Assembly: GCF_003096835.1 (NCBI RefSeq) | Contig: NZ_QENZ01000004.1 | Coordinates: 248,001 to 312,000, forward strand | DNA: 64,000 nt | Source: Balneicella halophila | GTDB taxonomy: Bacteria > Bacteroidota > Bacteroidia > Bacteroidales > Balneicellaceae | Reading direction: 5' to 3' | In this document: piece by piece, positions 1 through 64,000 of the stretch | Position numbering within the stretch: position 1 is the first letter of the stretch | Layout of the letters: every line of letters begins with the position of its first letter | Translations under genes and position numbers: made by a program | The notes under the pieces: generated by a model | Databases searched by the model: none | The model's input: only the letters and a program-made list of their open reading frames with translations | What the model was told of the DNA's origin: nothing

Positions 1-777
1 ATTTACTAATGGAAAGTACTTTTCTCCCTCTTTGGGAGGACGAACTTCTCCTTCTACTAAATCACCTGTTTTTAATCCTAACAGACGGATTTGGGATTGT
101 GAAATATAAATATCATCAGGAGAATTCAAATAGTTGTAATCAGAAGATCGCAAAAATCCATAACCATCAGGCATGACTTCAAGAACGCCATCAGCAATTA
201 TGCTGCCTGAAAATTCGTATTTAGGATTTTTTCTGCGTTGATTTTGTCTATTGTTTGGTTGATTGTTATGTTGCTGATTCTTATTCTGTTGGTTGTTTTT
301 TGGATTATTATTTTGTGGTTTCTCGTTCGAGTTCTTTTGCTTGTTGGAATTATTTTGTTGATTTGATTGACTCTTCTGCTTATTCTGAGTGTTGTCAGGA
401 TGTTTGCTAGTAGAATCAGTACTTGTACTTGTAGCCTTCTGAGTTTCTTCTTTAGTTTGTCTTTTAGAAGCAGACTTGGAGTTGGTTCTTCTCTTCTTAG
501 AATCATCAGTGTCTGTAGTGTTAGACTTGTTATTGTTTTGCTTCTGTTCGGGCTCTCTTTTTGTAGTTTTACTTCTTGTACGAGAAGGAGTTTTGGGCTT
601 GTCACTCTTTGTTGAGGGTTTGTTGGGTTGAGTAGAAGCAACAATTGCTTGTTGATCTAATATTTGATAAATTAAATCTTGCTTTTTATAGCTATCTACA
701 CGTTTGATTTTTAATTCTTTAGCAATTGCTTTTAACTCAGTCAGCAATTTCTTGTTTAGTTCAAGAATATCATACAT
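1..777 (-). CDS. rho: Transcription termination factor Rho, N-terminal part (partial, runs off window start)
   Basis: The first 259 codons of Rho read on the minus strand from the ATG at 777-775. Residues 1-45 look like the Rho N-terminal helical domain (start [12 protein letters not shown]). The RNA-binding cold-shock domain begins near residue 185 ([20 protein letters not shown]) and continues to [11 protein letters not shown] at the window edge; the ATPase domain lies outside. Between them is a roughly 135-residue low-complexity insert, first K/S/T/R-rich, then strongly Asn/Gln-rich at residues 120-183. Rho is a hexameric RNA helicase that terminates transcription. Long disordered inserts at this place are known in Bacteroidota Rho. 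The gene is divergent from rpe. The identification rests on the cold-shock domain and is firm. Confidence 0.93.
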
Positions 778-954
778 ATAAAGTGTGTTTGAATTTTATT
801 TTTAAATAATAATGAAAATATATTCAGAGAATATTATTCTTAATCAGAAGATATACAAATTCTATTGCATTCTGTAATTGTAGTGCAATGATAAGATAAA
901 TTTGAAGAATACACAAAAAAAAGACAAATAAATGGCAGTTTTGTGAGTTATTCA

Positions 955-962
955 TACCTTTG
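955..962 (+). promoter_or_regulatory. Promoter -7 element of rpe
   Basis: TACCTTTG matches the Bacteroidota -7 consensus TAnnTTTG. It lies about 30 bases before the ATG at 993, and transcription would begin around 968. This rules out the upstream in-frame start at 960. No clear TTTG element sits 19 bases upstream, so the -33 part is weak. Confidence 0.6.
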
Positions 963-992
963 TATATCAATTTTAAATTTTTAGAAGAAAAA

Positions 993-1637
993 ATGACTAT
1001 CGTAGCTCCTTCCTTATTATCAGCAGATTTTATGAATTTAGCTGATGCTATAAATATGTTGAACGAAAGTGAGGCAGATTGGCTTCACCTTGATGTTATG
1101 GATGGGCGTTTCGTGCCTAATATAACGTTTGGAATGCCTATAATTTCACAAATGAAGGCTTTGACTGATAAGCCATTAGATGTGCATCTGATGATTGTAG
1201 AACCTGAGAAATATTTAGAAGAATTCTGCCAAGCAGGAGCAGATATTTTGACTGTACATGCTGAGGCTTGCGTTCACTTACATAGAACGGTAATGAAAAT
1301 TAAGGAATTAGGAATGAAAGCAGGCGTATCGTTAAATCCACATACACCCGTAGAATTGTTAAGAGACCTTGTTTCTGAAATCGACTTAGTGCTTTTGATG
1401 TCTGTTAATCCTGGATTTGGAGGGCAATCGTTTATTGAGAATACTTACAATAAAACCCGAAGAATGCGTGCTATCGCTGACGAGCAGGGTACACCTCTGA
1501 CAATAGAAATTGACGGTGGTGTTACAGACAAAAATGCATTGAAGCTCGTGGAAGCTGGTGCTGATGCTCTGGTAGCGGGTAGCTATGTCTTTGGAGCTGA
1601 TGATCCTAAGGCACGGATAGCTTCCTTGAAAGTTTAA
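993..1637 (+). CDS. rpe: Ribulose-phosphate 3-epimerase
   Basis: This enzyme interconverts ribulose 5-phosphate and xylulose 5-phosphate in the cytosolic pentose phosphate pathway. The 214-residue protein has the full TIM-barrel pattern of the family: PSLLSADF near the start, HLDVMDGRFVPN (metal-binding His and catalytic Asp), DVHLMI, the MSVNPGFGGQ phosphate loop and the second catalytic Asp in EIDGG, ending with the AGSYVFG segment. I chose the ATG at 993 because the TAnnTTTG promoter at 955-962 overlaps the longer reading frame and because homologues begin just before PSLLSADF. It stands alone, divergent from rho. Confidence 0.96.
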   Translation: MTIVAPSLLSADFMNLADAINMLNESEADWLHLDVMDGRFVPNITFGMPIISQMKALTDKPLDVHLMIVEPEKYLEEFCQAGADILTVHAEACVHLHRTVMKIKELGMKAGVSLNPHTPVELLRDLVSEIDLVLLMSVNPGFGGQSFIENTYNKTRRMRAIADEQGTPLTIEIDGGVTDKNALKLVEAGADALVAGSYVFGADDPKARIASLKV

Positions 1638-1769
1638 AAGTAATCATATTATTAAATTTAAGTATTTAGGAACTATTCAGTGATTAATGTGACTGAGAGT
1701 TTCTTACTTTTATGTCCTATAAAAGGACTTCTATTTGAATTATACTAATCGTTGCCAACCATTATTAAA

Positions 1770-4262
1770 ATGAATCATATAAAACACTTACTTATTTATA
1801 TAATCCTCGCTGTAGCAACTGTCCCTGCGTTAGCACAGCCCACCAAGATAAGAGGAACTGTAATTGATGCAACAACTAAAGAACCTATTCCTTTTGCTTC
1901 AGTAGTATTTGTAGGTACAACTATAGGCGCTTCTACAGATTTTGATGGAAATTATTTCTTAGAGACAAGAGAAGATGTAGATTCTGTAGAAATAAGCTAC
2001 ATAGGTTACTTGGAACAAATCATTCCAGTTAATAAACATGGTTTTAAAACCATAAATGTTGCGTTGCAGGAAAATACAGCGATGCTCGATGAAGTCGTAA
2101 TTGTAGCTGATAAACATCGAGAAAATCCGACTCATCGAATAATTAGAGGCATTATAGCTAATAAAAAACGTAACAATCCAGAGCGCTCGAACTCTTTTCA
2201 ATATGATAGTTATACTAAAATGGAGATGAGCCTGACAAACATCAACGAAAAATTTAAAAAGAAAAAGTTGTTGAAGGATTTCAATTTTGTATTTGATTAC
2301 GTAGATACTTCTGCACTTACAGGTAAGGCATATTTACCTTTTATGATTTCAGAAACGAAATCAGAAGTGTACCATTCAAATAACCCAAAACTTACAAAGG
2401 AGATTATCAAAGCAAACAAGATATCAGGATTTGATGGAGATAATGCTAGTGTAAGTCAATTTACAGGACAATTATATCAAGATTTTAATATTTATGATAA
2501 TTATATCCTTCTTTTTGAACAGGGTTTTATAAGTCCATTTAATTCCAGTGGCTTGTTGTTCTACAAATATTATTTGACCGATAGCATTCAGCGAGACAAT
2601 AAACTTCAATACAACATTTCTTTCCAGCCTAAGAATCCAAAAGATGCTACATTTACTGGAGAGTTCTGGGTTACGGCTGATGACTTTGCAGTGACCAGCG
2701 TGAAGATGAGAATCAACAATAAAGTGAATGTAAACTGGGTAAATGATGTGATGATTTCCGAAGAGTTTAATTTGATGGAAGATTCTATATGGTTCTGGAA
2801 AAACCGAAAATTGACCGTTGATTTTATGCTGTTAAAAAAGGACACTACACAACATAAAGGATTCTTAGGAACAAGTACGATTCATTTTGATAATGTGGTT
2901 TTTAATAAACCGATGCCAGAGCAATTTGCAAAAGCTAAGAATAATATACTTATTGATGCAGAAGTTTATGAAAAGGGAGATGATTATTGGGATGAAGCTA
3001 GACCATACGAACTTTCAAAATCAGAGAAAGGTATTTATGAAATGGTAGATTCCATAAAAAGTGTACCTATTTATCAGACTTATGTGGATATTATCTCTAC
3101 AGTACTTACGGGTTATTATGATTTCGGAGATTTTGAAATAGGACCATATTATAAATTACTGAGTTTTAACGATATTGAGGGTACTCGTTTTCAATTTGGT
3201 GGACGGACTACAAGTGACTTCAGTTCAAAAATTCGGCTTTCTGGGCACCTTGCCTATGGAACTGACGACAACGAATGGAAATATGGTATTGGGACACTCT
3301 ATAAATTTAGTGAAAAGAATGATTTGTGGGAGTCCGCAAGTGTCAACTACACGCATGATATGGAGCAGTTGGGGAAAGGAAGTAGTCCATTTTTAACTGC
3401 AGGAAATATCCTTGCTTCTTTGCTTTCTCGTGGTGATACTGACAAACTAACCTTACAAAATGAATTGAATTTAAACTATGAAAAAGAATGGGTAGAGAAT
3501 TTCTCTACCAAACTGACATTTCGTTATAAGGAGTTAATACCTTCTGATTATGTGCCCTTTACACCAGCAAACGATGTGGATAATTTAATTGGTGAGTCTA
3601 TAAAGACAAACGAGATTGAATTGAGTACACGCTGGTCGCCTAGGGCAAAGGTCATCCGAAGGACTTTCAGTCGAATGCAAATAACGAGCAGTTTACCAAT
3701 TCTAAACTTAAAAATGGCAGTTGGATTAGGTGATTACAAATACCAAAAAGTTGATTTTTTAATGGAGCATACATTGCCAGTATATCCAATTGGTCATACT
3801 TATTACACTCTAAGAGGAGGAAAAATATTTGGTGATGCACCCTTTCCGTTATTACATTTACATGAAGGGAATGAAACTTATGTGTATGATACCTATGCCT
3901 ACAATCTTATGGATTATTATGAATTTGCTAGCGATACTTATGCAAGTATTGGTGCAGAACATCATTTCATGGGATTCTTATTTAATAAAATCCCTCTGTT
4001 AAAGAAAATGAATTTACGTACAGTGGTCACAGGAAAGGCACTATGGGGAACATTAAGTGACAATAATAATAGAATGAATGCACCGCTACTTTTCCCTGAA
4101 GGGTTGAGCGATTTATCCAAGCCCTATTTTGAAGCAGGTGTAGGTATTGAAAACATTTTTAAAATAGCTAGAATAGATGCAGTTTGGCGTCTATCCCATA
4201 GAGACACACGTTCTGATATTGATAAGTTTGGCATTCGTGCTACTTTACAGTTGACTTTTTAA
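1770..4262 (+). CDS. DUF5686 family outer-membrane protein with carboxypeptidase-regulatory-like N-terminal domain
   Basis: The predicted protein has about 830 residues. A signal peptide spans residues 1-22, ending VPALA before QPTK. A carboxypeptidase-D-regulatory-like beta-sandwich follows at about 25-107 (IRGTVIDATTKEPIPFASV, then DGNYFLE), as in SusC/TonB-type proteins but without a TonB plug. The rest is rich in aromatic, alternating strands and ends in a terminal Phe (TLQLTF), typical of an outer-membrane beta-barrel. The arrangement matches the Bacteroidota DUF5686 family, whose exact function is unknown. A TTG at 1752 could extend the frame, but the ATG at 1770 gives a cleaner signal peptide. 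lptB begins 29 bases downstream, so co-transcription is likely and fits an envelope role. Confidence 0.82.
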   Translation: MNHIKHLLIYIILAVATVPALAQPTKIRGTVIDATTKEPIPFASVVFVGTTIGASTDFDGNYFLETREDVDSVEISYIGYLEQIIPVNKHGFKTINVALQENTAMLDEVVIVADKHRENPTHRIIRGIIANKKRNNPERSNSFQYDSYTKMEMSLTNINEKFKKKKLLKDFNFVFDYVDTSALTGKAYLPFMISETKSEVYHSNNPKLTKEIIKANKISGFDGDNASVSQFTGQLYQDFNIYDNYILLFEQGFISPFNSSGLLFYKYYLTDSIQRDNKLQYNISFQPKNPKDATFTGEFWVTADDFAVTSVKMRINNKVNVNWVNDVMISEEFNLMEDSIWFWKNRKLTVDFMLLKKDTTQHKGFLGTSTIHFDNVVFNKPMPEQFAKAKNNILIDAEVYEKGDDYWDEARPYELSKSEKGIYEMVDSIKSVPIYQTYVDIISTVLTGYYDFGDFEIGPYYKLLSFNDIEGTRFQFGGRTTSDFSSKIRLSGHLAYGTDDNEWKYGIGTLYKFSEKNDLWESASVNYTHDMEQLGKGSSPFLTAGNILASLLSRGDTDKLTLQNELNLNYEKEWVENFSTKLTFRYKELIPSDYVPFTPANDVDNLIGESIKTNEIELSTRWSPRAKVIRRTFSRMQITSSLPILNLKMAVGLGDYKYQKVDFLMEHTLPVYPIGHTYYTLRGGKIFGDAPFPLLHLHEGNETYVYDTYAYNLMDYYEFASDTYASIGAEHHFMGFLFNKIPLLKKMNLRTVVTGKALWGTLSDNNNRMNAPLLFPEGLSDLSKPYFEAGVGIENIFKIARIDAVWRLSHRDTRSDIDKFGIRATLQLTF

Positions 4263-4291
4263 TATCTTTATCCTCAGAAATAGATCCAATC

Positions 4292-5032
4292 ATGAAGTTA
4301 AGAGCAGAAAATATTAAGAAAATATACGGTAAGCGTACCGTTGTAAAGGACGTATCTTTAGAGGTTAAACAAGGAGAAGTAGTTGGATTGCTGGGACCTA
4401 ATGGTGCTGGGAAAACGACATCGTTTTATATGATAGTGGGGTTAATAAAGCCCAACGGAGGCAAAATATTTCTAGATGATCAGGAGATTACAAACCTTCC
4501 CGTATATAAACGTGCTCAAATGGGAGTTGGTTATTTAGCACAAGAAGCGTCAGTTTTTAGAAAGATGAGTGTGGAAGATAACATCATGTCAGTCTTAGAA
4601 ATGAGCAAGCTTCCTAAAGATTATCAAAAGGAGCGTTTGGAGCAAATGCTAGATGAGTTTGGCTTACAACATATCCGGAAAAGCTTGGGAATTCAGCTCT
4701 CAGGAGGGGAGCGTCGCAGAACAGAAATCGCACGAGCACTTTCTATAAAACCGAAATTTATACTTTTAGATGAGCCATTTGCCGGGGTGGATCCAGTTGC
4801 TGTAGAGGATATACAAGAGATTGTAATGAAGCTTAAGGAACGCAATATTGGAATTTTAATAACTGACCATAACGTGCAGGAGACCTTGTCTATCACAGAA
4901 CGATCATACTTGCTCTTTGAGGGTAGTATTTTAAAATATGGAACTGCAGAAGATCTTGCCGCCGATGAAATGGTGCGTAAGGTTTACTTAGGTAAGAATT
5001 TCGAATTGAGAAGAAAAAAAGTTACGCCGTAA
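4292..5032 (+). CDS. lptB: LPS export ABC transporter ATP-binding protein LptB
   Basis: This is the cytoplasmic ATPase that, with LptF/LptG, extracts lipopolysaccharide from the inner membrane and drives it along the Lpt bridge. The 246-residue protein contains Walker A at 35-43 (GPNGAGKTT), the Q-loop near 84, the ABC signature LSGGE at 136-140, Walker B ending at Asp160-Glu161 (FILLDEP) and the switch His in ITDHN. The signature followed by RRR and the FAGVDP segment are characteristic of LptB rather than of importers. lptF, lptG, lptA and lptC are not in this window. It lies between the DUF5686 gene and the unknown gene at 5045, on the same strand with short gaps. Confidence 0.93.
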   Translation: MKLRAENIKKIYGKRTVVKDVSLEVKQGEVVGLLGPNGAGKTTSFYMIVGLIKPNGGKIFLDDQEITNLPVYKRAQMGVGYLAQEASVFRKMSVEDNIMSVLEMSKLPKDYQKERLEQMLDEFGLQHIRKSLGIQLSGGERRRTEIARALSIKPKFILLDEPFAGVDPVAVEDIQEIVMKLKERNIGILITDHNVQETLSITERSYLLFEGSILKYGTAEDLAADEMVRKVYLGKNFELRRKKVTP

Positions 5033-5044
5033 AAAACTCAAACA

Positions 5045-6013
5045 ATGCGAAGATTCTTAGCTTTTCTTCTGCTACTTTCTTTCCTGTATCTCTTAGGGTC
5101 TTTATTTATGCCCACTCAATTGATTGTAAAGAAAGAGGTAACGGTAGAAAACAATAAGAAAATAGTCTATAATGTCATTCAAGACTTAAAAACCATACAA
5201 GGTTGGTCTAATCAGGATTCAGAAAAACGTATTTCTTTGGGGGTTGATAAGTTATATTTTGAACTTTGGGATAAAGAATATCATTTTTATATAAAAAAAA
5301 ATACTCCAAACGATTCTTTAGTCTTAGTTGCACAGAATGTAGATAATAAGAAAAAAATCTTTATTTCATACGCCCTAGAAGACGTTGGGGAAACACTTAC
5401 AAATATTCATTTAAAGGTAGAGTTTTCTGAGGAACTGTTGCCATCAGCCCGATATACTTATGGACTTGATAAAGATAAAATAGAAGATGCTATAGAAAGT
5501 CTATTAAATCATATAAAAAATGTAAGTGAACAAATAGATTACGAACGATATACTCTTTCTCCAAGTAGAATTGGTTTGCGCGATGATTTGGTGTTTGCAG
5601 TACCTCATCGAACTGAAATGTCAAGTATTATGGAAGCTAAAAAACAAGAGATAGATAGTTTATTGTTGGCAAGACTTTCTCGTTATAGATTGTTGGACAC
5701 AACAAAAGTAAAGTTTATACAATATTCTGACTGGACTGATAGTTTAATACAGTTTAATGTATGTATTCCGATATTAAGAACGCCATCTCCTAAACAATTG
5801 CTGTGGTTGCGTGGCGGTAGAGTTGATTCAGTTACAGGTCAATATTATTCAGCGACCTATACTGGGACACCACAAGATTTGTCTTTAGCATGGGATAGTT
5901 TATACTCCAGACTGCATGCAAGCAACAATGTTGCTGAAGGGCTACCTTTAGAAGAATTGCTCCGAAAAACAGATTCTACTGAGACACGTAAATTATTTAT
6001 CCGCCTGCGTTAA
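5045..6013 (+). CDS. Membrane-anchored protein of unknown function, SRPBCC/GyrI-like
   Basis: The 322-residue protein starts with a hydrophobic segment (residues 1-22, FLAFLLLLSFLYLLGSLFM) that probably anchors it in the inner membrane. The middle part (about 28-160) resembles an SRPBCC ligand-binding fold: it begins with the IVKKEVTVENNKKIVYNVI pattern, then strands and a long C-terminal helix. The last part (about 175-310) is compatible with a GyrI-like small-molecule-binding domain, a pairing seen in Bacteroidota. Both fold assignments are from pattern only and tentative. It starts 12 bases after lptB, so it is probably in that operon. Its last 17 bases overlap the 3' end of the convergent exporter gene. 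Confidence 0.6.
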   Translation: MRRFLAFLLLLSFLYLLGSLFMPTQLIVKKEVTVENNKKIVYNVIQDLKTIQGWSNQDSEKRISLGVDKLYFELWDKEYHFYIKKNTPNDSLVLVAQNVDNKKKIFISYALEDVGETLTNIHLKVEFSEELLPSARYTYGLDKDKIEDAIESLLNHIKNVSEQIDYERYTLSPSRIGLRDDLVFAVPHRTEMSSIMEAKKQEIDSLLLARLSRYRLLDTTKVKFIQYSDWTDSLIQFNVCIPILRTPSPKQLLWLRGGRVDSVTGQYYSATYTGTPQDLSLAWDSLYSRLHASNNVAEGLPLEELLRKTDSTETRKLFIRLR

Positions 6014-8384
6014 GATTTTTATCATCTTCATCATCTGGATATATTCGTACTCTTGCCCGTTTAAAATCTTTGTTGCTTATGCTCTTTTCAAGTGAAAGTA
6101 ACATTGACGGAAGTAAGATGAGATTGGCAAACATAGCAGTCAGCAAGGTCAATGAAACTAATATTCCCAAGGCTTTCGTGCCCCCAAAATCTGAAAATGA
6201 GAAAATCAAAAAACCAAAAAAGAGGATGATAGAGGTATAAAGCATACTTTGTCCTGTTTCACGAAGTGCCATTTTTACCGATTTCTTAATTTTCCATTTC
6301 GTAATGCCTAAATCTTGACGATATTTTGCAAGGAAATGAATGGTGTCATCTACAGAAATACCAAAGGCGATACTAAAAATCAAAATAGTTGAGGCTTTTA
6401 TTGGAATACCGAAATATCCCATAAGACCGGCAGTAACTAACAGCGGGATGAAGTTTGGAATTAAGGCAATCACGGCCATTCGCTTAGATTTAAACATGAA
6501 TGCCATAAATAATGCAATAAGGCAAATGGCTAAAGCTAAACTTAATAGCAGATTGCGAACTAAATAGTTGGTGCCTTTATAGAAAACTACACTAGAGCCG
6601 GTAGTACTCACCTCATATCGTTCAGAAGATAGAGTTTCAGACGCAATACTATCAACCTTTACTTGCAATTCTTCCATGGCTGATGTGCCGATATCTTTCA
6701 TATAAAAAGTCAGTCGGGTTTTTTGTCCTGTGCTATCTACGTACGACTTTAACATTTCATAGGTTTCTCCTTCACCGCTATTTTTTGCATACGTCAGTAA
6801 ATAGCGGAATACGGTTTTATTTGTGGGGATACGATACTGATTTTCTGCACCATTATAAAAAGACTGATTCAAAATCTTTGCTATTTCAGCCACGGAAATG
6901 GGGGAGGAAAATTGTTCTAATTCTACGAGTTTTTGACTAAAGTTATCAATATCCCTTAAAGTCCTTAAATTCATGACTCCTCTTGGCTTTTTAGTATCTA
7001 CAATTACCTCATAGGGTAGGATACCGCCATATTGATTTTCAAAAAATGTCAAATCAGTCATTATTTGTCCATCTTCAGGTAAATCATCTATAACGTAACC
7101 TGTATTTTTCATCTGGGATATCCCGATAATACTTAATATCAACACGATACTGGTAAAAACGTACACTAGCTTTCGATGGTGTTCAACGATATGAACCAAA
7201 TTTTTAATAATACCATTTACATACTTATACTCCAAGTGCTTAGTATGTCGCTCTTTAGGAGGTGGTTGCATACTGAAGATTGAAGGTAGTAGTATGATAG
7301 AAAAAATGAATAAAAGCAGAATATTTATTGAAGCAACGATACCAAACTCTACTAGAATTGCGCTTGATGTAATAATAAATGTAGCAAATCCTGAGGCGGT
7401 TGTTAGGTTCGTGAGGAAAATAGCATTACCTACTCTCATGATAACACGTTGCAGTGCCATTATTTTATTCTTATGTGTTGCATATTCCGCATGGTATTTA
7501 TTAATCATAAATATACAGTTTGGAATACCAATGACAATCAGCAATGGTGGAAGCATTGCTGTTAGTAGAGTGATTTCATAACCTAAAAGACTCATTGTTC
7601 CTATTGCCCAAGTTGCACCTACTCCCACAACTAATAATGAAATGAGGGTGTTGCGAAACGAACGGAAGAAAAGAAAGAGAATAATTGCTGTCACCAGCGC
7701 AGATAAAATTACAAAAAGGAACATTTCCTTCTTTATCATCTGTGCTGTTTCTACGCGAATGTATGGCAAGCCTGTAATATAGGTCTTGCTATCACATTTA
7801 GCATCTGTAAAATCATGAAGTTCCTTTTTGAGTTCATTCATAAAAGGAATACGCTCTTTACTATCCATTATTTGCTTATCGGCAGTGATAAGCATCATAT
7901 ATGAATGACTCGTTTCGTCGTACAATTTGTTTTTGTAGAATGGAATGCTGAACAATCTACTGCGTAAGGAATCTATCTGCTCTTGATTTTTTAAGGTGTC
8001 TGGGAAAATAACCTCTGGGTTAAACTTCTTATGCTCCGTGTCTTTCTGTAAAGAGGCAGTGTTGTGAACAACAGAGGCTACTGCTGTAACTCCTTTAATA
8101 TTCTTAATTCTTTCTCCTAAGACTTTCCATTCTTTTAGATGTTCAAATTTCCAAAAATCTTTATCTTGCAAGGTGTAGAAGATAACATTTCCTTCAGTAC
8201 TGAATTCTTGTGAAAAATTCTCGTAGGCAACTAGTGTACTGTCAGTTGATGGTAATACACTTTGCTGTTGATAAGACATCTGCACTTTGGACGCTTGGTA
8301 TCCCATAAATAGGGTAAGCACTCCAATGATAATCATTAGCAAAATACGATTTCTAAGAATAATACGTGCAATACGTTGCCACAT
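5997..8384 (-). CDS. MMPL/RND-superfamily transporter
   Basis: The 795-residue integral membrane protein has the two-fold RND layout. A first transmembrane helix (about 9-27) precedes a large periplasmic loop. A five-helix sterol-sensing-like bundle follows (about 215-370), then another lone helix (about 403-425), a second periplasmic loop (about 430-610) and a second five-helix bundle (about 615-770). The motif SVDDTIHFLAKYR in the second bundle, and the matching GIPNCIFMINKYH in the first, are hallmarks of MMPL-type exporters of lipids or hydrophobic compounds. The substrate cannot be told. It probably has its own promoter (8415-8422) and overlaps the convergent gene at its 3' end by 17 bases. 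Confidence 0.88.
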   Translation of the reverse strand: MWQRIARIILRNRILLMIIIGVLTLFMGYQASKVQMSYQQQSVLPSTDSTLVAYENFSQEFSTEGNVIFYTLQDKDFWKFEHLKEWKVLGERIKNIKGVTAVASVVHNTASLQKDTEHKKFNPEVIFPDTLKNQEQIDSLRSRLFSIPFYKNKLYDETSHSYMMLITADKQIMDSKERIPFMNELKKELHDFTDAKCDSKTYITGLPYIRVETAQMIKKEMFLFVILSALVTAIILFLFFRSFRNTLISLLVVGVGATWAIGTMSLLGYEITLLTAMLPPLLIVIGIPNCIFMINKYHAEYATHKNKIMALQRVIMRVGNAIFLTNLTTASGFATFIITSSAILVEFGIVASINILLLFIFSIILLPSIFSMQPPPKERHTKHLEYKYVNGIIKNLVHIVEHHRKLVYVFTSIVLILSIIGISQMKNTGYVIDDLPEDGQIMTDLTFFENQYGGILPYEVIVDTKKPRGVMNLRTLRDIDNFSQKLVELEQFSSPISVAEIAKILNQSFYNGAENQYRIPTNKTVFRYLLTYAKNSGEGETYEMLKSYVDSTGQKTRLTFYMKDIGTSAMEELQVKVDSIASETLSSERYEVSTTGSSVVFYKGTNYLVRNLLLSLALAICLIALFMAFMFKSKRMAVIALIPNFIPLLVTAGLMGYFGIPIKASTILIFSIAFGISVDDTIHFLAKYRQDLGITKWKIKKSVKMALRETGQSMLYTSIILFFGFLIFSFSDFGGTKALGILVSLTLLTAMFANLILLPSMLLSLEKSISNKDFKRARVRIYPDDEDDKNLNAGG

Positions 8385-8414
8385 AACTTTTAGGATATAA
8401 GTTTGAAAACGTTA

Positions 8415-8422
8415 CAAAAGTA
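8415..8422 (-). promoter_or_regulatory. Promoter -7 element of the MMPL transporter gene
   Basis: On the minus strand this reads TACTTTTG, a full match to TAnnTTTG, about 31 bases before the start codon at 8384. A TTTT tract lies 19 bases further upstream in the -33 position. Confidence 0.55.
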
Positions 8423-8449
8423 AAATGATTTTACTAATAATAAAAGATT

Positions 8450-9211
8450 TTATCGTTTATCTGTTGGGAGCAATTCTTTCGGAGCATCTATAGTATTGAT
8501 ACTGGTTGTGCTGATGCTAATATTTTGAATTTCATAGTGTTTAAATTGCTCGATACTATCTTTTTCTGCTGGGAAGAAATCACCTTTTAATTGAGTAATA
8601 GTAGAATCTGAAACCATTTTTGAGATTTTAAATTGATGGAATTCAGAGTCAGCAGTAATTTTATTTGTCGGGAACACATACGTAGTATCAGGGGCTACAA
8701 AAGAAAAATATGGACTAATTTCCCTTTGTTGTGAATCATCATAAATTTTGATTTCAGCTGAAATAATGTATGTTTTTAAATATTCTACTGGTATTGACAC
8801 AGGTAGGGTATTCATAGTATATTTTTCTACCTTATACGACTTTTTGCCTTGCCAAAGTTGTATTGTATCAATATGTGTTCTCTCTGCGACTTTTAGTAAA
8901 GAATCTCTTTCTGCTAATTTTTCTACAATTTTAGGATATGCTTTTCGAAGCTCACGAGGATCTTTTGCATAATAATTTATAGAATGCTCAAATTCTTCTT
9001 TGGTGATTTGATGTTTTTCGTAAATGTATTCGTAATAGGGCAGAGCCTCTTCGTCACCTTCACGGATATGTTTATCTACAAGAATGGCATCAACTAGATG
9101 AACATCTTCCAGAATAGCAATCATCTTATCAGGTGAGGCTACTCCATCAGGAACTCCAAGGTTGCAGGATAGGGCGAGTAATAAAACAACAATTCCTTTT
9201 AAAATCTTCAT
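8450..9211 (-). CDS. DUF4296 domain lipoprotein
   Basis: The 253-residue protein begins with a short lipoprotein signal peptide (VVLLLALSC, lipidated Cys at residue 16), so it should be membrane-attached outside the cytoplasm. Residues about 25-110 carry the DUF4296 pattern: PDKMIAILEDVHLVDAIL, a run of small helices, then ITKEEFEHSINYY and a region ending AERDSLLK. The C-terminal half has no recognisable domain and looks beta-rich. DUF4296 proteins are common in Bacteroidota and have no assigned function. It follows the MlaF-type ATPase by 6 bases and is probably in that operon. Confidence 0.8.
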   Translation of the reverse strand: MKILKGIVVLLLALSCNLGVPDGVASPDKMIAILEDVHLVDAILVDKHIREGDEEALPYYEYIYEKHQITKEEFEHSINYYAKDPRELRKAYPKIVEKLAERDSLLKVAERTHIDTIQLWQGKKSYKVEKYTMNTLPVSIPVEYLKTYIISAEIKIYDDSQQREISPYFSFVAPDTTYVFPTNKITADSEFHQFKISKMVSDSTITQLKGDFFPAEKDSIEQFKHYEIQNISISTTSINTIDAPKELLPTDKR

Positions 9212-9217
9212 GTACTT

Positions 9218-9976
9218 TTAATCTTCTTTTATCTCTTTTAATTTTTGATATAAATCAGAAGCAAATACAAACTCATTCAGACTTTCGTTTTCTGAATTAA
9301 ATATGTGTGATTTATCTCCTTTCCAGCCAACTTCCCCTTTGTCTAAGTAAAGAATATTTTCACCAATTTGCAATACTGAGTTCATATCATGAGTATTAAT
9401 AATAGTGGTAATATTGTATTCTTTGGTGATTTCATGAATGAGTTTATCAATCACAATAGCTGTTTTAGGGTCTAACCCTGAGTTTGGTTCGTCACAAAAC
9501 AAATATTCAGGTTTCATCACTATGGCACGGGCTATGGCTACTCTTTTTTGCATACCTCCACTTATCTCAGAGGGATAAAGGTCCTCACTGCCAGTTAAGT
9601 TTACTCGGTCTATGCACTCTGCCACTCGTTTTTGTTTCGCCTTAGTTGATTCCTTGGAATACATTAACATAGGAAATCCAATATTTTCCTCGACAGTCAT
9701 ATTGTCAAACAAAGCACTTCCTTGGAATACCATCCCCATTTCTGTTCGTAGCTCAATCCTTTGGTCTTGAGTCATTTCTTGCCATGATCGATTATCATAC
9801 AATATATCCCCTTTATCAATGGTATGCAGACCGACAATGCTTTTTAGCAATACCGTTTTACCTGATCCACTTTGTCCTATGATGAGATTTGTTTTTCCGG
9901 TTTCAAACTCAAACGAAATTCCTTTTAGAACATGGTGGTCGTCAAATGATTTATGTATATTATCTATTGTTATCAT
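9218..9976 (-). CDS. mlaF: ABC transporter ATP-binding protein, MlaF type
   Basis: This is the ATPase of an Mla/Mce-type lipid transporter that moves phospholipids between inner and outer membrane. The 252-residue protein has Walker A (GQSGSGKTV, about residues 33-41), the signature ISGGMQKR and Walker B ending CDEPNSGLDP. The SGGMQKR form and the SGLDP D-loop are typical of MlaF/TGD3. Its start codon overlaps the stop of the MlaE-type permease by one base (TAATG), showing translational coupling. No MlaD (Mce domain) gene follows here; it must be elsewhere if the system is complete. Confidence 0.9.
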   Translation of the reverse strand: MITIDNIHKSFDDHHVLKGISFEFETGKTNLIIGQSGSGKTVLLKSIVGLHTIDKGDILYDNRSWQEMTQDQRIELRTEMGMVFQGSALFDNMTVEENIGFPMLMYSKESTKAKQKRVAECIDRVNLTGSEDLYPSEISGGMQKRVAIARAIVMKPEYLFCDEPNSGLDPKTAIVIDKLIHEITKEYNITTIINTHDMNSVLQIGENILYLDKGEVGWKGDKSHIFNSENESLNEFVFASDLYQKLKEIKED

Positions 9977-10713
9977 TATAAAAGAATTTGTGTAAGTACA
10001 AGATTCGAAATTAGTATCAAAATACTACTGTTTACAACAGCTTTAGTACTTGCTCGTCCTACTTCTAAAGACCCTCCCCTCACTGTATAGCCATAATATG
10101 ATGCTAATGAAGTGATGATAAAAGCAAAAACTACCATCTTTATCTCAGAATATACAATGAAATAAGGCTTAAAATCCATACGTATTCCATAGATGAAATC
10201 TTGTAAACTGCTTACACCTATTGTAACAGATGAAAGTAAACCTCCAGTGATACCAACAAACACACTAAGTATATATAGGATGGGGTTGATAGTCAGACTA
10301 GCCATGATTTTAGGTAGTGCCAGATAATTGGCTGAGTTGATACCCATAACATCAAGCGCATCTATTTGTTCGGTTGAGCGCATTGTGCCAATTTCTGAAG
10401 CAATACTTGAACCGACCTTCCCGGCGAGTATTAAACTAACGATAGTTGATGAAAACTCTAGCAACATAGATTCCCTAGTCCCGTATCCAATAAGATAGGT
10501 AGGCATAAGGGGATTCGTCATATTGTAGGCTGCCTGTAAGGCCAAAACAGCACCCATAAAAAAGGATATGATGACAACAATCCCGATAGAATCAACACCA
10601 ACTTTATACAGCTCTAAAGCCCATTGTTTAAAAAAAACGCTATGTTTTTGAGGCTTAGAAAAAACCTTGAGCATAAAGTAAAAATATTCACCGATTTCCT
10701 CTAAAAATTTCAT
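9976..10713 (-). CDS. mlaE: ABC transporter permease, MlaE type
   Basis: The 245-residue inner-membrane protein has about five to six transmembrane segments and the MlaE signature region: GAVLALQAAYNM, the EFSSTIVSLILAGKVGSSIA stretch, EIGTMRSTEQIDALDVMGI (the cytoplasmic coupling element) and YLALPKIMA. It forms the lipid-translocating dimer with the MlaF-type ATPase encoded directly downstream with a one-base overlap. It is the first gene of a minus-strand operon mlaE-mlaF-DUF4296, preceded by the promoter at 10765-10772. Confidence 0.92.
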   Translation of the reverse strand: MKFLEEIGEYFYFMLKVFSKPQKHSVFFKQWALELYKVGVDSIGIVVIISFFMGAVLALQAAYNMTNPLMPTYLIGYGTRESMLLEFSSTIVSLILAGKVGSSIASEIGTMRSTEQIDALDVMGINSANYLALPKIMASLTINPILYILSVFVGITGGLLSSVTIGVSSLQDFIYGIRMDFKPYFIVYSEIKMVVFAFIITSLASYYGYTVRGGSLEVGRASTKAVVNSSILILISNLVLTQILL

Positions 10714-10764
10714 ACAATCCTTGGTTAAAATTTGTAATTTATTCTTTTTCCATTAGGTTTGTGG

Positions 10765-10772
10765 CAAAAGTA
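10765..10772 (-). promoter_or_regulatory. Promoter -7 element of the mlaE-mlaF-DUF4296 operon
   Basis: The minus strand reads TACTTTTG, matching TAnnTTTG, about 52 bases before the mlaE start. It sits in the divergent region shared with the exonuclease III gene. The plus strand has a near match, CATATTTG, nearby that might serve xth. Confidence 0.55.
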
Positions 10773-10840
10773 CACATATTTGTTTACTTCTGAGGTATAA
10801 ATTTATGAAGTGTACTTTCCTTCAAATATTGAATAAAGAT

Positions 10841-11611
10841 ATGAAAAAAAGAATACTCTCGTATAATGTCAACGGAATTCGTGCAGCGATGAGGAAAGGC
10901 TTGGTAGAATGGCTGAGCAAGGAAATGCCTGAGATTATTTGCTTTCAAGAAACCAAAGCCCAGCCGGAACAGATAGATGAAGAAGCTTTTACAGAATTAG
11001 GCTACCAATGTTATTGGCATTCTGCTAAAAAGAAAGGATACAGCGGGGTGGGAATCTTATCATTAGCGCAGCCGTTACATGTTGAGGTAGGTACAGGAAT
11101 ACCGTATATGGATGATGAGGGGCGAAACATTCGTTTGGATTTTAGTGATTTTTCTGTAATGAGTCTTTATTTGCCATCAGGTACCAATGATGCACGCTTA
11201 GGCTTCAAGTTTCAGTATATGGATGGTTTTTATGAGTATGTCAAAGAAATACGAAAAAGAATACCTAATCTTATTATTTGTGGTGATTACAACATTTGTC
11301 ATCAGGCTATAGATATTCATGATCCTGTTCGCAACCGTAAGGTGTCAGGGTTTTTACCTGAAGAGTGTGCTTGGTTAGATTCGTTAATCAATGATGATTT
11401 TATTGATACGTTTAGATATTTTAATAAAGAGCCTGATCAATATAGTTGGTGGAGCTACCGGGCGGGTGCACGTGCTCGTAATAAAGGTTGGCGTATAGAC
11501 TATTGTATGGCAACTGCGGAAATGAAACCCAGACTTGTGGATGCTGAAATTTTACAAGATGCCGTGCATTCAGACCACTGTCCCGTAGGAGTAACCATAT
11601 CGGCAGACTAG
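10841..11611 (+). CDS. xth: Exodeoxyribonuclease III / AP endonuclease
   Basis: This Mg-dependent exonuclease III-family enzyme nicks DNA at abasic sites in base-excision repair. The 256-residue protein shows the family's ordered catalytic motifs: SYNVNGIR (metal-site Asn) near the start, CFQETKAQ (metal-binding Glu), YSGVGI, GDYNICHQAIDIHDP (catalytic Asp and Asn), the WWSYR segment, GWRIDYCMAT and terminal SDHCPVG (catalytic His). An in-frame ATG exists at 10805, but the homologous start is MKKRILSYNVNGIR at 10841. It is a single gene, divergent from mlaE. Confidence 0.95.
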   Translation: MKKRILSYNVNGIRAAMRKGLVEWLSKEMPEIICFQETKAQPEQIDEEAFTELGYQCYWHSAKKKGYSGVGILSLAQPLHVEVGTGIPYMDDEGRNIRLDFSDFSVMSLYLPSGTNDARLGFKFQYMDGFYEYVKEIRKRIPNLIICGDYNICHQAIDIHDPVRNRKVSGFLPEECAWLDSLINDDFIDTFRYFNKEPDQYSWWSYRAGARARNKGWRIDYCMATAEMKPRLVDAEILQDAVHSDHCPVGVTISAD

Positions 11612-11646
11612 GTTCACTTCCTTTTCATTTTTAAAGTAGAGTTGCG

Positions 11647-11654
11647 TATCTTTG
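11647..11654 (+). promoter_or_regulatory. Promoter -7 element of the membrane TPR gene
   Basis: TATCTTTG matches TAnnTTTG, 29 bases before the ATG at 11683. The -33 region has no clear TTTG. Confidence 0.55.
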
Positions 11655-11682
11655 CAAGCATCTTTGAAAAAACAGACAAATT

Positions 11683-12198
11683 ATGCTTAATAAAATTATA
11701 AGAATAACAATAGCCACAGCACTTTTTGCTTGGTCAGTATATGAATTTTATCTAGGTCATATTGGGAATGGTATTTTTATACTGTTTTTAATGGGAATCG
11801 TTATTTTCACGATTTATAGACATGAGATGATGCTTTTGGCTTTTTGGTTTGTACGTAAAGGAAATTTCAAGAAAGCAGAGAAATACTTAGGATATATCAA
11901 AAAGCCTGAAACCTCGTTAGTAAAAGGTCAGGTTGCTTACTATTATTTTTTACATGGCCTTATCAATGCACAGACAAACTTGAAAGAGTCCGAAAAATAC
12001 TTTAAAAAGGCGTTGAAAAAGGGCTTACGTTTAGATCATGATAAAGCTTTAGCTAAATTGCAATTGGCAGGTATGGCAATGCAACGTAGGAGAAAACGCG
12101 AAGCAACTATGTTGCTGAATGAGGTTAAAAAATTGGATAAAACCAAAATGCTCAAGGAGCAAGTCGATATGATGAGACAAAATTTAGGAAAAATATAG
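11683..12198 (+). CDS. Small membrane protein with TPR-like helices
   Basis: The 171-residue protein has two hydrophobic segments at its N-terminus (about 7-24 and 30-46), then a basic cytoplasmic helical region. That region carries TPR-like spacing: FVRKGNFKKAEKYLGYI, then YFLHGLINAQTNLKESEKYF followed by KKALKKGL, then AKLQLAGMAMQRRRKREAT. Similar membrane-TPR proteins occur in Bacteroidota without a known role; such repeats usually mediate protein contacts. It has its own promoter and a strong terminator, so it is monocistronic. I cannot assign a function. Confidence 0.7.
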   Translation: MLNKIIRITIATALFAWSVYEFYLGHIGNGIFILFLMGIVIFTIYRHEMMLLAFWFVRKGNFKKAEKYLGYIKKPETSLVKGQVAYYYFLHGLINAQTNLKESEKYFKKALKKGLRLDHDKALAKLQLAGMAMQRRRKREATMLLNEVKKLDKTKMLKEQVDMMRQNLGKI

Positions 12199-12218
12199 AT
12201 GAGTTCTCAAATGAATTT

Positions 12219-12245
12219 AAAGCCTTGATTCTTCAGGGCTTTTTT
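12219..12245 (+). terminator. Rho-independent terminator after the TPR gene
   Basis: A 10-bp stem (AAAGCCTTGA paired with TCAGGGCTTT, one G-T pair) encloses a TTCT loop and is followed by T residues. It lies 20 bases after the TPR stop codon and before the convergent menF. Confidence 0.8.
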
Positions 12246-12268
12246 AATAATCATTTTTTTTGATAAAT

Positions 12269-13336
12269 TTAAAGTATAAATTTTCGTAAGGTTTCCGCTT
12301 TACGTTCTGTTTCTTGCCATTCCCTTTCAAGGTCAGAGTCTTTAGTGAGACCGCCACCTACATACAACCTGACTGAATGATTGGCCAACTCCATACAACG
12401 TAAATTAACAAATGTTGCTGTAGTTTCTGCCAAATTTATGGGCCCTAAAAATCCGCAATAATAATTTCGCTGATGTTTTTCTACATCTCGGATGATTTTA
12501 AAAGCTTTATCTTGTGGGAGACCACAAATAGCTGGTGTTGGATGGATTTTTTCAATAATATCAAAGAGATTTAATTTGTTTTTTGATAATGTAAAATGGG
12601 TAGCTAAATGTTCTACGGTTCCCGTACTTATTGTTTCTGTTTGGGAAATTACAGGATCGAAATCCAGAAGTTGCTTTTTGATATAGTCAGCAACCATTTG
12701 TTGTTCCTCGATTTCTTTCGGTGTCCACGATTCGCCGGACTTTTTTGTTCCTGCCAAAGCAAGCGTGTGAAATTGGTCATTTTTCTTAGAAACCAATAAT
12801 TCTGGAGTAGCGCCCATCCATTCTATACCTAAATGGGGCAGATGCAACCAATACACCATAGCTTGTGGATATTGTGTGATTAAATTGTGATAAATATAAA
12901 TTTGCTCGTCTTTAGGGAGATCCTTGACAGTTAGAGTCCGAGAAAGAATGATTTTTTGGAGGATGTCATCCTTTAAAAATCGGAGCATTTCCTGAAATTG
13001 TTGAGTATAGGCATTCTTGGTCTCCTCGTTTTGATCTAGTTGGTGTTTCTTGGATGGAATTTTCATTTCTTTTAGAAATAAATCACCTCGAAAGCCTTTA
13101 TCCCCTTTAATGATTTCTTCAGGTTTTATAAAATAACTCTTATTCTTATCAGGATCAAATGGGGTAAAAATAAAACCAGAATCATGCTGTAATGTATCGA
13201 AATCTGTTACCTCAATAACGGATTCTTCATTTAGAATTAAAGTGATTGCTTCTAGTTCATCAGGCAACCTATACGCTACAAACGGTTTACTATTAGCAAC
13301 CGCATGTTCTAAGTAAGCAAATTGTGGGCTTAGCAT
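12269..13336 (-). CDS. menF: Isochorismate synthase (chorismate-binding enzyme)
   Basis: It converts chorismate to isochorismate, the entry step to menaquinone. The roughly 355-residue protein has the C-terminal chorismate-binding fold: ILSRTLTV, GIEWMGATPELL, LALAGTKKSG, HPTPAICGLP, the RNYYCGFLGP segment and a final VGGGLTKDSDLEREWQETE with metal-binding Glu. The HPTPAICG form is that of isochorismate synthases rather than anthranilate or PABA synthases. A GTG (13339) and an ATG (13336) both directly follow the stop of the DHFR-thioesterase gene, so the two genes are translationally coupled. menD, menB, menC and menE do not follow, unlike the compact men clusters of many Bacteroidales. Confidence 0.9.
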   Translation of the reverse strand: MLSPQFAYLEHAVANSKPFVAYRLPDELEAITLILNEESVIEVTDFDTLQHDSGFIFTPFDPDKNKSYFIKPEEIIKGDKGFRGDLFLKEMKIPSKKHQLDQNEETKNAYTQQFQEMLRFLKDDILQKIILSRTLTVKDLPKDEQIYIYHNLITQYPQAMVYWLHLPHLGIEWMGATPELLVSKKNDQFHTLALAGTKKSGESWTPKEIEEQQMVADYIKKQLLDFDPVISQTETISTGTVEHLATHFTLSKNKLNLFDIIEKIHPTPAICGLPQDKAFKIIRDVEKHQRNYYCGFLGPINLAETTATFVNLRCMELANHSVRLYVGGGLTKDSDLEREWQETERKAETLRKFIL

Positions 13337-13339
13337 CAC

Positions 13340-14239
13340 TTATTTTGGAAATATTATATTGGTAATTCTACCATCACAAACTAACTCTCCTTTTTCACTG
13401 GTGATTTTTACATTCACAACTTGTGTTTTAGTTCCTTTGTGCAAGAAAGTTGCAGTTGCGTAAACATATCCCTGTTTTGCGGGTTTTACATGGTTCGCAT
13501 TTACAGCCATTCCAAAGACATTATGCTGTGCAGTATCAGTATTGATTACAGTTAATGCACTGCCAACTGTCTCTAACAATGCTAAAGAAGCTCCTCCATG
13601 TAAATAGCCAAACGGTTGTAAAGTCCTTTCATCAACCGGCATACGGGCTGTTACAGACTGTGTGTTTACATCGGTATATTCAATCCCAAGGTGAGAAACC
13701 ATTGTATTTTTACACAATGTTTGCAATTGCTCTTTTGTTATTATTTGCCCAGATGCTTTTCGTTCTAATTTATAAAAAGTAGCTTTATAGGGATTCTTTT
13801 CATTTTGGGGTAATTCTTCTTGTTCTAAAATATTCCAATCACTCATGTGAATTTTTGGGAAGAATGTGTCAGCATTAAAAGTTTCATGAACGATGGTAAG
13901 ATACATACGATGGACTAAAGGCAGCGTGAGGTCGTAAATCTTTCCGCCACCAATGATAAATACTTCATCTTCGTTTTTTGTAACCTCTAACGCTTCAGAA
14001 ATAGAATGCACTACAGTAACGCCTTCAGCCTTGTAATCTTTGTTGTTTGTTATAACAATAGAGCGTCTGTTGGGGAGAGGTTTACCAATTGATTCGAAGG
14101 TTTTTCTGCCCATGATAATACTATGACCAGTTGTTATCTGCTTAAATCGTTTCAGGTCTCCTGGTAAATGCCACAATAAATCATTGTCTTTGCCAATGGC
14201 ATTGTTTTCAGCAATGGCTACTATAATTGCAAGTTTCAT
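13340..14239 (-). CDS. Dihydrofolate reductase fused to a hotdog (PaaI/MenI-like) thioesterase
   Basis: Residues 1-160 are a complete dihydrofolate reductase (7,8-dihydrofolate to tetrahydrofolate, NADPH): IIVAIAENNAIGKDNDLLWH, the LPGDLKRFKQ helix with its substrate-site residue, IMGRKTFESIG, NRRSIVIT and FIIGGGKIYDLTLP. Residues about 165-299 are a hotdog-fold acyl-CoA thioesterase: LQPFGYLHGGASLALLETVG, with the expected catalytic Glu near 223, then GMAVNANHVKPA and a C-terminal strand pair. The second half is closest to DHNA-CoA thioesterases (MenI/YdiI) of menaquinone synthesis. The adjacent, coupled menF supports that role. The fusion is continuous with no stop or frame change. Bacteroidales normally have the two enzymes as separate genes, so the fusion is unusual. 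Confidence 0.87.
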   Translation of the reverse strand: MKLAIIVAIAENNAIGKDNDLLWHLPGDLKRFKQITTGHSIIMGRKTFESIGKPLPNRRSIVITNNKDYKAEGVTVVHSISEALEVTKNEDEVFIIGGGKIYDLTLPLVHRMYLTIVHETFNADTFFPKIHMSDWNILEQEELPQNEKNPYKATFYKLERKASGQIITKEQLQTLCKNTMVSHLGIEYTDVNTQSVTARMPVDERTLQPFGYLHGGASLALLETVGSALTVINTDTAQHNVFGMAVNANHVKPAKQGYVYATATFLHKGTKTQVVNVKITSEKGELVCDGRITNIIFPK

Positions 14240-14261
14240 ATTCTCCTTATTCTGTAAAATA

Positions 14262-14269
14262 CAAAAATA
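14262..14269 (-). promoter_or_regulatory. Promoter -7 element of the DHFR-thioesterase/menF operon
   Basis: The minus strand reads TATTTTTG, matching TAnnTTTG, about 23 bases before the start codon at 14239. No convincing -33 element. Confidence 0.5.
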
Positions 14270-14303
14270 TCATTTTTTTAATATTCGAATAGAATTGGTG
14301 TCA

Positions 14304-14311
14304 TAACTTTG
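14304..14311 (+). promoter_or_regulatory. Possible promoter -7 element of nifJ
   Basis: TAACTTTG matches TAnnTTTG and lies 148 bases before the nifJ start, implying a long untranslated leader. I see no strong hairpin or riboswitch pattern in that leader (14320-14458). Confidence 0.45.
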
Positions 14312-14458
14312 TGGCAAATAGTTTTTTTACAGTCTCAGCAAGATGTTATTTTTAACTATTATAAATTATCATGTTGTAAAACATTCACAGCTTATTATTT
14401 GTAAATTAGCGGTTCAAAATAGAGATATTTTTTTGACATTATAAAAGGAAATAGTATT

Positions 14459-17400
14459 ATGGCTAAGCAAAAGAAATTTATGACATGTGATGGAAACACT
14501 GCGGCTGCGCATATTTCATACATGTTTAGTGAGGTTGCCTGTATTTATCCTATCACACCTTCTTCTCCAATGGCGGAAAGTGTTGATGAGTGGGCTGCAA
14601 CTGGGAAAAAGAACCTCTTTGGAGAAACACTTCGACTGGTTGAGATGCAATCGGAGGCAGGTGCTGCAGGTGCAGTTCATGGATCATTGCAAGCAGGTGC
14701 TTTAACAACTACTTATACGGCGTCACAAGGTTTATTGTTGATGATTCCTAATATGTATAAGATTGCTGGAGAGATGTTGCCAACGGTTTTTAACGTGAGT
14801 GCACGTGCATTAGCAGCACATGCTTTGTCCATCTTTGGAGACCATAGTGACGTTTATGCTGCTAGGCAAACAGGTTTTGCAATGCTAATGGCAGGTTCAG
14901 TTCAAGAGGTAATGGATTTGTCGGCAGTTTCACACTTAGCAACATTGGAATCGAAAATTCCATTCATGAATATCTTTGATGGTTTTAGAACATCACACGA
15001 GATTCAAAAGATTGAAGCTTTAACTGAAGATGATATTCGTCCATTAATCAATCAACAAGCACTTCTTGATTTTAGAAAGAGAGCACTAAATCCATCAAAC
15101 CCGGTTACTAAAGGAACTGCTCAAAATCCTGATGTGTATTTCCAAGGAAGAGAAGCAAGTAACCCCCTCTATGAGTCTATACCTGACATTGTAGAAGCTT
15201 ATATGAATAAAATTTCAGAAATTACAGGAAGAGAATACCATCCATTCACTTACTATGGTGATCCTGAAGCTGAAAACATCATTGTAGCAATGGGCTCTGT
15301 AACGGAAACCATTCGTGAGGTTATTGATTATAAAGCACAGAGTGGTGAGAAAGTGGGGCTGGTTAGTGTACACCTTTATCGTCCATTCTCAATAGATTAT
15401 TTGATGAAAGTAATGCCTAAGACCGTAAAACGCATTGCTGTGTTAGATAGAACAAAAGAACCCGGAGCGAATGGAGAACCATTGTATCTTGATGTTAGAG
15501 ATGCATTCTATGGTAAGGAAAATGCTCCTATTGTAGTAGGTGGTCGTTATGGTTTAGGATCCAAAGATACTACTCCGGCTCATATCATTTCTGTATATGA
15601 TAACTTAGAACTTCCAGAGCCTAGAAATGGCTTTACTATAAGTATAGATGATGACGTTACTTTTAGATCTTTACCTTTATTGCCAGAGATAAAAGTTACA
15701 TCTAATAAAATTTATGAAGCAAAGTTTTATGGTCTTGGATCTGATGGTACTGTAGGAGCCAATAAAAACTCTATTAAAATTATTGGTGGAGCTACTGATA
15801 AATACTGTCAAGCATATTTCGCGTATGACTCGAAAAAATCGGGAGGTTTTACAACGTCTCATTTGAGATTTGGTGATGAACCTATACGTTCTACATATTT
15901 AGTAAATTCAGCAGACTTTATTGCCTGCCATGTGCCAGCATACATTCACTTGTATGATGTTTTGAAGGGATTAAAGGTTGGTGGTTCTTTCTTGTTCAAC
16001 TCTATTTGGAATGAAGAAGAAACAAAAGCCAATCTGCCAGACAGAATGAAGAAATATTTAGCAACAAATGATATTCAAATGTATATCATTAATGCTACTC
16101 AAATAGCCAAAGATTTAGGTTTAGGTTCAAGAACTAACACCATTATGCAGTCTGCCTTCTTCAAGATTACAGATGTAATACCTTATGACTTAGCTGTAAG
16201 TGAAATGAAAAATTTCATTGTAAAATCTTATGGACGAAAAGGTGAGAATATCGTAAACATGAACTATGCTGCTGTTGATGCAGGTGGGGATGAAGCGAAC
16301 TTGATTAAAGTAAGTATTCCAGAAGAATGGAAGAACCTTGAAGTTTCAAGTGAAAAGGTTGTATATAAAGAAGAACGACCTGAATTTATTGAGCAAGTTG
16401 TTGATGTAATGAATGCTCAAAAAGGAGATGAATTACCAGTATCGACATTTAAAGGACGAGAAGATGGAACATTTCCTGCAGGAACAACACAATATGAGAA
16501 ACGCGGGGTTGCAACAGTGGTGCCTGAATGGTTCGAAGAAACTTGTATTCAGTGTAACCAATGTGCCTATGTATGTCCTCACGCAGCTATACGTCCTTTC
16601 TTGATTGATGAAGAAGAATTAGCAAATGCACCTGAAGGAACAAAAACCAAAGAGGCTAAAGGTAAGGAAGTAAAAGGATTGAAATATCGTATCCAAGTAA
16701 GTCCGCTCGACTGTACTGGTTGCTATAACTGTGTTGACGTGTGTCCTGCGCCTAAACAAAAAGCTTTAGCAATGAGACCTCTTGAGACTCAAGAGCCAGA
16801 GATAGAGCGTTGGGATTACATGCACGCAGAGGTAGGATATAAAGAATTGATGGATAAAAATAAGAGTGTGAAAAACTCACAGTTTGCTCAACCATTATTC
16901 GAATTTTCTGGAGCCTGTGCAGGTTGTGGTGAAACACCATACATTAAATTAATCACTCAATTATATGGAGAGCGAATGATGGTGGCTAATGCTACTGGTT
17001 GTTCTTCAATCTATGGAGGCTCTGCACCGGCTACACCTTATACCAAAAATAATATATCAGGCGCGGGTCCGGCTTGGGCAAACTCCTTGTTCGAAGATAA
17101 TGCCGAGTATGGATTTGGTATGGCAGAAGGTGGAAGAAAAATCCGTAAACGCCTTCTCAACTTGATGGAAGAGAGTCTAGATGCTGTAAAACCTGAAACT
17201 GCGGAAGCTTTCAGAGCATGGATAGATGGATATGAAGATGGAGAAAAAACCATTGAGCTATCTGATGATGTGAAAAAAGCCATTGATAATGAACCTCATG
17301 AAGTGGCTCAAAAAATTAGTGAATTAGCACACTATCTACCTAAAAGGTCAGTATGGATCTTTGGAGGTGACGGTTGGGCTTATGACATAGGCTATGGTGG

Positions 17401-18016
17401 TGTAGATCATGTTTTAGCTTCAGGCGAAGATGTAAATTTGCTTGTTTTAGATACTGAGATTTATTCTAATACAGGAGGTCAAGCGTCTAAATCTACACCG
17501 GTTGGTGCTGTAGCTAAGTTTGCAGCATCAGGAAAGCGTGTGCGTAAGAAAGATTTAGGAATAATGGCGATGAGCTATGGTTATGTTTATGTAGCACAAG
17601 TAGCTCTAGGAGCAAACCAAGCACAATACTTCAAAGCAGTAAAAGAGGCTGAAGCTTATCCTGGACCATCTTTAATTATAGCTTACTCGCCTTGTATTTC
17701 TCATGGATTGAAAAATTCTATGGGTAAGGCTAATCAGCAACAGAAAGATGCAGTGGCTGCAGGATATTGGCACCTGTATCGTTACAATCCTATGTTAGAA
17801 GATGAAGGTAAAAACCCATTCCAAATGGATTCTAAAGAGCCAGATTGGTCTAAATTCCAAGACTTCTTACTTTCAGAAACACGTTATACTGCATTGCAGA
17901 AGTCTTTCCCCGCAGAAGCTGATGAATTATTTAAAGCTGCAGAGGAGAATGCAAAATGGAGATATCAAAGCTATAAACGCCAGTCTCAATTAAATTATTC
18001 TGAAGAAGAAAAATAG
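14459..18016 (+). CDS. nifJ: Pyruvate:ferredoxin (flavodoxin) oxidoreductase
   Basis: This enzyme oxidatively decarboxylates pyruvate to acetyl-CoA and CO2, reducing ferredoxin or flavodoxin; it is the central anaerobic pyruvate enzyme. The 1185-residue single chain has all fused domains in the usual order. The pyruvate-binding domain starts with YPITPSSPMAE and is followed by the domain III region and the gamma domain. A ferredoxin-like domain carries two [4Fe-4S] motifs (CIQCNQCAYVCP and CTGCYNCVDVCP). The C-terminal TPP domain includes the proximal-cluster motif CAGCGETP and the TPP/Mg motif GDGWAYDIGYGG with NTGGQ. It is monocistronic with a strong terminator. Its presence points to an anaerobe. 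Confidence 0.98.
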   Translation: MAKQKKFMTCDGNTAAAHISYMFSEVACIYPITPSSPMAESVDEWAATGKKNLFGETLRLVEMQSEAGAAGAVHGSLQAGALTTTYTASQGLLLMIPNMYKIAGEMLPTVFNVSARALAAHALSIFGDHSDVYAARQTGFAMLMAGSVQEVMDLSAVSHLATLESKIPFMNIFDGFRTSHEIQKIEALTEDDIRPLINQQALLDFRKRALNPSNPVTKGTAQNPDVYFQGREASNPLYESIPDIVEAYMNKISEITGREYHPFTYYGDPEAENIIVAMGSVTETIREVIDYKAQSGEKVGLVSVHLYRPFSIDYLMKVMPKTVKRIAVLDRTKEPGANGEPLYLDVRDAFYGKENAPIVVGGRYGLGSKDTTPAHIISVYDNLELPEPRNGFTISIDDDVTFRSLPLLPEIKVTSNKIYEAKFYGLGSDGTVGANKNSIKIIGGATDKYCQAYFAYDSKKSGGFTTSHLRFGDEPIRSTYLVNSADFIACHVPAYIHLYDVLKGLKVGGSFLFNSIWNEEETKANLPDRMKKYLATNDIQMYIINATQIAKDLGLGSRTNTIMQSAFFKITDVIPYDLAVSEMKNFIVKSYGRKGENIVNMNYAAVDAGGDEANLIKVSIPEEWKNLEVSSEKVVYKEERPEFIEQVVDVMNAQKGDELPVSTFKGREDGTFPAGTTQYEKRGVATVVPEWFEETCIQCNQCAYVCPHAAIRPFLIDEEELANAPEGTKTKEAKGKEVKGLKYRIQVSPLDCTGCYNCVDVCPAPKQKALAMRPLETQEPEIERWDYMHAEVGYKELMDKNKSVKNSQFAQPLFEFSGACAGCGETPYIKLITQLYGERMMVANATGCSSIYGGSAPATPYTKNNISGAGPAWANSLFEDNAEYGFGMAEGGRKIRKRLLNLMEESLDAVKPETAEAFRAWIDGYEDGEKTIELSDDVKKAIDNEPHEVAQKISELAHYLPKRSVWIFGGDGWAYDIGYGGVDHVLASGEDVNLLVLDTEIYSNTGGQASKSTPVGAVAKFAASGKRVRKKDLGIMAMSYGYVYVAQVALGANQAQYFKAVKEAEAYPGPSLIIAYSPCISHGLKNSMGKANQQQKDAVAAGYWHLYRYNPMLEDEGKNPFQMDSKEPDWSKFQDFLLSETRYTALQKSFPAEADELFKAAEENAKWRYQSYKRQSQLNYSEEEK

Positions 18017-18036
18017 CGGAGAAATCTGAGATATTT

Positions 18037-18075
18037 AAAGTACAGCCTTAAATTGAGGAAGGCTGTACTTTTTTA
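18037..18075 (+). terminator. Rho-independent terminator of nifJ
   Basis: A perfect 13-bp stem (AAAGTACAGCCTT with AAGGCTGTACTTT) and 9-base loop are followed by a T run. It starts 20 bases after the nifJ stop. Confidence 0.9.
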
Positions 18076-18123
18076 TTCTAAAAAATTGTTTTACTTTATG
18101 AGGTTTAATTGTACATTATTTTG

Positions 18124-18131
18124 TAAATTTG
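18124..18131 (+). promoter_or_regulatory. Promoter -7 element of the DUF177-rpmF operon
   Basis: TAAATTTG matches TAnnTTTG, 33 bases before the ATG at 18164. Confidence 0.55.
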
Positions 18132-18163
18132 CCCCAATTTTGAAACTAGACTAGGTGGAGAGA

Positions 18164-18676
18164 ATGAAAAAACAACCTTATGTAATACCTTTTAGAACGC
18201 TTTCAGAAGGAACACATAGGTACGATTTTAAGTTAGATACAGCATTTTTTGAAAGCTACCATACGCTTTCAGAATACTCGGGTGAAGTGGAGGTAACTGT
18301 TGTTTTCTTTAAGCAAGACAGTAAGAAAGAACTAACTGTAAGTATGGAAGGAACGCTAGAAACAATTTGTGATAGATGTTTAGATCCTTTAGATTTGCCA
18401 TTTAGTGTAGAAGGACATTATTACTTAAAAGAAGCAGAAGAAGGAGAAGAAGAAAAAGATGATGTAGTTTTTGTAGCACCAGATGATACCCATGTGGAAT
18501 TATCACAATTGTTTTACGAACTAGTAATGATAGGTTTGCCACAGAAAAAAACGCATCAAATAGAAAATTGTAATAAAGAGATGCTTCAAAAGCTAGAAGC
18601 ATTAGAAATAAAAAAGGAGGATAAAGTGGATCCTCGATGGGCAACATTAGAAAAATTAATAAAGAAAGAGAAATAA
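18164..18676 (+). CDS. YceD/DUF177 family protein
   Basis: The 170-residue protein has the DUF177 pattern. The N-terminal half is beta-rich and leads to ETICDRCLDPLDLPF, with the paired cysteines of this family. An acidic segment (about 95-106, mostly Glu/Asp) follows, and the C-terminus is typical (VDPRWATLEKL). DUF177 proteins are nearly always encoded directly before rpmF, as here (7 bases apart), and are linked to 23S rRNA or 50S maturation. I chose the ATG at 18164, after an AGGTGGAGAG sequence, over the GTG at 18155. Confidence 0.9.
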   Translation: MKKQPYVIPFRTLSEGTHRYDFKLDTAFFESYHTLSEYSGEVEVTVVFFKQDSKKELTVSMEGTLETICDRCLDPLDLPFSVEGHYYLKEAEEGEEEKDDVVFVAPDDTHVELSQLFYELVMIGLPQKKTHQIENCNKEMLQKLEALEIKKEDKVDPRWATLEKLIKKEK

Positions 18677-18683
18677 TTAAGTT

Positions 18684-18872
18684 ATGGCACATCCTAAAAG
18701 TAGAATCTCAAAACAGAGAAAACGTAAAAGAAGAACACACCAAAAGTTAGATATTCCACAAATAGCAGTGGATACAACTACAGGCGAATCTCACTTGTAT
18801 CATAGAGCTCACTGGTACGAAGGTAAGCTTTACTACAAAGGTAGATTGGTGATAGATCAAGAAGAAGAATAG
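18684..18872 (+). CDS. rpmF: 50S ribosomal protein L32
   Basis: The 62-residue basic protein begins [19 protein letters not shown], the standard L32 start, and has the Bacteroidota-type form without the zinc cysteines. It is a structural protein of the large ribosomal subunit. It follows DUF177 by 7 bases and is followed by a strong terminator, so fabH is at least partly uncoupled. Confidence 0.96.
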
Positions 18873-18897
18873 TCTTTTCTTAAACGAAAAGCTTGTT

Positions 18898-18934
18898 AAC
18901 GACTGCTAAAAATATTTAGTAGTCGTTTTTTTTT
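18898..18934 (+). terminator. Rho-independent terminator after rpmF
   Basis: A 13-bp stem (AACGACTGCTAAA with TTTAGTAGTCGTT, one G-T pair), AATA loop and a run of about ten T residues. Confidence 0.88.
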
Positions 18935-18975
18935 ATTAATTTAGCCCTGTTTTTTAGAAAAGTAAGCTTGTAGAG

Positions 18976-19971
18976 ATGACAAAAATAAATGCAAAAATTA
19001 CGGGTGTAGGTGGCTATGTCCCTGACTATAGATTGACTAATGAGGAAATCTCACAGATGGTAGACACATCTGATGAATGGATAATGACTCGTATTGGTAT
19101 AAAAGAAAGAAGAATATTAAAAGGTGAAGGATTAGGAGTATCCTATATGGCTGAAAGAGCTGTGGGAGAACTATTTGAGAAAACAGGACTGAAACCTGAG
19201 GAAGTAGATATGCTGGTATGTTCCACCGTGGCGCCTGACCGACTTTTTCCTGCCACAGCCAATATCATTTGTGATAAAATGAACATACGTAATGCTTTCA
19301 GTTTTGATATGAATGCAGGTTGTTCAGGTTTTCTTTATGCACTTGATACAGCTCAGCAATACGTAAAATCTGGTCGTTGTAAGAAAGTGATCGTTGTTTC
19401 AGCAGAGAAAATGTCTGCATATACAGACTATACCGACAGACAAACATGTCCGCTTTTTGGTGACGCTGCAACGGCAATATTACTAGAACCGACTACTGAA
19501 AATACTGGAATATTAGATAGCGTACTTCATGCCGACGGATTTGGCAGAAAGTATTTAAATATGAAGGCTGGAGGGTCTGAATACCCGGCAACTCAAGAAA
19601 CTGTAACCAATAAAGAACACTATATTTACCAAGAAGGGAAAACGGTATTTAAGCATGCAGTTGAGAAGATGGCAGAAGTAGTTTTAGATGTTATGGATAG
19701 AAATGACTTAGCCAGTGAAGATGTTGATTGGTTAGTGCCTCATCAGGCAAACCTGCGCATTATCAGTGCAACGGGCAATCGTATGGGGTTACCACCTGAA
19801 AAAGTTATGATAAACATAGAAAAATATGGTAATACCAGCTCAGCAACTATTCCTTTATGTTTATGGGATTGGGAAGATAAATTGAAAAAAGGAGATAAAC
19901 TTATCTTAACAGCTTTTGGTGCCGGTTTTACATGGGGAGCTATTTATTTAGAATGGGCTTACAATTCCTAA
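18976..19971 (+). CDS. fabH: Beta-ketoacyl-ACP synthase III
   Basis: It condenses acetyl-CoA (or another primer) with malonyl-ACP to start type II fatty-acid synthesis. The 331-residue thiolase-fold protein has the Cys-His-Asn triad: Cys116 in MNAGCSGF, His in VPHQAN, Asn in [10 protein letters not shown]. It also has the initiation-type N-terminal pattern ([17 protein letters not shown]). It lies after DUF177-rpmF, a common bacterial arrangement, though plsX is not present between them. A strong terminator separates it from rpmF. Confidence 0.96.
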
Positions 19972-20001
19972 AGATTTACAAACATAATATTCGAAACAGT
20001 C

Positions 20002-20439
20002 ATGGCAATGTATGGTAAAAAGAACACAAGCCAAAAGAAACATGGAAATAAAAATTCGGCATTGCCTGCTCACGGTGATGTGACTATTTTAAGTGAAGGC
20101 ACTGTAATTGAAGGTACATTAAAGGTTTCTGGAGATGTTCGTATCGATGGGAGAATAAAAGGTGATATCAAAGGAGATATGAGAGTGATTGTAGGCGATA
20201 AAGCTAAAATAGAGGGGAATGTTGACTGTGACTTCTTAGAATTGAATGGATATATCGTTGGAGATGTAAAATGCAAAAAGGGAGCTAAATTATATCCGAC
20301 AGCCAAGCTAAAAGGAGATTTATACGCTCCAGAATTCTCAGTAGAAATGGGGGCTCATTTTATTGGTGCTTCCAAAGGGCAACTTGTTTCGTCCGAAGAT
20401 CTGAATAATAAACCGAAAGAGAATGTTGCAAAAAAGTAA
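20002..20439 (+). CDS. Bactofilin (polymer-forming cytoskeletal protein)
   Basis: The 145-residue protein has a short basic, disordered N-terminus (about 1-25). A right-handed beta-helix of short repeats follows (SEGTVIEGTLKVSGDVRIDG, then RIKGDIKGDM and later VDCDFLELNGYIVGDVKC), the DUF583/bactofilin core. Bactofilins assemble into nucleotide-independent filaments that help set cell shape or position envelope enzymes. It is 30 bases after fabH. Its end overlaps the next gene by 17 bases. Its place just before the F-ATPase genes is common in Bacteroidota. Confidence 0.92.
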   Translation: MAMYGKKNTSQKKHGNKNSALPAHGDVTILSEGTVIEGTLKVSGDVRIDGRIKGDIKGDMRVIVGDKAKIEGNVDCDFLELNGYIVGDVKCKKGAKLYPTAKLKGDLYAPEFSVEMGAHFIGASKGQLVSSEDLNNKPKENVAKK

Positions 20440-20788
20440 AATTGCACTTCTATTTTTATTAGTATTCATAATGCTCAATAGCTTAGCTGTTTGGGCATTT
20501 TCTTTTTTGAGCTTTTTTGAACTTTTTTTGATTTATCTCATCAATCTTATACCTGTAGGTTTGTTGATTTATATTATGCAAAAAAAAGTAAAGCAGGGGA
20601 AAACCAATGTAGGTTTCATCTTTCTAGGAGCGATGCCCTTTAAGATTATCTATATTTTTGCTTCTTTATTACTGATTAAAAAATACTTGAAACTCAGCAC
20701 ACCTTTTTTGATAAACTATCTGCTTGTCTATTTTTTGTTACTTTATTTAAGTATCTTTCTTGGAACAAGATTTTTATCTCAAAAATAA
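20423..20788 (+). CDS. Small integral membrane protein (DUF6168-like)
   Basis: The 121-residue protein has four predicted transmembrane helices (about 7-24, 29-51, 65-84, 92-115) joined by short loops, with a basic KKVKQGKTN loop. A similar small protein commonly sits between bactofilin and atpB in Bacteroidota (DUF6168), in the position of AtpI, so a helper role for the ATP synthase membrane part is possible but not shown. It begins inside the bactofilin gene (17-base overlap), which suggests coupling. Confidence 0.65.
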   Translation: MLQKSKIALLFLLVFIMLNSLAVWAFSFLSFFELFLIYLINLIPVGLLIYIMQKKVKQGKTNVGFIFLGAMPFKIIYIFASLLLIKKYLKLSTPFLINYLLVYFLLLYLSIFLGTRFLSQK

Positions 20789-20793
20789 AAGAT

Positions 20794-20801
20794 TAACTTT
20801 G
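20794..20801 (+). promoter_or_regulatory. Promoter -7 element of the atp operon
   Basis: TAACTTTG matches TAnnTTTG. It starts 6 bases after the preceding stop and 36 bases before atpB. A TTTTT tract (20770-20774) ends 19 bases upstream, in the -33 position. Confidence 0.6.
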
Positions 20802-20829
20802 TACTTGTCGTAGAAGAAATAAGTGATAA

Positions 20830-21888
20830 ATGCATTCAAAATATATAATTAGCTTTATTATCTGTCTATTGATGTTTACAGCTGTTTTTGCTGAAAAACA
20901 TACTGATAATGAGGCAACCGAAGGTAAAGAATTTCAGCCGGTAGATATGATAATGAGTCATATCACGGACTCTAACGAATGGCATCTATGGACAACTACT
21001 GACGAGGAAGGTCATGAACATCATGTCTCAATACCACTTCCAATTATTATCTGGGATGGTGAATTCAAAGCTTTCCTTTCCTCCAAAATAGCACACGGTC
21101 ATACACACAGAGGTTATACTATGGTAGATGGTGTTTTAACCGCTACTGATGGTACTGATAAAGCTACCATAGTCGATTTGTTTAGTGGTCTCGAAGGTAA
21201 GTATGTGGATTTATCAATTACAAAAAATACCACAGCTATGTTCATTTCTATATTATTGCTTTTGCTTATTTTTATTACAATGGCAAAATCGTATAAGAAG
21301 AATAAGTTGAAGCCACGAGGGATTGCTGCATTTTTAGAACCAATAGTTGTTTTTATTAGAGAAGAAGTTGCAATTCCGAATATAGGAGAAAATAAAACAG
21401 ATAAGTATTTACCTTATTTATTGACTGTCTTTTTCTTTATTTGGTTTAATAACCTATTGGGACTATTGCCAACATTCCCGGGTGGGGCGAACGTAACTGG
21501 CAATATTGCAGTTACGCTAGTATTGGCTTTATGTACGATGGTAATAGTAAACTTAAATGGGAATAAGCATTATTGGAAAGAGATATTTACACCTGATGTG
21601 CCAATATTGATGTATCCGATTATGATTCCCGTGGAGATTATTGGTATTTTCACCAAGCCATTTGCTTTGATGATTCGTTTGTTTGCGAACATCACAGCAG
21701 GACATATTATTGTGTTAAGTTTGATAGGAATGATTTTTATATTTAAAAGTGCATTTGTGAGTGTGGGAGCAATCCCAATGACACTTTTTGTGCTTTTACT
21801 TGAGTTGCTTGTTGCGGCATTACAAGCATATATATTTACTGTATTATCAGCATTATTTATTGGTTTAGCAGTAAAAGAACATCATTAG
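20830..21888 (+). CDS. atpB: F-type ATP synthase subunit a
   Basis: This is the membrane subunit that forms the proton half-channels next to the c-ring. The 352-residue protein is long, as usual in Bacteroidota. A signal-like hydrophobic start (about 5-20) leads to a roughly 110-residue polar, His-rich outer domain. The canonical membrane core then contains NNLLGLLP, the essential Arg in MIRLFANITAGH and the C-terminal ELLVAALQAYIFTVLS helix. It begins the operon atpBEFHAG. Confidence 0.96.
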   Translation: MHSKYIISFIICLLMFTAVFAEKHTDNEATEGKEFQPVDMIMSHITDSNEWHLWTTTDEEGHEHHVSIPLPIIIWDGEFKAFLSSKIAHGHTHRGYTMVDGVLTATDGTDKATIVDLFSGLEGKYVDLSITKNTTAMFISILLLLLIFITMAKSYKKNKLKPRGIAAFLEPIVVFIREEVAIPNIGENKTDKYLPYLLTVFFFIWFNNLLGLLPTFPGGANVTGNIAVTLVLALCTMVIVNLNGNKHYWKEIFTPDVPILMYPIMIPVEIIGIFTKPFALMIRLFANITAGHIIVLSLIGMIFIFKSAFVSVGAIPMTLFVLLLELLVAALQAYIFTVLSALFIGLAVKEHH

Positions 21889-21932
21889 AAAATAGGAATA
21901 GAGTTTTTTTTAATTTTTAAATATTTATAATT

Positions 21933-22142
21933 ATGGATGGAGTTGGATTAATTTATGTGGGTATTGGCTTAGTAGTAATAGGTGTAGGTCTTGGTATCGG
22001 AAGAATCGGTGGCCAGGCTATGGACGCTATCGCTCGCCAACCAGAAGCTTCAGGTAAGATTCAGAGTGCAATGCTTATTGCAGCGGGTCTTATTGAAGGT
22101 GTAGGCTTATTTGCTATCGCACTTGGCGGTTTCATTAAGTAA
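21933..22142 (+). CDS. atpE: F-type ATP synthase subunit c
   Basis: The 69-residue hairpin protein forms the rotating c-ring. It has two transmembrane helices joined by the conserved ARQPE loop (about 34-38). The ion-carrying carboxylate is Glu55 in GLIEGVG. It is followed by Gly rather than the Ser/Thr of sodium-binding c subunits, so proton coupling is the likelier reading, although Gln28 sits where some sodium types have Gln. A hairpin with a T-run follows the gene. Confidence 0.96.
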   Translation: MDGVGLIYVGIGLVVIGVGLGIGRIGGQAMDAIARQPEASGKIQSAMLIAAGLIEGVGLFAIALGGFIK

Positions 22143-22158
22143 TAACCACAGAAAAGTA

Positions 22159-22200
22159 AAAACGTCCTTATATAGCGGTTGGCTATAGAGGCGTTTTTTT
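22159..22200 (+). terminator. Attenuator-like hairpin between atpE and atpF
   Basis: AAAACG pairs with CGTTTT and TATAGC pairs with GCTATA around a GGTTG loop, with a small internal loop between the two stems. A run of seven T residues follows. It lies inside the atp operon, so it probably works as a partial terminator or RNA-processing/stability element. Confidence 0.7.
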
Positions 22201-22224
22201 AACCACAACGAGAAAAAGTAGATT

Positions 22225-22722
22225 ATGAATCCATTAGTTAACCCAGGTATCGGTTTGATTTTTTGGTTTTCTATTGCAATAATTATCTTGATAGTATTAC
22301 TCAAGAAATTTGCATGGAAACCTATTCTAAAAGCAATACATCAACGCAATAATGCTATCGATAAAGCGATGTCAGCAGCAGTAGATGCACGTGCTGAGGT
22401 AGATAAAATGAAAGCTAAAAATGAACAAATTATCCAACAAGCGAAATTAGAAAAAGAAGCGATACTTAAGGAGGCAAAACTTACCAGTGAAAAAATAGTT
22501 GCAGCTTCAAAAGATAAAGCAACAGAAGAAGCGAATAGAATATTGGCTGAGGCACAAAAACGCATCACGCAAGAGCGTTTAGCTGCCGTACAAGATATGA
22601 AATCACAAGTGGCTGAGCATGCAGTGGATATTGCTGAAAAAATACTAAAAGACTCAATGCAAAAGCCAGCAGTGCAAGATCAATATCTGAGTAGTTTAAT
22701 GAATGATATAGAATTGAACTAA
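22225..22722 (+). CDS. atpF: F-type ATP synthase subunit b
   Basis: The 165-residue subunit forms the peripheral stalk. One N-terminal transmembrane helix (about 10-28, LIFWFSIAIIILIVLLKKF) is followed by a long charged helix rich in Ala, Lys and Glu (about 35-150) that dimerises and holds the F1 head. FAWKPIL after the membrane helix is typical. Its stop overlaps the atpH start by one base. Confidence 0.95.
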   Translation: MNPLVNPGIGLIFWFSIAIIILIVLLKKFAWKPILKAIHQRNNAIDKAMSAAVDARAEVDKMKAKNEQIIQQAKLEKEAILKEAKLTSEKIVAASKDKATEEANRILAEAQKRITQERLAAVQDMKSQVAEHAVDIAEKILKDSMQKPAVQDQYLSSLMNDIELN

Positions 22723-23261
22723 TGGATGGAGGAATGATTTCGGTTCGATATGCTAAAGCTCTTTATCAGCTTGCCACAGAAAAAAATATTTTAAAAGATG
22801 TTTATAATGATATGCAAGGTGTTATTGCTGTGTTGAAGTCTGATAATTCCTTAAAGGAGTTTTTAGAGAATCCTGTAGTAAAGGAAGAACAGAAAAAACA
22901 GTTGCTTGTAACTGCATTTGGGGACAGAGTTCAACCAATAATTCTCTCTATGTTTAAGTTATTAGTTGACAATAATAGAGAACATTTTCTAAATGCAGTT
23001 TGCTTATCATTCCTGCAAATTTATAAAGAAAAACAAGGTTTCCGTGAGGTGATCTTAACAACCGCAAAACCAGCAACAGAGGACTCAAAATCACAGTTGC
23101 AGAAAGAGTTAAGTGAAAAATTGCACACTAAAGTAGCTATGCAAACCATCGTTGATGAAAAACTTATCGGAGGATTTAAATTACGTGTTGATGACCTGCT
23201 GATGGATAAAAGCATCGCTACACAATTGGAAAATATCAAAAAAGAATTACTGAGTAAATAA
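22722..23261 (+). CDS. atpH: F-type ATP synthase subunit delta
   Basis: The 179-residue protein links the peripheral stalk to the F1 alpha subunits. It has the delta N-terminal helical domain (ISVRYAKALYQLATEK, EFLENPVV) and the C-terminal IGGFKLRVDDLLMDKSI motif. The start at 22722 overlaps the atpF stop (TAATG). The MDxGxISxRYAKAL start resembles that of Bacteroides homologues, so I prefer it to the ATG at 22734. Confidence 0.93.
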   Translation: MDGGMISVRYAKALYQLATEKNILKDVYNDMQGVIAVLKSDNSLKEFLENPVVKEEQKKQLLVTAFGDRVQPIILSMFKLLVDNNREHFLNAVCLSFLQIYKEKQGFREVILTTAKPATEDSKSQLQKELSEKLHTKVAMQTIVDEKLIGGFKLRVDDLLMDKSIATQLENIKKELLSK

Positions 23262-23270
23262 TAAAGCATT

Positions 23271-24875
23271 ATGACAACAATAAATCCTGCAGAAGTTTCT
23301 GATATTATCAAAAAACAGATCGAAGGTTTTCATTCAGAGACACAATTTGAGGAAGTAGGTACCGTTCTTACTATCGGTGACGGTATTGCCCGTATTTATG
23401 GCATGCAAAACGTTGAAGCTAATGAGTTAGTCGAATTTGAAAATGGCGTAAAAGGGATTGTATTGAACCTGGAGGAGGACAATGTCGGTGTCGTACTCTT
23501 AGGAGATCAAGAAGAGGTAAAAGAGGGGAGTATGGTAAAACGTCTTAAGAGAATTGCCTCTATCAATGTAGGAGAAGGATTGCTAGGACGCGTTGTTAAT
23601 GCGATTGGAGAGCCATTAGATGGTAAAGGTCCTATAGAAGGTAAAACTTTTGAACTGCCCCTAGAACGTAAAGCCCCAGGCGTGCTTTATCGTGAGCCTG
23701 TAAAGGAACCGTTGCAGACAGGAATAAAAGCGATTGATGCGATGATTCCTATTGGCCGAGGACAGCGTGAGTTAATTATCGGTGACCGCCAAACAGGTAA
23801 AACGGCGATTGCAATAGACACCATTATTAATCAAAAAGAATTCTATGATAAGGGAGAACCCGTTTATTGTATTTATGTAGCTATAGGTCAAAAAGGTTCT
23901 ACGGTTGCACAGATTGCGAAAGTATTGGAAGAAAAGGGAGCAATGCCTTATACAATTATTGTAACACAGACAGCTGCAGACCCTGCTGCTATGCAGTACT
24001 ATGCACCATTTGCAGGTGCCACTATCGGAGAATTTTTCCGAGATACAGGTCGACCAGCCTTGATTGTTTATGATGATTTATCAAAGCAAGCGGTATCATA
24101 TCGTGAGGTTTCATTGTTGCTTCGTCGTCCACCGGGACGTGAGGCATACCCTGGAGATGTTTTCTATTTGCACTCAAGATTGTTGGAACGTGCTGCAAAA
24201 ATTATTGATAACGATGAAATTGCTCGTACGATGAATGATTTGCCAGAATCATTACAAAATGCTAAAGATAACGAAGGAAATCCATTGATAAAGGGAGGCG
24301 GTTCACTAACAGCCTTACCAATTATTGAAACACAGGCGGGTGATGTTTCTGCTTATATTCCTACTAATGTAATTTCGATTACCGATGGGCAAATTTTCTT
24401 AGAAACCGATTTGTTTAACTCAGGCGTGAGACCAGCAATTAACGTTGGTATCTCTGTATCTAGAGTAGGTGGTAATGCGCAAATAAAATCAATGAAGAAA
24501 ATCTCAGGTACATTAAAACTTGACCAAGCACAATATCGTGAGTTAGAAGCATTTTCTAAGTTTGGTTCTGATATGGATGCAGCCACAATGTCTGTCCTTA
24601 ATAAAGGAGCAAAGAACGTAGAGATATTAAAGCAAGGTCAATATCAGCCAGTCCCTGTAGGAGAACAGGTGGCTATTATTTTTGCGGGTACAAAAGGATT
24701 GTTGCGTGATGTGCCAGTAGAAAAAGTTAAGGAATTTGAACAGGATTATTTAGAGCGACTTCGTTTAGAACATGAAGATGTGATTGCAGAATTAGCATCT
24801 GGAGAATATACAGCAGAAGCTCAAAAAGTATTGACAAAGGTAGCTGCAGACATTTCATTGAAATATAAAAAGTAA
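23271..24875 (+). CDS. atpA: F-type ATP synthase subunit alpha
   Basis: The 534-residue regulatory, nucleotide-binding subunit of F1 has the Walker A motif GDRQTGKTA, the [10 protein letters not shown] Walker B segment, [15 protein letters not shown], and the [20 protein letters not shown] and [11 protein letters not shown] stretches with the arginine finger. It is 9 bases after atpH. The partner beta subunit (atpD) is not in this window. Confidence 0.98.
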
Positions 24876-24878
24876 ACT

Positions 24879-25754
24879 ATGGCAACCCTTAAGGAAACAC
24901 GTACACGTATTGCTTCAGTTAAGAATACAAGACAGGTGACTTCTGCCATGAAAATGGTTTCTGCTGCTAAGCTGAGAAAGGTGCAAGGTCTGTACAATAA
25001 GTTTTATCCTTATACTGACAAACAACATCATATTTTAGAGAATCTTGCAAGAGGCATTGATGAAGAGGATACTACAAGTCCATTTTTCAAGGAACCAGCT
25101 CAAACAGCAAATGTATTAATAGTTGCAGTGTCTTCAAATAAGGGGTTGTGTGGTGCTTTAAATGCTAATTTAATTGCAGAAACTCGTGAGCGAATTGCAC
25201 AATATAAAGAACAAAATACTAAGGTTGCCCTTTACACTATTGGGAAGAAAGTATATCAGACTTTTAAGAAAACAGAGGATATAATTGCTTCTAATGAAGA
25301 AATACAAGAAGAATTAACTTATGAGAAAGCAACAGTTATTGCCAATAAGTTAATGGATAGTTTTGTTAGTAAGCAATTTGATAGAATAGATTTTATCTAT
25401 AGCCATGCTAAGACTGCAAGCACCCAAGTGGCGACTCACGAAGAATACTTGCCCATCACACCACCGGAAGAAAATGATGATGTAGGTGATATAAATTATA
25501 TTTTTGAACCTAACAAGAAGGAAATCTTAGAAGTTTTAGTGCCTCAAATGCTAAGAACTCAATTTTACAAAACGCTATTGGATGCTCTCGTTGCCGAACA
25601 TGCTGCTAGAATGATAGCTATGAACAAGGCTACAGACAATGCAGGTGACTTACTGCGTGAGCTTAAGCTAGAGTACAACAAAGCACGACAAACTGCTATC
25701 ACGAATGAAATACTTGAAATTGTATCTGGTGCTGAAGCATTAAACAAAGGATAG
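24879..25754 (+). CDS. atpG: F-type ATP synthase subunit gamma
   Basis: The 291-residue central rotor shaft has the characteristic N-terminal helix (RIASVKNTRQVTSAMKMVSA), the SSNKGLCGALNAN core and the C-terminal helix (ARMIAMNKATDNAGDLL, later RQTAITNEILEIVSG). It is 3 bases after atpA and ends the operon. No atpD or atpC follows; in this lineage these must be elsewhere. Confidence 0.97.
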   Translation: MATLKETRTRIASVKNTRQVTSAMKMVSAAKLRKVQGLYNKFYPYTDKQHHILENLARGIDEEDTTSPFFKEPAQTANVLIVAVSSNKGLCGALNANLIAETRERIAQYKEQNTKVALYTIGKKVYQTFKKTEDIIASNEEIQEELTYEKATVIANKLMDSFVSKQFDRIDFIYSHAKTASTQVATHEEYLPITPPEENDDVGDINYIFEPNKKEILEVLVPQMLRTQFYKTLLDALVAEHAARMIAMNKATDNAGDLLRELKLEYNKARQTAITNEILEIVSGAEALNKG

Positions 25755-25838
25755 TCTGATTATTTTTTCGTTTAAGATTCTTAGCACACATTTTGTATTC
25801 ATTTAATCTAAAGAGAAACGCTTTCTAAACGTAATACG

Positions 25839-26396
25839 GTGCAACAAGATAAAGAATTAGTAAAACAAGCCTTAGAGGGCAGTGAAATTGCCTATGAGAA
25901 ATTAATGGAGCGTTATTATGACTCTATTTATGTCATGGTTTTACAGTTGGTCAAAAACATGACCGATGCACAAGAAATTGCACAAGATACATTTACCAAA
26001 GCATTCAGTAAGCTCTTACAATACAATGAGCAATATGCCTTTAGTTCGTGGTTGTTTGGAATCGCATCCAACGCGTCTATTGATTTTTTAAGGAAGAAGA
26101 AATATATAGAAATTTCATTTGATGATGAAGATAAAGATTTGAAGAATGCAGAGGCATCAGAATCCCCCACACCCAATCCTGAAGAACATCTTATACAGAA
26201 ACAAAGTCTCAAAGCCCTGCGTGCGAAAATAGAAGACCTCAAAGAACATTACCGAAAGTTGTTAGAATTAAGGTATTTCGAAGAATATACTTACGAAGAA
26301 ATATCGGAGGAATTATCCCTGCCAATGGGCACTGTAAAGACGCAGTTGCACCGAGCTAAGAACCAACTTATGAAGAGCATTAAAGAACAACGGTAG
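25839..26396 (+). CDS. ECF-family RNA polymerase sigma factor
   Basis: The 185-residue protein has sigma-70 region 2 (about 20-85: YEKLMERYYDSIYVMVLQLV, then DAQEIAQDTFTKAF and the -10 binding stretch SSWLFGIASNASIDFLRKKK). An acidic linker (about 90-115) leads to region 4 (about 125-180: LRYFEEYTYEEISEELSLPM and GTVKTQLHRAKNQL). It starts at a GTG (25839). No anti-sigma gene follows: the next gene is convergent and only 4 bases away. Its targets are unknown. Confidence 0.9.
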   Translation: MQQDKELVKQALEGSEIAYEKLMERYYDSIYVMVLQLVKNMTDAQEIAQDTFTKAFSKLLQYNEQYAFSSWLFGIASNASIDFLRKKKYIEISFDDEDKDLKNAEASESPTPNPEEHLIQKQSLKALRAKIEDLKEHYRKLLELRYFEEYTYEEISEELSLPMGTVKTQLHRAKNQLMKSIKEQR

Positions 26397-26400
26397 TCTT

Positions 26401-27867
26401 TTATTCGTCGGTCTTATTATCTATCTTTTTAATTTTATAACCCAATGCAGCTACCGTTAAACTCATAAAAGGGCTTATGATGTTGAAAAATGCATAGGGG
26501 AGATAATCAAATACATCAACTGTAAGCACTTTACTTTGGTAAGCACCACAAGTATTCCAAGGTATCAATACAGAAGTTACAGTACCCCCATCTTCAAGCG
26601 TTCGGCTTAGGTTCTCAGGAGCCAATCCTTTTTCTTCGTAGGCTTCCGAAAACATTTTACCAGGTATTACGATAGCAAGATATTGATCTGATGCTAAAAT
26701 ATTCATCCCGAAACATGAGGTGATGGTTGCACCAACCAGTGAAGAAGTGCCACGAACCAATGAAAGTAAGGCACGACTTATTTTTCGTAGAGCCCCGATA
26801 GATTGCATGCTACCACCAAATATCATTGCACAGATGATAAGTTCAATAGTGCTGAGCATACCCGTCATACCACTTGATGAGAACAGTGCTTTATCATCCA
26901 ATATTGCATTGCCTGTTATGATGTTTATATCACCACCGATACTCTGCATGCCAACATGGTAAATGTCTTTTAAGCTAAGCGTTGTAGAATCAGTATTGTT
27001 GATTTTATTGGATAATTCCAAGACGAGATCTTGTTGAAATAGTGCAGCGCATACTACGCCTAATAATGCTCCAGCAAGCAAAGCAACCAAAGGAGGTGCC
27101 TTCTTTATGATGAGTAAAATAACGATTCCCGGCACTACAAAAAGCCATGGCGTTATCGTAAAACGATTAGTTATTGCCACTAGTATATCATCAGGATTTA
27201 CCGTTCCATGCGTATCAGTAGTAAAACCGATAATTAGAAAGATAATTAATGTGATAATAATAGATGGAAAGGTTGTAATCGTCATGTAGCGAATATGAGT
27301 AATGAGGTCAGTTCCTGCCATTGCTGGAGCTAAATTCGTAGTATCAGACATCGGAGACATTTTATCACCAAAATAACCGCCAGAGATTACAGCACCAGCA
27401 GTCATTGCTGTATCTATTCCTAGAGAATTACCTATACCCACCAATGCGATACCAATAGTGGCACTAGTTGTCCATGAGCTACCTGTTGCCGTAGCCACTA
27501 ATGCGGATATAATTACGGCAGAGACTAAAAAAATGGTTGGGTTTAAAATCTGAAGACCGTAGTAAATCATGGCAGGAACAATACCGCTGAGAAGCCAAGT
27601 GCCAGCTAGCGCACCTACCAATAGTAATATAAGAATAGCGGGCACAGTATCTTTTATATTCTGAGATACCTTTTCCATAACGTCGGAAAATGGCACTTTG
27701 TGAATGCCTGCAATGATTATGGCTACAGCAGAGCCTAAAATTAATCCAAATTGATTAGCTCCGCTTGAAGCCTCGTCGCCAAAGACACGATAATTTATTG
27801 CCAAAAATATGATTAAAAAAATAATGGGTATAATTGCTTCTAAGAGTGTGATATTTTTTTTAGGCAT
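26401..27867 (-). CDS. nhaC: NhaC-family Na+/H+ antiporter
   Basis: The 488-residue inner-membrane protein has about eleven to twelve hydrophobic helices. Family patterns are IPAILILLLVGALAGTW, VATATGSSWTTSATIGIAL, GGYFGDKMSPMSDTTNLAPA and a late SCFGMNILASDQYLAIVIPG. NhaC proteins exchange sodium for protons, or related organic substrates, across the membrane. It has its own promoter, is divergent from dapB and convergent with the sigma factor gene. Confidence 0.92.
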   Translation of the reverse strand: MPKKNITLLEAIIPIIFLIIFLAINYRVFGDEASSGANQFGLILGSAVAIIIAGIHKVPFSDVMEKVSQNIKDTVPAILILLLVGALAGTWLLSGIVPAMIYYGLQILNPTIFLVSAVIISALVATATGSSWTTSATIGIALVGIGNSLGIDTAMTAGAVISGGYFGDKMSPMSDTTNLAPAMAGTDLITHIRYMTITTFPSIIITLIIFLIIGFTTDTHGTVNPDDILVAITNRFTITPWLFVVPGIVILLIIKKAPPLVALLAGALLGVVCAALFQQDLVLELSNKINNTDSTTLSLKDIYHVGMQSIGGDINIITGNAILDDKALFSSSGMTGMLSTIELIICAMIFGGSMQSIGALRKISRALLSLVRGTSSLVGATITSCFGMNILASDQYLAIVIPGKMFSEAYEEKGLAPENLSRTLEDGGTVTSVLIPWNTCGAYQSKVLTVDVFDYLPYAFFNIISPFMSLTVAALGYKIKKIDNKTDE

Positions 27868-27885
27868 AAAAAATAAATTTAGTTA

Positions 27886-27893
27886 CAAATGTA
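27886..27893 (-). promoter_or_regulatory. Promoter -7 element of nhaC
   Basis: The minus strand reads TACATTTG, matching TAnnTTTG, 19 bases before the start codon at 27867. Confidence 0.5.
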
Positions 27894-27942
27894 CTAAAAA
27901 AATGAAACTTGACTTTTAAGGGAAAAGCAAAGTCTAAAATAC

Positions 27943-27950
27943 TATATTTG
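27943..27950 (+). promoter_or_regulatory. Promoter -7 element of dapB
   Basis: TATATTTG matches TAnnTTTG, 23 bases before the dapB ATG. Confidence 0.55.
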
Positions 27951-27972
27951 CAATAAATTATTAGATTAAAAT

Positions 27973-28689
27973 ATGAAAATTGCACTGATTGGCTATGGGA
28001 AAATGGGGCACGTTATTGAGCAAGTTGCTATAGAACGTGGACATACCATAAGCCTTACAATAGATAAAGATAATTTACAGGATTTAAATAAAGAGAATCT
28101 AAAAGATACCGACGTTGCTGTAGAATTTACCACTCCTGAGGCTGCGGTATCAAATTATCTACAATGTTTTGATTTTAATATTCCTGTTGTGTCTGGAACA
28201 ACAGGCTGGCTATCTGAGAAAGAAAAGGTTGATGAAGCCTGTACTAAAGGAGGTCGTTTCTTCTATGCTTCGAATTTCAGTCTGGGTGTAAATCTTTTCT
28301 TTCAAATAAATAAGTATGTTGCTAAACTTTTATGGCCTTACGATAACTATACTGCACAGGTAGAAGAGGTGCATCATACACAAAAGCTGGATGCACCCAG
28401 TGGCACGGCAATCAAACTTTCTGAAGGTATTATTGAGCACAACCCAAAATTAAAAAAGTGGGAAAATTATGTAACAAAAGATCGAAATATTCTACCTATT
28501 ATATCAAAGCGTATTGGTGCAGTTCCCGGAATGCACAGTGTAATTTACACTTCAAAAGAAGATGTTTTGACCATTAAACATGAGGCTAAAAGCCGTGAAG
28601 GTTTTGCTTTAGGAGCGGTGTTAGCTGCAGAGTTTTTAGTAAAACAGGACAAAGGCTGGTATGGGATGGACGATTTACTGAACTTATAG
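27973..28689 (+). CDS. dapB: 4-hydroxy-tetrahydrodipicolinate reductase
   Basis: It reduces 4-hydroxy-tetrahydrodipicolinate in the lysine/meso-diaminopimelate pathway and so feeds peptidoglycan. The 238-residue protein has the nucleotide-binding start IALIGYGKMG, EFTTPEAA, SGTTGW, SNFSLGVN and the catalytic EEVHHTQKLDAPSGTA (His-His and Lys). The length is normal. It precedes lepB on the same strand. Confidence 0.96.
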   Translation: MKIALIGYGKMGHVIEQVAIERGHTISLTIDKDNLQDLNKENLKDTDVAVEFTTPEAAVSNYLQCFDFNIPVVSGTTGWLSEKEKVDEACTKGGRFFYASNFSLGVNLFFQINKYVAKLLWPYDNYTAQVEEVHHTQKLDAPSGTAIKLSEGIIEHNPKLKKWENYVTKDRNILPIISKRIGAVPGMHSVIYTSKEDVLTIKHEAKSREGFALGAVLAAEFLVKQDKGWYGMDDLLNL

Positions 28690-28770
28690 CGTTAAGTTTG
28701 TACGCATCTGAAAAACATATAATAAGATGAAAGTCCTTTTTTTGCATTAAATAGAATTAATATTAAAACA

Positions 28771-30135
28771 ATGAAAAATACCTCAACAAAACAATGGATT
28801 AAGTTTGGCATCGTAGCACTGATATATATATTATGGTGTATTTGGTTGCGTAATTTTTGGTTGCTACTCGGTTTAGTTATTATTTATGATATGTACATCA
28901 GTAAGAAGGTTCATTGGGCTTTTTGGAAAAAACGAGGAGTAAAAAAACAAACAAGGCTTATCGAGTGGGTTGATGCAATTATATTCGCAATTATTGCAGC
29001 CTCTATCATTCGTATTTTTATTTTTCAAGCTTATATCATTCCCACACCCTCTATGGAACGTGAGCTTTTAGTTGGAGATTTTCTCTTTGTCAGTAAAGTT
29101 GCGTATGGACCCCGTGTGCCGATGACGCCACTTTCTGTTCCTTTGGTTCATAATAAAATTCCCGGTACGAATATAAAATCATATAGTGAACTTATTCATT
29201 GGGATTATAAACGATTAGCAGGTCTTTCACAGATAAAGCGTGATGACATATTTGTTTTTAACTTTCCCGCAGGAGATATTTATATAGAGGGATATGAGAA
29301 TCCAGATTATCATACCCATGTGCGCGATTTTATACAACAACTCAAATCTCAAGGAGGAAATTTCACTGATGCACAGTATGAACAAAAAGCTGAAGAATTG
29401 CTCGCTCAGCGATATACTATTTTAGACCGCCCGGTTGATAAAAGAGAGAATTTTATCAAACGTTGTGTAGCTGTAGCAGGAGATGAATTGGAAATAAAAG
29501 ATGGAAAAGTATATACGAACGGCAATCCTCAACCAGACTTTGACAATATCTTGCTCACCTATCAAATTGTGACTGATGCAAATAAGTTGCTCTCTTACGA
29601 GCAATTAGAGCCAATAGGTGTTAGTTTAGCAAATTATCAAGGATACAAACAGTCAGGATTACTTTCACTATCTGCGAGTATGGCACAATCAATACAAGAA
29701 ATGAATGGCGTTGTAAGTGTAGATAAGCAACTGTCTTCTAAAGGAGTAGATGGGCGTGTATTTCCTTTTATTTCAGAATTAGGATGGAATCGTGACCATA
29801 TGGGACCTTTAACAATCCCTGCAAAAGGAGATATTATAAATTTATCAGTTGAAAATCTGCCTTTTTACAAAAGAATTATAGAAGCCTACGAAGGAAATAC
29901 TTTAAGGGTTGAAGGTGATAATATTTATATTAATGAACAATTAACCGATGCGTACACGATAAAGATGAATTATTATTGGGCGATGGGTGATAATCGCCAC
30001 AACTCGGCTGATTCACGTTATTGGGGATTCGTTCCAGAAGATCATGTTGTTGGAAAAGCGTGGCTTATCTGGATGTCTAAAAAACCAGAAGGGGGGATTC
30101 GTTGGAATAGACTACTAAAATCAGTTCACCCATAA
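28771..30135 (+). CDS. lepB: Signal peptidase I
   Basis: This membrane serine protease removes signal peptides of exported proteins. The 454-residue protein has N-terminal membrane segments (about 12-48 and 66-88), the nucleophile Ser94 in IPTPSMERELLVGD and the general-base Lys230 in NFIKRCVAVAGD. The conserved final box is MGDNRHNSADSRYWG. It is longer than the E. coli enzyme because of insertions between the boxes (about 120-215 and 260-390), as is usual in Bacteroidota. Confidence 0.95.
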   Translation: MKNTSTKQWIKFGIVALIYILWCIWLRNFWLLLGLVIIYDMYISKKVHWAFWKKRGVKKQTRLIEWVDAIIFAIIAASIIRIFIFQAYIIPTPSMERELLVGDFLFVSKVAYGPRVPMTPLSVPLVHNKIPGTNIKSYSELIHWDYKRLAGLSQIKRDDIFVFNFPAGDIYIEGYENPDYHTHVRDFIQQLKSQGGNFTDAQYEQKAEELLAQRYTILDRPVDKRENFIKRCVAVAGDELEIKDGKVYTNGNPQPDFDNILLTYQIVTDANKLLSYEQLEPIGVSLANYQGYKQSGLLSLSASMAQSIQEMNGVVSVDKQLSSKGVDGRVFPFISELGWNRDHMGPLTIPAKGDIINLSVENLPFYKRIIEAYEGNTLRVEGDNIYINEQLTDAYTIKMNYYWAMGDNRHNSADSRYWGFVPEDHVVGKAWLIWMSKKPEGGIRWNRLLKSVHP

Positions 30136-30213
30136 ACTTTGAGAAAAGTATAAAAAAATAATTTACCAATAGATTTTTTTGTATTTTAGTACAAAGAATA
30201 GTTCGTAGTATTT

Positions 30214-31080
30214 ATGATTTCGGAGTTTTTAGCATATTTAAAGTATCAAAAAAGATACAGTCCACATACCGTAGAGGCTTACGAATTAGATCTTAATCAA
30301 TTTGTTGCATGGTTGGGCGGTGAGCAATTGCTCTTAACAGCAATACACTCTGATATACGTTCTTGGCTATTGAAGTTGTTGAAGGAAAATAAAAGTCAAT
30401 CAACCGTTCATCGTAAGATGTCAAGTTTAAAAGCCTTTTACCGATATCAAATGCAACAGGGAGAGATGAAAACAAATCCAGTTTCGCAACTGACACTTCC
30501 CAAAAAAGAAAAGCGGTTGCCCACTTTTTTAAAAGAAAAAGAAACTCAAGCGCTATTCTCTCAAATAAAATATGCTGATGATTTTGAAGGCGAACGAGAT
30601 GAAATGATTCTTAATCTTTTTTATGGTACTGGGATGCGTGTGAGTGAACTCGCCAACTTGAAGATTTCAGCTATTGATTATGATCGAAAATTAATAAAAG
30701 TTTTAGGTAAAAGAAATAAAGAACGGCTTATACCCTTGCTCCCCTTTGTCCTTAATGGTTTGAGGAATTATATTGTTATACGAGACCGAGAAGTAGGGAG
30801 CAATATACACTTGTTTGTAAGTAGCTCGAATCAAGCTTTGAATAGAAATCAACTCTATTATATTGTAAAAAAATACCTGTCACAGGTAAGTAGTGCTTTA
30901 AAGAGAAGCCCGCACGTGCTACGCCACACCTTTGCGACTCAAATGTTAAATAGTGGTGCAGATATTAATGCCTTAAAGGAATTATTAGGGCATAGCAGCC
31001 TTGCAGCTACTCAGGTATATACGCACAGCACTCAGGAACAGTTAAAAAAAGATTATAAACAAGCCCACCCAAGGGCATAA
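30214..31080 (+). CDS. xerD: Tyrosine recombinase XerC/XerD
   Basis: The 288-residue site-specific recombinase probably resolves chromosome dimers at dif with FtsK. An N-terminal SAM-like domain (about 1-85) precedes the catalytic domain with R142 (GTGMRVSEL), K165, H234 and R237 (HVLRHTFATQM), H260 (LGHSS) and the nucleophile Y269 (VYTHST). The length and the housekeeping neighbours (hpf, tRNAs, tuf) argue against an element-borne integrase. Whether it is XerC or XerD cannot be settled by reading alone. Confidence 0.9.
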   Translation: MISEFLAYLKYQKRYSPHTVEAYELDLNQFVAWLGGEQLLLTAIHSDIRSWLLKLLKENKSQSTVHRKMSSLKAFYRYQMQQGEMKTNPVSQLTLPKKEKRLPTFLKEKETQALFSQIKYADDFEGERDEMILNLFYGTGMRVSELANLKISAIDYDRKLIKVLGKRNKERLIPLLPFVLNGLRNYIVIRDREVGSNIHLFVSSSNQALNRNQLYYIVKKYLSQVSSALKRSPHVLRHTFATQMLNSGADINALKELLGHSSLAATQVYTHSTQEQLKKDYKQAHPRA

Positions 31081-31092
31081 AATATCAAGAAT

Positions 31093-31392
31093 ATGAATGT
31101 AAATATTGAATCATTAGATTTTAAAGCGGATAAAAAATTATTAGATTTTATAGAGAAGAAAGTGGATAAATTAACGAAGTTCTATGATGGAATTGTGTCT
31201 GCTGATGTAAAATTACGTTTAGAAAAAGAAGAATCCAAAGAGAATAAAATAGCAGAAATCAAATTAAACGTACCTCAAAGTGATTTATTTGCCAAGAGAA
31301 ATAGTACTACTTTTGAAGAAGCTGTTGATGATGTAGTTGAAGCCTTGCGCAGGCAATTAAAAAAACATAAAGAAAAATTAATGAGAAGATAA
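31093..31392 (+). CDS. hpf: Ribosome hibernation-promoting factor (short form)
   Basis: The 99-residue protein has the HPF/YfiA fold pattern: VNIESLDFKADKKLLDFIEK, KLTKFYDGIVSADVKLRLEK, then NSTTFEEAVDDVVEALRRQL and a basic C-terminus. It binds the 30S decoding region in stationary phase and keeps ribosomes inactive. It lacks the C-terminal domain of long HPF. It lies 12 bases after xerD, the usual Bacteroidota arrangement. Confidence 0.92.
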   Translation: MNVNIESLDFKADKKLLDFIEKKVDKLTKFYDGIVSADVKLRLEKEESKENKIAEIKLNVPQSDLFAKRNSTTFEEAVDDVVEALRRQLKKHKEKLMRR

Positions 31393-31416
31393 TTTTCAAA
31401 AAAAACGTAATCAATT

Positions 31417-31447
31417 TTTGGTGGTAAAGAAAAAATATGTACATTTG
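31417..31447 (+). promoter_or_regulatory. Consensus promoter of the tRNA-tuf cluster
   Basis: TTTG at 31417-31420 is followed after exactly 19 bases by TACATTTG at 31440-31447. This is a full match to the Bacteroidota housekeeping promoter TTTG-N19-TAnnTTTG. The first tRNA begins 57 bases downstream. Confidence 0.8.
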
Positions 31448-31503
31448 CACACCGTAAAAGTAAACAACGAAAGTTCATTTGAATTGTTGAAAATAACTAG
31501 AGT

Positions 31504-31577
31504 GCCGATGTAGCTCAGTTGGCCAGAGCAGCTGATTTGTAATCAGCGGGTCGGCGGTTCGAATCCGTTCATCGGCT
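31504..31577 (+). tRNA. tRNA-Thr (anticodon TGT)
   Basis: A complete cloverleaf is visible. The acceptor arm is GCCGATG with CATCGGC, the D arm TAGCTCAG, and the anticodon stem GCTGA/TCAGC with loop TTTGTAA gives TGT. The T-loop is GTTCGAATCC. CCA is not encoded. First of four clustered tRNAs. Confidence 0.95.
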
Positions 31578-31596
31578 CTATTTATTTTATAATGTT

Positions 31597-31679
31597 GGGA
31601 AGATACCAAAGTGGCCAACTGGGGCGGACTGTAACTCCGCTGACTTATGTCTTCGTAGGTTCGAATCCTGCTCTTCCCA
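31597..31679 (+). tRNA. tRNA-Tyr (anticodon GTA)
   Basis: The acceptor arm is GGGAAGA with TCTTCCC. The anticodon loop CTGTAAC gives GTA, and a long variable arm makes it class II. The T-loop is GGTTCGAATCC. CCA is not encoded. Confidence 0.95.
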
Positions 31680-31729
31680 CAAAATTTTACTGCTATATAA
31701 ATATAGCGGTAAGCATGAGGGGAAATTAT

Positions 31730-31802
31730 GCGAGAGTAGCTCAGTTGATAGAGCATCAGCCTTCCAAGCTGAGGGTCGCGGGTTTGAGCCCCGTCTCTCG
31801 CT
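31730..31802 (+). tRNA. tRNA-Gly (anticodon TCC)
   Basis: The acceptor arm is GCGAGAG with CTCTCGC. The anticodon stem TCAGC/GCTGA with loop CTTCCAA gives TCC. The T arm is CGGGTTTGAGCCCCG. CCA is not encoded. Confidence 0.95.
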
Positions 31803-31815
31803 CTTTTTGTGTTCT

Positions 31816-31890
31816 GCCGTTGTAGCTCAGGGGTAGAGCGCTTCCTTGGTAAGGAAGAGGTCACGAGTTCAATTCTCGTCAATGGCTCCA
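31816..31890 (+). tRNA. tRNA-Thr (anticodon GGT), CCA encoded
   Basis: The acceptor arm is GCCGTTG with CAATGGC (one G-T pair). The anticodon stem CTTCC/GGAAG with loop TTGGTAA gives GGT. The T arm is ACGAGTTCAATTCTCGT. Unlike the other tRNAs here, CCA follows the discriminator base at 31888-31890. Confidence 0.94.
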
Positions 31891-31958
31891 GTTTTATAAG
31901 GAAGTGTAAGAAAAAAAGAAATTAAACAGATTGTTGAATTATATTAATAACTAAAATT

Positions 31959-33146
31959 ATGGCAAAAGAGCATTTTGATCGTTCGAAACCGCATGTGAAC
32001 ATTGGTACTATCGGTCACGTCGATCATGGTAAAACAACATTAACTGCGGCTATTACTACGGTTTTGGCCAAGAAAGGGTTATCAGAAGTTAAAGCTTTTG
32101 ATACTATTGATAACGCTCCAGAAGAGAAAGAGAGAGGTATTACAATTAATACAGCTCATGTGGAGTACCAAACCGAAGCTCGTCACTATGCTCACGTTGA
32201 CTGTCCAGGACACGCTGACTATGTGAAGAATATGGTTACTGGTGCTGCTCAAATGGACGGCGCTATTCTTGTAGTAGCTTCAACTGATGGACCTATGCCT
32301 CAAACTCGTGAGCATATCCTATTAGCTCGTCAGGTAAACGTTCCTAAGATTGTTGTATTCATGAACAAAGTGGATATGGTAGATGACGAGGAAATGTTAG
32401 AGCTTGTAGAAATGGAGGTAAGAGAATTACTTGATTTCTATGAATTTGATGGAGACAATACTCCTGTTATTCAAGGTTCTGCATTAGGAGCATTGAACGG
32501 AGAGCCTGAGTGGGAAGAGAAGATTATGGAGCTTATGAAAGCTGTAGATGAGTGGATTCCATTACCTCCACGTGATGTAGATAAGCCATTCTTGATGCCA
32601 GTTGAGGACGTATTCTCTATTACTGGTCGTGGTACTGTTGCAACTGGTCGTATTGAGACTGGTGTTGTGAAAACTGGTGAAGAAGTTCAAATTATCGGTT
32701 TAGGTGCAGAAGGAATGAAATCAGTAATCACAGGAGTAGAGATGTTCCGTAAGATTCTTGACGAAGGTCAAGCTGGTGATAACGTAGGTTTATTGCTTCG
32801 AGGTGTTGATAAAGATAAGATTAAGCGTGGTATGGTGATTTGTCACCCTAAAACAATTACTCCTCACACTAAGGTGAAAGCTGAGGTTTATGTGTTGAAG
32901 AAGGAAGAAGGTGGACGTCACACTCCATTCCACAACAAATACCGTCCTCAGTTCTATATCCGTACATTGGATGTGACTGGTGAGATTACTTTACCTGAAG
33001 GAACAGAGATGGTAATGCCTGGTGATAACGTAACAATCACTGTAGAGCTTATCTACCCTGTAGCAGTTGATAAAGGACTTCGTTTTGCAATCCGTGAGGG
33101 TGGTAGAACAGTAGGTGCTGGTCAGGTAACTGAAATTATTGAATAA
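31959..33146 (+). CDS. tuf: Elongation factor Tu
   Basis: This GTPase delivers aminoacyl-tRNA to the ribosome. The 395-residue protein has the P-loop GHVDHGKTT, the switch I region [22 protein letters not shown] (G3), NKVDMVD (G4) and the SALGALNG region (G5), then EF-Tu domains 2 and 3 ending [10 protein letters not shown]. It is located after the tRNA cluster and before tRNA-Trp, as in other Bacteroidota. Confidence 0.99.
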
Positions 33147-33180
33147 TTTATAGCTGTAAACATATTTTATAGCTAATATA

Positions 33181-33213
33181 AAATGGGCAGCCCAAAAATG
33201 TGACTGCCCATTT
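33181..33213 (+). terminator. Stem-loop between tuf and tRNA-Trp
   Basis: A perfect 10-bp stem (AAATGGGCAG with CTGCCCATTT) with a 13-base loop ends only in TTT. It could be a weak terminator or an RNA-processing signal next to the tRNA. Confidence 0.5.
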
Positions 33214-33220
33214 AAACCAT

Positions 33221-33293
33221 ACGGGTGTAGCTCAGCTGGTAGAGCAGTGGTCTCCAAAACCAAAGGTCGAGGGTTCGATCCCTTCCGCCCGTG
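33221..33293 (+). tRNA. tRNA-Trp (anticodon CCA)
   Basis: The acceptor arm is ACGGGTG with CGCCCGT (one G-T pair). The anticodon loop CTCCAAA gives CCA, and the T arm is GAGGGTTCGATCCCTTC. It lies between tuf and secE, the standard bacterial position. The 3' CCA is not encoded. Confidence 0.95.
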
Positions 33294-33308
33294 CATAAAC
33301 TTGATAGT

Positions 33309-33497
33309 ATGAAAGCTGTTGCATATTTAAAAGACGTATATTCTGAATTAATCCATAAAGTAACATGGCCTGCATGGAAACAATTGCAAAATAGTGCGGT
33401 TGTAGTTATGGTAGCCAGTGTTGTTATTGCTCTGATTGTCTGGGCGATGGATACAGTGTTTGAAAACTTGATGAAATTCTTGTATAATATTTTATAA
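33309..33497 (+). CDS. secE: Preprotein translocase subunit SecE
   Basis: The 62-residue single-pass membrane subunit of the SecYEG channel begins with a short amphipathic helix ([18 protein letters not shown], the conserved KVTWP motif). One transmembrane helix follows (about 30-50). I use the ATG at 33309; the in-frame GTG at 33291 lies inside the tRNA-Trp acceptor stem. nusG begins 2 bases after the stop. Confidence 0.94.
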
Positions 33498-33499
33498 GA

Positions 33500-34051
33500 A
33501 TGGCTGAAGAGATTAAGAAAAGATGGTATGTATTACGTACCATTGGAGGAAAGGAACGCAAAGTTAAGGAATATATCGATAAAGAAATTGATGCATTAGG
33601 TCTTACTGAATATGTAAGTCAAGTATTGATTCCAACAGAAAAAGTATATCAAGTAAGAAACGGTAAAAAAATAAGTAAAGAGAGAAATTTTTATCCGGGA
33701 TATGTTTTAATAGAAGCTTCGTTAGTAGGTGAGATTCCTCATATACTTCGTAATATCACGAATGTAATTGGCTTCCTGGGAGACACCAGAGGCGGAGCAC
33801 CAGCACCATTAAGAAAAAATGAGATTCAGCGTATTTTAGGTACTGTTGATGAATTGGCACAGCAAGATGTTGAGTTTGAAACTCAATACCATGTTGGAGA
33901 GATGGTAAAGGTAACAGATGGTCCATTTAATGGATTCTCGGGTGAGATAAAAGAGGTGAATAATGATAACAAGAAACTGAAGGTTATGGTGAAAATCTTC
34001 GGAAGGGAAACACCTCTCGAGTTAAGTTTTGTTCAAGTAGAAAAAGAGTAG
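33500..34051 (+). CDS. nusG: Transcription antitermination factor NusG
   Basis: The 183-residue protein binds RNA polymerase and couples transcription to translation and to Rho. The NGN domain begins [20 protein letters not shown] and includes [10 protein letters not shown]. The C-terminal KOW domain contains [19 protein letters not shown]. It sits between secE and rplK, the usual place. Confidence 0.97.
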
Positions 34052-34057
34052 TTTATT

Positions 34058-34498
34058 ATGGCTAAAGAAATTGCTGGATTAATAAAACTGCAAATTAGAG
34101 GTGGACAAGCAAATCCATCACCTCCTGTAGGACCTGCTTTAGGTGCTAAAGGGGTGAATATCATGGATTTCTGTAAGCAGTTCAATGCAAGAACACAAGA
34201 AAATATGGGTAAGCTAATTCCAGTAGTCATTACCGTATATTCTGATAGTTCTTTTGACTTTATTACAAAAACACCTCCAGTAGCAGTTCAAATCATGGAA
34301 GCGATTAAGCTAAAGAAAGGTTCTGCGGAACCTAACCGAAGCAAGGTCGGAGCTATCACTTGGGATCAAATCCACACTATTGCCGAAGGCAAGATGAAGG
34401 ATATGAATGCCTTTGAGATAGAGAGTGCCAAAAGTATGATTGCAGGTACTGCAAGAAGTATGGGCGTGACTGTTAAAGGGAAAAAATCTACTAATTAA
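34058..34498 (+). CDS. rplK: 50S ribosomal protein L11
   Basis: The 146-residue protein of the GTPase-associated centre has [34 protein letters not shown], the TKTPPVAVQ hinge region and a C-terminal rRNA-binding domain ending in [12 protein letters not shown]. It lies 6 bases after nusG. Confidence 0.98.
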
Positions 34499-34513
34499 AA
34501 AACAGCGAAAGAG

Positions 34514-35209
34514 ATGAGTAAGATTGGAAAAAATAGAAAAAAAGCGCTGGACAAGGTTGAATTAAATGAGGTATACGATATTAAAGAAGCAGTAAATTTA
34601 GTGAAAAGTACCACTTTCTCTAAATTCGATGCCTCTTTTGATATGGATATCCGCCTTGGAGTAGATCCTAGAAAAGCTGACCAAATGGTACGTGGTATTG
34701 TTACCCTGCCACATGGTACAGGTAAAGATGTACGCGTTCTTGTTCTTTGTACTCCTGATAAAGAGGAGGAAGCTAAAGAAGCAGGAGCAGATTATGTTGG
34801 ATTGGATGACTATATAGCTAAAATAAAAGGCGGATGGACTGATGTTGATGTGATCATCACTATGCCCTCTGTAATGGCTAAAGTAGGACAATTAGGACGA
34901 GTATTAGGACCACGTGGTCTAATGCCTAACCCTAAGAGTGGTACTGTAACTATGGATATCGGCAAGGCTGTAAAAGAAGTGAAAGCCGGTAAAATTGATT
35001 TTAAAGTAGATAAGTACGGAATCATCCATTCATCAGTAGGAAAAGTATCTTTCGATGCTGATAAGCTAGTTGATAATGCTTCAGAATTTATGAGTACAAT
35101 TAATAAATTGAAGCCTTCATCTGCAAAGGGTACGTATGTGAGAAGTGTGTATGTGTCTAGTACAATGGGAGTGGGTTTTAAAGTGGATCCAAAATCATTA
35201 GTAGACTAA
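34514..35209 (+). CDS. rplA: 50S ribosomal protein L1
   Basis: The 231-residue L1-stalk protein has [17 protein letters not shown], the LPHGTGK loop, [15 protein letters not shown] and a C-terminal [12 protein letters not shown]. In many bacteria L1 represses its own operon by binding the mRNA leader; I did not identify such a site here. Confidence 0.98.
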
Positions 35210-35242
35210 TTTGTATAACGGATTGATAGAAGATAAGAAATT

Positions 35243-35761
35243 ATGAGAAAAGAAGAAAAATTAACCGTTATTGATGATTTGACAGAATTGTTAAGTAATT
35301 CAAAGCATTTTTATTTAACTGATTCTTCTGATCTAGATGCAATAGCAACATACGAACTTAGAAAAGCTTGTTTTGAAAAAGACATTAAATTAGTAATGGT
35401 GAAAAATACCTTACTAAAACGTGCCTTAGACAAGCTTGATGGAGAATATGATGAACTTCACCAAACATTGAAGGGATCGACTTCTATAATGCTATGTGAT
35501 ACAGGAAACGCTCCTGCTAAATTGATTAAAGACTTTAGAAAATCACATGACAAACCACTTTTAAAAGGTGCATTTGTAGAAGAAGCAATTTATCTTGGTG
35601 AAGAGGAGTTAGAAAACCTAGTAAGTGTAAAATCAAAAGAGGAATTGCTTGGCGATGTTATTGGTTTATTACAATCACCAATACAACAAGTTGTTTCTTC
35701 ACTTCAATCAGGTGGAAATACACTAGCAGGTCTAGTGAAAACTTTATCAGAGAAAGAATAA
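35243..35761 (+). CDS. rplJ: 50S ribosomal protein L10
   Basis: The 172-residue protein anchors L7/L12 dimers at the stalk base. The globular N-terminal domain has [19 protein letters not shown] and [10 protein letters not shown]. The C-terminal helix (about 125-168) binds L12. It precedes rplL by 46 bases. Confidence 0.96.
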
Positions 35762-35807
35762 TATTAAACAACACAAACAAAGAATAATTTTAAAAAATTT
35801 ACATACA

Positions 35808-36182
35808 ATGGCAGATATTAAAAAACTTGCAGAAGAGTTAGTTAATTTGACTGTAAAAGAGGTAAAAGAGTTAGCAGATGTATTGAAGGACGAGTATGGC
35901 ATTGAGCCTGCAGCAGCGGCAGCTGTAGCAGCAGCTCCAGCAGCAGGCGGAGACGCTGCAGCAGCTGAACAAACTGAGTTCGACGTAATCTTAGTTAATC
36001 CAGGTGGATCTAAACTAGCTGTAGTTAAGTTAGTTAAAGAATTAACAGGACAAGGACTTAAAGAAGCTAAAGGATTAGTTGACTCTGCTCCTGCTCCATT
36101 AAAAGAGAAAGTATCTAAAGAAGAGGCTGAAACATTAAAAACTCAATTAGAAGAGGCTGGAGCTGAAGTTGAACTTAAATAA
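35808..36182 (+). CDS. rplL: 50S ribosomal protein L7/L12
   Basis: The 124-residue stalk protein has an N-terminal dimerisation helix ([17 protein letters not shown]) and an Ala-rich flexible hinge at about 45-65. The C-terminal domain includes [19 protein letters not shown] and [17 protein letters not shown], which recruits translation factors. A hairpin follows before rpoB. Confidence 0.98.
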
Positions 36183-36214
36183 AATAAAAGCACTAACACT
36201 GTTTTTAATTTAAC

Positions 36215-36257
36215 GGTTTAGAGTGTCTGCATCTATGGCAGGTACTCTAAACCTTTT
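36215..36257 (+). terminator. Attenuator-like hairpin between rplL and rpoB
   Basis: A perfect 10-bp outer stem (GGTTTAGAGT with ACTCTAAACC) encloses a second CTGC/GCAG stem with loop ATCTATG, and TTTT follows. It lies mid-operon, where a partial terminator would lower rpoBC relative to L7/L12. Confidence 0.72.
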
Positions 36258-36295
36258 GTGGTTATTTTATAAAGTTCACTTTACACATACGAAAA

Positions 36296-39200
36296 ATGTC
36301 TCAAAATACTTCCCAAAGAATCAATTTTGGATCTACTAAAAACAAGCTGGATTATCCAGATTTTGTGGAGATTCAAATCAAATCATTTAATGAATTTTTC
36401 CAGGCTAATACTAAACATTCCGAGAGAAAGAATGAAGGCCTGTACACAGTTTTCAATGAGAATTTCCCTATAACTGATACAAGAAATAATTTTGTATTGG
36501 AGTTTATTGATTATTCCATTGCACCGCCACGCTACGATATTGATGAGTGTATCGAGCGAGGGTTGACATATAGCGTACCATTGCGCGCAAAACTTAAACT
36601 CTATTGTACTGATCCTGAACATGAAGATTTCGATACCGTTATTCAAGATGTTTATCTTGGAAATGTGCCGGCAATGACCTATCGTGGTTCATTTGTAATT
36701 AACGGTGCTGAACGTGTTATTGTTTCTCAATTGCATCGTTCGCCAGGTGTTTTCTTCGGTCAGAGTATTCATACAAATCAGAAAAAATTATATTCTGCCC
36801 GAGTAATTCCTTTTAAAGGATCTTGGATAGAATTTGCAACAGACATCAATAATGTCATGTTTGCATACATAGATAGAAAAAAGAAATTACCGGTAACTAC
36901 ATTGCTCCGTGCAATTGGTTATGAGAGTGATAAAGATATACTTGAAATATTTGGCTTAGCAGATGAAGTAAAAGTAAATAAAACATCTTTGAAAAAAGTT
37001 GTTGGACGTACCTTGGCTGCTAGAGTCCTAAAGTCTTGGGTTGAAGACTTTGTTGATGAAGATACAGGAGAAGTTGTATCTATAGAAAGAAATGAAGTCG
37101 TTCTAGATAGAGAAACTGTTCTAGAGCCTGAGCATATCGAAGAAATATTAGAGTCAGGTGAGAAAACTATCTTGTTACATAAAGAAGAGGAAAATTCTAC
37201 CGACTATGCAATTATTCACAACACACTACAAAAAGATCCCTGTAACTCTGAAAAAGAGGCAGTACTTTATATCTATCGTCAATTAAGAAACTCTGAGCCA
37301 CCTGATGAGGCTACGGCTCGTGATGTTATTGACAAATTGTTCTTTTCGGATAAGCGTTATGACTTAGGGGAAGTAGGTCGATACCGATTGAATAAAAAAT
37401 TGAATTTGGATACTGATCCTGATACAAGAGTATTGGTAAAACAAGATATCCTTGAAATTATTAAGTATCTTATCAAGTTGATCAATGCTAAGACAGATGT
37501 CGATGATATTGACCACTTGAGTAACAGACGTGTACGTACCGTAGGAGAGCAGTTGGCTAACCAATTCGGTGTGGGACTTGCGCGTATGGCACGTACGATT
37601 CGTGAACGTATGAACGTTCGTGATAATGAGGTATTTACCCCAGTCGATTTGATTAATTCTAAGACGTTGTCTTCAGTAATTAATTCATTCTTTGGAACGA
37701 ATGCTTTGTCTCAGTTTATGGATCAAACCAATCCATTGGCAGAGGTTACACATAAGCGTAGAATGTCTGCCTTAGGACCAGGTGGTCTTTCTAGAGAACG
37801 TGCAGGTTTCGAGGTTCGTGACGTTCACTATACTCACTATGGTCGTTTATGTCCAATTGAAACTCCTGAAGGGCCTAATATTGGTTTGATTTCTTCCTTG
37901 TGTGTTTATGCGAAGGTAAATAGCTTAGGATTTATTGAAACGCCTTACCGTAAAGTGAAGAACGGTAAAGTTGATTTATCAGATAAAGGTGTAGCTTATC
38001 TCTCTGCCGAAGAGGAAGAGGGTGTAGTAATAGCACAAGCTAATGCACCTATTGATGATAAAGGGAAATTCACCAATGAAAGAGTTAAAGCCAGAAAAGA
38101 TGCAGATTATCCGTTAGCTGATATTGAAGAGGTAGAGATGATGGATGTTGCACCTAACCAAATTGCTTCTATTGCTGCATCTCTGATTCCTTTCTTGGAG
38201 CATGATGATGCGAACCGTGCTTTGATGGGTTCTAATATGATGCGTCAAGCGGTTCCTGTATTGCGTCCAGAATCTCCTATCGTGGGAACAGGATTAGAGC
38301 ATACAGTGGTAAGGGATTCAAGAACACAAGTAGTAGCAGAGGGAGATGGTGTTGTTGACTATGTAGATTCTACAAAGATTATTATAAGATATGAACGTTC
38401 TGATGATGACCGATTGGTTGCTTTTACTGATGATGAACTTATAACTTATAATATTTCAAAATATGCCAAAACCAACCAAAATACTGTAATGGACTTAAAA
38501 CCTTTGGTAGAAAAAGGTGATAAGGTAGTTGCAGGACAAATTTTAACGGATGGTTATGGAACTGAAAAAGGAGAACTTGCATTAGGTAGAAACTTGAAAG
38601 TTGCCTTCATGCCTTGGAAAGGGTATAACTACGAGGATGCTATTGTAATCTCGGAACGTATCGTTAGTGAAGATGTATTTACATCAATTCACGTTGAAGA
38701 ATTTTCACTCGAAGTACGTGATACCAAACGTGGGGTAGAAGAGTTGACTGCCGATATTCCTAACGTAAGTGAAGAAGCTACAAAAGACCTTGATGAAAAT
38801 GGACTTATTCGAGTAGGTGCTAAAGTAGGTCCTGGAGATATTTTGATAGGTAAGATCACACCAAAAGGTGAATCAGATCCTTCTCCTGAAGAAAAACTAC
38901 TTCGTGCCATCTTTGGTGATAAAGCCGGTGATGTAAAAGATGCTTCATTGAAAGCAGGACCTTCTTTGAAAGGGACAGTTATTCGTAAGAATCTTTTCTC
39001 ACGTGCTATAAAAGATAGAAAAGCAAAACAATCTGATAAGGTACTTGTTGCTAAGTTAGATGAGAGCTTTGAAGAAGAAGTTACCAAGTTGCAAAAGCGT
39101 CTTATTGAGAAAATAATGACAATCTTAGAAGGTAAAACTTCGGCTGGTGTTGTTGACTTCTTGGGTGCTGAACTGCTAGCTAAAGGCAAGAAATTTACAT

Positions 39201-40108
39201 TGAAGAATATTGAGAAAATCAATTTCCTTGAAGTAGATGCTGAAGGCTGGACTGATGATGAAAGAACTAACAGTTTGATATCCAGGTTGCTCAATAATTA
39301 TATATTAGAGCATAAGAAAATTGATGGAGCAATCAAACGTAAGAAATATGCTGTAACTATAGGTGATGAACTACCTGTAGGTATTATAAAATTAGCTAAA
39401 GTTTATATAGCGAAGAAACGAAAACTCCAAATTGGAGACAAGATGGCAGGTCGTCACGGTAACAAAGGTATCGTGTCTCGTGTAGTAAGAATGGAAGATA
39501 TGCCATTCTTGGAAGATGGAACTCCTGTTGACATTTGTTTGAATCCATTGGGTGTTCCTTCTCGTATGAACTTAGGTCAGGTATTTGAAACTGTTTTAGG
39601 TTGGGCTGGTAAAGAGCTTGGCTTGAAATTCTCAACTCCTGTATTTGACGGAGCTAGTTTAGAGGCAATTACTGAGTATACTGATAAAGCTAATGTACCA
39701 CGATATGGTAAGGCTTATTTGTATGACGGAGGCACAGGAGAGCGTTTTGATCAGCCTGCGACCGTTGGTGTTATCTATATGATTAAATTGAGTCATATGG
39801 TAGAGGATAAGATGCACGCACGTTCTATAGGACCATACTCATTGATTACACAGCAACCATTGGGTGGTAAAGCTCAATTTGGTGGACAGCGTTTTGGTGA
39901 GATGGAGGTTTGGGCACTTGAAGCATTCGGTGCTGCACACATCTTGAAAGAGGTACTGACAGTGAAGTCTGATGATGTTCATGGTAGAGCGAAGACGTAT
40001 GAGGCTATCGTAAAAGGAGAGCCAATGCCACCATCTGGAATTCCAGAATCTCTAAATGTACTCTTACATGAGATAAGAGGTCTTGCCTTGAATGTAGAAC
40101 TTGATTAA
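36296..40108 (+). CDS. rpoB: RNA polymerase subunit beta
   Basis: The 1270-residue catalytic subunit has the protrusion/lobe start ([16 protein letters not shown]) and [10 protein letters not shown]. The rifampicin pocket region includes [20 protein letters not shown] and [31 protein letters not shown], the [15 protein letters not shown] segment, [13 protein letters not shown] and the C-terminal [15 protein letters not shown] follow. The residues that usually confer rifampicin sensitivity (Gln, Asp, His and Ser in that cluster) are all wild-type. Confidence 0.99.
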
Positions 40109-40122
40109 CCACAGCAAAAATT

Positions 40123-43100
40123 ATGGCTTTTAGAAAAGAAAATAAGCAAGAAAAGGCAAACTTTTCCAAAATTACAATTGGATTAGCATCGCCTGACGAA
40201 ATACTAGAGCGTTCACATGGTGAAGTGCTCAAGCCAGAAACAATTAACTACAGAACGTATAAGCCTGAAAGAGATGGTTTGTTCTGTGAAAGAATTTTTG
40301 GTCCCGTAAAAGATTATGAGTGCCATTGTGGTAAATACAAACGTATTAGATACAAAGGTATCGTTTGTGACCGCTGTGGTGTTGAAGTAACGGAGAAAAA
40401 AGTACGTAGAGAGCGTGTAGGACACATTCAGTTGGTCGTTCCTGTTGCTCATATTTGGTACTTCAAAACATTACCGAATAAAATAGGTTATTTATTAGGT
40501 GTACCTTCTAAGAAATTAGAATCAATCGTGTATTATGAAAAATATGTGGTTGTAAATCCAGGTATCAAAGAAGCTGACGGTATTCAGTACTTAGATTTTC
40601 TTTCTGAAGAAGAATATCTCGATATTTTAGATGAATTGCCGGCAGACAACCAACATTTGGATGATAGCGACCCTAATAAATTTATCGCTGAAATGGGAGG
40701 TAAAGCATTAGAAATGCTTATTTCTCGTTTAGATTTAGATGAATTATCTTACACATTGCGTCATAGTGCAGATACAGAGACTTCTCAGCAGAGAAAGAAC
40801 GATGCACTGAAGCGTTTACAGGTGGTTGAATCTTTTAGAAAATCTAGAAATATCAACAAACCAGAGTGGATGATTGTGAAAGTAATTCCAGTCATACCAC
40901 CAGAGTTGCGTCCATTGGTACCTTTAGATGGTGGACGATTTGCAACTTCTGACTTGAATGATTTATACCGCCGAGTGATTATTAGAAATAATCGTTTGAA
41001 GCGATTGATTGAGATTAAAGCTCCTGAAGTTATTTTGCGTAACGAGAAACGTATGTTGCAAGAGTCAGTTGATTCATTGTTTGACAATTCTCGTAAATCG
41101 AATGCAGTAAAAACGGAAGGTAATAGAGCCTTAAAATCATTATCTGATAGCTTGAAAGGTAAGCAGGGACGTTTCCGTCAGAACTTACTGGGTAAACGTG
41201 TTGACTATTCTGCGCGTTCGGTAATTGTTGTTGGTCCTAGCTTGAAAATGCATGAATGTGGTATTCCTAAGCACATGGCTGCAGAGCTTTACAAACCGTT
41301 TATCATCAGGAAGTTGATCGAGCGTGGTATTGTGAAGACCGTAAAATCTGCTAAGAAGATTGTAGATAGAAAAGATCCTGTAGTTTGGGATATTTTGGAG
41401 AATGTGTTGAAAGGACACCCAGTGTTACTTAACCGTGCACCAACATTGCACCGTTTAGGTATTCAAGCTTTTCAACCAAAATTGATTGAGGGTAAAGCAA
41501 TCCAATTACACCCGCTTGCTTGTACTGGTTTTAACGCTGACTTTGACGGTGACCAGATGGCGGTGCATTTACCTCTAGGAAATGAAGCTATACTGGAAGC
41601 ACAATTGTTAATGTTGTGTTCTCACAATATTTTGAATCCTGCAAATGGCGCACCTATTACCGTCCCTTCTCAGGATATGGTTTTAGGACTATATTATATT
41701 ACCAAAGAACGTAAAGGTGCTAAAGGAGAAGGCTTGAAGTTTTACTCGCCAGAGGAAGCTATTATTGCTTATAACGAAAAAGCAGTTAATCTTCATGCTA
41801 CTGTAAAAGTCTTGGTAGATGACTACAATCCAAAGACAGATGAGACTGAAAATAAGCTGATAGAAACCACTATTGGACGTATTATCTTAAATGAAAATAG
41901 ACCAGAGAAAGCGCCTTACATTAATCAATTGATTACTAAGAAAGCATTGCGTGGCATTATCACTAATGTTTATAATCTATGTGGTGTTGCTGCAACAGCT
42001 GATTTCCTTGATAAGATTAAGGACTTAGGCTACCGAATGGCATTCAAAGGAGGATTATCTTTTAACTTGGATGATATCATTATTCCTGATTCTAAACAGA
42101 AAATGGTTGATGAAGGCTATGCGAAGGTAGATGATGTAATGATGAATTATAACAACGGTTTCATTACGAATAATGAACGTTACAATCAAATTATTGATAT
42201 CTGGACACATGTAAATAATAACTTGACCAAAAAGCTGATGGAGGAGATTTCGACTGACCAGCAAGGTTTCAACTCTATTTATATGATGTTGGACTCTGGT
42301 GCTCGTGGTTCTCGTGAGCAGATTCGTCAGTTATCAGGTATGCGTGGTTTGATGGCTAAGCCACAGAAATCCGGCTCTACAGGCGGTCAAACTATTGAGA
42401 ACCCTATTTTGGCAAACTTTAAAGAAGGATTATCAGTATTAGAGTATTTTATCTCTACTCACGGTGCTCGTAAAGGTCTTGCGGATACAGCATTAAAAAC
42501 TGCCGATGCGGGTTATTTGACACGTCGTTTGGTTGATGTTTCTCAAGATGTAATTATTACACAAAAAGATTGTGGAACTTTACGTGGATTGACTGTTTCG
42601 GCATTGAAGAAAAATGAAGACGAAGTTGCTTCTTTAGGGCAGCGTATTTTAGGACGTATTGCACTGCATGATATCCATAATCCAAGAACAGGAGAATTGA
42701 TTGTTGCATCAACAAAAGAAATAGATGAAGAAGCAATCAAAAAGATTGAAGAGGCAGATATAGAGCAGGTAGAAATTCGCTCTGTGTTGACTTGTGAAGC
42801 TGAGCTTGGAGTTTGTGCAAAATGTTATGGTCGTAACCTTGCTACTGGTAAAACGGTTGAGAAAGGTGAAGCTGTAGGTGTTATTGCTGCTCAGTCTATT
42901 GGTGAGCCAGGTACACAGTTGACATTGCGTACATTCCACGTTGGTGGTGTGGCAGGTAACGTATCTGCGAACTCTACTGTAAAGTCAAAATATGACGGTT
43001 ATTTGGAATTTGATGAGTTGCGTACCGTAGATGCTCACGGTGAAGATTACCACGTGGTAGTTGGACGTTTGGCAGAGGTTCGTATTATTGATCCAAATAC

Positions 43101-44388
43101 AAAAATAGTCTTGACTTCTCAGCTTATCCCTTATGGAGCTAAGTTATACTTCCAAGAAGGAGATAAAGTGAAGAAAGATGATTTGATATGTGAATGGGAT
43201 CCTTATAATGCTCTTATCGTTTCTGAATATGATGGTAAGGTCGCCTTTGAAAACTTTGTATCTGGTGGTACTTATAAAGAGGAAATGGACGAAACAACCG
43301 GTTTTGTTGAGAAGATTATTATTGAATCTAAAGATAAAACGAAGTCTCCATTGTTAAAGGTACTCGATAAGAAAGGGAATGTAGAAAAAGCATACAATTT
43401 ACCTGTAGGAGCTCACATTTCAGTAAATGAAGGTGATGAGATTGTTATCGGTGAAGCCTTGGCGAAAATACCTCGTGCATTAGGAACTTCTGGTGATATC
43501 ACTGGTGGTCTTCCACGTGTTACAGAGTTGTTTGAAGCACGAAATCCTTCAAATCCGGCTGTTGTTACAGAGATTGACGGAGAGGTTACTTTTGGTAAAA
43601 TTAAGAGAGGTAATCGTGAGGTTATTGTGACTTCGAAAACAGGACAAGTGAAGAAATACCTCGTGTCATTATCTAAACAGTTATTGGTTCAGGAAAATGA
43701 TTATGTACGTTCTGGAACACCATTGTCTGATGGTGCGATTACGCCAGCAGATATCCTAGCAATTAAAGGACCTACAGCAGTACAAGAATATATCGTGAAC
43801 GAAGTTCAAGATGTGTATCGTATGCAGGGTGTAATCATTGATGATAAGCACTTTGAAGTTATTGTTCGTCAGATGATGCGTAAGGTTCAGATTGAGGATC
43901 CAGGCGATACAAAATTCCTAGAGAAAGCTATAGTTGAGAAAGTCGATTTTATGAAAGAAAATGATGCTATTTATGGCATGAAAGTCGTGATGAACCATGG
44001 CGATAGTACAGAACTGAAAGAAGGACAAATTATCAGTGCAAGAGATTTACGTGAAGTAAACTCTGCATTGAAGCGTCAAGATAAGCAGTTAGTAGAATGT
44101 AGAGAAGCAATTCCTGCAACCTCAGTACAGATACTACAAGGTATTACTAGAGCTTCATTGCAGACAGAAAGTTTCATGTCTGCAGCTTCTTTCCAGGAAA
44201 CTACGAAAGTTCTAAACGAAGCAGCTATAAGCGGTAAAGTTGATGAATTGAAAGGGTTGAAAGAAAATGTAATCTGTGGACACTTGATACCTGCAGGTAC
44301 TGGGCTGAGAGATTATGAAAACTTAATTGTCGGAGATAAAGAGGATTATGAATCTTTAATAGCTAATAAGACTGAAACCCAAGAATAG
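40123..44388 (+). CDS. rpoC: RNA polymerase subunit beta'
   Basis: The 1421-residue subunit carries the active-site Mg motif [12 protein letters not shown]. The N-terminal zinc finger is [20 protein letters not shown]; the second zinc site includes [13 protein letters not shown]. The bridge-helix/trigger-loop region contains [20 protein letters not shown] and the switch region [15 protein letters not shown]. It is 14 bases after rpoB and ends with a strong terminator. Confidence 0.99.
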
Positions 44389-44419
44389 CACAACTTGCTA
44401 ATTTGAGATATTTATTGAA

Positions 44420-44452
44420 GGACTGTGCAGAAAAGCATAGTCCTTTTTTTTA
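44420..44452 (+). terminator. Rho-independent terminator of the rpoBC operon
   Basis: A 9-bp stem (GGACTGTGC with GCATAGTCC, one G-T pair), AGAAAA loop and a run of eight T residues, 31 bases after the rpoC stop. Confidence 0.88.
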
Positions 44453-44462
44453 TAAAAATATG

Positions 44463-44470
44463 TATCTTTG
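44463..44470 (+). promoter_or_regulatory. Promoter -7 element of the DUF3467 gene
   Basis: TATCTTTG matches TAnnTTTG, 18 bases before the ATG at 44489. It rules out the longer in-frame start at 44468. Confidence 0.6.
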
Positions 44471-44488
44471 AGAATAAAACTTAAAAAG

Positions 44489-44803
44489 ATGGACGATAAA
44501 AAGAATAACCAATTAGACATAGAATTAAATCAGGAAGTAGCACAAGGAACTTATGCAAACTTAGCAGTGATAACTCATTCTTCATCAGAGTTTGTACTAG
44601 ATTTTGTGCGTATGATGCCAGGATTGCCGAAAGCTGAAGTAAAATCACGTGTTATTGTAACGCCTGAACATGCAAAGCGCTTGTTAGCTACCTTACAAGA
44701 TAATGTGATCAAATATGAAAAAATGTATGGTGAGATTAAAGAAAACAAGCAGGAGAAATTGCATAAAATGCCTCTTAATTTTGGACCATTAGGAGAAGCA
44801 TAA
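44489..44803 (+). CDS. DUF3467 domain protein
   Basis: The 104-residue protein matches the small DUF3467 family: NQLDIELNQEVAQGTYANLA, SSSEFVLDFVRMMPGLPKAE, VIVTPEHAKRLL and a C-terminal FGPLGEA. The function is unknown. In Bacteroidota it often follows rpoC. The start was chosen from the overlapping promoter element. Confidence 0.88.
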   Translation: MDDKKNNQLDIELNQEVAQGTYANLAVITHSSSEFVLDFVRMMPGLPKAEVKSRVIVTPEHAKRLLATLQDNVIKYEKMYGEIKENKQEKLHKMPLNFGPLGEA

Positions 44804-45049
44804 ATTTACTTTACTTAAATAAATTTTTTAAGAGAAATGAAGCAGTGCTTTATCTCTCTTTCTATTATCCTCTTTTTTAATATAGGTTTTAAACTCCGCT
44901 AATCATCAACAGAAAACTATCACATCCTTCCCAAAATCACAAAAAAACCATCTTAAATTTCTTACAACGATGCATTCATAAGTCTCAGAGCTTATTAGTA
45001 ATAGTTTAATAATGAATAGATAAGACTAAAATCTGTAAAAGTTATCAAC
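44804..45049 (+). other. AT-rich non-coding stretch before the mraZ operator
   Basis: No gene is visible here. A weak imperfect hairpin at 44831-44857 (AGAGA...AAGC/GCTT...TCTCT), followed by pyrimidines, could end the DUF3467 transcript. The remaining sequence has no repeat or strong structure that I can recognise. Confidence 0.4.
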
Positions 45050-45105
45050 AAAGTGGGAGAAAATCCCAAAAAGTGGGAGATTTTTGAAAATTATCAATAT
45101 CTTTA
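45050..45105 (+). promoter_or_regulatory. Candidate MraZ operator and mraZ promoter
   Basis: Three pentamers lie in phase, each 10 bases from the next: TGGGA (45054-45058), TCCCA (45064-45068) and TGGGA (45074-45078). The outer two sit in an 11-base direct repeat AAAGTGGGAGA (45050-45060 and 45070-45080). MraZ is known to bind repeated TGGGN boxes with 5-base spacers before its own gene. A near-consensus -7 element TATCTTTA follows at 45098-45105, so the boxes cover the -33 region, compatible with autorepression. Confidence 0.7.
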
Positions 45106-45128
45106 CAAACGAAAAGTAAATTTATTGC

Positions 45129-45560
45129 ATGTTTATAGGTGATTATACAGGAAAAGTTGATGCTAAAGGCAGAATGATTATCCCATCGCAGTTTCGCAAA
45201 AATTGTAATGAAGGGGAAACTTTTGTTGTAAAACAAAGCATTTACGATAAATCACTAGACCTATTTCCAGCAGAAGCATGGAAAGAAGAAGTAGCACGTT
45301 TTACAGAAAAATTGAATAGGTATAATCGGTATCATGATAAACTCATAAGAGAATATTATCGTGGTACTGCTGAGGTTAGCCTAGATAGCTCGGGAAGAAT
45401 TCTACTTTCCCAAAGACTGCTAGACTATGCAGGAATTATCAAAGAGGTTGTTGTTGCTGGTGTAGGTGAAAAGATTGTGATTTGGGACAAGCAAAGCTAT
45501 GATGCCACTGAAATGACACAAGAAGAATTTGAAGATTTAATCGCTAAAGAATTGGGCTGA
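45129..45560 (+). CDS. mraZ: Transcriptional regulator MraZ
   Basis: The 143-residue DNA-binding protein has two SpoVT/AbrB-like halves: YTGKVDAKGRMIIPSQFRK near the start and VSLDSSGRILLSQRLLDYAG in the middle. MraZ forms a ring and represses the division/cell-wall cluster that it heads. Its stop overlaps the rsmH start by one base (TGATG). A candidate operator lies just upstream. Confidence 0.95.
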   Translation: MFIGDYTGKVDAKGRMIIPSQFRKNCNEGETFVVKQSIYDKSLDLFPAEAWKEEVARFTEKLNRYNRYHDKLIREYYRGTAEVSLDSSGRILLSQRLLDYAGIIKEVVVAGVGEKIVIWDKQSYDATEMTQEEFEDLIAKELG

Positions 45561-46456
45561 TGACCGAAAAATACCACATACCCGTATTATTGGAGGAAAG
45601 CATGGATGCTTTGAAAATCCATGATAGGGGAGTCTATGTGGATTTGACTTTTGGCGGCGGAGGACATACTCGAGAGATTTTACGAAGAGGTGCCGCTGAG
45701 GTTATTTGTTTTGATCAAGATGTAGATGCTAAAAGTAACCTCGTTGATGATGAAAGAATCACTTTTGTTCAGCATAATTTTAGGTATCTAAAATATTTCC
45801 TTCGGTATTTGCAGAAAAATCAAGTTGATGGTGTATTGGCAGACTTAGGTGTATCTTCTCATGAATTTGACGAAGCAGGTCGTGGTTTTTCTTTTCGTTT
45901 TGATAGCCCTTTGGATATGCGCATGAATCAAGATGGCTTGTTGACTGCTTATGACGTGGTTAATACCTATTCTGAACAACAGTTAGCAACAATTTTAAAG
46001 GAATATGGAGAGTTGAAGAATGCCAAACAGCTCAGTAGAATTATTGTGAGCGCTAGGAGTTCTTCAGAAATAAAGACAACAGCAAAGCTCGCTGATATTG
46101 TTGCCGGAAAGATTCCTGAGTTCAAACGTGCTTCTTTTCTGGCTAAGGTTTTTCAAGCTATTCGTATTGAAGTGAATGATGAATTAGGAGCTTTACGAGA
46201 TGTATTGATGCAAATGCCAGAAGTGATAAAGCCCGGAGGTAGATTAGTAGTGATTTCATATCACTCATTGGAAGATAGGTTGGTTAAAAGGTTTATGCAA
46301 ACAGGCAATGTTGCAGGTGATTTAGAGAAAGATTTCTATGGAAACGTTATTAAGGATTTCAAAACAATAGGTAAAATTCAGTCACCTTCAGAAGAAGAAA
46401 TAGCAGAGAATTCGAGAGCACGTAGTGCAAAACTAAGAGTTGCAGAAAGAGTATAG
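45560..46456 (+). CDS. rsmH: 16S rRNA (cytosine-1402-N4)-methyltransferase RsmH
   Basis: This SAM-dependent enzyme methylates C1402 of 16S rRNA. The 298-residue protein has HIPVLLEE at the start, the SAM-binding VDLTFGGGGHTREIL, the ADLGVSSHEFDEAGRGFSFR segment, FDSPLDMRM and the C-terminal VISYHSLEDRLVKRFM. It is the second gene of the dcw cluster. Confidence 0.97.
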   Translation: MTEKYHIPVLLEESMDALKIHDRGVYVDLTFGGGGHTREILRRGAAEVICFDQDVDAKSNLVDDERITFVQHNFRYLKYFLRYLQKNQVDGVLADLGVSSHEFDEAGRGFSFRFDSPLDMRMNQDGLLTAYDVVNTYSEQQLATILKEYGELKNAKQLSRIIVSARSSSEIKTTAKLADIVAGKIPEFKRASFLAKVFQAIRIEVNDELGALRDVLMQMPEVIKPGGRLVVISYHSLEDRLVKRFMQTGNVAGDLEKDFYGNVIKDFKTIGKIQSPSEEEIAENSRARSAKLRVAERV

Positions 46457-46457
46457 T

Positions 46458-46826
46458 ATGAAACAAAAGGAATTTATAACAGCAAAGCAAGAGCAACGTG
46501 AAGCTGAAAAGTTCTCTTGGAATGATCTGATGAGTGGAGATTTTTTAACAAGCTCTCTAGTCGTAAAGCAATTGCCATTCATTTTTTTTATTGTTTGTTT
46601 AATGATGCTTTACATTGCTAATCAACATAAGTACAAAAAAACACACAAAGAGTTTGGTGCAGTAAAGAAAGAAGTTGCTGTATTACGATTTAAGTCGATG
46701 GAGCTCCGTGCAGAATTAATGAAATACAGTAGACAATCACAGGTGCTGGAGCGGATTGAAAGCAAAAATTTAGGCTTGGAACTATCCTCTGAGCCACCTT
46801 TAGTTTTAGAAGAAAATAATGAATGA
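46458..46826 (+). CDS. ftsL: FtsL-like cell-division protein
   Basis: The 122-residue bitopic protein has a cytoplasmic N-terminus (about 1-40) and one transmembrane helix (about 41-57, LPFIFFIVCLMMLYIAN). A periplasmic coiled-coil segment follows (about 62-105) with heptad-like leucines and valines. The position between rsmH and ftsI and this layout identify the FtsL equivalent, which works with FtsQ/FtsB in the divisome. I start at the ATG at 46458, directly after the rsmH stop. Its stop overlaps the ftsI start (ATGA). Confidence 0.85.
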   Translation: MKQKEFITAKQEQREAEKFSWNDLMSGDFLTSSLVVKQLPFIFFIVCLMMLYIANQHKYKKTHKEFGAVKKEVAVLRFKSMELRAELMKYSRQSQVLERIESKNLGLELSSEPPLVLEENNE

Positions 46827-48877
46827 GTATTAAGAGAGACATAGTTAGAAATGTGCGCATCTTTTGGGCAATTTTAGCATTTTTTGCTTTGCTCATAGTC
46901 GGTCGTATCGTTCAGCTTCAAATGACGCCAGTTAGCGAGATTGGAGCCGTAGCTGTGGAGGTTTATACCACTAAAAAGAAGTTTGCTGCACCTCGCGGAG
47001 AGATTTATGCTAAAAATGGATACTTACTTGCTTGTTCTCTTACTTTCTTTGATTTGAGAATGGATTTAGGAGCAGAAGCGATTACGGATAGTATTTTTAG
47101 TGCTAACGTGGATTCGTTAGCATTGTGTTTAGCTCGTTTATTTAAGGACAAGAATCAAAACGCCTATCTAAGAGAATTAAAATCTGCAAGAAGAAATAAC
47201 GAACGCTATCACTATTTAGGCAATAGGAAGATTAATTATATGGAAGCGGAAAAAGTAAAACGCTTTCCAATTTTAAGAAGAGGGAAATATAAAGGAGGAC
47301 TTATTTTAGAGCAAGAAATATTGCGTCATAGACCTTTTGGTATGCTAGGAGAACGTACTCTAGGTAAGTTGGAAACCAATGCAAAAGGCGTAAAAGTAGG
47401 TGCACTGGGTTTAGAACATGCCTATGAAAGTGAGCTGAAAGGGGTTGAGGGGGTTAGAGAATGGCGAATAGCTCCACGCAATAGAATGGATTTTATCGTT
47501 AAAGAAGCTGTTGAAGGAAATGATATCATTACAACAATAGATGTGGATATGCAAGATCTGGCAGAAAGTGCGTTGATGGAGCAACTAGAACAGTTTAAAG
47601 CACATCATGGTACTGTAACGGTGATGGAAGTTTCCACAGGAGAAATCAAAGCAATTGCCAATTTAGAAATTGCTTCAGATGGGAATTATTATGAACGCAG
47701 AAATCATGCTATTGCTGATGCTGTTGAGCCTGGATCTGTTTTTAAACTTCCATCAATGATAGCTTTATTAGAAGATGGTGTAGTGAAATTGACGGATTCT
47801 ATCAACACAGGAAATGGTGCTCGTCGGTTTTATGGAGCTACTATGCGTGATTATCATGCTGTGGGTAAAATTACAGTTCAGGAAGTCTTTGAAAAATCCT
47901 CTAATGTAGGAACTTCTATGTTGGTACATGCAGCGTATAAAGATAATCCCCAGAGATATATAGACCGTTTATATGATTTGCATTTAGGAGAACCTCTGAA
48001 TTTGAAGATTAAAGGAGAGGGACGTCCGTATATAAAAGATACTAAATCGTCAGCATGGTGGAGTACTTCACTGCCATGGATGTCGGTAGGATACGAAGTG
48101 AATGTGACTCCTTTACATATGTTGACGTTATATAATGCAATCGCTAATAATGGTAAGATGGTAAAACCACGTCTAGTATATGCCATTAAGCGAAATGGTA
48201 AAATGATAAGAGATTTTTCTAAACCTATTGTTATTGACAATAACATTTGTTCAGAAGAAACGGTGAAAAAGTTGCATATAATGCTGGAAGGTGTTGTGGA
48301 GCGTGGAACAGCACGAAATATAAGAGATAGTCGTTATAAAATTGCTGGAAAAACAGGTACTGCACATATTGCAAAAGTTGGTGGTGGATATGATAACCAA
48401 AATTATCGAGCTACGTTTATAGGTTATTTCCCTGCCGATAATCCCAAATATTCTTGTGCAGTTGTTATTGATAAACCCGATAGAAGCATTGGTCGTTTTG
48501 GTGGTAGTGTAGCCGGACCTGTATTTAAAAAAATATCAGACGCCTTGTATGCTAAAGGAATGCTTACTGAAAAAAAGCCTTTAGAATCTGTTCTTGATTC
48601 TACGAGACACCGATTAATGTTGTTGCCTGGTATAAATGAAAGCACAGCATTAGGTAAAGTGATAGGTGAGGAGTTTTTACAAGAAAATTCTCCTATTAAA
48701 AACAGTGAAAGTTTGATGCCCAATGTTGTAGGGATGACACTAACTGATGCAGTTTTTTTATTGGAAAGTAAAGGTTTAAAAGTAAAGGTGCAGGGAAGTG
48801 GACTAATAACCAATCAATCCCTGAAGCCGGGAACTAAAATTGTGAAGGGAACACAAGTAAATATTTATTTATCATGA
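46823..48877 (+). CDS. ftsI: Division-specific penicillin-binding protein (transpeptidase) with PASTA domain
   Basis: The 684-residue class B PBP cross-links septal peptidoglycan. An N-terminal membrane anchor (about 12-28) precedes the dimerisation domain. The transpeptidase carries the three catalytic boxes: SVFK in VEPGSVFKLPSM, SSN in FEKSSNVGTSM and KTG in KIAGKTGTAH. One PASTA domain ends the protein (MPNVVGMTLTDAVFLLESKG). All active-site motifs are intact. It overlaps ftsL and murE by ATGA junctions. Confidence 0.95.
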   Translation: MSIKRDIVRNVRIFWAILAFFALLIVGRIVQLQMTPVSEIGAVAVEVYTTKKKFAAPRGEIYAKNGYLLACSLTFFDLRMDLGAEAITDSIFSANVDSLALCLARLFKDKNQNAYLRELKSARRNNERYHYLGNRKINYMEAEKVKRFPILRRGKYKGGLILEQEILRHRPFGMLGERTLGKLETNAKGVKVGALGLEHAYESELKGVEGVREWRIAPRNRMDFIVKEAVEGNDIITTIDVDMQDLAESALMEQLEQFKAHHGTVTVMEVSTGEIKAIANLEIASDGNYYERRNHAIADAVEPGSVFKLPSMIALLEDGVVKLTDSINTGNGARRFYGATMRDYHAVGKITVQEVFEKSSNVGTSMLVHAAYKDNPQRYIDRLYDLHLGEPLNLKIKGEGRPYIKDTKSSAWWSTSLPWMSVGYEVNVTPLHMLTLYNAIANNGKMVKPRLVYAIKRNGKMIRDFSKPIVIDNNICSEETVKKLHIMLEGVVERGTARNIRDSRYKIAGKTGTAHIAKVGGGYDNQNYRATFIGYFPADNPKYSCAVVIDKPDRSIGRFGGSVAGPVFKKISDALYAKGMLTEKKPLESVLDSTRHRLMLLPGINESTALGKVIGEEFLQENSPIKNSESLMPNVVGMTLTDAVFLLESKGLKVKVQGSGLITNQSLKPGTKIVKGTQVNIYLS

Positions 48878-50322
48878 AAACATTAGCTGGGCTCATAAAG
48901 AATTGTGATGTGAAAAAATATCAAGGAGACTTGGATGTAAAGGTTTCGAGTGTTTGTTTCGATAGCCGAAATGTACAAGAGGGTACTCTCTATGTTGCAC
49001 AACGTGGTACACAAGTAGATGGACATCAATTCATTTCGAAAGCAATTCGTTCAGGAGCGACATGTGTAGTTTGTGAAACCATGCCTCAAACTATCTATGA
49101 TAATGTTACTTATGTTTTGGTTGAGAATACTGCAAGGGCTCTAGGACAGATAGCAAGTTTGTTTTATGATGAACCATCAAAAGAGTTGAAGTTAGTAGGT
49201 GTTACAGGAACTAATGGAAAGACGTCAATAGTGACACTTTTGTATAAAATGTTTAATAAATTGGGCTATAAAGTTGGTTTACTTTCTACGATTGCTAACT
49301 ATGTGGGAGAGAAGGAGCATAAAGCAACTCACACTACGCCCGATGCTGTTCAACTCAATGTATTGTTGAGAGACATGGTAAATGAAGGATGTGAATATTG
49401 CTTCATGGAGGTGAGTTCGCATGCTTTAGTTCAACATCGAGTAGCCGGTGTTCACTTTATTGGCGGTATTTTTACGAATCTTACCCACGATCACTTAGAT
49501 TATCATGAGACTTTTAAATCGTACCTAACTGCCAAAAAATCTTTTTTTGATAAGCTCCCTAAAGATAGTTTTGCGCTTACCAATATAGATGATAGAAATG
49601 GCGAAGTAATGCTTCAGAATACGAAAGCGAAACAGTATGCTTATGCGGCAAAGTCCTTAGGCGACTTTAATGTGAAAATTCTTGAAAGACACTTCGATAC
49701 TACTCTCATGGAATTTAATGGGACAGAAGTTTGGACACAGTTCATAGGTGATTTTAACGCCTATAATTTATTAGCAGTATATGCAACAGCTTGTTTATTA
49801 GATATTCCAGAACAAAGTACTTTAGTTGCACTAAGCACTTTAGAACCTGTAGCTGGTCGTCTTGATACTTATGTCTCAGGCAGTGGTATTACTGCCGTTG
49901 TGGACTATGCACATACACCTGATGCTTTAGAAAATGTTTTGAAAACGCTGAAAGGGATTGTAGATGACGGGCAAATTATCACGGTAGTGGGTGCTGGAGG
50001 GAACAGGGATAAAACGAAGCGCCCAAAGATGGCACGCATAGCTTGCGAATACAGTAACCGAGTGATTTTAACATCTGACAATCCTCGTAATGAACAGCCA
50101 GAAAGCATTATTGAAGATATGTTTAACGGTGTTCCTGAAGAACAAAAACTAGCGACACTTTGTGTTACGAATAGGAGAGAAGCGATAAAAATGGCAGCAT
50201 TATTAGCTGTAAAAGGTGATCTGATTCTGATTGCCGGCAAAGGACATGAAACATATCAAGAGGTTGAAGATAAGCGTAACTATTTTAATGATAAAGAAGA
50301 AATAAAACAAATACTGAACTAG
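48874..50322 (+). CDS. murE: UDP-MurNAc-tripeptide ligase MurE
   Basis: It adds the third stem-peptide residue to UDP-MurNAc-L-Ala-D-Glu. The 482-residue Mur ligase is complete: N-terminal UDP-binding domain, ATP loop [38 protein letters not shown], then [15 protein letters not shown] and SDNPRNEQP. The DNPR motif indicates meso-diaminopimelate as substrate, consistent with dapB nearby. It shows that this lineage still makes normal precursors up to this step, in contrast to the degraded murD position downstream. Confidence 0.97.
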
Positions 50323-50324
50323 CT

Positions 50325-51545
50325 ATGTTATACTATTTATTCAGATATCTTAATGAATTAGACGTTCCCGGTGCTGGAATGTTTGATTACATTTCATTTC
50401 GTGCAGCTATGGCATTGCTATTCGCTCTGATGATAGGAACCCTTTTTGGAAAAAAAATCATTAGAATGTTGCAACGCCAGCAAATTGGAGAAGAAATACG
50501 TGATTTGGGATTGGAAGGGCAGATGCAAAAAAAAGGTACCCCTACCATGGGTGGTCTCATTATAGTGTTGTCAATATTGATTCCAGTACTGCTTTTTACG
50601 AAATTAGATAACATCTATATTATTTTGATGGTAATAACGACAGTTTGGCTCGGTGCATTAGGTTTTCTTGATGATTATATCAAAGTGGTAAGAAAAGATA
50701 AAAGCGGTCTTTCCGGAAAGTTTAAAGTTGTTGGTCAGATCGGTCTTGGACTCATAGTCGGGCTCACTTTCTTTATGAGTAATGACATTGTTGTACGAGA
50801 ACAACTACCCACGGAAATACAAAGTAGTGTGGGGAAATCTAGCCAAACTACAACGATAGATGTAAAAAGTACAAAAACAACCATTCCCTTTGTTAAAAAT
50901 AATGAATTAGATTATTCGAAAATTGTTTCTTTTGCAGGTGAATATCAAGAAATATTGACTTGGATACTTTTTGTTTTCATTGTTATTTTTATAGTAACAG
51001 CAGTTTCCAATGGAGCCAATATGACTGATGGATTAGATGGTTTAGCTACCGGATCGTCTGCAATTATTGGAAGCACTCTACTCGTTTTTGCCTATGTTTC
51101 CGGTAACTTCATCTATGCGAATTATCTGAATATAATGTTTATACCTCACACTGGTGAGTTAGTGGTCTTTATGGCAGCCTTCGTAGGTGCTATGATAGGT
51201 TTTCTTTGGTATAATGCCTATCCTGCTCAAGTGTTTATGGGGGATACAGGGAGTTTGACCATTGGTGGAATCATTGCAGTCTTTGCAATTATGATTCGCA
51301 AAGAATTACTTATCCCAATACTTTGTGGTATTTTCTTGATAGAAAATCTCTCTGTGATCATGCAAGTTTCCTATTTTAAATACACTAAAAAGAAGTTTGG
51401 TGAGGGAAGGCGTATTTTTAAAATGTCTCCATTGCATCATCATTTTCAGGTACAAGGATTTCCAGAGCCCAAAATAGTAACTCGCTTTTGGATTGTTGGA
51501 ATCTTTCTAGCGGTACTCACAGTTATTACCTTAAAAATGCGTTAA
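50325..51545 (+). CDS. mraY: Phospho-MurNAc-pentapeptide transferase MraY
   Basis: This polytopic membrane enzyme transfers phospho-MurNAc-pentapeptide to undecaprenyl phosphate, giving lipid I. The 406-residue protein has [10 protein letters not shown], the [19 protein letters not shown] segment, [28 protein letters not shown] and the HHH motif in [10 protein letters not shown] polar insertion (about 155-200) is common in Bacteroidota. It ends 2 bases before the murD remnant. Confidence 0.97.
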
Positions 51546-51547
51546 AT

Positions 51548-52060
51548 ATGATGATTAAAGAAAAAAATATAAATAATCCATTCATCAATTTAGTTAATTA
51601 TAAGATGATGGCAGCCAAAGAGGCACAATATGCAGAACAATTTGCTGACATGAAGAATGAGCCCAAGCGATTAGAATATTTTCTATCCCTGCGAGGGATT
51701 AATTTTATAGATGATACCAAAGCTCAGAGTATTAATGCAATTTGGTATTCTTTGGAAAGCATGCATTGTCCGGTTACGCTTATTGCTAAAGATATAGATG
51801 ATTTACAAGAATTGCTAAAATTAAAACAACTTTTGATGCTAAAAGTTAAAGGAATTGTTTTTTTGACTCCAAAGAGAAAATACATCAAATTGTTACGTCC
51901 TATGGTCGGCGCTATACATTTTTCCAAAACTATGGATGAGGCTGTAAGTTGGGCATATAAAAATACGGAAAGCGATGATGCTGTGCTGTTTTGTGCGGGA
52001 GTAAAAGTTGATGTGGATAAAGAAAGCAGAATTTTTCAAGAGGCTGTGAGAAAGTTATAA
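51548..52060 (+). CDS. MurD C-terminal-domain-only protein (degenerate MurD)
   Basis: This 170-residue protein occupies the murD position between mraY and ftsW. Residues 10-36 resemble the end of the MurD central domain. Residues 40-72 match the start of the Mur ligase C-terminal domain: KRLEYF for the family HRLEF, INFIDDTKAQS for INDSKATN, and WYSLESM for the YALE helix. The remaining order of strands and helices also follows MurD (TLIAKDIDD, KVKGIVFLTP, TMDEAVSWAYK). The N-terminal UDP domain and the ATP-binding central domain are absent. The C-terminal functional motifs are lost (GG-DKG; SPACASFD-F; RG--F). It is an intact frame in a tight operon, so it may be kept for a non-catalytic role. 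Confidence 0.75.
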   Translation: MMIKEKNINNPFINLVNYKMMAAKEAQYAEQFADMKNEPKRLEYFLSLRGINFIDDTKAQSINAIWYSLESMHCPVTLIAKDIDDLQELLKLKQLLMLKVKGIVFLTPKRKYIKLLRPMVGAIHFSKTMDEAVSWAYKNTESDDAVLFCAGVKVDVDKESRIFQEAVRKL

Positions 52061-52064
52061 TCGT

Positions 52065-53327
52065 ATGAAAGAAAACTTAGGAAATATATTTCAGAATATA
52101 CGAGATCGTATAAAAAAAAGTGATAGGGGACTCTGGTATTCCACCATAGTACTAGCTTTTGTTTCGATAGTGCTAATGTTTAGCACTACAGATACGTTAG
52201 GCGATCCTTGGAAGAATACTTTTGTGCAATTAGTGTTCTTCATTATTGCATTTTTAGTGATGGTAAGTTTACACTACATTCATTATAATCACATACGAAA
52301 GATTGCTACTTACGCCCCATTATTAATTTTGATTTTATTAATAAGTCTCACTTTTTTTGGAGTCACTATAAATGGTGCAAAGCGTTGGATTACTATTCCT
52401 TTCATTGGTTTTACTTTTCAGCCCTCTGAGTTGATTAAGATTCTATTAGTAATCTATGTTGCAAGAACCTTAGCTATTTTTCAAACAGCTAAAGGCTGTG
52501 ATGATGTGGCATTTCGAAGAATCTTCACTGTGACTGCAATAGTTTTTGTTTGGATTGCGACGTCTAATGTTTCTACAGCCATCTTAATGGCACTTACCGT
52601 TTTCATTATGATGGCAGTTGGAAGGATTAGGACAAAATGGATTCTATCACTTTTCTTTGGTGCAATGGCTCTAGTTGCTGTAGTGGTTTTGATAGCTGTG
52701 AATACTGATTGGAGACCAAACATAGGACGGGTAACTACAGCCCTAAATAGAGTTGAACGATTCGTAGCACCCGAAAAGGCAGCTAATCGTGAAGCTGAAG
52801 AGTTTGCCAAGCTTAAAACACCAAGAGAACGGCAAATAGCTCTGGCTAGCAAGCAACGCAGGGAAGATGAAAAGAAACAAGTAGAAGCCGCCAAGGCTGC
52901 TATTGCCACAGGAGGTATAATTGGTAAGGGACCGGGTAACAGCAATGTGCGCTATGTCTTACCATTACCTTACTCAGATTATGTATTTGCGATTATTGTT
53001 GAAGAGTTAGGTTTACTCGCAGCATTTTTCTTAATATTTGCATACCTTGCAATGGTCTATCGTGCTGGAATGATTGCACAACGTTGTACTCGCACATTTC
53101 CCGCATTTTTAGTCATTGGGTTAACCACCATTATTGTATTGCAGGCCTTTATGAATATGGCAGTTGCAGTCAGCCTCATGCCAGTTACCGGACAGCCATT
53201 ACCTTTTGTGAGTAAAGGAGGTACATCGTTACTCGTTACTGGGTTTTCAATCGGAATGATATTGAGTGTGACCTATTGGCTGAAACGGCAAGAAGAAGAG
53301 GAATTAGCAAAACATATTCAAGAGTAA
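52065..53327 (+). CDS. ftsW: Septal peptidoglycan polymerase FtsW
   Basis: The 420-residue SEDS protein polymerises lipid II at the septum with its cognate PBP. It has about ten membrane segments. The SEDS patterns are GAKRWITIPFIGFTFQPSELIK, a charged cytoplasmic/periplasmic loop at about 225-280, PLPYSDYVFAIIVEELG and the C-terminal PVTGQPLPFVSKGGTSLL. It follows the murD remnant by 4 bases. Confidence 0.95.
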   Translation: MKENLGNIFQNIRDRIKKSDRGLWYSTIVLAFVSIVLMFSTTDTLGDPWKNTFVQLVFFIIAFLVMVSLHYIHYNHIRKIATYAPLLILILLISLTFFGVTINGAKRWITIPFIGFTFQPSELIKILLVIYVARTLAIFQTAKGCDDVAFRRIFTVTAIVFVWIATSNVSTAILMALTVFIMMAVGRIRTKWILSLFFGAMALVAVVVLIAVNTDWRPNIGRVTTALNRVERFVAPEKAANREAEEFAKLKTPRERQIALASKQRREDEKKQVEAAKAAIATGGIIGKGPGNSNVRYVLPLPYSDYVFAIIVEELGLLAAFFLIFAYLAMVYRAGMIAQRCTRTFPAFLVIGLTTIIVLQAFMNMAVAVSLMPVTGQPLPFVSKGGTSLLVTGFSIGMILSVTYWLKRQEEEELAKHIQE

Positions 53328-53352
53328 ATCATGACAATTAAATGAAAAAATT

Positions 53353-54453
53353 ATGAGGGAGCCTAAAATAATCATAAGTGGAGGAGGTACAGGAGGACAT
53401 ATTTTTCCTGCTGTTGCTATTGCCAATGCTTTGAGAGAAGCCCTGCCAGATGCACAAATTCTTTTTGTTGGTGCCGAAGGAAAGATGGAGATGGAACGTG
53501 TACCCAAAGCGGAATATGATATTGTGGGCTTGCCAATTCGTGGTTTTCAACGCAGTAAACCTGTTACATTGCCTATAACTTTGTTTAAACTTCTTAAAAG
53601 CCTTCGTATGGCAAGGAAGTTATTGAAGAAAGAAAATCCAGCTGTGGTCGTAGGTGTAGGTGGTTATGCCAGTGCGGCTGTTCTCCATCAAGCGGCTAAA
53701 ATGAAGATCCCAACTCTGATTCAAGAACAAAACTCATATCCGGGGATTACAAATAAACTACTTGCTAATAAAGCAAAGAAAATCTGTGTTGCTTATGATA
53801 ATATGGAGCGATTTTTTCCAAAGGAGAAGCTTTTTTTTCTAGGCAATCCTATTCGTCAAGATTTATTAGATAAAAATATAGATAAAGTTGAAGCATTTAA
53901 ATATTATGGGCTAGATAGTACAAAAAAGACTGTATTAGTCGTTGGTGGAAGTCTGGGAGCAAGAACTCTTAACGAGAGTTTGAAGAGAAATTTAGACTTT
54001 TTAGGAAAACAAAATTTCCAAATTATTTGGCAATCAGGTGCTTACTATTATGAGCAGTTGAAAGGACAGATTAATGATACTTGTCCATCAAATGTGCATT
54101 TATTTAAATTTTTAGATAGAATGGATTGGGCATACAGTGTTGCTGATATAGTAGTTTCACGTGCTGGAGCCCTAACTATTTCAGAATTAAGTGTTTTAGG
54201 GAAATCAACGATTCTTGTGCCTTCGCCTAACGTTACTGAAGATCATCAGACTAAAAATGCAATGGCGCTAGTGAAAAAAGAGGCAACCATATTGGTTAAG
54301 GATGAAGATGCAGAGCAAAATTTAGTACCGAAAGTAATACAGCTCATGAAGGCTGAAGAAAGGCGTAAGCAATTAGCTACACAAATATTGTATTTTGCCA
54401 AACCCAATGCCGCCAATGATATTGCAAATGAAGTCATTAAACTGATGAAGTAG
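53353..54453 (+). CDS. murG: UDP-GlcNAc:lipid I N-acetylglucosaminyltransferase MurG
   Basis: It adds GlcNAc to lipid I to form lipid II at the inner membrane face. The 366-residue GT-B enzyme has the N-terminal SGGGTGGHIFPAVAIANAL, GVGGYAS, LIQEQNSYPGITNKLL, LGNPIR, VVGGSLGARTLNE and the UDP-site VSRAGALTISEL with PSPNVTEDHQTKNA. All family motifs are intact. The next gene, ftsQ, starts after only 2 bases; murC, usual here, is absent. Confidence 0.97.
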   Translation: MREPKIIISGGGTGGHIFPAVAIANALREALPDAQILFVGAEGKMEMERVPKAEYDIVGLPIRGFQRSKPVTLPITLFKLLKSLRMARKLLKKENPAVVVGVGGYASAAVLHQAAKMKIPTLIQEQNSYPGITNKLLANKAKKICVAYDNMERFFPKEKLFFLGNPIRQDLLDKNIDKVEAFKYYGLDSTKKTVLVVGGSLGARTLNESLKRNLDFLGKQNFQIIWQSGAYYYEQLKGQINDTCPSNVHLFKFLDRMDWAYSVADIVVSRAGALTISELSVLGKSTILVPSPNVTEDHQTKNAMALVKKEATILVKDEDAEQNLVPKVIQLMKAEERRKQLATQILYFAKPNAANDIANEVIKLMK

Positions 54454-54455
54454 GT

Positions 54456-55214
54456 ATGAAGAGAAACCTAAAAAAAATATTATTATTTGGATTGCCATTA
54501 GTTTTACTTCTGGTGTATCTCGCTTTCGCCTTTTTTAGAATTGGACAAGAGGAGAAAGTGTTTAAAGCAAATGGTATTGTTGTGGAAATGACCAATCCTC
54601 AATTTAAGTTTGTTAATAAAAAAGAGATACTAAAGATTGCAGAAAAACAACTTGGAAATACTAAAGATGTAAAATTAGATAGCATTAATAAAAATAGCTT
54701 AGAATCAGCCATAAATAAAAATCCCTTTGTAGAAGATGCACAAGTATTTCGTTCTTCGGACAATGCTTGCAGGATTGAAATAACACAACGCAGTCCGGTA
54801 TTGCGTGTATGGACAGATACAGCATCTTATTATTTGGATAAAGATGGTTACAAAATGCCTACGGGAACAAAATATGCTGCTTTAGTACATATGTACCGAG
54901 GAAATATCTCAGAGTCCTTTGCGCAAAAGGAATTATTACAATTTCAAGCCTATTTGGATGATCATTCTTTTTGGTCTGAAATGATTGATTATATTATGGT
55001 TAATTCTAAAGAAGAATTAACTTTGTATCTGAGGGCAAAATCAGGAAAAATCCATTTGGGTAAGCCTGATAATGTTGCTGAAAAGTTAGAAAAATTACTC
55101 CTTTTTATCAATAAGGTAGGCAAGTTTAATGGTTTGGAGACTTATGAAACCATTGACTTGCGATATGATAACCAAGTAGTAGTTAAAAAAAAGGAAGCTA
55201 ATGCAACGAGATAG
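54456..55214 (+). CDS. ftsQ: Cell-division protein FtsQ
   Basis: The 252-residue bitopic divisome protein has a short cytoplasmic N-terminus and one membrane helix (about 9-27). A periplasmic POTRA-like region follows (about 45-105, including LESAINKNPFVEDAQVF), then a beta domain with TQRSPVLRVWT, the usual FtsQ motif. Its position before ftsA supports this. It overlaps the ftsA start by 14 bases. Confidence 0.88.
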   Translation: MKRNLKKILLFGLPLVLLLVYLAFAFFRIGQEEKVFKANGIVVEMTNPQFKFVNKKEILKIAEKQLGNTKDVKLDSINKNSLESAINKNPFVEDAQVFRSSDNACRIEITQRSPVLRVWTDTASYYLDKDGYKMPTGTKYAALVHMYRGNISESFAQKELLQFQAYLDDHSFWSEMIDYIMVNSKEELTLYLRAKSGKIHLGKPDNVAEKLEKLLLFINKVGKFNGLETYETIDLRYDNQVVVKKKEANATR

Positions 55215-56433
55215 AGTAATATGTATAGATATAGGTTCCCACTCGATAAAAGCTGTAGTTGGAACAAAGTCATTTGAAGGGCATGAAATTATTGATGCAA
55301 CTTTAGTGCCTGCACAAGGTGTTGCTTATGGGGTCGTCAATAATGTTGAAAAGTTTACTGCTAGTATTAAAACAGCATTGAAAAATGTAAAGGCAAAAGA
55401 GAACGACTTGATTATTGTTGGGGTGAGCAATTATTATGTAGAGAGCTTTAGGACGCCACAACAAAAGTTTATTGCTGAGGGAAAAAAAATTGACCATAAT
55501 GATTTAGATGAGTTATATGAGAATGCTGAGAATGCCTATCTCAAAGTAGAATTGGTTATGCTTGATGTATTCTTACAGCACTATAATGTTGATGAAATAA
55601 AAGGAATCCAGAATCCTTTGGATATGGAAGGTATTAAGTTAGAAGGTATTTATAATATTTTCTCTTGTAGCAAAAAACTTATTTCTAATATAGAACAATG
55701 TGTAAATAATGCAGGCTTTGATGTCGCAGAGTTCATTTTCAGTCCTTATTATGCCTCTAAAGTGATTTTCACAGAAGAAGATAAGGAAACAGGCGTACTG
55801 GTTATAGATCTTGGTGCTGATGTTACTAGAATCTCCTTGTTTGTAGATGGCGCTATGTATGCATCCTTTGCCGTACCATTTGGCAGTCAAAGTGTCACCC
55901 AAGATATTAAGAGTAGCTATCCCGTAACGATGAAGCAAGCTGATGCCTTAAAAAAAGATTTTAGTCATGCCCTGGCTGACCTGGCTGAGGAAAATGCAGA
56001 GGTAAGTTTCTCTTCAGCAGATGCCTGGGGAGGTCGAAGTTTACGAGTTAGTCAATTATCAGCCGTCGTGCAATGTCGGTTAGATGAAATTTTCAGAGGA
56101 ATAAGTTACCAGTTGCGCAAAATGGGATTAGATGATTTTGTAGAGTCAATCACTCTTGTAGGAGGCGGAGCGTTACAAAACTCAATGAAAGAATTTTTAG
56201 AAAAGAAATTTGAGGTTCCCGTTAGGGAAGCAAAGCTAAGAGAAGATGTATTTGTAGATAATAAAAATTTATCTGCTTTGTATTATGCCAATGCTTTGGG
56301 AATGCTACACTATATGATAGATGAGGAGATTGAAAAAGAAGCTAATAACCAGTCTGGGTTTTTTGAAAAAATATCTACAGGATTGCGTAGTTTATTTGGA
56401 AGTAGAGGCAGTGGTGATGATGCAAAAATGTAA
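55201..56433 (+). CDS. ftsA: Cell-division protein FtsA
   Basis: The 410-residue actin-like ATPase tethers FtsZ to the membrane. The phosphate-binding loops are CIDIGSHSIKAVVG (about 8-21) and VIDLGADVTRISLFVDG (about 200-216), and the adenosine loop is LVGGGALQNSMKEFLE. The C-terminal amphipathic helix GFFEKISTGLRSLFG is the membrane anchor. The 1C region looks diverged from typical FtsA (for example VGVSNYYVESFRT), which could match the unusual FtsZ pair downstream. Confidence 0.92.
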   Translation: MQRDRVICIDIGSHSIKAVVGTKSFEGHEIIDATLVPAQGVAYGVVNNVEKFTASIKTALKNVKAKENDLIIVGVSNYYVESFRTPQQKFIAEGKKIDHNDLDELYENAENAYLKVELVMLDVFLQHYNVDEIKGIQNPLDMEGIKLEGIYNIFSCSKKLISNIEQCVNNAGFDVAEFIFSPYYASKVIFTEEDKETGVLVIDLGADVTRISLFVDGAMYASFAVPFGSQSVTQDIKSSYPVTMKQADALKKDFSHALADLAEENAEVSFSSADAWGGRSLRVSQLSAVVQCRLDEIFRGISYQLRKMGLDDFVESITLVGGGALQNSMKEFLEKKFEVPVREAKLREDVFVDNKNLSALYYANALGMLHYMIDEEIEKEANNQSGFFEKISTGLRSLFGSRGSGDDAKM

Positions 56434-56445
56434 AAATAAATAGAA

Positions 56446-57798
56446 ATGGAGTTGCAAATAAACGAGGATTATAAAGAAGAATCTTCCCATAATATAATTA
56501 AGGTAGTTGGTATTGGTGGCGCTGGTAATAATGCCGTAAACGATATGTATGAGCGTAAGGTTGATGGCATCGATTATGTAGTTTGCAATACCGACATACA
56601 AGATTTAAACCATAGTCACGTACCGCATAAATTGCAAATAGGCGTCCGTCTCACAGAGGGATTGGGTGCCGGAAGTATCCCACAATCAGGGAAAGATGCT
56701 GCAGAGGAGAGTGAAGAAGCAATAAGGGAAATGTTAGGAGGAACTACTAAGATGGTTATCCTCACTGCAGGCATGGGTGGTGGCACAGGAACTGGAGCTA
56801 CACCCGTTGTTGCTCGTATAGCTCAAGATATGGGACTCGTTGTAGTATCTATCGTTACTACACCGTTTGGTTTTGAACGCCAGCGATTGAAAGAAGCAGT
56901 TATTGGAATTGAAGTCTTAGAAGAAGTCTCTGATGCACTTTTAATCATCAATAATCAAAAACTGCAACGAATGTATGGTGACTTGTCATTTCCTGAAGCT
57001 TGTGGAAAAGCAAATGAAGTTTTGGTGATGGCAGCTAAGAGTATTTCTGAAATTGTTACAAAAACAGCCGAACAGAATATTGATTATGCTGACTTAGAGC
57101 GTATGCTTAGGGGAAGTGGAATGGCTGTCTTCGGAGTAGGAAGTGCTAAAGGAGGTGAGGATCGCGTCGGTGAGGCGATAAAAGCCGCTTTATACTCTCC
57201 ACTTTTAGACAATTGTGATATTTCTGGAGCGAAAAGCTTATTAGTCAATATTGTATTAGGAGAGAAGCGATTATCTGTGCAAGAGCGCCGTAATGTAGGC
57301 GTCTATATGCGACGTATGGCGGGTAGCTATCATGAAATGAAGCATGGAACCCGTATCGATGAGAATTTAGCGTCAGATGAACTGGTTATTACAATTATTG
57401 CAACGAATTTCTCTGAAAATGAATTAGGCATAACGACCAGAACAGAAGAAGCTATTCCTGCGCACCCCATTGATGTAGAGCATGAGGAAGATAATGATTG
57501 GATGAAAGTAGAGGATGCTCATAAATTGGAAGAAAAAGCAAGAAGAAATCGTGAGCGTAAAGAAAAGCAACGCCAAGCTCGCTTAAAAGCTAAAGAAGAA
57601 GCAGAACGTAGAGCACGAGAAAAGGCATCAATCCCTAAACCAGAGATAGAACAAGAGATTGAGGAAGTAGGAGCTAAACGACCTGATCCAATTGAAAAAT
57701 TGAAAAAGAAAAAAACATCAACGAAGAGAGGCGGTGGAATGCAACAACTGATAGACTTTTTCGGAGGTACTGATGTGAGAGATGATGTTGAGATGTAA
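56446..57798 (+). CDS. ftsZ: FtsZ paralogue 1, intact GTP-binding loop and long charged C-terminal extension
   Basis: The 450-residue tubulin homologue has the first GTP loop GGAGNNA intact at 24-30, the glycine signature GGGTGTG at 111-117 and the T7 catalytic loop NIDYAD at 211-216. The C-terminal half (about 200-330) is diverged from Bacteroidales FtsZ: the T7 context is [13 protein letters not shown] rather than VNVDFADVxTVM. Residues about 350-400 form a strongly charged Lys/Arg/Glu helix, then a K-rich tail ending [16 protein letters not shown] do not recognise the usual C-terminal FtsA-binding peptide. The second ftsZ begins 11 bases downstream. Confidence 0.93.
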
Positions 57799-57809
57799 AC
57801 TTAATATTT

Positions 57810-59057
57810 ATGGAACGTAGCGTTATTGATATGATTACAGATAAGCAACATGCTTCTATCATCAAGGTGGTGGGGGTTGGGAGTTTCGGTGTTCGTGCTC
57901 TAAATTATATGTACGAAAAAGGAATAAAAGGAGTTGACTTTTTTGTATGTAATACGGATATGCACGATCTCAACAAGAGTAAAGTTCCCGTTAAAATACC
58001 TATTGGTACCAAAACTCTTGAAGGCTTTGGTGCTGGAGGAGATCCTAAAAAAGGTGAACAAGCCGTCATTGAAGACCACGAGAAAATTGATGAGATTTTT
58101 GAGCAATATGCTAAAATGGTTTTTATTGCCGCAGGTATGGGGGGAGGCACCGGAACAGGTGCTGCTCCTATGATAGCTAAAATTGCCAAAGAAAGAGGAT
58201 TGCTTACAATCGCAGTGCTTTCATTGCCACCTATTGATGAAGGTGAAGCACGTATGGAAGTGGCTCTAAATGGCATCAGAGAGGTAGCAAAGTACGCGGA
58301 TTCAGTTTTGATTATCAATAATGAAAAAGTTTTTGAATTGGCTGATTCTGAAGACAACTTTTTTGAAGCTAAAGAAAGTGTCTATAGAGTGTTAAATACA
58401 GCCGTAAAAGGCATTTCTGAATTAATCACCGTACATGGACATATCAACCTAGATTTTGCTGACGTGCGTACAGTTACCTTAAATTCTGGAGTTGCTGTTA
58501 TGGGTGCTGCAACTACCTCGGGTCCAGATAGAGCCTTAGAAGCAATAAAAAAGGCATTAACCTCGCCACTGCTAATGAGTAGTGATGTACGTAAAGCAAA
58601 ACAGATTCTTTTGAATATATCATTCAATCCATCGCCAGAACATGCTATTAAATTAACAGAATTGGATTATATTGCTAATTATGTAGATAGTGCAATTGGT
58701 GAAGATGCAAATATTATCACAGGAGTGAATTATGATGAAAGTCTAAACGACCAAGTATCTGTAACGATTATTGCAACAGGTTTTGAATTGGAAGGTGTTT
58801 TAGACAAACGCTACTTGTCAGTGAATGTAAATCCGTTTGGCTCTGTAGCAACACCAACAGCCAAAGCTGATAAAGATGATACTGGAAAAGTGCCTATTTT
58901 TGAAGGAGAAAGGGTGTGGGTGACTCCTTCATTAACAGAGGCGCAGATTTTGGAACTCACAAAAGAGCCAGCACACAAAAGAACACAGTCTAAGATTTTT
59001 TCAAAAAGACGTTTTAATGGTCCGGTCAAGAAATATGAATTAAAAGAAAAAGAATAA
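57810..59057 (+). CDS. FtsZ paralogue 2, degenerate first GTP-binding loop
   Basis: The 415-residue second FtsZ is aligned residue for residue with the first over the N-terminal 117 positions. The loop at 24-30, GGAGNNA in paralogue 1, is GSFGVRA here, losing the Gly and Asn contacts to the nucleotide. GGGTGTG at 111-117 is intact, and the T7 loop NLDFAD at 213-218 keeps both catalytic Asp. Its C-terminal half (ELITVHGHINLDFADVRTVT, then SPLL, KQILLNIS and VSVTIIATGF) is closer to typical Bacteroidales FtsZ than paralogue 1 is. The tail is basic and ends KKYELKEKE. It could be a partner subunit or regulator of paralogue 1. Confidence 0.92.
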   Translation: MERSVIDMITDKQHASIIKVVGVGSFGVRALNYMYEKGIKGVDFFVCNTDMHDLNKSKVPVKIPIGTKTLEGFGAGGDPKKGEQAVIEDHEKIDEIFEQYAKMVFIAAGMGGGTGTGAAPMIAKIAKERGLLTIAVLSLPPIDEGEARMEVALNGIREVAKYADSVLIINNEKVFELADSEDNFFEAKESVYRVLNTAVKGISELITVHGHINLDFADVRTVTLNSGVAVMGAATTSGPDRALEAIKKALTSPLLMSSDVRKAKQILLNISFNPSPEHAIKLTELDYIANYVDSAIGEDANIITGVNYDESLNDQVSVTIIATGFELEGVLDKRYLSVNVNPFGSVATPTAKADKDDTGKVPIFEGERVWVTPSLTEAQILELTKEPAHKRTQSKIFSKRRFNGPVKKYELKEKE

Positions 59058-59065
59058 TAAAAACA

Positions 59066-59512
59066 ATGGCATTAATTGAAACAATCAACTCAGATATAAA
59101 GCAAGCCATGCTTGCAAAAGAAACAGATAAATTAAAAGCACTTCGAGCAATAAAGGCAGCTCTTCTTTTAGAGCAGACTAAAGGAGAAAATAAAGAGATT
59201 AGAGAAGAAGATGAGATAAGAATGCTCCAAAAGTTGGTGAAACAACGGAAAGATTCTGCTACTATATATAAGCAAAACGGCAGAGAAGAAGCGGCTAATG
59301 AAGAATTGGAAGAGGCTAGCTACATAGAAGCTTACCTTCCCAAACAACTAAGTGCTAACGAACTAGAAGATGCAATAAAAGATGTGATCACAAAAGTTGG
59401 AGCCACATCTATGGCTGATATGGGTAAGGTAATGGGAGTCGCTTCTAAGACTTTAGCTGGTAAAGCAGAGGGTAGGGCTATTGCTGATACTGTAAAGAAA
59501 TTATTGTCTTAA
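59066..59512 (+). CDS. GatB/YqeY domain protein
   Basis: The 148-residue protein matches YqeY: N-terminal helical part with DIKQAMLAKETDKLKALRAI, EDEIRMLQKLVKQRKDSA, then EEASYIEAYLPKQLS and a C-terminal MADMGKVMGVASKTLAGKAE like the tail domain of GatB. Its role in the cell is unsettled; it may bind tRNA or aid amidotransferase. It follows ftsZ in many Bacteroidota and here lies 8 bases after ftsZ2. Confidence 0.93.
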   Translation: MALIETINSDIKQAMLAKETDKLKALRAIKAALLLEQTKGENKEIREEDEIRMLQKLVKQRKDSATIYKQNGREEAANEELEEASYIEAYLPKQLSANELEDAIKDVITKVGATSMADMGKVMGVASKTLAGKAEGRAIADTVKKLLS

Positions 59513-59534
59513 AAAATTTTCTCATTGTTTATGC

Positions 59535-59542
59535 TATTTTTG
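59535..59542 (+). promoter_or_regulatory. Promoter -7 element of the glnN pseudogene
   Basis: TATTTTTG matches TAnnTTTG, 53 bases before the old start codon at 59596. The promoter therefore looks intact although the gene is broken. Confidence 0.5.
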
Positions 59543-59595
59543 TAAAAACATTCGAAGAATATTCGATTTAGTATTTACAGAAGTAAAAGATATCT

Positions 59596-61788
59596 ATGGC
59601 GCACATTAGGTTTAGAGCTGTCGAAGAAGCTCAAAAAAGAGAATTACAATCAATAGTAGAAAATTGTGAAAATATATCAGACATCTACGGAGTAAATGTT
59701 TTGATTGTAAGAAAATGAGAAACTATCTTGAGAAAGATGCTTATGAGAGTGTGATAAATGCTATAGATGAAGGAAGAAAAATAGACAGACCGCAAGTCAA
59801 GTAGCATCGGCAATGAAAACGTGGGCAATGGAAAGAGGAGCTACCCATTATGCGCATTGGTTTCATCCATTGAATGGTGCTACTGCAGAAAAACATGATG
59901 CATTCTTTTCCCTCACAAAAGATGGTAATGCCGTAGAAAGTTTTAATGGAAATTTATTGGTGCAACAAGAACCCGATGCATCAAGTTTTCCGAATGGCGG
60001 TATTCCTAATACCTTTGAAGCACGTGGATACACTGCTTGGGATCCATCTTCACCCGCGTTTGTCTTAGACCAAACACTTTGTATTCCCACTATATTTATT
60101 TCCTATACAGGAGAAGCACTAGATTTTAAAACGCCATATTTAAAATCACTTTTAGCCATTGACGAAGCAGCTACTGAGGTTTGCAAATTCTTTAATAGGG
60201 AGGTGAAAAAAGTGCAAGTAACGCTGGGTTGGGAACAGGAATACTTTTTAGTAGATGAAGCACTTTATAATGCACGTCCTGATTTAGCACTTTGCGGGCG
60301 TACCTTAATGGGACATTCAGCGGCAAAAGACTAACAGCTTGATGATCATTACTTTGGAGCCATTCCAGAGCGTGTGAGTATATTTATGCGACACTTTGAA
60401 CGAGAAGCTTATAAACTAGGAATACCTGTAAAAACTCGCCATAATGAAGTAGCACCTAATCAGTTTGAGTGTGCACCAATTTTTGAAGAAGCGAACCTTG
60501 CAGTTGATCATAATCAGTTAATTATGTCTTTGATGGAGAAAATTGCCCATAAGCATAAATTTAAAGTCTTATTACACGAAAAACCTTTTAAAGGAATCAA
60601 TGGTTCTGGAAAACATTGTAATTGGAGTTTACTTACTGACACGGGTGTAAATTTATTATCCCCGGGAGGCACTCCAAAAAATAACACCCAATTTCTAGTT
60701 TTTTTAGTAAATACGATAAAGGCAGTGTATGACAACAGCGGTTTATTAATCAGTAGTATTATTGATGCAGGAAATGCACATCGTTTAGGTGCACAGGAAG
60801 CGCCACCAGCTATCCTTTCCGTATTTATAGGTAGAACACTCGATCAACTTTTGAATGATATTGAAAATAGTATTGCTATCGACGAAATGAGTTCAGAAGA
60901 GAAAACAGAGCTTAAACTCGATATTGCAAAAATTCCAGAAATACTTTTAGATAATACTGATAGAAACAGTACTTCTCCATTTGCATTTACAGGCAATAGA
61001 TTTGAGTTTAGAGCAGTCGGCTCTACACTACAGCTAACTGTGCATCACCGCTCACGATTTTGAATACCGCTGTCGCTCATCAATTGAATAGTTTCAAGAA
61101 ACGTGTTGAGGATTTGGTTAAATCAGGCGTGAAAAAAGACGAAGCTATTTTAAAGTCTATTCGCAAAGTAATTATTGAGTCCAAGAACGTTCGTTTTGAA
61201 GGTAATGGATACAGTCAAGAGTGGTTTGATGAAGCCCTTCGCAGAGGTTTACCTAATATTCCTAGTGCAGTAGAGGCATTCAAGGTCTTTAAAGATGCAT
61301 CTTCAGTGAAAATACTGACGGATTATGGAGTGTTGAGTGAACGTGAGTTAGAGGCACGTTTTGAAATCAACAACGAGATTTATACGAAGGTTGTTCAGAT
61401 AGAGGCACGTGTGCTTGGTGACTTATCAATAAACCATATCATTCCAACAGCTATAGCTTATCAAAATGTTTTAATTACTAACGTTAAGGGAATTAGAGAA
61501 TTATTTTCTGATGATGAGGATTATCAAAATCTCGCCGGATCACAATTGAAGAGCATTAAAAAGATATCTAAACATGTAAAAGCTATAAGAGAAATGGTGA
61601 AAGAATTGGTGGAAGTTCGTAAAGAATCTAATGCTATTACAGACCTACCAGAACAGGCAAAAGCATACTCGACGAAAGTAAAACCATATTTGGAAAAAAT
61701 CCGCTATCATATTGACAAATTGGAATTGATTGTTGATGATGAGATGTGGACGCTTCCAAAGTATCGTGAACTCCTTTTTATTCATTAA
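59596..61788 (+). pseudogene. glnN: Glutamine synthetase type III, broken by four lesions
   Basis: Read across frames, this is a full-length (about 730-codon) type III glutamine synthetase: ATP-dependent amidation of glutamate. Homology starts MAHIRFRAVEEAQKR and includes GATHYAHWFHPLNG, EARGYTAWDPSSPAF, GWEQEYFLVDEALY, KTRHNEVAPNQFE, NGSGKHCNWSL, TGNRFEFRAVGS and RVLGDLSINHIIPTA. Four lesions break it: a one-base loss in a T run near 59699-59702; a second frameshift near 59790-59791; an in-frame TAA at 60332-60334 replacing a Gln codon; and a tandem CTACA duplication at 61023-61032. The longest surviving piece is about 240 codons. The decay looks real rather than sequencing error because the lesions are of different kinds. 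Confidence 0.9.
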
Positions 61789-61877
61789 AAACATTAGCCT
61801 TTTAAGTATTTAATAAAGAATCATATTACTTTAGTATTATATCGCATTTACTTGTTTTTCTCTTATCCCCATTTCAT

Positions 61878-61885
61878 TATCTTTG
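61878..61885 (+). promoter_or_regulatory. Promoter -7 element of the flippase-like gene
   Basis: TATCTTTG matches TAnnTTTG, 22 bases before the ATG at 61908. A TTG lies about 23 bases upstream. Confidence 0.6.
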
Positions 61886-61907
61886 CATACACAACTTATG
61901 AAGTATA

Positions 61908-62990
61908 ATGAACGAGGAGAAGCGTAATCCAGAGAAAGATCTTACTGAAAAAATAAAACCAAGTCGGGTGCTGTTGCCAGTACTAATTGGTCTTGGCGTT
62001 GTCGCCTATATGTTTTCAAGAGAATTTTCTTGGGAAGCTTTTAATACATTGTCTTTTTCAAAATTTTCTGCTTTTTGGTTGCTCTTATCTTGTCTTTTTA
62101 TGGGACTGAGAGACCTCGGATATATGATTCGTCTCAAAATACTTTCAGAAGCCGACCTTACTTGGAAACAAGCTTTTCGTGTTATCATGCTTTGGGAGTT
62201 TACCTCTGCAGTTACGCCTTCGGCTATTGGAGGAACTAGCTTAGCAGTAATCTACGTCAATAAAGAGGGGGTGCCTCTCGGTAGAAGTACGGCAATTGTT
62301 ATGGCAACATCATTTCTGGATGAGCTGTATTTTATTATTATGTTTCCTCTCTTACTCCTTTTTTTAAATACTGATAATTTGTTTAACATACCACACGCCG
62401 AGGAAGGAAGTGCTTGGTTAGCCCAAAATATTCTTTATTTGTGTTTGGTGGGTTATGCTATAAAGTTTTTGTGGGCGTGTATGCTTACCTACGGATTGTT
62501 TTATAATCCGAGAGGTATGAAATATTTTTTATTGAAAGTATTTAAACTTCCGATTTTAAGACGTTTTAGAGGCAGAATGAATACCGTCGGTACAGATATG
62601 GTAAACAGTTCCTATCGCTTGCGTACACGCAAGTGGAATTTTTGGGTGAAGTCATTTATTGCTACACTCATGTCATGGACTTCTCGTTATTGGGTTGTCA
62701 ATGCTTTACTCGTTGCCTTTTGGGCAAACGCTTACGGATGGTCAGAACATTTTATTATTTTCGGACGTCAGCTCATCATGTGGATATTGATGCTTATAAG
62801 TCCTACACCCGGTGGTAGTGGGTTCGCGGAGTTTGTTTTCAAAGAGTTTTTAGCAGAATTTATTCCCGGTGCTGGTGTAGCGATAGGAATAGCCCTGCTG
62901 TGGCGTATTATTACGTATTATCCTTATCTGATCATTGGGGCTATTATCCTACCTCGATGGATTAAAGCTAAATTTAGATCTAAAGAATAA
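61908..62990 (+). CDS. Flippase-like integral membrane protein (lysylphosphatidylglycerol synthase TM region/UPF0104)
   Basis: The 360-residue protein has about eight transmembrane segments and the family patterns RLKILSEADLTWKQAFRV, FTSAVTPSAIGGTSLAVIYV, VMATSFLDELYF and ISPTPGGSGFAEFVF. These are typical of the membrane part of MprF-like proteins without the catalytic domain. Such proteins are thought to move lipids or polyprenyl-linked substrates; the substrate here is unknown. It is monocistronic with its own promoter and a shared terminator. Confidence 0.88.
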   Translation: MNEEKRNPEKDLTEKIKPSRVLLPVLIGLGVVAYMFSREFSWEAFNTLSFSKFSAFWLLLSCLFMGLRDLGYMIRLKILSEADLTWKQAFRVIMLWEFTSAVTPSAIGGTSLAVIYVNKEGVPLGRSTAIVMATSFLDELYFIIMFPLLLLFLNTDNLFNIPHAEEGSAWLAQNILYLCLVGYAIKFLWACMLTYGLFYNPRGMKYFLLKVFKLPILRRFRGRMNTVGTDMVNSSYRLRTRKWNFWVKSFIATLMSWTSRYWVVNALLVAFWANAYGWSEHFIIFGRQLIMWILMLISPTPGGSGFAEFVFKEFLAEFIPGAGVAIGIALLWRIITYYPYLIIGAIILPRWIKAKFRSKE

Positions 62991-63006
62991 TCTGGGATAC
63001 TTAAAT

Positions 63007-63048
63007 AAAAAAAGAGCAACCTTAATTTTAAAAGTTACTCTTTTTTTT
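63007..63048. terminator. Bidirectional terminator between convergent genes
   Basis: AAAAAAGAGCAAC pairs with GTTACTCTTTTTT (one mismatch) around an AT-rich loop. An A run on one side and a T run on the other let it act on both strands. Confidence 0.85.
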
Positions 63049-63070
63049 AGATATTCAGAATAAAGTGGGA

Positions 63071-63913
63071 TTATTTTGTCACTTTACGTTTTCTTACCGT
63101 TCTCTTTTTCTTTTGTGCTGCTTTTTCAATATCCAATTGCTCTTGGGTATTGTCGTCGTCATTGATGTATTTATCAACAAGAATACGACCGCAATGCTCG
63201 CATACAATAATTTTCTTTCTAGCTCGTATATCTAACTGTCGCTGTGGTGGTATTTTATTGAAACAGCCACCGCAAGCGTCTCTGTTTACGGTAACAACCG
63301 CTAAGCCATTTCTAGCATTAGAGCGAATACGAGTATAGGCAACGGCTAAACGTTCTTCAAGATTATCAAGCAAAGCTTGTGATTTTTTTTCTAAAGCCTT
63401 CTCATCTTTTTCGGTTTCTGCAATTACTGCCTTTAGTTCAGATTTTTTCTCTTTTAATAAAGCCGTTTTTTGCTTGAGCTCGTCTTTCGATTGCTTTATT
63501 GCTTCTTTTTTGAAATCTTCAGTTGCAGAGAATTCTTTAATATGCTTTTCGGCTAATTCTATTTCTAACTCTTTGAACTCAATTTCTTTGGATAAAGCAT
63601 TAAATTCTCTATTGTTACGTACGTTGTTTTGTTGCTTCGTGTACTTTTCGATTAAGGCTTGATGTTCTTTAATCTCATTCTTCTTTGCTGAAATACTAGC
63701 AGTGCTTTCTTTCAGCTCCTCATCATGTTTGGCAACACGTGTTTGTAATCCTGCAACCTCGTCCTCCAAATCCTCTACTTCCAAAGGAAGTTCTCCTCTG
63801 AGTTTTCTAATTTCGTCTATTTCAGAATCAATTTGCTGAAGTTCGTATAAACTCTTCAGTTTATCCTCAACACTCACTTCTTCTTTGTTCGTTTTGATTG
63901 TTTTTTTTGCCAT
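63071..63913 (-). CDS. Coiled-coil protein with C4 zinc ribbon
   Basis: The 280-residue protein has a long charged coiled-coil hairpin (about 15-190, many Glu/Lys heptads) and a C-terminal zinc ribbon with four Cys: CGGC at 214-217 and CEHC at 238-241. A very basic tail follows. It matches the DUF164/CT398-like zinc-ribbon family of Bacteroidota, often near a Nif3-like gene. Nucleic-acid binding is plausible from the ribbon but not shown. Confidence 0.88.
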   Translation of the reverse strand: MAKKTIKTNKEEVSVEDKLKSLYELQQIDSEIDEIRKLRGELPLEVEDLEDEVAGLQTRVAKHDEELKESTASISAKKNEIKEHQALIEKYTKQQNNVRNNREFNALSKEIEFKELEIELAEKHIKEFSATEDFKKEAIKQSKDELKQKTALLKEKKSELKAVIAETEKDEKALEKKSQALLDNLEERLAVAYTRIRSNARNGLAVVTVNRDACGGCFNKIPPQRQLDIRARKKIIVCEHCGRILVDKYINDDDNTQEQLDIEKAAQKKKRTVRKRKVTK

Positions 63914-63968
63914 ATCGACTATAAAAAGTAATTTATGGGATTGGTATCCAATTTTGTAAATGTGGTTG

Positions 63969-63976
63969 CAAAGTTA
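63969..63976 (-). promoter_or_regulatory. Promoter -7 element of the zinc-ribbon gene
   Basis: The minus strand reads TAACTTTG, matching TAnnTTTG, 56 bases before the start codon at 63913. Confidence 0.55.
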
Positions 63977-64000
63977 GGTAAATTTTCTGTAATTAACTCA

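Follow-up and report, generated by a model that had tools for sequence, protein, structure and literature searches.

The open reading frame at positions 51548..52060 (+) of the window, i.e., the whole 64,000-nucleotide stretch analyzed here, is an intact homologue of the C-terminal part of MurD located in the murD slot of the dcw cluster. The MurD tail probably serves a separate function. C-terminal-only MurD proteins of this kind (half-MurDs) recur in the same slot across the order, and the region of full-length murD at which they begin resembles a start site.

The first-pass annotation had described a 170-codon gene lying intact and tightly packed between mraY and ftsW, and this was confirmed. 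The frame is open throughout from an ATG start to a TAA stop, with mraY (50325..51545, +) ending 2 bases 5' and ftsW (52065..53327, +) starting 4 bases 3' of it. In the start region (51533..51550, +), positions -11 to -15 and -3 relative to the ATG at 51548 are all A, which matches the initiation pattern reported for Bacteroidota (PMC6847099). Overall, the dcw genes of the window are ordered mraZ-mraW-ftsL-ftsI-murE-mraY-[half murD]-ftsW-murG-ftsQ-ftsA-ftsZ-ftsZ, where the names of mraZ, mraW, ftsL and ftsA were assigned by reading the sequences. The gene murE (48874..50322, +) encodes an intact DAP-adding ligase (NF001126, 612.8 bits). Two ftsZ genes are arranged in tandem (56446-57798 and 57810-59057), and both score above the FtsZ family cut-off. 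Further 3' of the intact half-murD, positions 59513-61788 contain a broken gene for a glutamine synthetase that resembles type III in sequence; its start is missing, a stop codon interrupts the frame near 60332, and a frameshift follows near 61050. It is either a pseudogene or an assembly error.

The segments KRLEYF, DDTKAQS and WYSLESM, noted earlier as reminiscent of MurD, were all found in the half-MurD, and the likeness to the MurD tail was above chance with two profile models. NCBIfam TIGR01087 matched over profile positions 271-415 with an E-value of 8.4e-13, although the score missed the family cut-off (48 vs. 212 bits). An HMM of the C-terminal parts of 47 full-length Bacteroidota MurD relatives, from which the window sequence was left out, matched over positions 11-182 with an E-value of 9.1e-27; the next best frame of the window was MurE with 6e-4. 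The profile search against Mur_ligase_C that had been proposed as a check gave a mixed outcome, as the Pfam model (PF02875) alone remained below its threshold (19.2 bits vs. a cut-off of 28.4; E 0.0023), whereas the HMM of the relatives was clearly positive. The proposed structure comparison supported the homology: the AF2 model, which was helped by an input alignment including true MurDs, reached a mean pLDDT of 82 (about 92 over residues 41-170), and its first matches were MurD crystal structures (4buc, E 2.4e-8). In this model, the half-MurD has the fold of the Mur ligase C-terminal domain (PF02875).

Ahead of the C-domain, the half-MurD also keeps the end of the central domain, about 40 residues in length; the UDP-MurNAc N-terminal domain and the P-loop ATP central domain are both missing. 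In the alignment, the D-Glu site lysine equivalent to K348 of E. coli and the SPACASFD loop are lost. The earlier statement that all C-terminal catalytic signatures had gone was correct for the GGxDKGND loop and SPACASFDLF, but R and E of HRLE as well as D and K of DSK remain. Profile search, alignment and AF2 model all indicate a non-catalytic C-terminal part of MurD with 170 aa and, judged by its sequence, the half-MurD alone cannot be a ligase.

The host genome comprises 2.09 Mb in 11 contigs and is the sole genome of its family in the sample. Profile searches of this 98.2% complete genome detected none of full-length MurD, MurD2, MurC, MurI and MurL. The suggestion that a full-length murD had moved elsewhere therefore fails for the host. 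Only four Mur central domains were found, namely those of MurE (in the window), MurF, FolC and an Mpl/MurC-type ligase. A separate gene for the N-terminal half of MurD was also considered and ruled out, as there is no spare central domain. The Mpl/MurC-type ligase shares 23% identity with dcw MurCs, as compared to 45% among dcw MurCs, and carries an insert where the Mpl signature (described in PMC3060825) is located. Its NCBIfam scores are below both cut-offs and do not settle its identity; on the basis of its sequence it was read as Mpl. Two genes of the EPSP-synthase family are present, as expected for MurA plus AroA. Hence, the host keeps murE, murF, mraY, murG, a MurA-type gene and the Mpl-type ligase (murE, mraY and murG in the window; contigs C3, C4 and C5).

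In the window, the end of murG (53353..54453, +) abuts ftsQ (54456..55214, +), the FtsQ-type POTRA domain of which is just under the cut-off. In relatives, murC is found at this place. Since no gap separates murG and ftsQ (53353-55214), murC was lost from the cluster rather than hidden in an assembly gap there. A loss of murC common to the host and family f2 was considered, but is unsupported because the f2 cluster (L242-L245) is interrupted downstream of ftsW; mraY, the half and ftsW nevertheless remain together in it. As far as these searches show, the host would have no known route for adding L-Ala and D-Glu to UDP-MurNAc, i.e., the genes found would not allow its wall peptide to be built by a known pathway. 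Salvage of a ready-made stem peptide via the Mpl-type ligase is possible and comes to mind first; the retained MurE does not fit neatly with tripeptide salvage.

A search of one genome per family (80 families of the same order) revealed that several other families, too, have a MurD reduced to its C-terminal part in this slot. Among 107 dcw clusters, obtained from order-wide searches and fetched loci and including some from MAG assemblies, 46 contain a half-MurD of about 170-190 aa (typically about 182) between mraY and ftsW. Flanking was scored wherever both sides were present in the locus, and mraY was the 5' and ftsW the 3' neighbour in every half-MurD locus covering the respective side. The half-MurD of the window agrees with this group in length, gene order and start position (at the internal Met or close to it), but not in the co-occurrence with MurL, for which its genome has no match. 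MurL was present in every other half-MurD genome, i.e., in all 18 other families, accompanied by MurD2 where this was checked. In spirit, the idea that murD moved elsewhere thus holds for these families. MurI above its cut-off never occurred together with MurL in the 80-family sample. The alternative MurD2-MurL route was characterized in Xanthomonas, where the L-Glu specificity of MurD2 is set by two residues, D182E and K348R (PMC8788868). All nine Bacteroidales MurD2 proteins checked carry both residues, and the MurD2 proteins of the relatives possess their own complete C-domains. The presence of MurL, the exclusion of MurI and the MurD2 residues make it likely that MurD2-MurL replaced MurD in the half-MurD lineages other than that of the host.

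Several further observations concern this route. MurL was found in 123 of 393 Bacteroidales genomes (e.g., L057, L060 and L062), a wide occurrence that is new relative to the taxon list for MurD2-MurL in PMC8788868, where no Bacteroidota are named. Many MurL-positive genomes without MurI (L179-L190 and others) keep a dcw MurD of the D-Glu type that is full-length and seemingly intact. In two MurL-positive families (f77, and G019 of f20), at least one genome showed neither half nor full-length murD; these families may tolerate complete loss, or the loci may be unassembled. The dcw cluster of f77 is scattered. In G078 (C12:29769-32381), matches to MurL and MurD2 lie within a single open frame of about 885-921 codons, which likely encodes a MurL-MurD2 fusion protein; such a frame also occurs in G182, G272 and G339 (family f79). 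A literature search for MurD truncations or internal starts in murD found nothing relevant. The sole paper on a "truncated MurD" dealt with a yeast two-hybrid construct.

When mapped by parsimony onto a tree of MurE, MraY, FtsW and MurG, the half-MurDs have 17 origins. Eight MurL-positive half groups (f120, f6, f94, f49, f100, f117, f73 and f34) stand beside full-length sisters with a support of at least 0.95, and several of these sets fall inside one genus or family. The tree points to at least eight well-supported, and up to 17 putative, separate truncations. The host genome nests with a support of 1.0 in a clade that is otherwise full-length and MurL-negative, and its truncation therefore appears to be separate. 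Most halves start at the Met of M-x-[IL]-x-x-L, a motif present in about 90% of full-length MurDs; in a few divergent families the start lies a few residues off.

The context of this internal Met was analyzed in full-length murD genes. Low structure and A at -3, -12 and -13 are reported to determine initiation in Bacteroidota, with such a pattern promoting it in Flavobacterium johnsoniae (PMC6847099). In the codons from -8 to +8 relative to the internal Met, A, and no other base, was in synonymous excess. The excess amounted to +0.064 in 38 MurL-positive Bacteroidales (p 6e-8; median rank at 6% among the windows of each gene), where this p-value, like all others of these tests, is optimistic and indicative only because the genes are related. 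In the separate set of 69 other Bacteroidota, taken as controls from a scan that yielded only full-length MurDs, it was +0.043 (p 6e-12), while no A excess was observed in 17 MurL-negative Bacteroidales, the group of the host (p 0.23). The mRNA at the internal Met was less structured than synonymous shuffles, with z of +1.36 (MurL-positive) and +1.09 (other Bacteroidota) as compared to about -0.2 at random positions (p 1e-8 and 9e-12, respectively); MurL-negative Bacteroidales showed a weak low-structure signal (p 0.011). Among 22 conserved in-frame Met columns from murD, murE, mraY, ftsW and murG (murC was examined and had no qualifying column), the internal murD Met was the sole outlier, with an A excess of 0.063 and z of 1.41; the next best column reached 0.010 and 0.11. 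A was more frequent at -13 than the amino acids would predict, and at -12, -11 and -3 it was high through the choice of amino acids, as reported for Flavobacterium starts (PMC6847099). The tests were devised after the common start of the halves had been seen, which likewise makes the p-values indicative; the effect was also present in the separate set of other Bacteroidota. As read from these signatures, the internal Met of full-length murD has the start-like context of Bacteroidota, which is absent or weak in MurL-negative Bacteroidales.

Four other explanations for the half-MurDs were weighed. The uniform boundary and length could reflect a single ancestral half-murD cassette that spread by transfer among lineages, and the most divergent halves do cluster in a tree of C-domains, mostly with low support and on long branches. 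However, the halves of f6, f49, f73, f117 and f120 group in this tree with the full-length C-domains of their own families, which argues for truncation in place, and the genes on either side show the same family relationships. The cassette is refuted for these five families and highly improbable for the remainder. Even less credit is given to a split enzyme, in which the N-terminal and central half of MurD, encoded elsewhere, would rejoin the C-half as a ligase. Two-piece enzymes do exist generally, but the Mur central domains of the host belong only to the four proteins named above, the K348 equivalent and SPACASFDLF are lost, and the MurD2s of the relatives have C-domains of their own. A role in cis only, with the 3' part of murD kept as a promoter carrier or as a translation coupler between mraY and ftsW, would be in line with the tight packing of the ORF in the window, and dcw genes are usually co-transcribed. 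This is improbable, as selection acts on the amino acids beyond the mere reading frame, the spacing varies among loci (half-mraY from abutting to 274 bases; half-ftsW from overlapping to about 90 bases), and the density of promoters and terminators is not unusual.

The main rival is a functionless remnant in slow decay, i.e., a gene cut from its 5' side once the ligase had become redundant, the rest of which is eroding. In favour of this, catalytic loops erode progressively, and after truncation, the rates of the halves relative to their neighbours rose 1.1- to 4.8-fold. In favour of a retained, non-ligase module, the ligase residues are lost (Lys at the position of E. coli K348 is present in 100% of full-length proteins vs. 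22% of halves, and the His of GxHN drops from 100% to 2%), while a set of core and ligand-site positions is conserved at 87-100% in the halves. Speaking against decay, the half-MurDs across relatives are under purifying selection: the dN/dS comparison that had been suggested as a check yielded values of 0.054-0.219 and not near 1, with bootstrap upper limits of 0.10-0.35, for the six pairs with measurable dS, which came from five families other than those of the host and of G038 (one genome each). These values are in or slightly above the range of the neighbouring wall genes. Moreover, many independent truncations end at the same Met, the frames are intact throughout families f2, f32, f58, f71, f79, f100 and f101, and the broken glutamine synthetase in the same window shows real decay by contrast. 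For the halves as a group, slow decay is hence unlikely, though it deserves more weight than the other three explanations; for the copy in the window, decay is possible. This copy is 33% identical to reference C-domains, which share 65% among themselves, while its neighbours show normal divergence, and its rate excess is 4.3-fold. Its 170 codons are free of stops, although about 7 would be expected had it decayed neutrally to this identity (P0 <1%). It evolves unusually fast and may be weakening or in partial decay. The proposal of the first-pass annotation that the half is retained for a non-ligase role is thus favoured across relatives by the same piece in the same slot, repeated truncation, low dN/dS and the internal-start signature, and tempered by the possible decay of the copy in the window.

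The explanation preferred here is that the ORF of the window is a translated and selected stand-alone C-terminal module of MurD, termed MurD-C. Full-length murD of Bacteroidota would contain an in-frame internal start at the Met of M-x-[IL]-x-x-L-[AS]-L-x-G-x-H-N, yielding a product of about 182 aa beside the ligase. Once the ligase was dispensable, in most families via replacement by MurD2-MurL, the codons between mraY and the internal Met would have been deleted, and the nested gene would have stayed. The host genome appears to lack the D-Glu branch, namely murI, murC and the N-terminal and central domains of murD, and MurD2-MurL as well. MurD-C retains the fold along with a few residues of the ligand site, whereas those of the D-Glu ligase are gone, and it may act as a binding or adaptor subunit for MurE, MraY, MurG and FtsW in lipid-II assembly. 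Binding to these proteins, rather than to MurD or MurL, is suggested because of the constant place between mraY and ftsW and the loss of ligase residues, and because the half is retained in a genome without any D-Glu ligase. We consider it fairly likely that a C-terminal gene with a non-ligase role is nested in murD and that truncation leaves only MurD-C. The broader view that murD of Bacteroidota is a dual-product gene, the second, ligase-independent product of which serves wall assembly and is kept when the ligase is replaced or lost, is favoured by a narrower margin over its negation. MurD is a classic essential wall enzyme and drug target. If the view is true, murD knockouts that were read as affecting one function may cover two, across a large phylum, and the lineages that lack the ligase and keep the tail would be ready-made natural separations of function.

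With the MurD2-MurL route of Xanthomonas (PMC8788868), the half-MurD loci share the presence of MurL in the 18 families, but the replacement enzyme is encoded elsewhere in the genome and is not the half, and the route was not found in the host genome. The half-MurD resembles the MurD ligase in C-terminal domain homology, dcw position and predicted fold; it differs in having neither UDP-MurNAc nor ATP domain and in the loss of D-Glu and catalytic residues. In-frame internal starts are known from E. coli, where IF2-2 and short CheA are made as shorter proteins from the same gene. MurD-C would be comparable in this respect; however, half-MurD lineages repeatedly dropped the long form and kept the short one, and internal initiation is deduced from signatures. 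A Mur-ligase relative with a structural role is the MurE-like subunit of plastid RNA polymerase, and complexes of this type appear among the structure-search matches of the AF2 model. There, too, the Mur ligase fold is used without the ligase reaction, but in another context, whereas the half-MurD is a C-domain alone, encoded in a wall operon.

Follow-up and report, generated by a model that had tools for sequence, protein, structure and literature searches.

Tandem FtsZ paralogues with unequal nucleotide pockets and opposite C-terminal tails in the division gene cluster of Balneicella halophila

Analysis of a 64 000-nucleotide stretch of the Balneicella halophila genome (the window; contig NZ_QENZ01000004.1, positions 248 001 to 312 000) revealed two divergent FtsZ paralogues, z1 and z2, encoded in tandem directly behind ftsA. 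Judged by their sequences, the clearest division of labour between the two appears to lie in their C-terminal tails, and this split recurs in other families. We consider it on balance probable that z1 and z2 build a two-FtsZ division ring with split roles, and this is suggested by their unequal nucleotide pockets, their equal T7 residues, their opposite tails, their position in one gene cluster and the lack of SepF.

The initial annotation placed two FtsZ paralogues 11 bases apart right after ftsA, and this was borne out by the reading frames and profile scores:

55201 to 56433, forward strand: ftsA (410 aa), TIGR01174 230.9 bits against a cut-off of 175.85
56446 to 57798, forward strand: ftsZ paralogue 1 (z1, 450 aa), TIGR00065 326.6 bits
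57810 to 59057, forward strand: ftsZ paralogue 2 (z2, 415 aa), TIGR00065 304.4 bits

Both ftsZ reading frames are intact, with 12 bases between ftsA and z1 and 11 between z1 and z2, and both full-length scores exceed the curated cut-off of the FtsZ equivalog TIGR00065 (295.2 bits). No other FtsZ/tubulin matches occur in this 2.09-Mb, 98 % complete genome, and their AlphaFold2 models each show a confident two-domain FtsZ core whose best PDB match is an FtsZ (TM 0.93 for z1 and 0.92 for z2). The two proteins are 40 % identical, and the ungapped N-terminal stretch, first given as 117 residues, extends over 144. An assembly duplication was excluded by this low identity and by the position of the locus inside a 486-kb contig. 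The division cluster runs murE, mraY, murD fragment, ftsW, murG, ftsQ, ftsA, ftsZ1, ftsZ2. We regard it as very unlikely that the pair serves separate machines, with one FtsZ for division and the other for a different membrane process and no shared filaments; roles of this kind have been assigned to other FtsZ-family paralogues (FtsZ-like families; PMC2875224), but here both genes lie directly behind ftsA in the division operon, both proteins keep the T7 catalytic residues and the FtsZ core, and z2 keeps the C-terminal conserved peptide (CTC).

Several neighbouring genes are unusual in their own right. The murD at 51488 to 52060, directly after mraY, comprises the C-terminal third only (profile positions 267 to 415 of 441), and a complete copy was not found elsewhere in the genome. 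Between murG and ftsQ (54453 to 54456) murC is absent, whereas it is present there in family f106 and other relatives, and the genome's sole MurC/Mpl-like ligase (G000:C3:321123) falls short of both thresholds (murC 250.8, mpl 193.9). As murA, murE and murF are normal in this genome without a clear murC, an unusual cell-wall precursor route is indicated. Behind ftsZ2, a glutamine-synthetase-like gene (glnA; 59813 to 61788) is broken by a stop codon in frame near 60332 and shifts frame near 61060, and is either a pseudogene or the product of sequencing error.

The nucleotide site and the T7 face were compared in an alignment of z1, z2 and 99 other Bacteroidales-type FtsZs, with Staphylococcus aureus numbering. 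The S. aureus reference core agrees with PDB 3vo8 over the residues used; the residues taken to touch GTP are those generally known from FtsZ structures. The elements concerned are as follows:

56515 to 56535, forward strand: z1 T1 loop GGAGNNA, from the sequence alignment
57076 to 57093, forward strand: z1 T7 loop NIDYAD, with the catalytic N, D and D retained but G205A, F211Y and V214L beside them
57879 to 57899, forward strand: z2 T1 loop GSFGVRA (canonical GGGGxNA), from the alignment with 99 other FtsZs
58140 to 58160, forward strand: z2 T4 loop GGGTGTG, intact in the alignment
58371 to 58385, forward strand: start of z2 H7, with K and Y in place of the guanine contacts F183 and D187 in the alignment
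58446 to 58463, forward strand: z2 T7 loop NLDFAD, fully canonical in the alignment

The change of the T1 loop from GGAGNNA to GSFGVRA, to which the initial annotation had drawn attention, is genuine: all 99 other FtsZs have G21, G23 and N25, and 96 of them have G22, and a local frameshift was excluded as neither alternative frame restores the motif. Our analysis further revealed that z2 has lost the guanine contacts F183 and D187, so that 6 of the 16 listed GTP contacts are changed (G21S, G22F, N25R, T133S, F183K and D187Y), while the T3 glycines, T4, P135, E139, R143 and N166 are retained. Three of the 16 differ in z1 (G22A, F183C and D187N), which also has a one-residue T5 deletion after E139; the z1 nucleotide site, previously described as intact, thus appears mostly, though not cleanly, so. 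We file z2 as an FtsZ homologue with an atypical nucleotide site rather than as a proven GTPase, and ordinary nucleotide binding has probably been lost, although some binding or an altered base preference is possible since T4, N166, E139 and R143 are intact. A stronger form of the latter idea holds that z2 binds nucleotide through its intact T4, either with changed base specificity or with the nucleotide trapped and non-exchangeable as in the N-site of alpha-tubulin, in an obligate alternating z1/z2 heteropolymer. This we judge unlikely: the changes are confined to guanine-facing and T1 residues and T133S, with T3, T4, P135, E139, R143 and N166 spared, but with G21S, G22F and N25R the damage also reaches the T1 loop, which faces the phosphates, and is not restricted to the site of the base.

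On the opposite face, the T7 motif NxDxxD was correctly read in both proteins, with N208, D210 and D213 present in z1, z2 and all 99 others. Ninety-six columns are at least 90 % conserved, 72 of them up to residue 202 and 24 beyond it (T7, H8 and the C-domain). Changes in z2 fall at 16/72 and 0/24 of these columns, respectively (Fisher p = 0.0096), whereas in z1 the two halves are affected to a similar degree (16/72 and 5/24, p = 1). The damage to z2 is one-sided and that to z1 is not, and the 'complementary degeneracy' originally proposed for the pair is not fully supported, as z1 has had its own guanine pocket hit. The more family-like C-terminal half ascribed to z2 is reflected in the Pfam FtsZ C-domain score (73.6 bits against 63.3 bits for z1).

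A degenerate pocket beside a fully conserved T7 face, as seen in z2, is the expected look of a partner that contributes only its T7 loop. The idea of a GTP-poor subunit supplying T7 to its partner, put forward at the outset, agrees with this pattern, but the end-capping of filaments by a subunit with a dead pocket fits it too. In the latter case a sub-stoichiometric pseudo-FtsZ, z2, would dock by its T7 on z1:GTP at one filament end, stimulate hydrolysis there and block the next subunit, and would so control the length of filaments, in a way somewhat akin to an inbuilt MciZ or SulA. Such a capping and turnover regulator is a credible minority reading: exactly one longitudinal face of z2 is ruined and the other is perfect. 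However, the only CTC is on z2, which is full-length and encoded 11 bp behind z1, suggesting a structural role, and the CTC-bearing copy in three other families (f72, f31 and f85) keeps a full pocket.

The two proteins differ most clearly behind the core:

57499 to 57627, forward strand: z1 charged linker (residues 352 to 394), one long helix in the structure model
57739 to 57795, forward strand: z1 extreme C-terminus (last 19 residues), after the basic stretch KKKKTSTKR, FtsA-MTS-like by tail scores, no CTC
58935 to 58982, forward strand: z2 CTC, TEAQILELTKEPAHKR, from the tail alignment (consensus ...ELExxPAYxRK)

The CTC, through which FtsZ binds FtsA and other partners, ends ...ELTKEPAHKR in z2. 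Across the tandem sets of the window genome (family f1) and of families f22, f31, f69, f72, f85 and f106, the CTC is found in 0/23 upstream copies and in 19/19 downstream (last) copies, against 75/88 single-copy FtsZs; rows within one family are not independent, so that seven families underlie counts such as 0/23. In most upstream copies, a basic stretch precedes a short run of aromatic or hydrophobic residues and an acidic end, as in NWLKRKIGTLFSDEE and FYRKFGGLFDDDDQAV. The ftsA product of the window itself ends in an amphipathic segment of the membrane-targeting type (SGFFEKISTGLRSLFG), and each tail was given its mean local alignment score over a set of 82 non-redundant FtsA tails, most of which come from the same order. 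The C-termini of 402 other long reading frames served as controls (median 15.8, 99th percentile 19.0, maximum 20.1). The 23 upstream FtsZ tails score 17.8 to 24.6; FtsA tails compared with one another score 23.5, downstream FtsZs 16.4 and single FtsZs 17.2. The window z1 tail scores 19.6, a value reached by 0.2 % of the controls, and 20 of the 23 upstream tails are within the top 0.2 % of controls or higher. Reversal lowered the score of all 23, and the composition-shuffle z had a median of 4.3 for upstream and 0.0 for downstream tails. Weak matches (background fraction 0.04 to 0.07) were z1 of f85, z1 of f106 locus L103 and z2 of f31 locus L077; that of f85 is the weakest, its aromatic/basic segment being further from the C-terminal end. 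The amphipathic moment was rejected as evidence of a membrane helix when taken alone, since it differed significantly from that of single-copy tails yet mostly failed to exceed composition shuffles, and we therefore relied on the FtsA-tail comparison with its reversed and background controls. The upstream tails thus resemble FtsA membrane-targeting tails in a function-like manner, which in such short, simple sequences would not imply descent.

Tandem ftsZ, with two or three genes close together, was found in 20 of 393 Bacteroidales genomes from 8 families, the window genome included. The expectation that most Bacteroidota have one ftsZ at this position thus stands as a majority rule, to which these pairs and triplets are exceptions. 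Seven of the eight families, that of the window and at least six others, have an upstream copy without the CTC, and the order is ftsA-z1-z2 wherever the full gene order was read. Family f91 was left out of the pattern, as another gene lies between its two nearby ftsZ and the second copy is decayed. At locus L100 (genome G192, 736 to 3741), a second, decayed ftsZ copy with damaged T3 and T4 and no CTC lies behind a YqeY-like gene and is a recent separate duplication. In families f31 and f69 (L077, L092, L093 and L094) three ftsZ stand in a row, the first two without the CTC and the last with it. Genome G326 (L111 and L112) has a dispersed pair about 147 kb apart, one copy with and one without the CTC, and the latter has the best FtsA-like tail among non-tandem FtsZ copies. 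Beyond Bacteroidales, a sample of 198 genomes from across the phylum included 48 Bacteroidia genomes of other orders, one of which had a second FtsZ match, and many genomes of family f136, among the phylum-level relatives, have two or three FtsZ-profile matches.

The window's own family consists of one genome. Among the genomes compared, the nearest to it by rpoB bit score (G105, 78 % identity), and also by path in the tree, is in f106, a family which shares the order ftsA-z1-z2. Pocket erosion in z2 is shared in part: all four f106 z2 copies have two or three changed contacts (G104A/T and D187N, with T133S in three) and f22 z2 has G107K in 4/5 genomes, compared to an average of 0.54 changed contacts in single-copy FtsZs, while such changes are essentially absent from the tandem sets of f72, f31, f69 and f85. 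In none of these six families is the T1 loop destroyed, and their cores are far nearer to ordinary FtsZ. Six rare residues are common to the z2 of the window and of f106, against 0 to 3 shared with other groups. A phylogeny with Bacteroidales FtsZ gave long branches, and an AU test on the core tree rejected neither orthology with the f106 pair (p = 0.20) nor recent duplication (p = 0.28); constrained trees for orthology, recent duplication and swapped orthology were not separated (AU p 0.20 to 0.64), leaving both a shared and a separate duplication compatible with these branches. A contig scan for close relatives of z2 matched ordinary FtsZs only, and none in viral contigs.

The tree branches of z1 and z2 (2.2 to 2.5 against a median of 0.43) would also suit a degenerating duplicate, both copies drifting under relaxed selection in a small-genome lineage, with z2 heading for loss and z1, or neither, specialized. 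Other decay in the genome (the murD fragment, no clear murC and the broken glnA) would accord with such drift, yet we think it quite unlikely, as z2 is unchanged at the 24 conserved T7 and C-domain columns, both proteins keep the T7 catalytic residues, neither gene has a frameshift, the tail split is common to six other families and z2 pocket erosion to f106 and f22.

Under the favoured reading of a ring with split roles, z1:GTP would form the filament and tether itself to the membrane, while z2 would dock its T7 face onto the GTP of a z1 subunit, trigger hydrolysis there and link the filament with FtsA by means of the cell's sole CTC. SepF was not found in the genome, which leaves FtsA as the likely adaptor. 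The pocket of z2 itself would bind GTP weakly or not at all, so that the interfaces above z2 would not cycle with GTP, and z2 would either alternate with z1 as a non-hydrolysing subunit or end filaments. Of these, a stoichiometric z1/z2 co-polymer is slightly favoured because z2 holds the sole adaptor peptide. Counted against the split-role ring are the intact T4, N166, E139 and R143 of z2, the changes in the z1 pocket (F183C and D187N), the retention of the T7 catalytic residues by z1, which under strict alternation could have decayed if the interfaces above z2 never cycled, the three weak tail matches, and a tail amphipathicity that composition alone explains in most single cases. More tentatively, and with distinctly less confidence, the pair may form an obligate heteropolymer in which one FtsZ binds GTP and tethers itself with an FtsA-type helix and the other, a pseudo-GTPase, gives only its T7 loop and FtsA-binding peptide; every second interface would then hydrolyse GTP, and a tubulin-like two-subunit logic would have arisen within FtsZ. 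The likelihoods that we attach to the favoured reading and its rivals overlap, since several rivals share the split-tail part.

The analogy with alpha/beta-tubulin drawn by the initial annotation is a looser fit than plastid FtsZ1/FtsZ2. It captures two subunits with unequal nucleotide sites and a loop of one partner acting on the nucleotide of the other; however, both tubulins bind GTP, which z2 probably does not ordinarily do, and the fold and motifs of z1 and z2 are those of FtsZ. In plastids two FtsZs share one ring, FtsZ2 keeping a C-terminal peptide for the membrane adaptor ARC6 and FtsZ1 of land plants having lost the ARC6 interaction and bearing a short C-terminus that binds membrane and contains an RR/KLFF motif (PMC11285052). 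The likeness lies in one self-tethered and one adaptor-tethered FtsZ, which for the Bacteroidales pair is predicted from sequence; the origins are separate, and the Bacteroidales tail resembles an FtsA membrane helix with an acidic end. To our knowledge, plants show no comparable wrecking of the GTP pocket of one partner. One FtsZ of Odinarchaeota is tethered to the membrane by its own amphipathic helix and the other through an adaptor on its C-terminal tail, and both interact in vitro (PMC12583498). In Odinarchaeal and haloarchaeal FtsZ1/FtsZ2, however, tethering involves an N-terminal helix and the adaptor SepF, and the genes are located elsewhere, whereas the window pair has its helix-like segment at the C-terminus, in a genome that lacks SepF. 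The engineered FtsZ-YFP-mts carries an added C-terminal membrane-targeting helix. This construct, with a membrane helix of its own, has served as a substitute for FtsA on membranes (PMC5979038). It is artificial, whereas z1 is a natural FtsZ without the CTC that apparently has such a tail and stands beside a CTC-bearing partner. The combination of an FtsA-like C-terminal tail with a ruined pocket in the partner sets the window pair apart from the plastid, Odinarchaeal and FtsZ-YFP-mts systems, while the tandem sets of f106, f22, f72, f31, f69 and f85 match it in tail split and, where read, in gene order. A search restricted to the open literature yielded no account of tandem ftsZ from Bacteroidota.

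In summary, our findings suggest that bacteria too, beyond plastids and archaea, have repeatedly split FtsZ into self-tethering and adaptor-tethered partners, and that in the window pair one partner went on to lose its GTP pocket. The pair offers a natural test of how far the functions of the ring depend, subunit by subunit, on binding GTP, hydrolysing it or attaching to the membrane. It is also a natural equivalent of the FtsZ-mts construct from reconstitution work, and it bears on how a homopolymer becomes a two-subunit polymer, as in tubulin.
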